Below are positions 1-33,956 of a stretch of 33,956 nt of DNA, piece by piece (position 1 is the first letter of the stretch; each line of letters opens with the position of its first letter). The stretch comes from Actinomycetes bacterium (GTDB lineage: Bacteria; Actinomycetota; Acidimicrobiia; Acidimicrobiales; RAAP-2). Both the position numbers and the translations under genes were made by a program. Under the pieces are notes generated by a model, which ran no database searches, had not been told where the DNA came from, and saw nothing but the letters and a program-made list of their open reading frames with translations. The stretch is from positions 1 through 33,956 of the forward strand of contig JAJZVL010000026.1 of assembly GCA_021845725.1 (NCBI GenBank). Direction: 5' to 3'.

Positions 1-84
1 GGTCGCTGGTACGGATCCGCAGGCGCCACGAGGCCAAGTCTCGTGGCGCTTCCGGCAGAGCTGCTCGGCCAGAAGACGGAGTAG
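1..84 (+). CDS. Possible C-terminal end of TnpB (partial, begins outside window)
   Basis: Frame 1 is open from the window edge to TAG at 82-84 and gives 27 residues ending in ELLGQKTE. Its position, about 150 bases before the element's right end on the same strand, is where a tnpB gene would stop in an IS200/IS605 or IS1341-type element. The fragment is the variable C-terminal tail and holds none of the RuvC or zinc-finger motifs, so the assignment rests only on location. A perfect 10-bp inverted repeat (23-32 and 40-49, 7-nt loop) lies inside it and may belong to the omega-RNA or act as a terminator instead. It could also be non-coding. Confidence 0.3.
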   Translation, partial: GRWYGSAGATRPSLVALPAELLGQKTE

Positions 85-232
85 CCCTGGACGCACAGAC
101 GTCAGCGGCGAACCAGCCTTTGCCTACGGCGCAGGCGGCCCAGGTGGTGCTTGGCACTGTCGAAAGCCAAATGCGAGACAGCTCGGGCAACACGTCGGAA
201 TCCCCTGGCTTTAGCCATGGCGAGGAGGTCAA
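85..232 (+). ncRNA. Putative omega-RNA (right-end guide RNA) scaffold
   Basis: TnpB proteins use an RNA made from the element's right end, with the sequence just beyond the end acting as the guide. Here the roughly 150 bases from the putative tnpB stop to GTCAA end in the conserved hairpin typical of such scaffolds (206-217). The 5' limit is unknown; in known cases the RNA overlaps the 3' part of tnpB, so it could begin earlier and include the 23-49 hairpin. The predicted guide starts at 233 or 234 and reads into the trpD start. No expression evidence is available. Confidence 0.42.
222..228 (+). promoter_or_regulatory. Ribosome binding site of trpD inside the element end
   Basis: GAGGAGG is a strong Shine-Dalgarno match, 10 bases before the GTG at 239 and 13 before the ATG at 242, which favours the GTG start. 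The same seven bases belong to the conserved right-end motif of the IS200/IS605-type element, so the insertion seems to have supplied, or by chance matches, the trpD ribosome binding site. Confidence 0.55.
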
Positions 233-238
233 GTCCCT

Positions 239-1387
239 GTGATGCCGCGCCCGCTGAGCGGTGACGGCGGGCTGGCCCGGCTCGGCGGCTGGCCCGGGGT
301 TCTCGGACGGGTCATCGCCGGCGAGTCCTTGTCCGAGGACGAGGCCGCGGCGGTGATCGGCGAGGTGCTCGACGGCGAGGCGACGCCCGCCCAGACCGCG
401 GCGATGCTGGTCGCACTGCGGATGAAAGGTGAGACCGTCGAGGAGATGTCGGGCTTCGTCCGCGCGATGCTCGCCCACGCGCTGAGGGTGCCGGTCGACG
501 GGGACGTCGTCGACGTCGTGGGCACGGGCGGCGACCGCCTCTCGAGCATCAACGTGTCGACCCTCGCCGCGTGCATCACGGCGGGTGCCGGCGTCCGTGT
601 GTGCAAGCACGGGAACCGAGCTGCATCGTCCTCGGTCGGCACCGCGGACGTCCTCGAAGCGCTCGGAGTCGTCGTCGACCTCGGGCCGGCGGGGGTCGCC
701 CGCTGCGTGCAGGAGGTCGGCTTCGGGTTCTGCTTCGCGCCGCGCTACCACCCCGCGATGCGCTATGCCGGTCCTGTACGCAAGGAGCTCGGCGTGCCGA
801 CGGTGCTCAATTTCCTCGGGCCGCTCGCCAACCCGGCTCGAGCGACCCGGCAGCTCGTGGGAGTGAGCGATCCCGCGATGGCGCCGAAGATGGCCGAGGT
901 CCTGGGATCGACCGGGAGCGTGCACGCCATGGTGGTCCACGCCGACGACGGGCTGGACGAGCTGAGCGTCACGTCGGCGTCCACGGTCCTCGAGGTCACG
1001 GCGGATGTCGACGCTCCGGGTGCGTACAGGTTCCGGTCCTGGCGGCTGCAGCCAGAGGAGCTGGGCATCGCGCGCGCACCGATGTCCGAGCTGCGCGGCG
1101 GCGACGCTGCGTTCAACGCGGGGGTCATCCGCCGCGTCCTCGACGGTGAGCGCGGCGCACGGCGCGACATCGGCGTGCTGAACGCGGCCGCAGCGCTCGT
1201 GGTCGCCGGCGCGGCCGCGTCGCTCGGCGACGGGGCAGTGATGGCCGCCGAGGCGCTCGACTCGGGGCGCGCCCTCGGGGCGTTGGAGGGTCTCGTGCGC
1301 GTGTCGCGTCAAGCGGCCGAGGTGGAGCGTGCGGGCGTTGCTCAGCCGCCGGCCGAAGGCAGCGGGCTGCCGTCCGCAGCGACATAG
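239..1387 (+). CDS. trpD: Anthranilate phosphoribosyltransferase
   Basis: TrpD joins anthranilate to PRPP to give phosphoribosyl-anthranilate, the second committed step of tryptophan synthesis, in the cytosol. The 382-residue product shows the PRPP/diphosphate loop GTGGD at 95-99, the following SSINVST segment, KHGNRAASS at 123-131 with GTADVLEALG after it, and the acidic DGLDELS metal-binding region near 240. An N-terminal helical domain (about 15-85) precedes the phosphoribosyltransferase fold. The family usually has about 340-350 residues; the extra is a Pro/Ala/Ser-rich tail of about 25. GTG 239 is preferred over ATG 242 by Shine-Dalgarno spacing. No other trp gene is present. The 5' end abuts a TnpB-type element end, and the last 46 bases overlap the convergent methyltransferase gene. 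Confidence 0.96.
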   Translation: MMPRPLSGDGGLARLGGWPGVLGRVIAGESLSEDEAAAVIGEVLDGEATPAQTAAMLVALRMKGETVEEMSGFVRAMLAHALRVPVDGDVVDVVGTGGDRLSSINVSTLAACITAGAGVRVCKHGNRAASSSVGTADVLEALGVVVDLGPAGVARCVQEVGFGFCFAPRYHPAMRYAGPVRKELGVPTVLNFLGPLANPARATRQLVGVSDPAMAPKMAEVLGSTGSVHAMVVHADDGLDELSVTSASTVLEVTADVDAPGAYRFRSWRLQPEELGIARAPMSELRGGDAAFNAGVIRRVLDGERGARRDIGVLNAAAALVVAGAAASLGDGAVMAAEALDSGRALGALEGLVRVSRQAAEVERAGVAQPPAEGSGLPSAAT

Positions 1388-2253
1388 GCAATGCCGTCGC
1401 TGCCCAGCCGATGGCGCATGACCTCGAGCGCGTGCGGGTTGTCGTCGACGAGGAAGAACCGCCGCCCGAGCTCGCGGGCTACGGCGCCGGTCGTGCCACT
1501 GCCGGCGAAGAAGTCGAGCACCCGCGCCCCTGGCTGCGACGATGCCTGGACGATACGGCGGAGCACGCCGGCAGGCTTCTGCGTCGGGTACCCGGTCTTC
1601 TCCGCGCCCATGGTGGGCACGATGGTGTGCCACCACACGTCGGTCGGCAGCTTTCCCCGGGCCGCCTTGTCTCTCGTGACGAGACCGGGGGCCATGTAGG
1701 GGATCCGGTCGACGGCTGTGCGGTCGAAGTAATGGGTGCCGGAGCACTTGGCGTAGACGAGGATCGTGTCGTGCTTCGCTGGCCACCGGTCGCGCGCTCT
1801 GCCGCCATAGTCGTACGCCCAGACGAGCTCGTTCAAGAAGCTGCGGCGCCCGAAGATCCGGTCGAGCGCGACCTTCACGTAGTGGGCTTCGCGGTAGTCG
1901 AGGTGGACGTAGAGCGTCCCGTCGTCGCTGAGGAGGCGCCGTGCCTCGGCGAGGCGTGGCCCGAGGAAGCCCACGTAGTCGTCGAACGCGTCTGGAAAGC
2001 TGGAGGCGCCGGTCTCGGACGTGCGGTAGCGGTGACCTCCGAAGCCCGTGCGGTCCCCTGTCTCGTCGCGCATCGTACGCAGGGTGCGCCGGCGCTGGAC
2101 GCTGCCGGTGTTGAAGGGCGGATCGACGTAGACGAGCTGGAATGCCGCATCGGGCAGCGTGCACAGGACGGCGGCGTTGTCGCCCAGGACGACGTAGTCG
2201 CGCGGTGTTGCCAGGTCGATCATGGGAGGCTCGCAACGAGGTGGCGCCGGCAC
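1342..2253 (-). CDS. Orphan site-specific DNA methyltransferase (beta class, N6-adenine or N4-cytosine)
   Basis: This is a SAM-dependent exocyclic-amino DNA methyltransferase. The catalytic motif IV, DPPFNTG, comes first (34-40 counting from the internal ATG at 2223) and the SAM-binding motif I, FFAGSGTT, comes late (238-245). That IV-then-I order defines the beta class, and DPPF is commoner in N6-adenine enzymes. The target-recognition part lies between them. TQKP before motif I is also typical. The frame can start at GTG 2253 or ATG 2223; neither has a clear Shine-Dalgarno, and a minus-strand TATCGT box (2274-2269) would permit either. The product is 303 or 293 residues. No restriction endonuclease gene is next to it, so it looks solitary, perhaps regulatory. 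Its 3' end overlaps trpD tail to tail by 46 bases. Confidence 0.88.
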   Translation of the reverse strand: MPAPPRCEPPMIDLATPRDYVVLGDNAAVLCTLPDAAFQLVYVDPPFNTGSVQRRRTLRTMRDETGDRTGFGGHRYRTSETGASSFPDAFDDYVGFLGPRLAEARRLLSDDGTLYVHLDYREAHYVKVALDRIFGRRSFLNELVWAYDYGGRARDRWPAKHDTILVYAKCSGTHYFDRTAVDRIPYMAPGLVTRDKAARGKLPTDVWWHTIVPTMGAEKTGYPTQKPAGVLRRIVQASSQPGARVLDFFAGSGTTGAVARELGRRFFLVDDNPHALEVMRHRLGSDGIAYVAADGSPLPSAGG

Positions 2254-2327
2254 TGACCGGCGTCCGGCACGATAGCGGCGTGCATGGCGATGTGCAGGGT
2301 TCGAGAGTCGAGGAAGGGGCGCATGGC

Positions 2328-3509
2328 GTGGAAGGTGCCGACGCAGGTGCAGGCGAAGAAGTCCCCGAGGACGTGCGCGCGGGTCCCTTGCACGGTGTGC
2401 GCGTCATCGAGCTGGCAGGCATGGGGCCGGCTCCGTACGCGTGCATGCTCCTCGCGGAGGCGGGCGCCGACGTCCTGCGCCTGGAGCGGCCGGGAAGCTC
2501 GGACGCCAGGTCGAAGGGTCCCGACCTGCTCCTCGGGCGGAGCAGGGCTTCGGTGGAGATCGACCTGAAGCGCCCCGAGGCGGTGACACTCGTCCTCCGC
2601 CTGGTGGCAGGCGCAGACGCGTTGGTCGAAGGGTTCCGCCCCGGCGTGGCCGAACGGCTCGGGCTCGGGCCCGACGACTGCCGGGCGCGTAATCGGCGCC
2701 TCGTGTTCGGCCGCATGACGGGGTGGGGGCAGGATGGCCCTCTCGCTGCACGAGCGGGCCACGACATCGACTACATCGCGGTCGCGGGAGCCCTGTGGCC
2801 GATCGGGCGGCAAGGCGATGCGCCGGTTCCTCCGGTCAACCTGGTCGGTGATTTCGGTGGCGGCGGAATGCTGCTCGCCTTCGGTGTGGTCGCTGCGCTG
2901 CTCGAAGCGCAGCGTTCGGGCATGGGGCAGGTGGTCGACGCTGCGATGGTCGACGGCGCGGCCTCGCTCACCACCATGCTCCACGCCATGTGGCTCACCG
3001 GCAGGTGGCAGCCTGCGCGCGGCGTCAACCTCCTCGACACCGGAGCGCCCTTCTACGAAGTCTACGAGACCGCCGACGGTGGTCACATGGCGGTCGGTGC
3101 GCTCGAGCCGCCGTTCTACGCCGCGCTCCTCGAGGGGCTCGGGATCGGCGAGCAAGAGCGGGGATCGCAGTACGACCGCGCCTTGTGGCCGGCGACCAAG
3201 TCGCGCTTCGCCGGCATCTTCCGGACGAAGAGCCGCGCCGAGTGGACGGCTGTCTTCGAGGGCACCGACGCGTGCGTCGCGCCCGTGCTCGCCCCTTGGG
3301 AGGCTCCCGACCATCCCCATAACCGGGCACGTGGGACCTTCGTCGACCGCGACGGTCGTTGGCAGCCCGGGGCCGTTCCGCGCTTCAGCCGCACTCCCTC
3401 GGCCTTGCGGGACTCGCCCGGACCGAGGCTGGCGCTCCGGCGCTGGGGGGTCGACGAACAGGCGCTCGACGATCTGGTCGGAGCCGGGGTGATCACGACG
3501 ACGCCCTGA
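2328..3509 (+). CDS. mcr: Alpha-methylacyl-CoA racemase (CoA-transferase family III fold)
   Basis: Racemases of this kind interconvert the 2R and 2S forms of branched-chain acyl-CoAs so that beta-oxidation can proceed. The 393-residue product follows the family from GPLHGVRVIELAG onward. The mycobacterial Mcr catalytic residues are recognisable by context: His in GHDIDY, Asp in LVGDFGGGG and Glu in GALEPPF. This distinguishes it from formyl- or succinyl-CoA transferases of the same fold. The reading frame is open from 2142, but GTG 2328 is chosen because AGGAAGGGG (2311-2319) lies 8 bases upstream; GTG 2373 is a shorter alternative. It is divergent from the methyltransferase gene and converges on the MFS gene with 46 bases between stops. 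No other fatty-acid genes flank it. Confidence 0.9.
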   Translation: MEGADAGAGEEVPEDVRAGPLHGVRVIELAGMGPAPYACMLLAEAGADVLRLERPGSSDARSKGPDLLLGRSRASVEIDLKRPEAVTLVLRLVAGADALVEGFRPGVAERLGLGPDDCRARNRRLVFGRMTGWGQDGPLAARAGHDIDYIAVAGALWPIGRQGDAPVPPVNLVGDFGGGGMLLAFGVVAALLEAQRSGMGQVVDAAMVDGAASLTTMLHAMWLTGRWQPARGVNLLDTGAPFYEVYETADGGHMAVGALEPPFYAALLEGLGIGEQERGSQYDRALWPATKSRFAGIFRTKSRAEWTAVFEGTDACVAPVLAPWEAPDHPHNRARGTFVDRDGRWQPGAVPRFSRTPSALRDSPGPRLALRRWGVDEQALDDLVGAGVITTTP

Positions 3510-3525
3510 CCTCGCGCTCGGCCCC

Positions 3526-3543
3526 ACCACGGCCATGGCCACG
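3526..3543. terminator. Possible bidirectional terminator hairpin between convergent genes
   Basis: An imperfect palindrome centred on GGCCATGGCC (3531-3540) lies in the 46-base gap between the convergent racemase and MFS stop codons. Five central base pairs are perfect, followed by two mismatches and two more pairs. There is no T-run, which is common in very GC-rich actinobacteria. The evidence is mainly its location. Confidence 0.2.
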
Positions 3544-3555
3544 GTGACGGCCCGT

Positions 3556-5325
3556 TCAGCGTTCCGACGCCCCCCGCCGGTGCCCGGTGCCTCCGACCCA
3601 GCGGGTACCCGGCCCAGGCGCCCGAGGGGGAGGTCCGCCCGCCGACGCTGTCGCCGGGGCGTTCCCGGTGTCGGACGTGGTCGGTGGAGTCGGGCGGGTC
3701 GGAGCGCCACGGGCTGCGAGCACCGACGCCGGCGCGTGAGGCGCGGCCGCCGCCGTAGCGACGTCCCTCGGGTAGCGCTTGGCCGCGACGAAGAGGTAGA
3801 GGGCGCTCAGGGCGAGCGGGAGCAGCATGACCACGAACGTCCAGCGCAGGCCCGACGCCCCTCCGCCGAAGACGTAGTCGGAGACCGCGCCGAAGATGAC
3901 GGGGGCGAGCGCCTGCGCCCCGGTGCGCACGAACGTGCGGATCCCCTCGGCACGTCCCCAGAGCCACGACGGCATGATGTCGAGCCGCGCGGCGTCAATG
4001 GGCGGGTTCTGCGCTGAGAGGCCGAACCCGGCGATCACCAGGTACGGCAGGGCAGTCAGCACGCTGTGCGTCACGAGCGCGGGGATCATCATCACGACGG
4101 TCACCGACGCGGCGACGGCGGGCACCTGGACGCGGCTCGCCAGTCGCCCCCGGCGCAGCAACGCGTCGCTGAGCGGACCGGCGACGAGGACGCCGGCCAC
4201 CGCGCCGACGCCGACCACGAGCAGAAGGCCGTTGGCGAAGGCCTGCGCCACGTGGTACTGCCCGTGTGTCGCCCTGCCGCTCCCCGAGACGAACTCGACG
4301 CCGAAGGTCTCCACGCCCGCCAGGAAGTAGTAGCCCAGAGCCCCAGAGATGATGAGGATGACGTTGGTCTTCACGGCGAGCACGTAGCGGACCGCGGAAA
4401 TGAACCCCATCTTGGGATCCGCGCGGGCGACCAGCGCCGGGTCGGGCTTGATCCCCCGTTCCAGCGCGAGACGCTGTGCGTCGGTTCGGTGGTCAGGTTC
4501 GTCGTCGGTGGGCTGCGCGGGCGCGCCCCTCGGATCCTGTGGACCATGGGCGGCCGCGGCCGCGGCCGCGGCCGCAGCGTCGGCGGCAGCCGCAGCCGCA
4601 GCGGCAGCGTCGGCGCTTTGCGCGGCGAGCCATGGCTGCGTCCCCGGCTCCGGCGCGAGCGCTCCCTTCCCGCCTCGCACCGGCTCGGGGAGCTGGAAGA
4701 CGGCCCATGCCACGATGAACGCAGGGATGGCGAGGATCACGAAAGCGAGCCGCCACGAAAGGGCTGCGAGCTCGCCGGTGAACGCGAACCCGAGGCCAGC
4801 ACCCAAGAGCTCGCCGGTGAGGATGTAGCTGTAGATGTGGCCGCGCTCGCCTCCGGGGAACCAGTCGCCGACGAGGGAGGCGACGACCGGTCCGGCGACG
4901 GCGGTGACGCCGCCGAGCGCGAGGCGCGAGACCAGGAGCTGGCCGAAGTTCCCCGCCGAGGCGCTCCAGATCATCGCGATGCCCCACAGCACGACGGCCG
5001 CACCAAGCAGCCGCGTGCGCCGGAGCTTGTCCGCGAGCACGCCGAAGGGCGGCGAGAAGACGGCGCCGACGACAGCCGTGACCGCCACGAGCAGGCCCAC
5101 GTCGAATGTGGAGATCTTCAGCGCGGTGCGGAGCTCGGATGCTGCCGCGCCCACCGTCGCGGTGTCCGCGCTCGAGAGAGCGAGGACGCACGCGAGCACG
5201 ACGATCACCCGGGTGCGCGTCCTGCCCCCGAGCACCGGGACGAGCCTGCGCTGGGCGGTCCGGGCGCCGCGGCGCGCAACCCGTCGGACCGAGGGGATCA
5301 CCCCACGAGCTTCACCACGCGCCAC
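3556..5325 (-). CDS. MFS transporter with poly-alanine central loop
   Basis: This is a 589-residue membrane protein of the major facilitator superfamily. The N-half has the usual GVLADKLRRTRLL loop (equivalent to the MFS motif GxLaDrxGRr) and a WFPGGERG segment, resembling spinster-like sugar-phosphate or lipid carriers; the substrate cannot be told. About 12 hydrophobic segments are visible, split by a cytoplasmic loop of about 100 residues carrying two runs of 9 and 10 alanines, coded by (GCGGCC)n DNA. The C-terminus is a Pro/Ala/Gly-rich tail of roughly 60 residues. The frame runs up to 5385, but GTG 5325 has GAGGA 7 bases upstream and is preferred. It lies 87 bases downstream of pckG on the same strand and could be cotranscribed. 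Confidence 0.82.
   Translation of the reverse strand: MARGEARGVIPSVRRVARRGARTAQRRLVPVLGGRTRTRVIVVLACVLALSSADTATVGAAASELRTALKISTFDVGLLVAVTAVVGAVFSPPFGVLADKLRRTRLLGAAVVLWGIAMIWSASAGNFGQLLVSRLALGGVTAVAGPVVASLVGDWFPGGERGHIYSYILTGELLGAGLGFAFTGELAALSWRLAFVILAIPAFIVAWAVFQLPEPVRGGKGALAPEPGTQPWLAAQSADAAAAAAAAADAAAAAAAAAAHGPQDPRGAPAQPTDDEPDHRTDAQRLALERGIKPDPALVARADPKMGFISAVRYVLAVKTNVILIISGALGYYFLAGVETFGVEFVSGSGRATHGQYHVAQAFANGLLLVVGVGAVAGVLVAGPLSDALLRRGRLASRVQVPAVAASVTVVMMIPALVTHSVLTALPYLVIAGFGLSAQNPPIDAARLDIMPSWLWGRAEGIRTFVRTGAQALAPVIFGAVSDYVFGGGASGLRWTFVVMLLPLALSALYLFVAAKRYPRDVATAAAAPHAPASVLAARGAPTRPTPPTTSDTGNAPATASAGGPPPRAPGPGTRWVGGTGHRRGASER
4550..4575. repeat. (GCGGCC)4 hexanucleotide microsatellite in the MFS gene
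   Basis: Four perfect GCGGCC units plus GC code for alanines in the central cytoplasmic loop of the MFS protein. The alanine-coding tract continues imperfectly to about 4616. Hexamer units keep the frame, so copy-number change would alter loop length without breaking the gene. Confidence 0.85.
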
Positions 5326-5412
5326 GCTCCCATCCTCGCCGATACGTGCGCTGCCGGGGGCACATCGGCAGTCCTGAGGGCTCACCCGCGGCGGGCGATG
5401 CCCTCCGGGAGC

Positions 5413-7221
5413 TCAGCCGAGGCGTCGTTCGAGCTCGTCGACCGCTGCAGCCAGCTCCTTGGGCAGATGGTCGCCGAACTGGGCGAAGTGCCCGCGGATG
5501 AGCGGTACCTCGGCGCGCCATCCGTCGAGGTCGACCCGGAGCAGCTCTTCCATGTCCTCCTCCGAGACCGAGGTGCCCGAGATGTCGATCGCGCCGGGGG
5601 TCGGAACGAGGCCGATCGGGGTCTCGACCGCGTCCCCGCGCCCGCTCACCCGCTCGAACACCCATTGGAGGACGCGGGAGTTCTCGCCGTAGCCGGGCCA
5701 GAGCCACCGCCCGTCCCCGCCCTTGCGGAACCAGTTGACGTAGAAGATCTTCGGGAGCTTCTCGGGGTCGGCGTTCCCGCCCAGGCGCAGCCAGTGCCCG
5801 AAGTAGTCCCCCATGTGGTAACCGCAGAAGGGCAGCATGGCGAAAGGGTCGCGCCGGAGCTTGCCGACCTGGCCGGCGGCGGCTGCGGTGGTCTCCGACG
5901 CCATGATCGAGCCGAGGAAGACACCGTGCTGCCAGTCGAACGACTGGAAGACAAGGGGCACGACCGACTCACGTCGCCCGCCGAAGAGGATCGCCGAGAT
6001 CGGCACGCCACGGGGATCTTCCCACTCGGGGGCGATCGCCGGGTCCTGCGCCGCTGGAGCGGTGAACCTCGCGTTGGGATGCGCTGCGGGGGTGCCCTTC
6101 TCCGGCGTCCAATCCTGGCCTCGCCAGTCGGTCAGGTGCGCGGGAGGCCTCTCGGTCATGCCTTCCCACCACACGTCGCCGTCGTCGGTCATCGCCGTGT
6201 TCGTGAAGATCGTGTTGGCAGCGATCGAGAGCATCGCGTTCGGGTTGGTGTGGGAGTTCGTGCCCGGGGCGACGCCGAAGAAGCCTGCCTCGGGGTTGAT
6301 CGCGTAGAGACGCCCGTCGGGGCCGAACTTCATCCAGCAGATGTCGTCCCCGATCGTCTCCACCTTCCAGCCCGGAAGGGTCGGGATGAGCATCGCGAGG
6401 TTCGTCTTGCCGCAGGCGGACGGGAACGCACCCGTCACGTAGCGCGTCTCGCCCTGGGGCGACGTGAGCTTCAGGATCAGCATGTGCTCGGCCAGCCACC
6501 CATCGTCACGTGCCATCACCGACGCGATGCGCAGGGCGAAGCACTTCTTGCCGAGCAGTGCGTTGCCGCCGTAGCCGGAGCCGTAGGACCAGATCTCGCG
6601 CGTCTCGGGGAAGTGCACGATGTACTTGTTGTCCGCGTCGCAGGGCCAGACCACGTCCGGATCGCCGGGCTCGAGGGGGGCGCCCACGGAGTGCAAGCAG
6701 GGCACGAAGGAACCGTCGGGCCCGAGCACGTCGAGCACTGCGCTGCCCATCCGGGTCATCACGCGCATGGACGCGGCAACGTAGGCCGAGTCGGTGATCT
6801 CGACGCCGATGTGGGCGATGTCGGAGCCGAGCGGTCCCATCGAGTAGGGCACCACGTACATCGTGCGTCCCTTCATCGAGCCTCGGAACAGCTCCGTCAG
6901 GGTCTCGCGCATCTCCTTGGGGTCGCGCCAGTTGTTGGTCGGACCTGCGTCCTCCTCCCTCAGCGAGCAGATGAAGGTCCGGTCCTCCACGCGCGCGACG
7001 TCGTCGGGGTCCGAGCGGGACCAGTAGCTGTGGGGCCGCTTGGACTCGGAGAGCTTGGTGAAGGTGCCCTTGTCGACCAGCAGCTGGCAGAGCCGGTCGT
7101 ACTCTTCGGCCGAGCCGTCGCACCACTCGACGTGATCAGGGGTCGTGAGGGCCGCGACCTCGTCGACCCATGCACGCAGCGCGCGGTTGCTGGTCGGCGG
7201 CGTGTCCTGGCTTGGGGCCAT
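5413..7221 (-). CDS. pckG: Phosphoenolpyruvate carboxykinase, GTP type
   Basis: The enzyme converts oxaloacetate and GTP to phosphoenolpyruvate, GDP and CO2, at the entry to gluconeogenesis or in anaplerosis. The 602-residue product matches the family's usual length. The kinase-1a P-loop PSACGKTN is at 267-274 and includes the reactive cysteine (C270) characteristic of GTP-type enzymes. [29 protein letters not shown] and [14 protein letters not shown] follow in the family order. The ATP-type enzyme lacks this architecture. ATG 7221 is chosen because GAGGAG sits about 6 bases upstream and the N-terminus then aligns with the family; the longer open frame to 7587 runs into thiL. It is divergent from thiL across a 162-base gap and is followed by the MFS gene. 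Confidence 0.97.
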
Positions 7222-7383
7222 CTCTTCTCCTCGTCGGATCCTCGATGCTTTCGGATTCCCGCTCGAGTTTTGCTCGGGCCCCCCCGGGTGTGCCACGGGG
7301 TGCTGGCTCCCCGAGGCTCTGGCACCAAGCCGTCGAGGGGCGCCGACCGACCGATCGGCCGGCTCAACCCTAGATGGTAGGCA
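7222..7383. other. Divergent intergenic region pckG / thiL
   Basis: These 162 bases must carry the promoters for pckG (leftward) and thiL (rightward). A TAGGCA box at 7378-7383 lies just before the thiL start. I see no riboswitch-like conserved core, and in particular no TPP riboswitch motif ahead of thiL. Confidence 0.4.
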
Positions 7384-8346
7384 TTGCCGGTGGCATCTTC
7401 GAGACGCCGTGGCGCGCCCCCCCCGTCCAAGGAGGACGCCGTCGTCCACCGGGTCGCCGAGGTGTTCGGCCGGTCGGGGGGGGCGCCGCCCGCCGGGGAC
7501 GTATGGATCGGAGACGACGCCGCGGTGGTCACCGTGGCGCGGGGGCGGTTGGTCTTCTCGACGGATGCGGCTGTCGCGGGGGTCCACGCGGACCTCTCCT
7601 TGACGGGCCTCGACGACCTCGGCTGGAAAGCCCTCACCGCGACGGTGAGCGACATCGGCGCAGTCGGGGCACGTCCGAGCTACGCGGTGGTGGACTTCTG
7701 CGTCCCGCCCGGCACCGACCTGGTCCTTCTCGCGACCGGGGTCGCCGCCGCGGCAAAGGAGTGGGCGTGCCCCGTGGTGGGCGGTGACGTGACGACGGCG
7801 AGCGACGTGGTGGTGAGCGCCGCCGCGATCGGGGTGCTCGAGGGAGAGGGACCGCCGGTCCTGCGCTCAGGAGCCTCCCCCGGGGATCGGCTGGTGGTCA
7901 CCGGACCCCTCGGTGGCTCGGCCGCGGGCCTCCGCCTGCTGCGCGCTGGGATCCGGGAGCCCGCGTCGGCGATCGCCGCGCACGCCCGCCCGCGCGCCCG
8001 GATCGCCGAGGGCATCGTCGCGCGTGACGCCGGTGCCACTGCGATGATGGACGTCTCCGACGGGCTCGCGCTCGACCTGCATCGGCTCGCCGAGGCGTCT
8101 GGGGTCGGCGTGGTGCTCCATACGGTGCCGGTGGCCCAGGGTGCGACCGAGGAGGAGGCGCTCGGCGGCGGCGAGGACTTCGAGCTCGTCGTCGCGACCC
8201 CCGACCCGTCGAAGCTCGCCGAGGCGTTCGCCTCGGCGGGGCTCCGTCCGCCGATCGAGATCGGTCGTTGCAGTGCGGACCCTGCGGAGCGGACGCTACG
8301 CGGTCGGCCGCTCGAGCCGGCCGGGTTCCAGCACGCCATTGGCTGA
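7384..8346 (+). CDS. thiL: Thiamine-monophosphate kinase
   Basis: ThiL phosphorylates thiamine monophosphate with ATP to thiamine pyrophosphate, the last step of cofactor synthesis. The 320-residue product shows the PurM-like ATPase motifs in order: [22 protein letters not shown], the [10 protein letters not shown] segment, [24 protein letters not shown] and GGEDFELV. The family usually has STDxxVEGVHF at the second motif; here alanine replaces the Glu. The start is uncertain: TTG 7384 and GTG 7390 are both possible, and only a weak GGTAGG is upstream. GTG 7390 would fit a leaderless start if TAGGCA (7378-7383) is a -10 box. It converges on the carboxypeptidase gene with 35 bases between stops. 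No other thiamine genes are nearby. Confidence 0.93.
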
Positions 8347-8381
8347 GCACGTGGGCGCAGGGCCTCACACGGCAGGGCGCC

Positions 8382-9659
8382 TCACACGTTCGTCAGTCGC
8401 CAGCTCATCGGCGCCGACGGCAGCGCGCTCGAGGTGACGAGCGGCACTGTCACCCGCTCGTCCCCGACCTTGACCACCGCGGTGCCGAAGTCGCGTCCGG
8501 CGGGGATCGGCGCGTTCACCTTGTCGGGGAGGACCACCGTAGCCGTGACGTGCTCGCCAGGGAGCCCGGTGAGAGTGACCGCGTGCGCCGCCTCGAGATC
8601 GATCGACCCGGTCCAGGGGGCATCGAGGTGCCCGAGTGCCTGGCCGCGGCGAACGACGGCGGACTGCTCGAACGCATGGTCTGCGCTCGTCACGAGCGCA
8701 GTGGTCGCGTCGAACACCTCTGTGATGGCGCTGGGCTGCGCGGTGGTGCCGAACTGGCGGAAGATCGCTCCGACGAGGATCCTGGGCTTCCCGGCGATCG
8801 TCGTGTCCGCGGCGAAGACGAAGCATCCACCCGCTGTTGTCGTGTAGCCGGTCTTCACGCCGACGATCCCGTCCTTGCCGAGCAGCGCGTCCACGTTGTA
8901 CTGGATCCCCGCGACCGGCAATGTCACCTGCGCCATGTCGACGATGGCCCGGAACGCAGGCATCGACATGTCGAGCATCGCGAGGCGGACCTGGGAGGCG
9001 GCGGTGCTCTGCGTGCCTGCCGCGACGCCGCTCGCGTCGACGTAGTGGGTGTCGGTCAAGCCGAGCTGCTTGGCCGCGGCGTTCATCTTCGCGACGAACG
9101 CGGGCTCGGTTCCGGCATCCCAGTCGGCGAGCAAGGTCGCGATGTTGTCTCCCGAAGGGATGAGGAGCGCTTCGAGAGCCTGGCGTTCGGACAGCTGCTC
9201 TCCGGCCTGCACGGGGACCACGGAGTCGCCAGCGGCCTTGTCCTGCTGGTACGTCGTGACGTCGGCGGGCGTGATGGTGATGTTCGGTCCTGGACCTGTC
9301 ACCGTGAGCGGGTGGTCGCGCAGCACCAGGTAGGCGGTCATCAGCTTGGTCACGCTCGCGAGCGGGGTCGGGGTCTGTGTCCCGTGGGTGCCCAGGAGCC
9401 CGGCGCCTTCGACGCCGATCGCCGCCTCGCCTTGCGCCGGCCAGGAGAGCGACACCGGAACGCCTGGCATCGTCGTGGAGATCGGCGTCACCGAGGCCGC
9501 GACGGCCGGGACCGGTCGCACGAGCTGCACGACCACGTACGCGATGGCGAGGAGGGCGACGGCGACAACGAGGAGGAGGCGCATGGTCAGCGATGTTGCC
9601 ATGGAGAAGGCGTCGGACGATCGCGGCCGGCGGCCCCGGGCGTGGTTCGCCGGGCTCAT
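8382..9659 (-). CDS. D-alanyl-D-alanine carboxypeptidase (peptidase S11, low-molecular-weight PBP)
   Basis: A penicillin-binding serine peptidase that trims the terminal D-Ala of peptidoglycan stem peptides outside the membrane. Counting from ATG 9659 (425 residues), a single hydrophobic segment at about 27-48 serves as signal or anchor. The active-site SxxK is ASVTK (S102, K105) and the KTG triad is at 269-271, followed by YT. The second motif reads SGD (169-171) where most S11 enzymes have SxN. A beta-rich C-terminal domain follows (about 330-425). The true start may be ATG 9602 or 9584; none has a good Shine-Dalgarno, and the weak GAGGGCG before 9659 is 12 bases away. It lies 30 bases downstream of rpmB on the same strand and may share its transcript. 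Confidence 0.93.
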   Translation of the reverse strand: MSPANHARGRRPRSSDAFSMATSLTMRLLLVVAVALLAIAYVVVQLVRPVPAVAASVTPISTTMPGVPVSLSWPAQGEAAIGVEGAGLLGTHGTQTPTPLASVTKLMTAYLVLRDHPLTVTGPGPNITITPADVTTYQQDKAAGDSVVPVQAGEQLSERQALEALLIPSGDNIATLLADWDAGTEPAFVAKMNAAAKQLGLTDTHYVDASGVAAGTQSTAASQVRLAMLDMSMPAFRAIVDMAQVTLPVAGIQYNVDALLGKDGIVGVKTGYTTTAGGCFVFAADTTIAGKPRILVGAIFRQFGTTAQPSAITEVFDATTALVTSADHAFEQSAVVRRGQALGHLDAPWTGSIDLEAAHAVTLTGLPGEHVTATVVLPDKVNAPIPAGRDFGTAVVKVGDERVTVPLVTSSALPSAPMSWRLTNV

Positions 9660-9689
9660 CGCGCGACGAGCGCCCTCAGCGAGATCGAA

Positions 9690-9899
9690 TCAAGCGGAGA
9701 TGGTGCGGCGCGGCGGCTTCGTGACCCGCCCGGCACGGAGGCAGGAAGTGCAGACGTGAAGACGGCGCGGCGACCCGTCGACCAGTGCGCGCACCCGCTG
9801 GATGTTCGGGTTCCACCGGCGCTTGGTCCGCCGGTGAGAGTGGCTGAGGCTCATGCCGAAGGATGGCTTCTTGCCGCAGAGCTCGCACACCGATGCCAT
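9690..9899 (-). CDS. rpmB: 50S ribosomal protein L28
   Basis: A 69-residue large-subunit ribosomal protein. The N-terminus MASVCELCGKKP, the basic SHSHRRTKRRWNPN segment and the C-terminal HVCTSCLRAGRV match L28. Two CxxC pairs (C5/C8 and C50/C53) make this the zinc-binding version; genomes with zinc-free paralogues swap these in zinc starvation, but none is visible here. ATG 9899 has GGAGG 8 bases upstream. The gene is divergent from the fakA-like gene, the arrangement in many bacteria, and is followed by the D,D-carboxypeptidase gene. Confidence 0.96.
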   Translation of the reverse strand: MASVCELCGKKPSFGMSLSHSHRRTKRRWNPNIQRVRALVDGSPRRLHVCTSCLRAGRVTKPPRRTISA

Positions 9900-10008
9900 C
9901 GCCGTTGCCTCCTGGCCGATCTTGTCGCGCCTTCTCGCGCCTTCCCTGGTCGCCCGACACGGGCGGAGGGGCGCGTCCGACCCCTTCAGGTCGTCACGAA
10001 CGGCGCCA

Positions 10009-10014
10009 AGGTTA
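10009..10014 (-). promoter_or_regulatory. Candidate -10 box for rpmB, overlapping the fakA -10 box
   Basis: On the minus strand these bases read TAACCT, a fit to TAnnnT. It lies about 110 bases before the rpmB start, so it would give a sizeable leader. It shares two base pairs (10013-10014) with the plus-strand TAGCAT box, so one A/T step in a GC-rich gap may open for transcription both ways. Confidence 0.35.
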
Positions 10015-10018
10015 GCAT
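10013..10018 (+). promoter_or_regulatory. Candidate -10 box for the fakA-like gene
   Basis: TAGCAT ends 9 bases before the ATG at 10028, and no Shine-Dalgarno precedes that ATG. With normal -10 spacing, transcription would begin within about 3 bases of the start codon. The same box and spacing recur before smc, ftsY and ffh. Confidence 0.5.
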
Positions 10019-10027
10019 CACCGGGCG

Positions 10028-11752
10028 ATGACGCCGTCAGCTGCGTTGGGGCCTCGAGAGCTATGGGCGACCATGGCCGCCTTCCGTGACGCGTTGCGCA
10101 CCCACCAGCATCGGCTGAACCGGCTCAACGTCTATCCCGTCCCCGACGGCGACACCGGCACGAACATGGCTCTCACGCTCGAGGCGGTCGTGAAGGAGCT
10201 CAACGCCCTCGACACGAAGCTCGACGGCGCCGCGGGGATGGCGGCGGTGTGCCGCGCGATGGCGCACGGCTCGCTCATGGGAGCCCGGGGCAACTCAGGC
10301 GTGATCCTCTCACAGCTCCTCCGGGGGCTCGCCGAGCGCCTGGGTGCCAAGGACGAGGCCGGCGCCGAGGCGCTTGCCGACGCGCTGGAGACCGCCAGTG
10401 ACCTCGCCTACAAGGCCGTGGTGCGCCCGGTCGAAGGCACGATCCTCACGGTCGCCCGGGCTGCAGGACAGGGCGCGGCAGCCGCGGTCGAGGCCGGGGC
10501 CGATCTCCTCGGTGTCGTCGAGCGCGCGCGGGCCGCTGCCGCCGAAGCCCTGGCCAGGACCCCCACGATGCTCGAGCCGCTCGCACGAGCCGGTGTCGTC
10601 GACGCAGGAGGCGCCGGATACGTGCTCTTCTTCGACTCGCTCCTCTCGGTCATCGACGGGCGGCCACTGCCTCACGTGGAGGATGAAGAGCCCCGCGCCA
10701 GCGCGCGTCCGGGTGCCCGAGGCACGATGGGGCGGGTGCCGGGAGGCGCTGGCGAGCTGAGCGGGGGTGAGTCGATCGGCGAGCGTGCCGGCGGGGGCGA
10801 GTACGACGCAGGAGACCTCCGGTACGAGGTCATGTACCTCCTCGATGCCCCGGACGACGCGATCGGAGCCTTCAAGGACGTGTGGGCGGACATCGGGGAC
10901 TCCATCGTCGTGGTCGGGGGCGACGGGGAATGGAACTGCCACATCCACACGGACGACATCGGCGCGGCGATCGAAGCGGCGATCGACATCGGACGACCGC
11001 ACCAGATCCGGGTCACGGACCTCGCCGAGCAGGTCCAAGAGGAGCGATGGGTCCGTGATGCGGACCGCGAGCCGAACGGGCAGAATGCGCCGGCTCCACG
11101 AACTGCGGTCGTGGCGGTCGTCGCAGGGGAGGGCGTGGGCCGGATCTTCCACTCACTGGGCGTCCAGAGACTGGTACGAGGCGGGCAGACGATGAACCCC
11201 TCCACCGCACAGCTGCTGGAGGCCGTCGAGTCCCTTGGCTCCCGTGACGTGGTCCTGCTGCCCAACAACGACAACATCGTGCCGGTCGCCGCGCAGGTGG
11301 ACGCCCTGACGGAAAAGACGGTGCGAGTGGTCCCCACCGGGAGCATCGTGGAGGGGTTCGCCGCGCTGCTCGACTACGACCCGGCGGCTGGCGCGGACGA
11401 CAATGCCCAGGCGATGTCCGCATCGGCTCGCAAGGTCGTGCCAGGTGCCGTGACCAGGGCGGTGCGCTCTGCCGAGACGGAGGCGGGCCCGGTGCTCGAA
11501 GGCCAGTGGATGGGACTATCTCGCGCGGGGGTGATCGCGATCGCGGACACTCCCGACGCCGCGGCGCTCCGGCTGCTCGACGCGGTGCTTGCGCCAGGTC
11601 ACGAGCTCGTCACCGTCATCGAGGGCGAAGGATCCACTGCAGCGGCGACCCGGCGCATCACCGAGTGGCTGCACGAGGAGCATCCCGGCGTCGCCGCCGA
11701 GGTCCATCACGGCGGCCAGCCCCTGTACCCCTACCTCCTCGGCATCGAGTGA
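10028..11752 (+). CDS. fakA: DAK2-domain fatty acid kinase subunit A-like protein (YloV family)
   Basis: FakA-type proteins phosphorylate fatty acids held by a FakB carrier; this 574-residue protein has that architecture. The DAK2 ATP-binding domain (about 10-205) carries NVYPVPDGDTGTNM with metal-binding aspartates D40 and D42, and GARGNSGVILSQ near 85-96. A Gly/Pro/Glu-rich linker (about 218-265) separates it from the FakA middle and C-terminal region, including the CHIHTDD segment typical of the family. No fakB is present, so the substrate is inferred only. ATG 10028 lacks a Shine-Dalgarno but sits 9 bases after TAGCAT; ATG 10073 (M16) is a less likely alternative. It precedes recG with overlapping stop and start, the order also seen in mycobacteria. 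Confidence 0.87.
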   Translation: MTPSAALGPRELWATMAAFRDALRTHQHRLNRLNVYPVPDGDTGTNMALTLEAVVKELNALDTKLDGAAGMAAVCRAMAHGSLMGARGNSGVILSQLLRGLAERLGAKDEAGAEALADALETASDLAYKAVVRPVEGTILTVARAAGQGAAAAVEAGADLLGVVERARAAAAEALARTPTMLEPLARAGVVDAGGAGYVLFFDSLLSVIDGRPLPHVEDEEPRASARPGARGTMGRVPGGAGELSGGESIGERAGGGEYDAGDLRYEVMYLLDAPDDAIGAFKDVWADIGDSIVVVGGDGEWNCHIHTDDIGAAIEAAIDIGRPHQIRVTDLAEQVQEERWVRDADREPNGQNAPAPRTAVVAVVAGEGVGRIFHSLGVQRLVRGGQTMNPSTAQLLEAVESLGSRDVVLLPNNDNIVPVAAQVDALTEKTVRVVPTGSIVEGFAALLDYDPAAGADDNAQAMSASARKVVPGAVTRAVRSAETEAGPVLEGQWMGLSRAGVIAIADTPDAAALRLLDAVLAPGHELVTVIEGEGSTAAATRRITEWLHEEHPGVAAEVHHGGQPLYPYLLGIE

Positions 11753-13998
11753 CCGTGCCGGCCATGCCGGGGCGCACGCTTCCCCAGCTGGCGCGGATCC
11801 CGGTCACCCGTCTCCACGGCGTCGGTGACCGCAGGGCGAAGGCGCTGGGCGAGCTCGGGATCGAGTCCGTCTTCGACCTTCTCACGACGTACCCGTTCCG
11901 CTACATCGACCGCAGCCGTCGCGCGGATCTTGCGGACCTTGCGATAGGGGACGAGGCGGTCATCCTCGCCACGGTGCGCGCGGTGCGTGCGCGGCGATCG
12001 CGTCACGGACGTCCGATCGTGGAGCTGGCGGTCCACGACGGCACCGCAGGGATGAACGTGGTGTTCTTCAACCAGGCTTGGCGTGCTCGCCAGCTCCCGT
12101 CGGGGACCGAGGCGCTCTTCTTCGGGACGGTCGACCGGTTCCGCGGCGATCGACAGATGACGAACCCGGTCGTCGACGTGGTGGTCGGAGTCGGGGCGGC
12201 GGATGGGGCGGCGGACAGCGAGGAAGCTCAACGGCGTCGCACGCTTCGCATCCTCCCGGTGTACCGCGCCTCTGCGAAGGCGGGCTTGTCGAGCTGGGAG
12301 ATCGGAGCCTGGGTCGAAGAGGCGATCCGGCGCGCGGGTCTCCTCGCGGACCCCCTCCCCGAGAGCTGGCGGCGCCAGCTCGGGCTCGTGGGCCGAACGA
12401 GGGCGATCCATGACGTGCACCTACCTGGGTCGATCAAGGCGGCGGCCCCCGCGCGGCGGCGCCTCGCGTTCGACGAGCTGTTCCGGCTCCAGCTGGCGCT
12501 CGTCCTACGTCGACGCGCGCTCGAGGCCGATGCCCGCGCCGTGCGCCACGCCGTCTCGCCGGGCGAGGCGATCGGGCCCTTCGGAGGAGGGGCGACGCTC
12601 GTCCAGCGCTTCCTCGCCGGGCTGCCGTTCCCGCTCACGGGCGCGCAGCGCAATGCGATGGAGAGGCTCTTCGCCGAGATGGCAGGGCCACTGCCGATGC
12701 ACCGGCTACTTCAAGGCGACGTGGGGTCCGGCAAGACGGTGGTCGCGGTCGCGGCCCTCCTCGCCGCCGTGCAGGGCGGTCATCAAGGTGCCCTCATGGT
12801 CCCTACCGAGGTGCTGGCCGAGCAGCATTTCTTCGCACTGCGCGCGCTGGTCGAGGGACTGTCGGTGCCCGATCCCGGCCGGCTCGGTGGCGAGCGCCCA
12901 CTCGAGATCGCGCTCGTCACCAGCCGCACGGGCGCCGCTGACCGGCAGCGGCTGTGCGAGGGCCTCGAGTCGGGGACCGTCGACATCGTCGTCGGCACGC
13001 ACGCCCTGCTGACCGACGACGTCCAGTTCCACTCCCTCGGCCTCGTGGTGATCGACGAGCAGCACCGCTTCGGCGTCGAGCAGCGCGCACAGCTCCGGGA
13101 CAAAGGGCGCGCCTCGGTGGCTGCTCGTGCCCAGGGTCCATGCGCGGGGGCGGACCCCGACCTCCTCGTGATGACCGCGACGCCCATCCCGCGGACGGCC
13201 GCGATGGCGCGCTTCGGGGACCTCGACATGGTCGTGCTCGATGAGCTGCCCCAGGGGCGGTCCCCGGTCGAGACGGTGTGGGCGGCGACGCACGATGCCG
13301 AGGAGCGTGCGTGGGCACGGGTGCGGTCCGAGGTCCGCCGCGGCCACCGCGCGTTCGTGGTCTGTCCCCTCGTCGAGGGCTCAGCGCGCATCCAGGCGCG
13401 ATCGGTGACCGACGAGCTGGTGCGACTCGCCGATGGGCCGCTGCGTGGGATCGCGCTCGGGCTCCTGCATGGCCAGATGCCGTCCTCGGAGAAGGAGCAG
13501 GCGATGGCCCGCTTTCGTGACGGGGCTACGCCCGTGCTGGTCGCCACGACCGTCGTCGAGGTGGGGGTGGATGTGCCCGAGGCGACGGTGATGGTGGTCG
13601 AGGATGCGGGACGGTTCGGCATCGCACAGCTCCATCAGCTGCGCGGGCGGGTCGGGCGGAGCGATCTGCCCAGCTGGTGCTACCTCCTCGGGCCAGGCGA
13701 GACCGACGACGCAGCCGCGCGCCTCGCCGCGATGGTGCGCACGAGCGACGGCTTCGAGCTCGCCGACGTGGACCTCGAGCTGCGTGGGGAGGGCACGATC
13801 CTCGGCGCTCGGCAGAAGGGCAGGAGCGACCTCGTGCTGGCCTCCCTGCGAAGGGACGGGGACCTCCTCGACGCCGCGCGCTGTGTCGCAGAGGCGTTGA
13901 CTGCGGACGACCCCTCCTTGGGCGCTCACCCGGGTCTGGCCGACGAGCTCCGTCTCTTCCTGGATCCAGACGAAGAGGCGTTCCTCTTCAAGTCCTGA
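11749..13998 (+). CDS. recG: ATP-dependent DNA helicase RecG
   Basis: RecG rewinds stalled replication forks and processes branched DNA. The product has 749 residues from GTG 11749. The N-terminal wedge with its OB fold (about 60-170, including VELAVHDGTAGMNVVFFNQ) is followed by the superfamily-2 helicase core: Walker A GDVGSGKT at 323-330, DEQHRFG at 436-442, the MTATPIPRT motif, and QLRGRVGRS from 630. DEQH instead of DEAH is diagnostic for RecG. GTG 11749 overlaps the fakA stop as GTGA; GTG 11755 and ATG 11764 are in-frame alternatives, none with a strong ribosome site, so translational coupling is likely. An insert of about 18 residues (after VVVGV, near 146-163) is Ala/Asp/Glu-rich. Confidence 0.97.
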   Translation: MTVPAMPGRTLPQLARIPVTRLHGVGDRRAKALGELGIESVFDLLTTYPFRYIDRSRRADLADLAIGDEAVILATVRAVRARRSRHGRPIVELAVHDGTAGMNVVFFNQAWRARQLPSGTEALFFGTVDRFRGDRQMTNPVVDVVVGVGAADGAADSEEAQRRRTLRILPVYRASAKAGLSSWEIGAWVEEAIRRAGLLADPLPESWRRQLGLVGRTRAIHDVHLPGSIKAAAPARRRLAFDELFRLQLALVLRRRALEADARAVRHAVSPGEAIGPFGGGATLVQRFLAGLPFPLTGAQRNAMERLFAEMAGPLPMHRLLQGDVGSGKTVVAVAALLAAVQGGHQGALMVPTEVLAEQHFFALRALVEGLSVPDPGRLGGERPLEIALVTSRTGAADRQRLCEGLESGTVDIVVGTHALLTDDVQFHSLGLVVIDEQHRFGVEQRAQLRDKGRASVAARAQGPCAGADPDLLVMTATPIPRTAAMARFGDLDMVVLDELPQGRSPVETVWAATHDAEERAWARVRSEVRRGHRAFVVCPLVEGSARIQARSVTDELVRLADGPLRGIALGLLHGQMPSSEKEQAMARFRDGATPVLVATTVVEVGVDVPEATVMVVEDAGRFGIAQLHQLRGRVGRSDLPSWCYLLGPGETDDAAARLAAMVRTSDGFELADVDLELRGEGTILGARQKGRSDLVLASLRRDGDLLDAARCVAEALTADDPSLGAHPGLADELRLFLDPDEEAFLFKS

Positions 13999-14075
13999 GC
14001 CAGCTCCCGACCAGCCCGCTCGGCTCGTGCCGGGGCAATCCCAGGACGTGGCCACCTCTTGCCCCGCGGGGGCGG

Positions 14076-14081
14076 TACCGT
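14076..14081 (+). promoter_or_regulatory. Candidate -10 box for rsmD
   Basis: TACCGT lies 6 bases before the GTG start at 14088, so a transcript would begin exactly at the start codon. The 89-base gap after recG has no Shine-Dalgarno close to that GTG. Confidence 0.42.
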
Positions 14082-14087
14082 GGCGCG

Positions 14088-14642
14088 GTGCGTGTGATCG
14101 CCGGCTCGAGCCGGGGTCGCCGGCTCCCCGGCCGTCTTCCCCGAAGCGTTCGACCCACTGCCGACCGGGTGCGCGAAGCGATGTTCGACGTCCTCGGATC
14201 GATGGGCGGGGTCGGCGGCGCCCATGTCGTCGACCTCTTCTGCGGCAGCGGTGCGCTCGGGGTCGAGGCGCTGTCCCGGGGGGCGGCCTCGGTCACCTTC
14301 GTCGACGACGACCCGGGAGCGCTCGCTGCGGTCCGGGTGAACCTGGCAGCGACGGGCCTCGCGTCGCCGGCCGCGACGCTCGTGCGAGCGGAGCTGCCCG
14401 GATGGCTGGACCGGGCGCCGCGTGTCGACCTGGCGCTGTGCGACCCGCCGTATGCCTTCAGGGAGTGGGATGCCCTGCTCGCTCGGCTCCAGGCCGACGT
14501 CGCGGTGCTCGAGTCGGGTGCCGGGCTGGAGCCCCCCCCGGGTTGGGTGGTCACCAGGTCGCGTCGGTACGGCGGTACGCTCGTCACCGTGGTCCGCATG
14601 TCCGATGTGCCTGCGGCCGTCGCGCACCGGGGTCCCCGGTGA
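14088..14642 (+). CDS. rsmD: 16S rRNA (guanine-966-N2)-methyltransferase
   Basis: RsmD methylates G966 of 16S rRNA in the assembling small subunit, using SAM. The product has 184 residues and begins VRVIAGSSRGRRL, the family's standard N-terminus. PTADRVREAMFDVL follows, then the SAM-binding DLFCGSGALG at 49-58, the acidic strand end FVDDD, and the catalytic DPPY at 119-122. GTG 14088 is chosen because it places that N-terminus first; longer in-frame extensions run into recG. No Shine-Dalgarno is evident, and a TACCGT box 6 bases upstream suggests a leaderless start. Its TGA overlaps the coaD GTG by 4 bases, so the two are probably translationally coupled. Confidence 0.95.
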   Translation: MRVIAGSSRGRRLPGRLPRSVRPTADRVREAMFDVLGSMGGVGGAHVVDLFCGSGALGVEALSRGAASVTFVDDDPGALAAVRVNLAATGLASPAATLVRAELPGWLDRAPRVDLALCDPPYAFREWDALLARLQADVAVLESGAGLEPPPGWVVTRSRRYGGTLVTVVRMSDVPAAVAHRGPR

Positions 14643-15160
14643 CCGTCGCCCTCTTCCCGGGGTCCTTCGACCCGTTCCACAACGGTCACCTCGAGGTCGT
14701 CGAGCGGGCGGCCCGCCTGTTCGACGAGGTCGTGGTCGCTGCACTGCGCAATCCGCAGAAGGGCGAGCCGCTCTTCAGCATCGACGAACGCACCGAGATG
14801 CTCGAGGAGTCGCTCGCACACCTCGGGAGCGTGAGGATCGTCGGTGTCGCGACGCTGGTGGTCAACGTTGCCCGCGACGTCGGGGCATCGGCGATCGTGC
14901 GCGGCCTTCGCGCGGTCTCGGACTTCGAGAACGAGCTGCAGATGGCGCAGATGAACCGCCAGCTCTCTGGCGTGGAGACCATCTTCATCCCGACCAGCGC
15001 GCCGTACTCCTTCATCGCCTCCAGGCTCTTGCGAGAGGTCGCCCGCTTCGGCGGTGACGTCTCTGCGTTCGTGCCCAAGGCCGTCGCGCTCCACTTCGAG
15101 GCCAAGTTCTCCGGATCGGCGACCGGGCAGGACGGATGTGCAGGACCGGTGCCATCATGA
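14639..15160 (+). CDS. coaD: Phosphopantetheine adenylyltransferase
   Basis: CoaD transfers AMP from ATP to 4'-phosphopantetheine to form dephospho-CoA, the penultimate step of CoA synthesis. The 173-residue product opens with VTVALFPGSFDPFHNGH; the nucleotidyltransferase HxGH motif is at 14-17. VRGLRAVSDFENELQMAQMNR follows, with the second ATP motif in YSFIASR (123-129; the family usually has SSxxR). A tail of about 15 Gly/Ser-rich residues goes beyond the normal end near 160. GTG 14639 overlaps the rsmD stop (GTGA), and its own TGA overlaps the next ATG (ATGA), a three-gene coupled chain. Confidence 0.97.
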   Translation: MTVALFPGSFDPFHNGHLEVVERAARLFDEVVVAALRNPQKGEPLFSIDERTEMLEESLAHLGSVRIVGVATLVVNVARDVGASAIVRGLRAVSDFENELQMAQMNRQLSGVETIFIPTSAPYSFIASRLLREVARFGGDVSAFVPKAVALHFEAKFSGSATGQDGCAGPVPS

Positions 15161-15735
15161 CGGACGTGTTCGAAGACGCTCCTGGTGACGATGCGGCGCT
15201 CGACCACACAGGCGAGGACCTGGGAGCCGAGGAGCTCATCCGGCGGGCGATCGACGTCGTGGCCGGCGCCAAGGCGATGCCGCTGTCCGCGTCGGTGCTC
15301 GTATCTCGTGAGGAGCTCCTCGGCGTGCTGCACGCCGCGCTCGATCGTCTTCCCGACGAGCTGCGCCAGGCTCGCTGGCTGCTGCGGGAGAAGGAGGAGT
15401 TCCTCGCCGAACGCGAGCGGGAGGCCGAGGCGCTGATGGCGGATGTCCGTGCGCAGGCCGAGCACATGGTGTCCCGCTCCGAAGTGGTTCGTCAGGCGAA
15501 CATGGTGGCGCAGAGCATTCTCGACGACGCCAACGACGAGGCGCGTAGGCTTCGCCACGAGGCGGAGGACTACTGCGACCAGAAGCTCGCAGGGATGGAG
15601 ATCGTGCTGGAGCGGATCACCAAGACGGTCCGTGCCGGGAGGGAGAAGCTCCAGGCGACCGCGCCGGCGCCTGCAGCCCACGAGGGGCCGTTCTCCGAGG
15701 AGGAGCCAGGCTTCTTCGACCAGGACCTCGCGTAA
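15157..15735 (+). CDS. sepIVA: SepIVA-like DivIVA-domain coiled-coil protein
   Basis: A 192-residue protein with an acidic N-terminal segment (1-30), then a long charged helical region (about 65-165) rich in Glu, Arg and Ala with heptad character, and an acidic tail. Mycobacteria carry SepIVA, a septation and envelope regulator with a DivIVA-like domain, near coaD and yceD, and the context here is the same. The sequence also resembles ATP-synthase subunit-b-like coiled coils, but there is no membrane segment. ATG 15157 overlaps the coaD stop as ATGA. The function is inferred from location and helical character, not from a catalytic motif. Confidence 0.72.
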   Translation: MTDVFEDAPGDDAALDHTGEDLGAEELIRRAIDVVAGAKAMPLSASVLVSREELLGVLHAALDRLPDELRQARWLLREKEEFLAEREREAEALMADVRAQAEHMVSRSEVVRQANMVAQSILDDANDEARRLRHEAEDYCDQKLAGMEIVLERITKTVRAGREKLQATAPAPAAHEGPFSEEEPGFFDQDLA

Positions 15736-15816
15736 GGGGACGTGCTCCTCTTCGCCGTGCAACAGCCCCCGTCGGGCAGGAGAAGAGAAGTCGTCGGGCA
15801 GGGAAGGGAGGTACAG

Positions 15817-16356
15817 GTGGACCCGTTCGTGGTGCACGTGGCCAGGCTGCGCAAGGTAGCCGGCACCCGATGGCTCGAGCAGCGTCGTGGGCCGGTGGAC
15901 CCCGAAGGTGTCATCGTCGCACGCTCGCCTGCCGACAGCTCGGTCCCCGAGGGAGCCCATGCCGTCTGCGAGGTGGCGCTCGAGTCGTTCGCCGGCGGTG
16001 TGATGGTGACGGGTACCGTGACGGCTCCGTGGAGGGGCATGTGCCGCCGCTGTGCCTCTCCCGTCGAAGGCATGCTCCGCATCGCTGTTCGTGAGCGGTT
16101 CAGCGACGCTGGCATCGCCGGTAGGGGCGACCGCGGCGACGACGAGGCGTACCCGATCGTGGGGGACGAGCTGGACCTCGGGCCGATGGTGCGCGACGCC
16201 GTGATCCTGGAGCTGCCGCTCGCGCCGCTCTGCAGGGAGGAGTGCCGGGGTCTTTGCCCCTACTGCGGCTGTGACCGCAACGAGGAGCTCTGCGACTGTG
16301 AGGCGCCTCGCGATCCTCGGTGGGCTAACCTCGACGTGCTCCGGTCGGCTCAGTAG
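15817..16356 (+). CDS. yceD: DUF177 / YceD family protein, cysteine-rich
   Basis: YceD proteins are small conserved proteins almost always encoded before rpmF, as here; in plants and some bacteria the family is linked to 23S rRNA maturation. The 179-residue product has CRRC in the middle, and toward the C-terminus CREECRGLCPYCG followed by CDC, a probable metal-binding cluster typical of the Gram-positive and actinobacterial versions. The end, PRWANLDVL, is standard (DPRWAAL-like). GTG 15817 is chosen for the GGAGG at 15807-15811; the frame is open further upstream to 15742. The role here is inferred from the family and its neighbour. Confidence 0.88.
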   Translation: MDPFVVHVARLRKVAGTRWLEQRRGPVDPEGVIVARSPADSSVPEGAHAVCEVALESFAGGVMVTGTVTAPWRGMCRRCASPVEGMLRIAVRERFSDAGIAGRGDRGDDEAYPIVGDELDLGPMVRDAVILELPLAPLCREECRGLCPYCGCDRNEELCDCEAPRDPRWANLDVLRSAQ

Positions 16357-16411
16357 CCTACGCGCGGCCGACGGCCGGCGTTTCTTCTGCCGCCCGACGG
16401 AGCGAGCCGTT

Positions 16412-16457
16412 CCGGGAGAGTCCCGGGGCAGGAGCTCGCCGGCCGAGGTGGCCGGCG
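16412..16457 (+). promoter_or_regulatory. Two tandem hairpins in the rpmF leader
   Basis: The 122-base gap between yceD and rpmF holds CCGGGA/TCCCGG (16412-16417 and 16421-16426, 3-nt loop) and, stronger, CGCCGGCC/GGCCGGCG (16437-16444 and 16450-16457, 5-nt loop), both perfect. The second ends 21 bases before the rpmF ATG. No T-run follows. They may form an attenuator, a processing site or a protein-binding leader for L32; the sequence does not say which. Confidence 0.45.
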
Positions 16458-16478
16458 CGGACCTGGAGTGCACTGACG

Positions 16479-16658
16479 ATGGCCGTCCCGAAGAAGAAGA
16501 CATCGAAGGCCAAGGGCCGCAGTCGCCGCGCCGCGAACTGGCGCCTCGATCCGCCCCCGCGCAGCATCTGCCCCCACTGCCACCAGGCCAAGGTGCCGCA
16601 CGTGGTGTGTCCGAACTGCGGGTGGTACAAGGGGCGCCAGGCGGTAGAGGTCGACTGA
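16479..16658 (+). CDS. rpmF: 50S ribosomal protein L32
   Basis: A 59-residue large-subunit protein beginning MAVPKKKTSKAKGRSRRAANW, the L32 hallmark. The zinc ribbon uses C31/C34 and C44/C47 (CPHC and CPNC), so this is the zinc-binding form. GGAG at 16464-16467 lies about 11 bases before the ATG, a rather long spacing. plsX begins one base after its stop codon, so the classic rpmF-plsX pair is tightly joined. Two hairpins precede it. Confidence 0.96.
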   Translation: MAVPKKKTSKAKGRSRRAANWRLDPPPRSICPHCHQAKVPHVVCPNCGWYKGRQAVEVD

Positions 16659-16659
16659 C

Positions 16660-17784
16660 GTGGCTCGCCGCCGCGCCGGCTCGAGGGAGCCGGGTGCGCC
16701 CGGGACGCCGCTCTCCTCGCTGCCTGTCGCCGTTGACGCGATGGGTGGTGACAAGGCGCCCGCCGAGGTCGTCGCCGGTACCAGGAAGGCCGCGGAGGAC
16801 GGGATCTCGGTCCTCTTGGTGGGTGTGCCGGAGCTGATGGGTGACACCGGTGGCCTTCCGGTGGTCGCGTGCAGCGAGGTCATCGGCATGGACGAGGACC
16901 CTGCGCAGGCCGTCCGCCGGAAGAAGGACTCATCGCTGGTCCGCACGGCCGAGCTGGTACGTGACGGCGCCGCTTCGGCGATGGTGAGCGCCGGCAACAC
17001 GGGAGCCACCATGGCGTCGGCGCTCTTGCGCATGGGGCGTCTCCCCGGCGTCGTCCGCCCCTGCATCGCTACCCCGCTGCCACGTCTCGGGCGGGAGCCC
17101 GCGGTCCTGGTCGACGCTGGAGCGAACGCCGAGTGCACGAGCGCCATGCTCGTGCAGTTCGCGCAGATGGGCGCCGCCTATGCAACGGCCCGCTATGGCA
17201 TCGGCGACCCCTCGGTGGCATTGCTGTCGATCGGTGAGGAGCCGAGCAAGGGGACGCCGCTCGTGAAGGAGACCCACGGGCTCCTCGCCGGCGGCGCCGG
17301 CGTCCGCTTCATCGGCAACGTCGAGGGAAGGGACCTCCTCCCCAGCACCGCTGACGTGGTCGTCACGGATGGCTTCACCGGGAACGTGACGCTCAAGGCG
17401 CTGGAGGGTTCGCTGCGCTTCATCGTCCAGATGCTTTTCGGGGTGTTCTCGACGGACGCGCAGACTCGGGCAGCGTCCGAGGTGCTCCTCCCGTACCTCC
17501 TGCCGATCGCCTCGGCGCTCGATCCCGAGAACACCGGAGGGGCGATGCTCCTCGGCGTCGACGGGATCTGCGTGATCAGCCACGGCTCGTCCAGCGCCAC
17601 CGCCGTGCACAACGCCGTCCGCGTCGCTCGAGACCTGGCACGGTCGGACCTCACGGGGCGGCTGGCGACCGCGGTCGGGCGCACCCGCGCAGAGGGGTCC
17701 GCAAGTGGCGCCGATCCTGGCATACTCAGGTCTCGGGAACATCCCCGCGTCCACTCGTCGACCAGGAGCCACGGTGCCAGCTGA
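16660..17784 (+). CDS. plsX: Phosphate acyltransferase PlsX
   Basis: PlsX converts acyl-ACP to acyl-phosphate for glycerolipid synthesis, as a peripheral membrane enzyme. The product has 374 residues. AVDAMGGD (24-31) is followed by the substrate-binding MVSAGNTGA, LVDAGAN, FIGNVEGRDLL and VVTDGFTGNV, all in the family order. There are about 20 extra N-terminal residues (Arg/Gly/Pro-rich) and about 40 at the C-terminus beyond the usual core. GTG 16660 is 1 base after the rpmF stop; no later in-frame start keeps AVDAMGGD with a better ribosome site. Its last 11 bases overlap acpP. Confidence 0.96.
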   Translation: MARRRAGSREPGAPGTPLSSLPVAVDAMGGDKAPAEVVAGTRKAAEDGISVLLVGVPELMGDTGGLPVVACSEVIGMDEDPAQAVRRKKDSSLVRTAELVRDGAASAMVSAGNTGATMASALLRMGRLPGVVRPCIATPLPRLGREPAVLVDAGANAECTSAMLVQFAQMGAAYATARYGIGDPSVALLSIGEEPSKGTPLVKETHGLLAGGAGVRFIGNVEGRDLLPSTADVVVTDGFTGNVTLKALEGSLRFIVQMLFGVFSTDAQTRAASEVLLPYLLPIASALDPENTGGAMLLGVDGICVISHGSSSATAVHNAVRVARDLARSDLTGRLATAVGRTRAEGSASGADPGILRSREHPRVHSSTRSHGAS

Positions 17785-18070
17785 GACCCACATCGAGCGT
17801 GGTCCCCTCGACCGCCAGGCGGTGTTCGAGCTGATCAGGGACCAGCTCGCCGACATCCTCGAGACGGAGCCGGGACGCATCACCGAGGGATCGTCGTTCG
17901 CCGAGGACCTCGACGCGGACTCCCTTGCGCTCATCGAGCTGGTCGAGGCGCTCGAGGAGGAGCTCGGGGAGCGTTCCGTAGGCTTTCGGATCGACGACGA
18001 GGATCTGGAGGAGCTGCGCACCGTCCGTGACGCCGTCGACTATGTCGTCGCGAAGCTCGGAGAGAGCTGA
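17774..18070 (+). CDS. acpP: Acyl carrier protein
   Basis: A 98-residue carrier with the typical four-helix pattern. The phosphopantetheine attachment serine is S50 in DADSLALIELVEALEEELG; the family consensus is DSL. CoaD, encoded 3 kb upstream, acts on the pathway that makes this prosthetic group. GTG 17774 is preferred because AGGAG (17764-17768) lies 5 bases upstream; the open frame extends back to 17705 inside plsX. The C-terminal half is acidic, as usual. It overlaps plsX by 11 bases and precedes rnc, the usual plsX-acpP-rnc order. Confidence 0.94.
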   Translation: MPAETHIERGPLDRQAVFELIRDQLADILETEPGRITEGSSFAEDLDADSLALIELVEALEEELGERSVGFRIDDEDLEELRTVRDAVDYVVAKLGES

Positions 18071-18089
18071 CCGGGCCCACGTGGAGGGG

Positions 18090-18776
18090 ATGAGCGACGA
18101 AGCCGTGCGGCTCGCGGAGCGTCTCGGGTACGAGCTCACGGCTTCCTCGCTGCTCCAGCAAAGCCTCTCGCACCGGAGCTGGTGCGCTGAACAGGGTGGC
18201 GCGCCGTCCAACGAGCGGCTCGAATTCCTCGGCGACGCGGTGCTCGGCCTGGTCGTCGCGGAGTACTGCTTCCGCCGCTTTCCCGAGATGCCCGAGGGGG
18301 AGCTCGCCAAGGTGCGAGCGGCCGTGGTCAACGCGCGTGTGCTCGCTGAGGTGGCCGACGAGCTCGACATCGGTGGCTCCCTCCTGCTCGGCAAGGGCGA
18401 GGAGGCCTCAGGCGGCCGGACGAAGCCGTCGATCCTGGCTGACGCGCTCGAGGCGGTGATCGGAGCTCTCTACCTCGAAGCAGGGTGGACGGCGGCCGAG
18501 CAGATGATCCTCGACTTCCTCGGGCCGCGCATCGAGCGGGCGGCGGCCGAGCCGGACGACTTCGACCAGAAGGGGCTCCTCCAGGAGCTCACCGTGCGTC
18601 AGGGCGTGGGCGTCCCCCGCTACGTCGTGGTCGGCAGCGGCCCCGACCACGACCGGCAGTTCGAGGCGGTGGTGCTCGTGAACGGGATCCAGCGAGGCGC
18701 GGGCATCGGCGGGACGAAGAAGGACGCCGAGCAGGAGGCCGCGCGCCAGGCGCTCTCGGAGCTGCGACGTGCCTGA
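18090..18776 (+). CDS. rnc: Ribonuclease III
   Basis: RNase III cuts double-stranded RNA, including the 30S rRNA precursor. The product has 228 residues. The catalytic signature NERLEFLGDAVLGLV holds the metal-binding Glu and Asp, and the second acidic cluster is in DALEAVIGALYLEAGW. The dsRNA-binding domain occupies about 155-225 (QKGLLQELTVRQG and GGTKKDAEQEAARQAL). ATG 18090 has GGAGG only 2 bases away, so GTG 18081, three codons earlier, may be the real start. It overlaps mutM by 8 bases. Confidence 0.96.
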   Translation: MSDEAVRLAERLGYELTASSLLQQSLSHRSWCAEQGGAPSNERLEFLGDAVLGLVVAEYCFRRFPEMPEGELAKVRAAVVNARVLAEVADELDIGGSLLLGKGEEASGGRTKPSILADALEAVIGALYLEAGWTAAEQMILDFLGPRIERAAAEPDDFDQKGLLQELTVRQGVGVPRYVVVGSGPDHDRQFEAVVLVNGIQRGAGIGGTKKDAEQEAARQALSELRRA

Positions 18777-19671
18777 GCTTCCGGAGGTCGAGACCCTCCG
18801 CCAGGACCTGGCCAAGGAGGTGGCCAACAAGAAGATCAAGTCGGTCGCCGTGACGAACGGGCGCTCGGTGCGCCGCCATCCGAGTGCGAAGCAGTTCCGT
18901 TCGCTGCTCGAGGGGCGCACCATCAAGTCGGTGGGCAGGCTGGGGAAGTACCTGCTCCTCTTCCTCGACGACAAGGACACGCTCGTCATCCACCTCGGGA
19001 TGAGCGGCCAACTGCTGCGGGTGAAGAGCGCCAAGGAGCCGAAGCCCAAGCACACGCACGTCGTCGTCACGTTCACCCAGGGGGACGAGCTGCGTTATGT
19101 CGATCCTCGGACGTTCGGCGAGATGTTCGTCTCGATCCCGCAGGCGGACGGGGCCGTGGCCAGCGGAGCGTCGCTCCCCGTCGGCATGGCGAGCGCCGAC
19201 GGCGTCGCCCTGCGGCGGCAGATCCCCGAGCTCGCGCATCTCGGTTTCGACCCCATTGAGGACATGATGAGCTGGGACCGTTTCGGCCTGCTCCTACGCC
19301 GCCGTCGGACCGGGCTCAAGGCTTTGCTCATGGACCAAGAGTTCGTGTCGGGGATCGGCAACCTGTACTCCGACGAGATCCTCTTCAGTGCGGGCCTCCG
19401 CTACGACCGCCCCTCCGACAGCCTGTCGGCCACCGAGGTCCGCCGCCTCTATCGCGCCATGGTCGAGACCCTCAATGACGCGATCAAGCACCGCGGGTCC
19501 ACGCTCGTCGACGAGCAGTACCGGGACCTGTTCGGCGAGGCTGGTGACTACCAGGGCAGCCACCAGGTCTACGACCGCGAAGGGGAACCGTGCCGCCGCT
19601 GCCGAAATCCCATCGTGCGCGCGAAGGTCGCCGGACGCTCGACCTTCTTCTGCGAGCATTGCCAGGTCTGA
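18769..19671 (+). CDS. mutM: Formamidopyrimidine-DNA glycosylase
   Basis: MutM removes oxidised purines such as 8-oxoguanine and nicks the abasic site. The 300-residue product starts (M)PELPEVETLRQDL: Pro2 is the catalytic nucleophile and the following Glu is essential. LGKYLLL carries the conserved lysine, NLYSDEILF is in the helix-two-turn-helix region, and the C-terminal zinc finger is CRRC...CEHC. It is slightly longer than the usual 270-290 residues. An insert around QADGAVASGASLPVGM (near 125-140) explains part of this. GTG 18769 lies within the end of rnc, as in many actinobacteria. Confidence 0.96.
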   Translation: MPELPEVETLRQDLAKEVANKKIKSVAVTNGRSVRRHPSAKQFRSLLEGRTIKSVGRLGKYLLLFLDDKDTLVIHLGMSGQLLRVKSAKEPKPKHTHVVVTFTQGDELRYVDPRTFGEMFVSIPQADGAVASGASLPVGMASADGVALRRQIPELAHLGFDPIEDMMSWDRFGLLLRRRRTGLKALLMDQEFVSGIGNLYSDEILFSAGLRYDRPSDSLSATEVRRLYRAMVETLNDAIKHRGSTLVDEQYRDLFGEAGDYQGSHQVYDREGEPCRRCRNPIVRAKVAGRSTFFCEHCQV

Positions 19672-19730
19672 CGTAGATCCACCGCGGTGAGGATGCATCG
19701 AGTGGTGCGCGCCGGGCGAGGGCCCGAGGA

Positions 19731-19772
19731 GCACCTCGGGGGCTGCACCTCGGAGGCTGCACCTCGGAGGCT
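19731..19772. repeat. Three 14-bp tandem repeats upstream of the aldo/keto reductase gene
   Basis: Units start at 19731, 19745 and 19759; the second and third are identical (GCACCTCGGAGGCT) and the first differs at one base. A partial fourth follows. Each full unit carries CGGAGG or CGGGGG, a Shine-Dalgarno-like core, and the array ends 19 bases before the ATG at 19791. Confidence 0.9.
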
Positions 19773-19790
19773 GACTCGGAAAGGGACACC

Positions 19791-20660
19791 ATGACGGCGA
19801 CACCTGCACGACCCGCCACTGCTGCCGGAACGTTCTCGATCGGCGGAGACCTCTGTGTGCACCGGCTCGGCTTCGGCGCCATGCGCATCACCGGAGCAGG
19901 CATCTGGGGATGGCCGGACGATCCCGACGAGGCGCGCCGAGTGCTCCGCAGGGCCGTCGAGCTCGGCGTGGACTTCATCGATACCGCGGACTCGTACGGG
20001 CCGTTCGTCAGCGAGATCCTCATCCGCGAGGCGCTGCACCCCTATCCCGAGCACCTGGTGATCGCGACCAAGGCCGGCCTGACGCGCCAGGGCCCCGATC
20101 TGTGGACCCCGGTCGGCCGGCCGGCGTACCTCCGCCAGGAGGTGGAGCTCAGCCTTCGCCACCTGGGCGTCGAGCGCATCGATCTGCTCCAGCTGCACCG
20201 CATCGACCCCGACGTTCCGCTGGAGGACCAGATCGGCGAGCTCGCGGACATGCGCGAGGAGGGCAAGATCCGCCACATCGGCTTGAGCGAGGTGAGCGTG
20301 GAGGAGATCGAGGCGGCGCGGGCCGTTGCGCCCATCGTCTCGGTCCAGAACCGCTACAACCTCGCCGACCGCGAGGCTGAGCCCGTCTTGGGGTATGCCG
20401 AGCGCAATGGGATCGCCTTCATCCCATGGTTCCCGCTCGCCACGGGGACGCTGGCGCGGCCCGGCGGCCCGCTGGCGGCGGCGGCCCAGAAGCGTGGCGC
20501 CACGCCGTCACAGCTCGCCCTCGCGTGGTTGCTGCACCGGTCACCGGTGATGCTCCCGATCCCGGGCACCTCGACCGTGGCGCACCTCGAGGAGAACGTG
20601 TCGGCCGCGCTGATCGTGCTGAGCGACGACGAGGCCAAGGCGCTCGAGGTGGCCGGCTGA
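19791..20660 (+). CDS. Aldo/keto reductase
   Basis: An NADPH-dependent oxidoreductase of the AKR superfamily, 289 residues, cytosolic. The catalytic tetrad is visible: D64 in [10 protein letters not shown]69, K94 in IATKAG and H136 in LLQLHRID. The cofactor-binding end is [18 protein letters not shown]. The opening [19 protein letters not shown] matches the YajO/Tas-like group of small AKRs often annotated as oxidoreductases of unknown substrate. The start ATG 19791 has GAAAGGGAC about 8 bases upstream. It sits between mutM and smc, where related genomes usually have no such gene, so it looks like an insertion; base composition does not differ from its neighbours. Confidence 0.9.
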
Positions 20661-20727
20661 GCCACGGCTGAGGCCCACTGACCTGCCGGCCTGCCGGGCG
20701 GTCCCAGATGGGGCGCCGGGCCGTTGG

Positions 20728-20733
20728 TAGGGT
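20728..20733 (+). promoter_or_regulatory. Candidate -10 box for smc
   Basis: TAGGGT ends 9 bases before the ATG at 20743, and there is no Shine-Dalgarno. The spacing equals that found before fakA, ftsY and ffh. Confidence 0.48.
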
Positions 20734-20742
20734 CGGCTGTCG

Positions 20743-23700
20743 ATGTTCCTCAAGTCCCTCAGCATGAAGGGGTTCAAGTCGTTCGCTGACCCGACGGTGC
20801 TCGAGTTCGAGCCGGGGCTGACCGTGGTGGTGGGTCCCAACGGCAGTGGGAAGTCCAACGTCGTGGACGCGGTGACGTGGGTGCTCGGCGCGCAGGGCCC
20901 GCGCTCCCTGCGCTCCCAGAAGATGGAGGACGTGATCTTCGCCGGCACCTCCAGTCGGCCTGCGCTCGGGCGCGCCGAGGTGTCGCTCACGATCGACAAC
21001 GGCTCGGGGAAGCTCCCGGTCCCCATGGCCGAAGTCACCGTCACGCGCACGCTGTTCCGCTCGGGTGACAGCGAGTACGCGATCAACGGCACGCCCTGTC
21101 GACTTCTCGATATCCAAGACCTGCTCAACGACTCCGGCGTCGGGCGTCAGCAGCACATGATCATCGGGCAGAACCAGCTCGACACCGTGCTGACCGCTCG
21201 TCCCGAGGACCGGCGTGCCGTCATCGAGGAGGCTGCCGGAGTCCTGAAGCACCGGAGGCGCCGCGAGCGCGCCGAGCGGAGGCTCGCAGCGACGCAGGAG
21301 AACCTCGAGCGGCTCGGTGACCTGGTGAGGGAGCTTCGCCGCCAGATCCGGCCCCTCGAACGGCAGGCGGCCGCAGCCCGGTCGCACGCGTCGATCGCCG
21401 CGGAGCTGCACCGGCTACGTGTGCACCTTGCGGGCGCAGAGCTGGTCGCCGTCTGCGCGCGAAAGGCACAGGCGGCCTCCGACCTCGCTGCGCTCGCCGA
21501 GGAAGAGCGCCAGCTCCACGACGCGCTGGACGCGCTGGACGCGCAGGCCGCGGCGACGACCGCCGAGCTCTCCTCGAGCCGCGAAGAGGATCTCGCGGGG
21601 GCTCTCGCACGCGTCCAAGCCCTCGTTGAACGAGCGAAAGGGACGGCGAACCTGCTGCGCGCGCGTGCCAAAGCGCTCGCGCAGGCGCTCGATGCCGCAG
21701 CGGACGTGGACGTCGTGTCGACGCTCGAGGCCGAGGCAGCGCGCCTCGCGGAGGAGCTCCTCGAGGTCGACCGCGACGAGATCGCCCTCGTCCCGGAGCT
21801 GGAGGAGATCGCTCGGCGCACCGCGGCGCTCTCGGCAGAGGAGGACGCTCACCGGCTCCGGTGGGGAGACGGCAGCCAGCTGGAGGCGGCGGCCAAGGCG
21901 GTCGACGATCTGCGCAGGCGCGTGGAGCTCCAAGAGCGCGCCGTTGAGCAGGACGAACGTGAGATCGCGAGGCTCGACGAACGCCTGACGTCGGTGCAGG
22001 CCCGTGCGCGGCGGCTCGACTTGTCGATCGAGGAGCTCGACGCTCGCCGTGCTTCGCTCGACGCGGAAGCGGCACGACTTGGCGCAGCGGTGACAGAGGC
22101 GGAACAGCTGCACGGGGTCGCGCGCGCTGCTGCGACGTCAGCCGAGGAAGCGGCCCGAGCAGCGGACCAGGAACGCCACCGTGCCTCCGCGCGCGCCGAG
22201 GCACTGGCGCGCGCGCTCCACGAGCTCGAGGGCGCGGGTGGCAGGGAGCTGCTGTCCGACGTCGAAGGGGTCATCGGCTCCCTCGTGGACCTCGTCGAGA
22301 TCGACGCCGGCTGGGAGGCCGCGTTCGAGGCTGCTGCGGGCGCGGCGGTGTCCGCCGTGGTCGTGTCTGGGCGAGACGGGGCGCGTGCCGCCCTGGCGCG
22401 TCTTCACGGCAGAGGCGCGACCGGGGCGCTGCTCCCGGCGGGGGCTGCTGTGCGGCCGGAGGTGCCTCGGGGCGTGTCTCTCGACGTGCCCGCCGGGGCG
22501 CGACGTCTTCGACCGCACGTACGCGTGCGCCGCCCGACGGGCGCCGATGTCGACGACGTCCTCGACACGCTCGTCGGTCGAGCGGTTCGAGTCGAGGGCT
22601 GGGAGGCCGCGCTCGACCTCGCCCTGGAGCGCCCCGACCTGGTCGTCGTGACTGCGGACGGTGACCGGTTCTCGGCTTCGGGGTGGCGGGTGCGCTCCTC
22701 CTCGGGCATCGTCACCGCTGCAGCAGTCGAAGAAGCCGAGCGGCGCGCAGCCGAAGCCGGCGCGCGCGCCGAAGGCGCGAGCTCAGCTCTCGTCGAGGCG
22801 CGACAGGTCCTCGAGGCGGCGGCCTCCCGCGCCCGCGATGCGGCGAGGGCGTACGATCGTCACGAGGCGACGCGCGCTGCCGCGGTCGCGGAGCGGCGCC
22901 GTTCCGACGAGGAGCGCGCGCGCGTCGTCTCGGAGCTCGAGGAGGCAGGCGGAGCCCGTTCGTCGCTCCTGTCCAAGCTCGAGTCGGATCGCGAGGAGCT
23001 CGCCAGCCTCGAGGTCGCCCTTGCGGACGCGCAATCGCAGGCCTCCGCCGCCGCTGCACGCGCTGCGGAGGCCGCCGCCGTCGCGGAGAGGCTGGCGATG
23101 CTGAGGCGCGAGCTCGACGTGCAGCGCCACGCCCTCGACGTGCGGGGCGCGAGCGTCGCCGAGCATCGTCGCGTGCTGTCGGCACGCCAGCGCGAGGTCG
23201 AGCGGCGGCTCTTCGGCCACGCAGAGGAGCGCGAGGTCGCGGCTCGGCGCCGTCGGCGCCTGGAGCTCGAGGGAGTGACGCTCGAGCGATTGCAGCACCT
23301 GGTCCGGCGCGAGCAGGACCGTCTCGACGCGGTGCTCGTTGCGCTTCGCCGCGCGTACGCCGACCAGTCCGAGCGGCTCCGGGCGGGAGCGGCAAGGATG
23401 GAGTCGATTCGCGCGGAACGCTCGGCCCTCGAGCAGCGCCAGATGATCGCTCGTGAACGGGCGCGTGCCGTCGACCGCGAAGTGGCGGAGGCCTCCCTGC
23501 GCGCGGACAATCTGGCCGAGATGATCGTGCACGAGCTCGGCGCCACCCCTGACGAAGCGAGATCGGCACCGATGCCCGAGCTGCCCGAGGGTGTAACGGC
23601 AGCCGCACATGCGAACGCGCTCGCGGCGCGGCTCGCGTCGCTCGGCCCGGTGAACCCGCTCGCCCTGGACGAGCTCTCTGCGCTCGAGGAGCGCTATCGG

Positions 23701-24255
23701 GACCTCGACACCCAGATGGAGGACGTTCGCGCCGCGCGCCGTCAGCTGCACGACGTCGTGCGCTCGCTCGACCGCGAGATCGCAGACGAGTTCACCGCGG
23801 CGGTGAGCGACGTGAACGAGCACTTCTCGGCGTTCGTGGCGAGCTTGTTCCCGGGAGGCACCGGGCGCCTCAGCCTGACCGATCCCTCGGACGTGCTCAA
23901 CACGGGCGTCGAGATCGAGGTGCGACCCGCGGGGCGCAACGTCCGGCGCGTGTCGCTCCTCTCGGGCGGGGAGCGCTCGATGGTCGCGCTCGCCTTCCTC
24001 TTCGCGGTGTTCCGTAGCCGGCCTTCGCCATTCTACCTCATGGACGAGGTCGAGGCTGCGCTCGACGACGTGAACCTGCACAGGTTCCTCGGACTGATCC
24101 ACGAGTTTCGGGATGAGGCGCAGCTGATCGTTGTCAGCCACCAGAAGCGGACCATGGAGGCTGCTGACGCGCTCTACGGGGTCACGATGGCGCCGGGCGG
24201 GTCGTCCCAAGTGGTGAGCCAGCGTGCGCACGTCGAGGCGGAGCCGGTCGGCTGA
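20743..24255 (+). CDS. smc: Chromosome segregation protein SMC
   Basis: SMC dimers with ScpA and ScpB extrude DNA loops and separate sister chromosomes. The 1170-residue product has the full architecture. The N-terminal head has Walker A GPNGSGKS at 31-38. A long coiled coil (about 165-500) leads to the hinge (about 505-650), and a return coil runs to about 1000. The C-terminal head has the signature LLSGGERS near 1072-1079 and Walker B ending in D1101-E1102 (FYLMDEVEAALDD). The usual signature is LSGGEKxLxALA; here SMVALAFLF follows. ATG 20743 is the first codon and agrees with the family's MFLKSLSMKGFKSFA. It is the largest gene in the window. Its stop codon lies inside an alternating palindrome. 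Confidence 0.98.
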   Translation: MFLKSLSMKGFKSFADPTVLEFEPGLTVVVGPNGSGKSNVVDAVTWVLGAQGPRSLRSQKMEDVIFAGTSSRPALGRAEVSLTIDNGSGKLPVPMAEVTVTRTLFRSGDSEYAINGTPCRLLDIQDLLNDSGVGRQQHMIIGQNQLDTVLTARPEDRRAVIEEAAGVLKHRRRRERAERRLAATQENLERLGDLVRELRRQIRPLERQAAAARSHASIAAELHRLRVHLAGAELVAVCARKAQAASDLAALAEEERQLHDALDALDAQAAATTAELSSSREEDLAGALARVQALVERAKGTANLLRARAKALAQALDAAADVDVVSTLEAEAARLAEELLEVDRDEIALVPELEEIARRTAALSAEEDAHRLRWGDGSQLEAAAKAVDDLRRRVELQERAVEQDEREIARLDERLTSVQARARRLDLSIEELDARRASLDAEAARLGAAVTEAEQLHGVARAAATSAEEAARAADQERHRASARAEALARALHELEGAGGRELLSDVEGVIGSLVDLVEIDAGWEAAFEAAAGAAVSAVVVSGRDGARAALARLHGRGATGALLPAGAAVRPEVPRGVSLDVPAGARRLRPHVRVRRPTGADVDDVLDTLVGRAVRVEGWEAALDLALERPDLVVVTADGDRFSASGWRVRSSSGIVTAAAVEEAERRAAEAGARAEGASSALVEARQVLEAAASRARDAARAYDRHEATRAAAVAERRRSDEERARVVSELEEAGGARSSLLSKLESDREELASLEVALADAQSQASAAAARAAEAAAVAERLAMLRRELDVQRHALDVRGASVAEHRRVLSARQREVERRLFGHAEEREVAARRRRRLELEGVTLERLQHLVRREQDRLDAVLVALRRAYADQSERLRAGAARMESIRAERSALEQRQMIARERARAVDREVAEASLRADNLAEMIVHELGATPDEARSAPMPELPEGVTAAAHANALAARLASLGPVNPLALDELSALEERYRDLDTQMEDVRAARRQLHDVVRSLDREIADEFTAAVSDVNEHFSAFVASLFPGGTGRLSLTDPSDVLNTGVEIEVRPAGRNVRRVSLLSGGERSMVALAFLFAVFRSRPSPFYLMDEVEAALDDVNLHRFLGLIHEFRDEAQLIVVSHQKRTMEAADALYGVTMAPGGSSQVVSQRAHVEAEPVG

Positions 24256-24283
24256 CCCGGTCAGCCGACCCGGTCGGCTGACC
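24246..24283. repeat. Alternating 12-bp palindrome, three units, over the smc stop codon
   Basis: GGTCGGCTGACC (24246-24257), its exact reverse complement (24259-24270) and again the first form (24272-24283) are each separated by one C. Unit 2 can pair with unit 1 or unit 3, giving two mutually exclusive hairpins, though with almost no loop unless end pairs open. The smc TGA (24253-24255) is inside unit 1. A terminator, attenuator or dimeric-protein site ahead of ftsY are all possible; there is no T-run. Confidence 0.8.
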
Positions 24284-24323
24284 CGTGCGACGTTGGGGCG
24301 CCGACCTCCTGTCACCGCCCCGA

Positions 24324-24329
24324 TAGGCT
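24324..24329 (+). promoter_or_regulatory. Candidate -10 box for ftsY
   Basis: TAGGCT ends 9 bases before the GTG at 24339. No Shine-Dalgarno is present between them. Confidence 0.48.
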
Positions 24330-24338
24330 CGCCGGTTC

Positions 24339-25640
24339 GTGATCGCCCTTTGGATCGCACTCGCCGTCGTGGCGGCCGTCATGCTGGTCATGGGCACGTT
24401 TGGCTACGCGAGGATCGTTCGTCGCCGGCATGTCAGAGGTCCCCGCCTCGGCCCGGACGTTCGCGGCGCTGCGAAAGGGCCTCGCACGGCCACACGACCC
24501 CGGCCTGCACCGCCGTCCCCAGCGCCGCAGGAGATCGTCATCGGTGCGGAGGTCGAGACACTGGTCGCGGGACCGGACGGAAAGGCGCTGGTCGCCGAGA
24601 CGCCGGCTGCCGAGGCGTCCGTCGAGGTCGAAGTGCCGGTCCAGGTCGCGGCGCCCACGTTTCGCGAACGACTGGGACGGACCCGCGGGGTTTTCGCCGG
24701 CCTTCGCTCGCTTCGCGGGAAGGGCGTGGACCCCGCGACGTGGGACGAGCTCGAGGAGAGCTTGCTTCGGGCCGACGTCGGTGTCGCGACGACCGACGCA
24801 TTGATCGAGGACCTCCGGCGTCGAGTCCGGCAAAAGGAGGTCTCAGGCGGCGACCAGCTGGTCGAGGCGCTCGAAGGGGATCTCGTGGACCTGCTGTCGC
24901 TCGAGAGGCACTGGGATGCCGTAGCGGGAGCCGGTCCCGGTCCCGCTCTCGGACGAGAGTCGGGGTCCGCCGAGGGATTCGAGGCCACCGCCCCCATCAG
25001 CCGTGACCTGAGGTTCGACGACGAGGAAGGCGTGGTCAACGTCTGGCTCTTCGTGGGTGTGAACGGCGTCGGCAAGACGACCACGGTCGGAAAGGTCGCC
25101 CGCCAGCAGGTGGCCATGGGTCGCTCGGTCCTCTTGGCTGCAGGGGACACCTTCCGTGCAGCCGCCGGGGAACAGCTCGCGATGTGGGCCGAGCGGGTCG
25201 GCGCGGGAGTCGTCCGGGGTGCAGAGGGAGGCGACCCCAGCGCCGTGGTGTTCGACGCGGTGCAGCGCGCGGCTGCCCGCGGCAATGCACTCGTCCTCGC
25301 CGACACGGCAGGAAGGCTGCATACCAAGGTCAACCTCGTCGAGGAGCTCAAGAAGATCCGGCGGGTCGCGGAACGACCGCCTGGGCGTGTCACCGAGGTG
25401 CTCCTGGTGCTGGATGCGACCACCGGTCAGAACGGCCTCGTCCAGGCACGTCAGTTCACGGAGGCCGTGGCGGTCACCGGGGTCGTGCTGACCAAGCTCG
25501 ACGGCACCGCCAAGGGCGGCATCGTCGTGGCGATCCAAAAGGAGCTCGGTCTCCCGGTCAAGCTCGTCGGTCTCGGCGAGGGTCCTGATGATCTCGTGCG
25601 GTTCGATCCCGCGGACTTCGTCGGGGCGCTCCTGGGGTAG
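24339..25640 (+). CDS. ftsY: Signal recognition particle receptor FtsY
   Basis: FtsY is the membrane receptor that accepts ribosome-SRP complexes and delivers membrane proteins to the translocon. The 433-residue product begins with a transmembrane helix (about 2-22) and a basic, Pro-rich linker, the actinobacterial form; Escherichia coli has an acidic domain instead. The NG domain follows: helical N domain (about 108-190), G1 GVNGVGKTTT from 240, DTAGR from 322, and TKLDGTAKGG from 385. Between N and G there is an insertion of about 40 residues. GTG 24339 is used since the membrane helix starts directly there and a TAGGCT box precedes it at leaderless spacing. ffh follows 68 bases later. Confidence 0.96.
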   Translation: MIALWIALAVVAAVMLVMGTFGYARIVRRRHVRGPRLGPDVRGAAKGPRTATRPRPAPPSPAPQEIVIGAEVETLVAGPDGKALVAETPAAEASVEVEVPVQVAAPTFRERLGRTRGVFAGLRSLRGKGVDPATWDELEESLLRADVGVATTDALIEDLRRRVRQKEVSGGDQLVEALEGDLVDLLSLERHWDAVAGAGPGPALGRESGSAEGFEATAPISRDLRFDDEEGVVNVWLFVGVNGVGKTTTVGKVARQQVAMGRSVLLAAGDTFRAAAGEQLAMWAERVGAGVVRGAEGGDPSAVVFDAVQRAAARGNALVLADTAGRLHTKVNLVEELKKIRRVAERPPGRVTEVLLVLDATTGQNGLVQARQFTEAVAVTGVVLTKLDGTAKGGIVVAIQKELGLPVKLVGLGEGPDDLVRFDPADFVGALLG

Positions 25641-25693
25641 CGGAGCCTGCGTCGGCCCTTCGGCTCGCGAGAACGACGGTACGGACGCCCGGG

Positions 25694-25699
25694 TAGCCT
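25694..25699 (+). promoter_or_regulatory. Candidate -10 box for ffh
   Basis: TAGCCT ends 9 bases before the ATG at 25709. The 68-base gap after ftsY holds no Shine-Dalgarno near the ATG. Confidence 0.48.
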
Positions 25700-25708
25700 A
25701 GGGCCCTC

Positions 25709-27307
25709 ATGTTCGACGCCCTCTCTGACCGCCTGGAGCGGATCGCCGGGCGCCTGCGCAGCCGTGGACGGCTCTCCGACGCGGACCTCGACGAGGCGTT
25801 ACGCGAGATCCGTGTCGCGCTGCTCGAAGCCGACGTGGAGGTCGGCGTCGCCCGCTCGTTCGTGCAGGGGGTTCGCGAGCGCTGTGCAGGCGAGGTGCTG
25901 TCGAAGAGCCTGACGCCCGGCCAGCAGGTCGTGAAGGCTGTGCACGAGGAGCTCGTCGCCATCCTTGGCGGGGAGACGCTGAAGCTCACCTACGCATCGC
26001 ACCCCCCGACGGTGGTGTTGCTCGCCGGCCTCCAGGGCTCCGGGAAGACGACGACCGCCGCGAAGCTCGCGCGTTGGTGGAAGCAGCAGGGGCGTAATCC
26101 GCTACTGGTCGGTGCTGACCTCCAGCGGCCGGCCGCTGTCGAACAGCTCCGCGTGCTTGGGCGCCAGGTCGGGGTCACGGTGTTCAGCGAGGCGACCGAC
26201 CCCGTGTCCGTCGCTCGCGCAGGGCTCGAGGAGGCGAGGCGGCTCGGACGCGACATCTGCATCATCGACACGGCCGGTCGTCTGGCGATCGATGCGGAGC
26301 TGATGGACGAGGTGCGGCGAGTGTCCGATGCCGTGAAGCCGCACTACACGCTGCTCGTCATCGACGCGATGATCGGTCAAGACGCCGTGGCGACCGCCCG
26401 CGCCTTTCACGACACGCTGGAGCTCGACGGGATCATCCTGACCAAGCTGGACGGCGACGCGCGCGGCGGAGCTGCGCTGTCGGTGAAGGGTGTCGTTGGG
26501 CGGCCGATCGTCTTCGCGTCCACCGGGGAGAAACTCGGAGACTTCGACCTCTTCCATCCCGATCGGATGGCCGACCGGATCCTCGGAATGGGCGATGTGC
26601 TGAGCCTCATCGAGCAGGCCGAGCGGACCATGGACAAAGAGTCGGTGGCGAGATCGGCCAGCCGGCTGATGGAGGGTCGGTTCACGCTCGACGACTTCTT
26701 GGACCAGCTCCAGCAGGTGAAGAAGCTCGGGTCGCTCGGCGGTGTCATGAAGTTGCTGCCAGGCATGACGAGAGAGCTGCGCACGGCCGCGGACCAGATC
26801 GACGACCGAGAGCTGGCTCGCGTCGAGGCGATCATGCGCTCGATGACGCCCCGAGAGCGGACCGACCCCTCGGTCATCGACGGGTCGCGACGAGTCCGCA
26901 TCGCGCGGGGGAGCGGGACCAGCACCCAGGACGTGAACCAGCTCCTGAAGCAGCATCGCGAGATGCAAAAGCTCGTGAAGGCCATGGCCAACGGCAACGG
27001 CGTCCCCGGCTTGGCGGGAATGCCGGGGATCGGAGGCATCCCAGGTGGCAAGGGTCTTGGAGGTCTGGGAGGGCTGCTCGGGGGACGCAAGCAGCTAGCC
27101 GCGCTGAGGGCGCTGGGTGGGGATGCGGGAGACGATGGGGATGGCCTCGCTGGACTGCTCTCAGGAAGTGGACGGCTCCCCTCGCTGGACGCGGTCGCGA
27201 CCGGGGGTCGCTCGGCGAGCCAGGGCGGCGCTCGCGTCCAGCGCGGCGCCAAGGGCAAGAACAAGAAGAAGAAGGGCGGGCGGGTGACGCCGCCGAAAGA
27301 CCGATGA
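25709..27307 (+). CDS. ffh: Signal recognition particle GTPase Ffh
   Basis: Ffh binds 4.5S RNA and signal sequences and forms a GTPase pair with FtsY. The product has 532 residues. G1 GLQGSGKTTT is at 107-116, DTAGR from 187, and TKLDGDARGG from 245. The M domain (about 300-435) includes the hydrophobic groove and the RNA-binding SxxRxxRIARGSG segment near 395-400. After the usual end (QLLKQHREMQKLVK) there are about 100 further residues: a Gly/Leu-rich stretch, then a very basic tail with KGKNKKKKGG. Such basic ends are common in actinobacteria. ATG 25709 is the first codon of the conserved MFDALSDRLE start. Confidence 0.97.
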   Translation: MFDALSDRLERIAGRLRSRGRLSDADLDEALREIRVALLEADVEVGVARSFVQGVRERCAGEVLSKSLTPGQQVVKAVHEELVAILGGETLKLTYASHPPTVVLLAGLQGSGKTTTAAKLARWWKQQGRNPLLVGADLQRPAAVEQLRVLGRQVGVTVFSEATDPVSVARAGLEEARRLGRDICIIDTAGRLAIDAELMDEVRRVSDAVKPHYTLLVIDAMIGQDAVATARAFHDTLELDGIILTKLDGDARGGAALSVKGVVGRPIVFASTGEKLGDFDLFHPDRMADRILGMGDVLSLIEQAERTMDKESVARSASRLMEGRFTLDDFLDQLQQVKKLGSLGGVMKLLPGMTRELRTAADQIDDRELARVEAIMRSMTPRERTDPSVIDGSRRVRIARGSGTSTQDVNQLLKQHREMQKLVKAMANGNGVPGLAGMPGIGGIPGGKGLGGLGGLLGGRKQLAALRALGGDAGDDGDGLAGLLSGSGRLPSLDAVATGGRSASQGGARVQRGAKGKNKKKKGGRVTPPKDR

Positions 27308-27370
27308 GCCACGGCATGTGGGCGCGGGTCCCTCGAGACCTGCGAGAATGTCGGGCGAATGGCGCAAAGC

Positions 27371-27385
27371 GGGCCCGAGGGGCCC
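27371..27385 (+). promoter_or_regulatory. Short hairpin in the rpsP leader
   Basis: GGGCCC (27371-27376) and GGGCCC (27380-27385) pair around a 3-base loop, ending 7 bases before the GGAGGAAG ribosome site of rpsP. The 100-base gap between ffh and rpsP could hold a terminator, promoter or leader element. A GAGAAT-like box near 27349-27354 is the only promoter hint. Confidence 0.3.
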
Positions 27386-27407
27386 CGACGACGGAGGAAG
27401 CAGACTC

Positions 27408-27851
27408 GTGGCAGTGAAGCTCCGCCTGGTGCGGATGGGCAAGAAGAAGCAGCCGACGTACCGGGTGGTCGCAGCAGACAGCCGCTCCCCCCGCGATGGC
27501 CGGTTCCTCGAGGTCCTTGGTACCTATGCGCCACGTGGCCGCTCGAGCACCGATGACGAGACGATCGTCACGATCGACCACGAAAAGGCACTGCGATGGC
27601 TCCGGCAAGGTGCGAAGCCGACCGAGCGGGTCGAGCGGCTCCTGCGGACCTCGGGAACGCTCGATCTTCTGGCGAACGGTGGGGGGGGAGCGGTAGCGGA
27701 TGCCGGCGCTGGCGGGGAAGCCGCGTCGGTGCCGCCGGCCTCGCACACCCAGCTCGTGGATGACGCGGATGCCCCAGCTGACGCGGATGCCCCAGCTGAC
27801 GCGGGTGCCCCAGCTGATGCCGCCACCGGAGCAGGCTCGGTGTCCGCATGA
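27408..27851 (+). CDS. rpsP: 30S ribosomal protein S16 with long Ala/Asp/Pro tail
   Basis: S16 is a small-subunit assembly protein. The core (1-85) is typical: VAVKLRLVRMGKKKQPTYRVVAADSR, FLEVLGTYAP, and ALRWLRQGAKPTERVERLL. S16 usually ends near residue 80-90, but this one has 147, with a Gly/Ala/Asp/Pro tail (88-147) built partly from three 18-bp DNA repeats giving DADAPA units. Some actinobacterial S16 proteins have tails, but this one is made by repeat expansion. GTG 27408 has GGAGGAAG (27393-27400) 7 bases upstream. Its TGA overlaps the khpA ATG by 4 bases. Confidence 0.95.
   Translation: MAVKLRLVRMGKKKQPTYRVVAADSRSPRDGRFLEVLGTYAPRGRSSTDDETIVTIDHEKALRWLRQGAKPTERVERLLRTSGTLDLLANGGGGAVADAGAGGEAASVPPASHTQLVDDADAPADADAPADAGAPADAATGAGSVSA
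27762..27815. repeat. Three 18-bp in-frame tandem repeats in rpsP
   Basis: Units begin at 27762, 27780 and 27798. The first two are identical (GACGCGGATGCCCCAGCT) and the third has a single A-to-G change. They encode three copies of D-A-D/G-A-P-A in the S16 tail. Confidence 0.92.
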
Positions 27852-28438
27852 CGTCGGACGATCGAGAGCAATTCGGATCGATCGACGGCGCTGCGGCCGA
27901 TCGGGAGGCATTCCTCGAGGACGGCGAAGACGACCTCGACGACGAGGACGCGTTCGATGACGAAGACGAGGACTTCGACGACGAAGACGAGCTCGAGGAC
28001 GATGAGGACTTCGACGACGACGAAGAGCTCGACGACGAGGACGAGCTCGACGACGAGGACGAGGACGGCGAGGAGCATGGGGACCTCGGGGACGGGGCAG
28101 GCCACGTGCAGGCCGGCGAGGCGGACTACGAGCCCGGTGACGTGAACACCATCTCCGGACCGGCTGCCCGTCGGGGCGAGCCAGGTGTTGGGCGAGGCGA
28201 CACGGCGGTCGCCGTGCTCGAGTACCTGGCACGTTCGATGGCCGACGATCCCGATGCGGTCGTCATCCGCAAGGAGGATCGTCGCGGGTCGACCATTCTG
28301 CGGCTTCACGTCGCAGCACACGACATGGGCCGTGTCATCGGACGGCGCGGCCGGACCGCACAGGCGATCCGGACGCTCGTCGCGGTGGCGGGCGCGAACG
28401 ACGGGGCACAGACTCTCGTTGACATCGACGACGACTGA
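27848..28438 (+). CDS. khpA: KhpA-like KH-domain RNA-binding protein with long acidic N-terminus
   Basis: KhpA is a single-KH-domain RNA chaperone that pairs with KhpB and is normally about 75-80 residues, encoded between rpsP and rimM as here. The C-terminal part (about 118-195) is a normal KhpA: TAVAVLEYLARSMADDPDAV, then GRVIGRRGRTAQAIRTLV with the RNA-binding GRRG loop at 165-168. In front is a region of about 115 residues, of which 24-76 is almost only Asp and Glu with occasional Phe and Leu, probably disordered. The ATG overlaps the rpsP stop as ATGA; a shorter product from an internal start near residue 99 (GTG) cannot be excluded, since nothing but the open frame supports the long form. 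Confidence 0.9.
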   Translation: MTSDDREQFGSIDGAAADREAFLEDGEDDLDDEDAFDDEDEDFDDEDELEDDEDFDDDEELDDEDELDDEDEDGEEHGDLGDGAGHVQAGEADYEPGDVNTISGPAARRGEPGVGRGDTAVAVLEYLARSMADDPDAVVIRKEDRRGSTILRLHVAAHDMGRVIGRRGRTAQAIRTLVAVAGANDGAQTLVDIDDD

Positions 28439-28460
28439 GCTCGCTGAAGGCTCCGATGCG

Positions 28461-28922
28461 GTGCCTTTCCTGTCCGTTGGACGGGTGCTTCGGCCGCACG
28501 GATTGGCTGGCGACGTGGTCGTCGACCTGTGGACGGACCGCACGGAGCGTGTCGGCGTCGGCGTGATCCTCTCGAGCGATGCCGGTGAGCTGCGCGTCGA
28601 GGCTTCCCGTGCTCACCAGGACCGCTTCCTCGTGCGGTTCGAGGGAGTGGGTGACCGCAGCCGTGCCGAGACGTTGCGCGGCCTGGAGCTGCGGGCTGCG
28701 GCGCTCCACGTCGACGGTGCCCTCTGGACGCACGAACTGGTGGGTGCGAGGGTGCTCACCGTGACGGGGCGCGACATCGGTACGGTGGCCGCGCTCGAGC
28801 CCAATCCCGCGAGCGATCTCCTCGTGCTCGAAAGTGGGGCGCTCGTGCCTCTTCGGTTCGTCACCGCGTTCGAGCCGAAGGTTCAGGTCACGGTCGACAT
28901 CCCTGAAGGACTTGTCGACTGA
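28461..28922 (+). CDS. rimM: Ribosome maturation factor RimM
   Basis: RimM binds S19 and helps assemble the 30S head. The 153-residue product has the N-terminal domain (VGRVLRPHGLAGDVVV) and the C-terminal PRC barrel (ELVGARVLT, GRDIGTVAALEPNPASDLLVL, and the end VTVDIPEGLVD). The family core is usually 165-180 residues, so it is slightly short. GTG 28461 is chosen as it starts right before the family's opening strand; GAAGG is 11 bases upstream, a long spacing. It is 22 bases after khpA and 5 before trmD. Confidence 0.93.
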   Translation: MPFLSVGRVLRPHGLAGDVVVDLWTDRTERVGVGVILSSDAGELRVEASRAHQDRFLVRFEGVGDRSRAETLRGLELRAAALHVDGALWTHELVGARVLTVTGRDIGTVAALEPNPASDLLVLESGALVPLRFVTAFEPKVQVTVDIPEGLVD

Positions 28923-28927
28923 GGCGC

Positions 28928-29743
28928 GTGCGCATCGACGTCTTCACGATCTTCCCCGACCTCATCGAGGGCTACTGCCGCATGAGCGTTCTCGGGCGGG
29001 CGCGGGACAGAGGCGTGCTCGATCTGCGAGTTCGGGACGTGCGCGCCGGCGCGTCAGACCCGCGACGTTCGGTGGACGACGCTCCCTTCGGCGGTGGCGC
29101 GGGGATGGTGCTCATGCCTGAGCCTGTGTTCGCTGCGGTCGAGGCCGTCGAGGGCGCGGAAGGACTCCCGCGGCCCTTGTTCCTCCTGTCGCCCGGCGGT
29201 CGACGCTTCGACCAGGCCGCGGCGCGGCACCTCGCCGCGGGCGCCGGCTTCTCACTCCTGTGTGGACGCTACGAGGGGGTGGACCAGCGGGTGGCCGACC
29301 ATCTCGCCGACGAGGAGCTCTCCGTAGGCGACGTCGTTCTCGCCGGTGGCGAGCTCCCTGCCCTCGTGGTTGTCGAAGCAGTCACGCGGCTGCTGCCCGG
29401 AGCTCTCGGCAACGAGGCGTCGATCGACGAGGAGAGCTTCCATGCAGGGCTGCTGGAGTACCCCCAGTACACGCGACCCGGAGTCTTCCGAGGGTGGGAG
29501 GTGCCGGAGGTGCTTCGATCGGGGGACCACGGCCGCGTCGCCCGGTGGCGCCGAGTGCAATCCCTACGGCGTACTCTGGAAGGACGCCCCGACTTGCTGG
29601 CCGCTCGGGGCGGGCTCACCCACGAGGAAGCAGCCCTACTGGCCGAGGAGGGCGAGCTGCAGCTCCTCGCAGATCACGGCTACGATGCAGAGTCCGGCAC
29701 CGGCCCAGCGGACTCGAAGGACGCCTCCAATGCACCCCACTGA
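28928..29743 (+). CDS. trmD: tRNA (guanine-37-N1)-methyltransferase
   Basis: TrmD methylates G37 next to the anticodon, preventing +1 frameshifts. The 271-residue product has the SPOUT trefoil-knot features: [13 protein letters not shown] at the start, [13 protein letters not shown] (the family usually has YGGGAGM), [43 protein letters not shown], and [13 protein letters not shown] 28928 begins the conserved start. A tail of about 20 residues passes the normal end. It overlaps rplS by 14 bases, as the two frames share 29730-29743. Confidence 0.97.
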
Positions 29744-30083
29744 GATCATCGACCGCGACAGTCTGCGGGACGACATTCCGGATTTTCGCCCGGGCGACAC
29801 CGTGAAGGTGCACGTGCGGGTCGTCGAAGGGAACCGGGAGCGCGTGCAGGTGTTCCAGGGCATCGTCCTCCGACGTCAGGGTGTGGGCGTGCGCGAGACG
29901 TTCACCGTTCGCAAGGTCAGCTTCGGCGTTGGCGTGGAGCGGACCTTCCCGGTCCATTCGCCGACCATCGCTCGTATCGAGGTGGTCACCTTGGGCGACG
30001 TGCGCCGAGCAAAGCTCTACTACCTGCGTGAACGCTCGGGAAAGGCTGCGAAGGTGAGGGAGAAGCGGGCCGTCCGTCCGTGA
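29730..30083 (+). CDS. rplS: 50S ribosomal protein L19
   Basis: L19 sits at the interface of the ribosomal subunits. The 117-residue product shows [33 protein letters not shown] and the C-terminal [19 protein letters not shown], both standard. ATG 29730 has AAGGA 8 bases upstream and overlaps the end of trmD. A TACGAT box at 29691-29696 inside trmD might be an internal promoter. In mycobacteria lepB and rnhB follow; here DUF2469 begins 49 bases after the stop. Confidence 0.97.
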
Positions 30084-30131
30084 GGTCGCACCGCGGCTCG
30101 ACGCGCGTCCGGCGCCGATGAGGCCGCCGAG

Positions 30132-30425
30132 GTGAGCGAGGAGGACCTCGAGCGCTACGAGGCCGAGATCGAGCTCGCCCTCATCCAGGAGTACCGGGCG
30201 GTGCTTCCCATGTTCAACTACGTCGTTGAGACCGAACGGCGCTTCTACCTCGCGAACGAGGTTTCCATGACGGTCCGTTCGGACACGCAGCCGGCCTGCG
30301 TCGAGCTCGAGCTCACTGATGCCTGGGTGTGGGACATGTACCGCCCTGCGCGCTTCGTACCCTCCGTGCGCGTGGTGACCTGGCGTGACGTCAACGTGGA
30401 ACGGCTCCCCGACAAGGACCTCTAG
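30132..30425 (+). CDS. DUF2469 family protein
   Basis: A 97-residue acidic protein of a family essentially confined to Actinomycetota (Rv2901c in Mycobacterium tuberculosis), with no assigned function. The start MSEEDLERYEAEIELALIQEYRAVLPMFNYVVETERRFYLAN is strongly conserved in the family. It has no catalytic motif, signal peptide or membrane segment. GTG 30132 is used; a short GAGG lies about 8 bases before. It stands between rplS and yraN, as in relatives, so it remains the best phylum marker in this window. Confidence 0.92.
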   Translation: MSEEDLERYEAEIELALIQEYRAVLPMFNYVVETERRFYLANEVSMTVRSDTQPACVELELTDAWVWDMYRPARFVPSVRVVTWRDVNVERLPDKDL

Positions 30426-30511
30426 CAGCAGACGCGACGATGCGCGATCCGCCGGGGCGTTGCGACGGTTCCGTCTCGTGAGGTGGAGGTGAGCGACGCT
30501 GAAGTGCTGAC

Positions 30512-30856
30512 ATGAGAGGAGCCCGCGGCCGCATCGGGGCACATGGGGAGCTGCTCGCCGCCGAGTGGTACACGGCGCGAGGTTACGAGGTTCTCGACCG
30601 AAACTGGCGATGCAGCATCGGCGAGCTCGACCTGGTTCTGCGCAAAGGGCCGACGGTCGTCGTCTGTGAGGTCAAGACGCGTACCACGCTTCTCTACGGA
30701 TCACCTGCAGAAGCAGTCACGGTCGCCAAGCGGGTCAGGGTGCGGCGACTCGCCGCCCGCTGGCTCATGGACCACGACGTTCACGCCCCGAATGTCCGCT
30801 TCGATGTCGCTGCAGTGCTCGGAGGGCACGTCGAGATCATTCCTGGAGCCTGGTGA
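30512..30856 (+). CDS. yraN: UPF0102 / YraN family nuclease-fold protein
   Basis: A 114-residue protein with the restriction-endonuclease-like fold. The PD-(D/E)xK elements are GELDLVLR and, after a strand, VVCEVKTR; the helix start is HGELLAAEWYTARGYEVLDRNWR. Members lie next to comM in many bacteria, and a role in DNA uptake or processing is suspected but unproven. ATG 30512 is taken; the preceding 86 bases have two GGAGG-like strings (near 30484-30490), but none well spaced for it. Confidence 0.93.
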   Translation: MRGARGRIGAHGELLAAEWYTARGYEVLDRNWRCSIGELDLVLRKGPTVVVCEVKTRTTLLYGSPAEAVTVAKRVRVRRLAARWLMDHDVHAPNVRFDVAAVLGGHVEIIPGAW

Positions 30857-30940
30857 CGGAAGAAGACGTTCGGCTACCGTCCGTTCACCCTGGCGCGATC
30901 GAGACTGGCGACCGGGATGAAGCGAACGCAAGGAGGCGTC

Positions 30941-31723
30941 GTGGAGACCGTGAAAGTGACCCGTGCCGGTGGCGTCGTGACCGTCACGATGAACCGACCG
31001 GAACGGAAGAACGCGCTCACTCGGGGCATGACCGAGCAGCTCCGCTCGACGTTCGATGCGGTCGCGCACAATGCGGGAGACCGGGTGCTCGTCCTCACCG
31101 GGGAAGGTGGCGATTTCTGCTCGGGAGCGGATCTTTCGGACGCGGCCGCTCCGGCAGTCGGAGATCTTGCGTCGTCACTCGATTGGGTGCGTGCATTGGG
31201 GGACGTCGCCTTGTCGCTGCACCGGCTCTCGAAGCCCACCATCGCGAAGGTCGACGGCGTCGCTGTCGGCGCAGGGCTCGGGCTTGCCATCGCATGTGAC
31301 CTCGTCGTCGCGAGCACGCGAGCACGCTTGTCGATGATCTTCACCCGGCGTGCGTTGTCGCCGGACTGCGGAACCTCCTGGCTGCTTCCGCGGCTGGTGG
31401 GTAGCGCGAAGGCAAAGGAGCTGGCGTTCTTCGGTGAGATCCTCGATGCAAGGACGGCCGTGCGGATCGGCCTGGTCAACCGTGCGGTAACCACGGACGA
31501 GCTCGATGCACAGGTCGCGAGCTTGGCAGAGACCCTTGCGGAGGGACCGTCGCTCGCGCTGTCCACGACGAAGGCACTCCTCGACGCCGCGTGGAATACG
31601 TCTTTCGCCGAGGCGATCGAGCGCGAGGCCGAGTGTCAGGCGGCAAACCTCGCGGGTGCCGACGTGAGGGAGGCAATCGCCGCATTCTCGGAGAAGCGTT
31701 CGCCGCGGTTCGGCCGATCGTGA
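30941..31723 (+). CDS. Enoyl-CoA hydratase/isomerase, PaaG-like crotonase
   Basis: A crotonase-fold enzyme acting on acyl-CoA, 260 residues from GTG 30941. The oxyanion-hole segments are DFCSGADLS and KVDGVAVGAGLGLAIACDLVVAS. The sequence LSPDCGTSWLLPRLVG matches the P-D-x-G-x-x-W-LLPR signature of PaaG-type isomerases, which use an Asp, and the first catalytic Glu of classic hydratases appears absent (Phe there); an isomerase is therefore favoured over a hydratase. The start at 30941 has AAGGAGG (30930-30936) 4 bases upstream; ATG 30917 is the longer choice (268 residues). It is inserted between yraN and comM, which are usually adjacent. Confidence 0.88.
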   Translation: METVKVTRAGGVVTVTMNRPERKNALTRGMTEQLRSTFDAVAHNAGDRVLVLTGEGGDFCSGADLSDAAAPAVGDLASSLDWVRALGDVALSLHRLSKPTIAKVDGVAVGAGLGLAIACDLVVASTRARLSMIFTRRALSPDCGTSWLLPRLVGSAKAKELAFFGEILDARTAVRIGLVNRAVTTDELDAQVASLAETLAEGPSLALSTTKALLDAAWNTSFAEAIEREAECQAANLAGADVREAIAAFSEKRSPRFGRS

Positions 31724-31837
31724 GGATCGTCGATTGGTGCTGACGTAGGGGTGGGAGGGGACGGGTGGCAGCCGCTGCCGGGGGACCCGAGGAGGATCGC
31801 GGGAGGGCGATGGTTACGATCGTCTGGGACGGACCTG

Positions 31838-32173
31838 ATGAAAGGCAAGACTGCCATGAATGGCTACAGCGAACGGTCGAGCGCGCACCCCAGGCCCCTT
31901 CCTCCCACGAACGTCCGCGTCCTCGAGGGTGACGAGGAGCTCGCGGTTGCCGTCGCCAGGGCGGCAGAAGGTGCAAGACGGCTCGACGACCGGCTGGCGG
32001 CGCGCGCCGCGCGTGACGCCTGGATGGCAGAGCACACCGAACAGCGGGTTGGCTGGGTGCGCTTCGTGCGCCACGCGGATGACGCCAGGCCACACGCAGG
32101 GGCCCCTGCCATGGGTCGCGACCAGGCCACATCGCGGCTCCAGCCGTTGACGTCCAATCCTCCTGCTGCCTGA
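31838..32173 (+). CDS. Small hypothetical protein
   Basis: An open frame of 111 residues from ATG 31838 (ATG 31856 gives 105). It is not recognised. The middle is Ala/Arg/Glu-rich and likely helical (EELAVAVARAAEGARRLDDRLAARAARDAW); the last 40 residues look unstructured. A TACGAT box at 31815-31820 could be a promoter and a hairpin follows the stop, both of which fit a real short transcription unit. Ribosome sites are weak for both starts. The minus strand is also open here (31814-32227), so coding is not certain. Confidence 0.35.
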   Translation: MKGKTAMNGYSERSSAHPRPLPPTNVRVLEGDEELAVAVARAAEGARRLDDRLAARAARDAWMAEHTEQRVGWVRFVRHADDARPHAGAPAMGRDQATSRLQPLTSNPPAA

Positions 32174-32175
32174 GC

Positions 32176-32194
32176 GGGAGGGGTTCGGCCCCCC
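32176..32194 (+). terminator. Possible terminator hairpin before comM
   Basis: GGGAGGGG (32176-32183) pairs with the C-run at 32189-32194 around TTCGG; four pairs next to the loop are perfect, with one mismatch further out. It begins 3 bases after the stop of the small hypothetical gene. There is no T-run. Confidence 0.35.
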
Positions 32195-32307
32195 GGCCCA
32201 TCTCGGGAGTCTGCGCCCCGCGAGCACCGGCGTCGCACGTTCCCCGACATTCCAGGGATCCCTGCCCGCCGGTTCAGCACGCGGGCTGTCGACGACCGTT
32301 GGGTCGT

Positions 32308-33897
32308 GTGACCGTTGCTGTCCATTCAGCGACCTTGACTGGGGCGGCCGGTCGGCCGGTTGTCGTGGAGGTGCACGACTCGGGTGGTCTTCCCGGCTTC
32401 ACGATCGTCGGACTTCCCGACGCGGCCGTGCGCGAGTCGCGTGACCGTGTGCGAGCGGCGCTTCTCTCGAGCACATTCTCGTGGCCACTTCGGCGTGTCA
32501 CGGTGAACCTGGCACCCACTGCGGTGCGGAAGGCGGGCGCGGGTCTGGATCTTCCGATCGCGTTGGGCGTGCTCGTCGCCGTCGGCGAGCTACCGGCGAC
32601 GGCGCTGGATGGTGTCGCATTCGTCGGCGAGCTTGGGCTCGACGGGAGCCTGCGCCATGTGCCCGGGACGATCGCGCTTGCAGAAGCGGTGCGACCTGAA
32701 CGGCTCGTCGTCCCGGCGTGCGACCTCCCGGAGGCGGCTGCCGTCCGGCCTGGTTGCAGCTTCGCCATGCCGAGCCTTCGAGTGCTCGTCGAGACCCTTC
32801 GAGGGGCGCAGCCGTGGCCGCGCCCTGCACCCGAGCACCGTTCAGCAGGTGCAGCAGCTCGTCGCGTGCGATTCGAAGAGGCGTCATCCGACGTCCCCCC
32901 CGGGGCTGCGACCTGGCGCGCACGCGCCCTCTTGCGTTATGGGGACCTTGCGGACGTGAAGGGTCAACGTGTAGGCCGCCGCGCCGTCGAGGTCGCCGCC
33001 GCGGGCGGCCATCACCTTCTTCTCGTCGGGCCACCGGGCTCGGGAAAATCCATGCTCGCCGTCCGTCTCGCTGGGCTATTGCCGCCACTCTCGCGGCTCG
33101 AGGCGCTCGAGGTGACCAGGATCCACTCAGCCGCGGGGTTGCCGATGCCCGAAGGCGGGATCGTCTGGGACCCGCCGTTCCGCGCGCCGCACCACAGCGC
33201 CTCGGCGGTGTCGCTCGTCGGTGGGGGAGCCGGGGCGATGCGACCGGGGGAGATCAGCCTGGCCACCCATGGCGTCCTCTTCTTGGACGAGATGGGTGAG
33301 TTTCCCTCGTTGGCGCTCGACGTGCTGCGCCAACCGCTCGAAGAGGGCGTGGTCCGAGTGAGCCGGGCGGGAGGCACCGCTGAATTCCCGGCGCGGTTCC
33401 TCCTCGTGGGCGCGATGAACCCCTGTCCATGTGGGGACGGGGGAGTGCCCGGCTCGTGCCGTTGCTCGCCGGCGGCGCGAGCGCGCTACATGCGGCGACT
33501 CTCTGGCCCTCTCCTCGATCGCTTCGACCTGGTCGTTTCGCTGCGGCGCACGACCGCCGACGAGTTGTTCGCGCCTGCGAGCGGGGAGACGACGGTGACG
33601 GTCGCTGAACGTGTTGCCGAGGCACGGCTGCTCTCGCGCTCGCGAGAAATGCGCTGCAACGCCGAGATCCCCGCGTCGAGCCTGGCGGAGCTTGCTCCGC
33701 TCTCTCGGGACGCCGAGGCACTGCTCGAACGGGGAGTGAGGGCGGGGCGGTTGAGCGGGCGCGGTGTCGACCGGGTACGCCGGGTCGCTCGCACGATTGC
33801 CGATCTCGGTGGTGACGGTGGACCGATCGGTGAAACGCACGTCGCAGAGGCGATGGCACTGCGGGCTGGACGAGAGGTGCTCGACATCGGCTCTTGA
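32308..33897 (+). CDS. comM: ComM / YifB family Mg-chelatase-like AAA+ ATPase
   Basis: ComM is a hexameric helicase that promotes branch migration during natural transformation; in non-competent bacteria its role is unclear. The product has 529 residues from GTG 32308 (TTG 32299 adds three). The N-terminal Lon-like domain (about 1-165) has GLPGFTIVGLPDAAVRESRDRV and KAGAGLDLPIALGVL. The AAA+ part has Walker A GPPGSGKS at 241-248, Walker B LFLDEM with D327-E328, and the family's AMNPCPCG. Neither start has a Shine-Dalgarno. In mycobacteria dprA follows; here the window ends 59 bases after the stop. Confidence 0.95.
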   Translation: MTVAVHSATLTGAAGRPVVVEVHDSGGLPGFTIVGLPDAAVRESRDRVRAALLSSTFSWPLRRVTVNLAPTAVRKAGAGLDLPIALGVLVAVGELPATALDGVAFVGELGLDGSLRHVPGTIALAEAVRPERLVVPACDLPEAAAVRPGCSFAMPSLRVLVETLRGAQPWPRPAPEHRSAGAAARRVRFEEASSDVPPGAATWRARALLRYGDLADVKGQRVGRRAVEVAAAGGHHLLLVGPPGSGKSMLAVRLAGLLPPLSRLEALEVTRIHSAAGLPMPEGGIVWDPPFRAPHHSASAVSLVGGGAGAMRPGEISLATHGVLFLDEMGEFPSLALDVLRQPLEEGVVRVSRAGGTAEFPARFLLVGAMNPCPCGDGGVPGSCRCSPAARARYMRRLSGPLLDRFDLVVSLRRTTADELFAPASGETTVTVAERVAEARLLSRSREMRCNAEIPASSLAELAPLSRDAEALLERGVRAGRLSGRGVDRVRRVARTIADLGGDGGPIGETHVAEAMALRAGREVLDIGS

Positions 33898-33920
33898 GGC
33901 GGGAACCTCTCTGGCCTCCT

Positions 33921-33956
33921 CCTGCGCGTCGGCGTCCTGCGCGTCGGCGTCCTGCG
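33921..33956. repeat. 15-bp tandem repeat at the window edge
   Basis: CCTGCGCGTCGGCGT occurs at 33921-33935 and 33936-33950, with a third copy starting at 33951 and cut by the window end. It lies directly after comM; whether it is intergenic or the start of the next gene (dprA would be expected) cannot be told. Confidence 0.75.

Follow-up and report, generated by a model that had tools for sequence, protein, structure and literature searches.

The first 232 bases of the window, the 33,956-nt stretch of DNA analysed here, are the 3' part of an IS608-like element of the IS200/IS605 group, and they directly precede trpD (Table 1). The window begins where contig C40 begins, in an assembly of 3.05 Mb (150 contigs) referred to below as the own genome. 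We consider it very probable that these bases form the right part of an IS608-type element carrying tnpA and tnpB, inserted at TGAC ahead of trpD, whose predicted guide would correspond to the trpD start. This reading builds on the presence of both ends on two contigs of the own genome, on relatives in which the site is empty, and on the genes carried by a near-identical copy.

Table 1. Coordinates of the features at the start of the window
Feature	Position	Strand	Basis or remark
tnpB 3' end, frame 3	3..140	+	3-137 equal to residues 518-562 of the L053 TnpB at 100%; DNA match to L053
Presumed omega-RNA (reRNA) scaffold	85..232	+	Core conserved in aligned right ends; consensus fold; limit at 85 arbitrary
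Putative read-through extension of tnpB, 33 codons through the right end	141..242	+	TAG of L053 is CAG here (141-143)
GAAT, letters of the IS608 right guide GR	198..201	+	5' of the hairpin; IS608 letters from the excerpted text of PMC5934647
Right-end hairpin	201..223	+	Loop TTTA, bulged T218, one pair broken by C221
GGAGG of the right-end GAGGAGG; possible trpD Shine-Dalgarno	224..228	+	Letters read; function inferred
TCAA, right cleavage site, element end at 232	229..232	+	Flanks of other copies diverge right after; letters of the IS608 CR
Predicted guide segment (flank, trpD start)	233..252	+	Boundary from other copies; role by analogy with the excerpted text of PMC8612924
trpD, anthranilate phosphoribosyltransferase, start GTG 239 or ATG 242	239..1387	+	TIGR01245, 383.6 bits (cut-off 199); Pfam

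Right end and its recurrence in other genomes

In the window, GAAT leads into a stem formed by 201-209 and 214-223 and closed by the loop at 210-213, after which GGAGG and TCAA run into the trpD start, the GGAGG lying 10 nt before the GTG and 13 nt before the ATG. The preliminary description had read an IS200/IS605 right-end pattern at 197-232; the letters are as described there, and G028, G092 and G098 between them carry the same end six times; in these three genomes the matches run no further than 232-236, and directly past TCAA the flanks are different. These genomes were retrieved by BLASTN with window 1-238 against 296 genomes of the class, which gave matches in five, the own genome included (best E 3e-14); in the fifth, G113, the match is limited to window 23-109. 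The four best copies among the three genomes start about 70 bases from contig ends, in a repeat-like manner. When up to three mismatches were allowed, the right-end pattern occurred once in the 3.05 Mb of the own genome and never in the reversed control. A pattern of the conserved core, scanned over genome contigs, retrieved 19 stretches, all titled as actinobacterial MAGs. Phage and plasmid records (8 and 12, respectively) gave only short matches, none longer than 42 bases, which fall in the right-end core for 14 of the 20 records and elsewhere for the rest; the whole element had no megablast match among plasmids, and the viral contigs yielded neither a pattern match nor a confirmed relative by protein.

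The stem, whose structure was itself derived from one of the aligned right-end sequences, is paired in 98.2% of 109 cells in a 13-row alignment, against 41-79% when slid, a value reached by 11 of 500 shuffles. Because L047, L052, L054 and L056, which break the stem, were among the rows omitted from this alignment together with L045, the first L046 copy and L059, the pairing was recounted over all 20 collected right-end rows, giving 159 of 170 cells. Both-sided change affects a single stem pair, as much as in 392 of 500 shuffles, and covariation support is therefore weak. The predicted single-stranded DNA fold of window 190-240 is not better than that of shuffles (z 0.85), nor is the RNA fold of window 85-252 stronger (z -0.16). 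Rfam gave no match above threshold in window 1-600. Below threshold, the HgcC RNA (RF00062) aligned over its full length to window 105-245, sharing the hairpin and GAGGAGGUCA; its 12.7 bits (E 2.2) are far under the gathering score of 50, and assignment to HgcC was rejected on this score. A literature search returned no use of HgcC as a name for TnpB-type RNAs among the matches listed.

Insertion site between ACAD and trpD

The trpD gene is present in 93 of the 100 genomes searched, the own genome included. The 400 nt upstream of trpD were surveyed at the loci of 29 relatives (L007-L035, one per genome). The signature EGTSQ of an acyl-CoA dehydrogenase gene (ACAD) lies upstream of trpD at 28 of these loci and the right end ahead of trpD at none, which places the element exactly between ACAD and trpD. 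The preliminary description had suggested looking for a left end and for an empty site ahead of trpD in related genomes, and both were found. The left end is on the other side of an assembly gap, on contig C37, whose end carries ACAD (Pfam), GGGACTGAC, the left end and some 30 bases of tnpA counted from its ATG, which is all of this gene in the own assembly. The empty site, with GGGACTGAC followed directly by GTC, is found in the two nearest relatives, the trpD junction reading GGGACTGACGTCCTCTCGATG in G012, the nearest of all, and GGGACTGACGTCG in G004; the motif, being absent from all 29 loci, is not conserved ahead of trpD irrespective of an element. Elsewhere the junction letters are TGACGCC (G007-G009) or, in the same-genus G010, TGAA and not TGAC. 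As reconstructed from the two contigs, the order in the own genome is ACAD, TGAC, left end to right end, then GTCCCTGTGATG and trpD. Subterminal hairpins are present at both ends, and the target is not duplicated, TGAC, element and flank facing TGAC and flank at the empty site of the nearest relatives.

The element would have entered 3' of TGAC through single-strand transposition, landing on the ACAD stop codon directly ahead of trpD. As TGAC includes TGA, ACAD would keep its stop codon; trpD would retain its start and lose its direct link to the upstream gene. A scan for promoters and terminators in window 1-1500 found none.

Two readings that dispense with an insertion were weighed on these data. 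The hairpin followed by GAGGAGG at ribosome-binding distance could recall an ordinary trpD leader, that is an attenuator or a ribosome-binding hairpin with no element involved, but its absence from all 29 relatives' trpD loci and the occurrence of the same end, with a sharp boundary, at unrelated loci refute this explanation, to which we give practically no weight. A misjoining of the right end to trpD by assembly or binning might be suspected since the window begins at a contig end and the most complete copy (L053, below) itself looks chimeric; such an artefact is nevertheless very unlikely, as ACAD, which 28 of the 29 relatives' loci also have ahead of trpD, borders the left end on C37 in exactly the orthologous position, and the two junctions agree.

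On the other side of trpD, a large frame on the minus strand (window 1342-2253) is convergent with trpD and overlaps its end. Its motifs DPPFN and FAGSGTT give it the look of a DNA methyltransferase, and sequence similar to it was seen by reading beside trpD in L007, L008, L010 and L011.

Gene content of the near-identical copy

A complete element of 2,295 bases is present in L053 (JAKAQW010000219.1, a MAG contig); it follows TGAC and runs through left end, tnpA (136 aa), tnpB (563 aa) and right end with TCAA, and the start codon ATG of tnpB overlaps the stop codon of tnpA (TGATG). The end of this element and window 1-235 are 95% identical, and over about 350 nt the two ends in the own genome are 95-100% identical to this copy, in which tnpA and tnpB are open. 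The left 1,679 bases of L053 are identical to the own genome, C37 matching up to its last two bases. On its right side, L053 does not run into trpD: this flank shares with the own genome just stretches of 64-66 nt towards its far end (92-98%), and longer parts of it match relatives at 72-77%. L053 is thus probably a chimeric contig joined through the repeat, for which reason it was relied on for the gene content of the element and not for its insertion site. The middle of the element is absent from the own assembly, where the L053 element matches C37 and C40 only. Two more TnpB-domain loci of the own genome, G000:C11:5744-6319 (L004) and G000:C130:15748-15945 (L003), are on this ground not copies of the element and were discarded as its missing parts.

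The L053 TnpA is a Y1 HUH transposase (PF01797, E 8e-42; NF033573 above cut-off), and its best matches among solved chains are 2vhg and 2a6m, the latter carrying the label ISHp608 transposase (E ~1e-51). Its TnpB, of which 562 of the 563 residues were used in the searches, is strongly divergent. It matches the NCBIfam guided_TnpB model (NF040570) over positions 3-386 of 389 with E 1.2e-13 and 51 bits, below the cut-off of 100 of that model; it has no Pfam match at 0.1, the TNB domain appearing at 0.16, and it matches a PHROG transposase family (E 2e-17) and, by tblastn, an annotated TnpB of Acidithiobacillus caldus (30%, E 3e-38). The RuvC residues D250, E358 and D437, read in the L053 copy as the window copy covers TnpB residues 518-562, are invariant in all five TnpBs aligned, one of which is the distant C11 protein. 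In the zinc finger of L053 and L046, C410 and C427 are kept and the partner positions are altered. Few genomes of the class encode a relative of this TnpB (5 of 395, the own genome included, at E 1e-10). A tnpB reading frame upstream, which had so far been assumed, is accordingly present, as a 3' end in the window and as the full-length, below-cut-off guided_TnpB match in L053. Its end was misplaced at 84 in the preliminary description: the frame stopping there was ruled out, the match to TnpB lying in frame 3.

Target motif and left-end guide

Left ends were sought upstream of the related copies with a loose pattern, in which the first letter of CAAG was free and TGAC not required, together with reading of the upstream sequences. 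TGAC precedes all six left ends recognised (L053, L046, L085, L076, the Acidithiobacillus plasmid L073 and the Mycobacterium avium plasmid L074) and CAAG stands just 5' of the hairpin in the same six, a count that is not blind since these ends were picked by eye, partly by their CAAG-plus-hairpin look. No left end with TGAC and CAAG was recognised in the more distant L080, L082 and L083, and L077 is cut by a contig end. These three remoter relatives (TnpB 40-43% identical) have tnpA on the opposite strand and a left region that looks different, with a long GC-rich hairpin. In L046 (4355-6186), a related element follows TGAC with tnpB present and tnpA absent between the left end and tnpB.

The guides and cleavage sites of the element match each other as in IS608 at the right end (GR GAAT, CR TCAA) and as GL CAAG with CL TGAC in the six recognised left ends. 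According to the excerpted text of PMC5934647, the target of IS608 is TTAC and its left guide AAAG, the pairs 16:-3 and 17:-4 being both A:T. By an inferred alignment that places CAAG at positions 16-19, the pair 16:-3 would here be C:G and 17:-4 A:T, which would represent a compensatory change relative to IS608.

Predicted guide RNA and proposed cycle

The core GACAGC to ACACGTCGGAATCCCC, at about 176-205, is conserved in the presumed scaffold. In ISDra2 of Deinococcus radiodurans, the TnpB-bound RNA spans the tnpB end and the right end and continues for about 16 nt into the flank, the insertion target serving as TAM (excerpted text of PMC8612924); a right-end RNA with a guide from the 3' flank would be expected here by analogy, and the TAM would likewise be TGAC, in place of the TTGAT of ISDra2. 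TnpB can also make its guide RNA from its own message, and the TAM of AmaTnpB is TCAC (excerpted text of PMC10278001). Since the element ends at 232 and the guide of TnpB is the flank (PMC8612924, in the same excerpts), the predicted guide falls on the trpD start, at about 233-252, as had been proposed initially. With the element lying between ACAD and trpD, the RNA-guided nuclease would then target the trpD start. Such an arrangement is the expected outcome of the landing place, and other copies land elsewhere.

The cycle we propose would start with transcription through tnpB into the flank, giving an omega-RNA with the right end as scaffold and a guide at about 233-248 or 233-252. With the element in place, the target would be preceded by TCAA, without a TAM, and hence be safe. 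Excision by TnpA would rejoin TGAC and GTCCCTGTGATG into a match of the guide that TnpB would cut, and repair from a sister copy would restore the element. A search of the genome with the 18 bases of the rejoined TGAC-plus-guide site (up to three mismatches) retrieved only the donor locus, at two mismatches, and two sites at three mismatches, one of which has TGAC intact with the three mismatches adjoining.

TldRs are nuclease-dead TnpB relatives, and a guide covering the trpD start might evoke such an exapted, RNA-guided repressor of trpD. Against this, the RuvC D/E/D residues are retained in the L053 copy, the target in place lacks TGAC, and the family carries tnpA and sits at many unrelated sites, so that we hold this explanation for highly improbable.

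Changes in the window copy and possible read-through into trpD

Compared with L053, the window copy differs by the change of TAG to CAG, by a scaffold region shorter by 10 bases and by C at 221 in place of G. The stop column of tnpB holds a stop in 11 of the 13 aligned right ends, the others being the window (CAG) and the degenerate L055 (GCA); this column is in the tnpB frame for L046, L051, L053, L057 and L060, and no tnpB is in view for L044, L048 and L049, the last two being contig-end copies. The C at 221, where the nearest copy has G, breaks one stem pair and brings the DNA hairpin from -7.8 to -3.5 kcal/mol. Together, the broken pair, the 10 missing scaffold bases and the lost tnpB stop could impair excision or the guide RNA, and these changes may reflect decay, a sequencing error of the MAG, or adaptation.

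These changes also make it possible, although we judge it clearly less likely than not, that the copy is a dead or internally deleted IS608-like remnant, of which the ends persist and from which no active TnpB-guide complex is made. The differences from L053 and the absence of the middle of the element from the assembly are compatible with it, and right ends with no tnpB-like frame upstream, as judged by reading, are known at L044 and L052. It is opposed by the retention of tnpA and tnpB coding sequence at the proper places in both ends and by the close identity of these ends to a copy with both genes open. At L044:882-1017 (JAKBVZ010000017.1), the tnpB-less right end directly follows the TGA-C stop of a YegS C-terminal-domain gene, which we read as another insertion or remnant at a stop-containing TGAC.

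The read-through frame of the window copy ends at TGA 240-242, which overlaps the trpD ATG at 242-244 as TGATG, and overlaps of this type have been linked to translational coupling (excerpted text of PMC6728339). The stop loss, the 10-base change and TGATG might let ribosomes run from tnpB through the scaffold and the right end into trpD; this coupling would replace the one lost to the upstream gene, and the guide RNA would be made by cutting the tnpB message. On such a scheme, which we regard as speculative and rather improbable, the guide-RNA segment would have become a translated trpD leader, guide RNA and TrpD would be made in competition from a single transcript, and trpD would become open to cleavage once the element was lost. 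Among the matches listed by a literature search, no title pointed to the translation of a host gene from within a TnpB element, which is not proof of absence.

Relation to known systems and significance

The element falls in the IS608-like branch of a family already known; one letter of its target is different and its TnpB has diverged. It shares with IS608 of Helicobacter pylori the arrangement of tnpA and tnpB between hairpin ends and identical right-end letters (excerpted text of PMC5934647), together with a TnpA matching the solved one; it differs by its target and predicted TAM, its left guide, its strongly divergent TnpB (L053 copy) and its actinobacterial host. It offers a clean natural case in which the two junctions and the empty sites can be read and the insertion motif is retargeted, with a left-end guide and target that would differ from those of IS608 by a compensatory change, and it provides a TGAC-type, very divergent TnpB for testing. 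Since a stop codon is included in the target TGAC, an element that lands at the end of one gene leaves it whole and would put the predicted guide on the start of the next. If the read-through coupling is real, the production of a transposon guide RNA would be linked to the expression of a host biosynthetic gene. As only one trpD was found in the own genome, loss of the element would then expose this sole copy to cleavage, tying a biosynthetic gene to a transposon.
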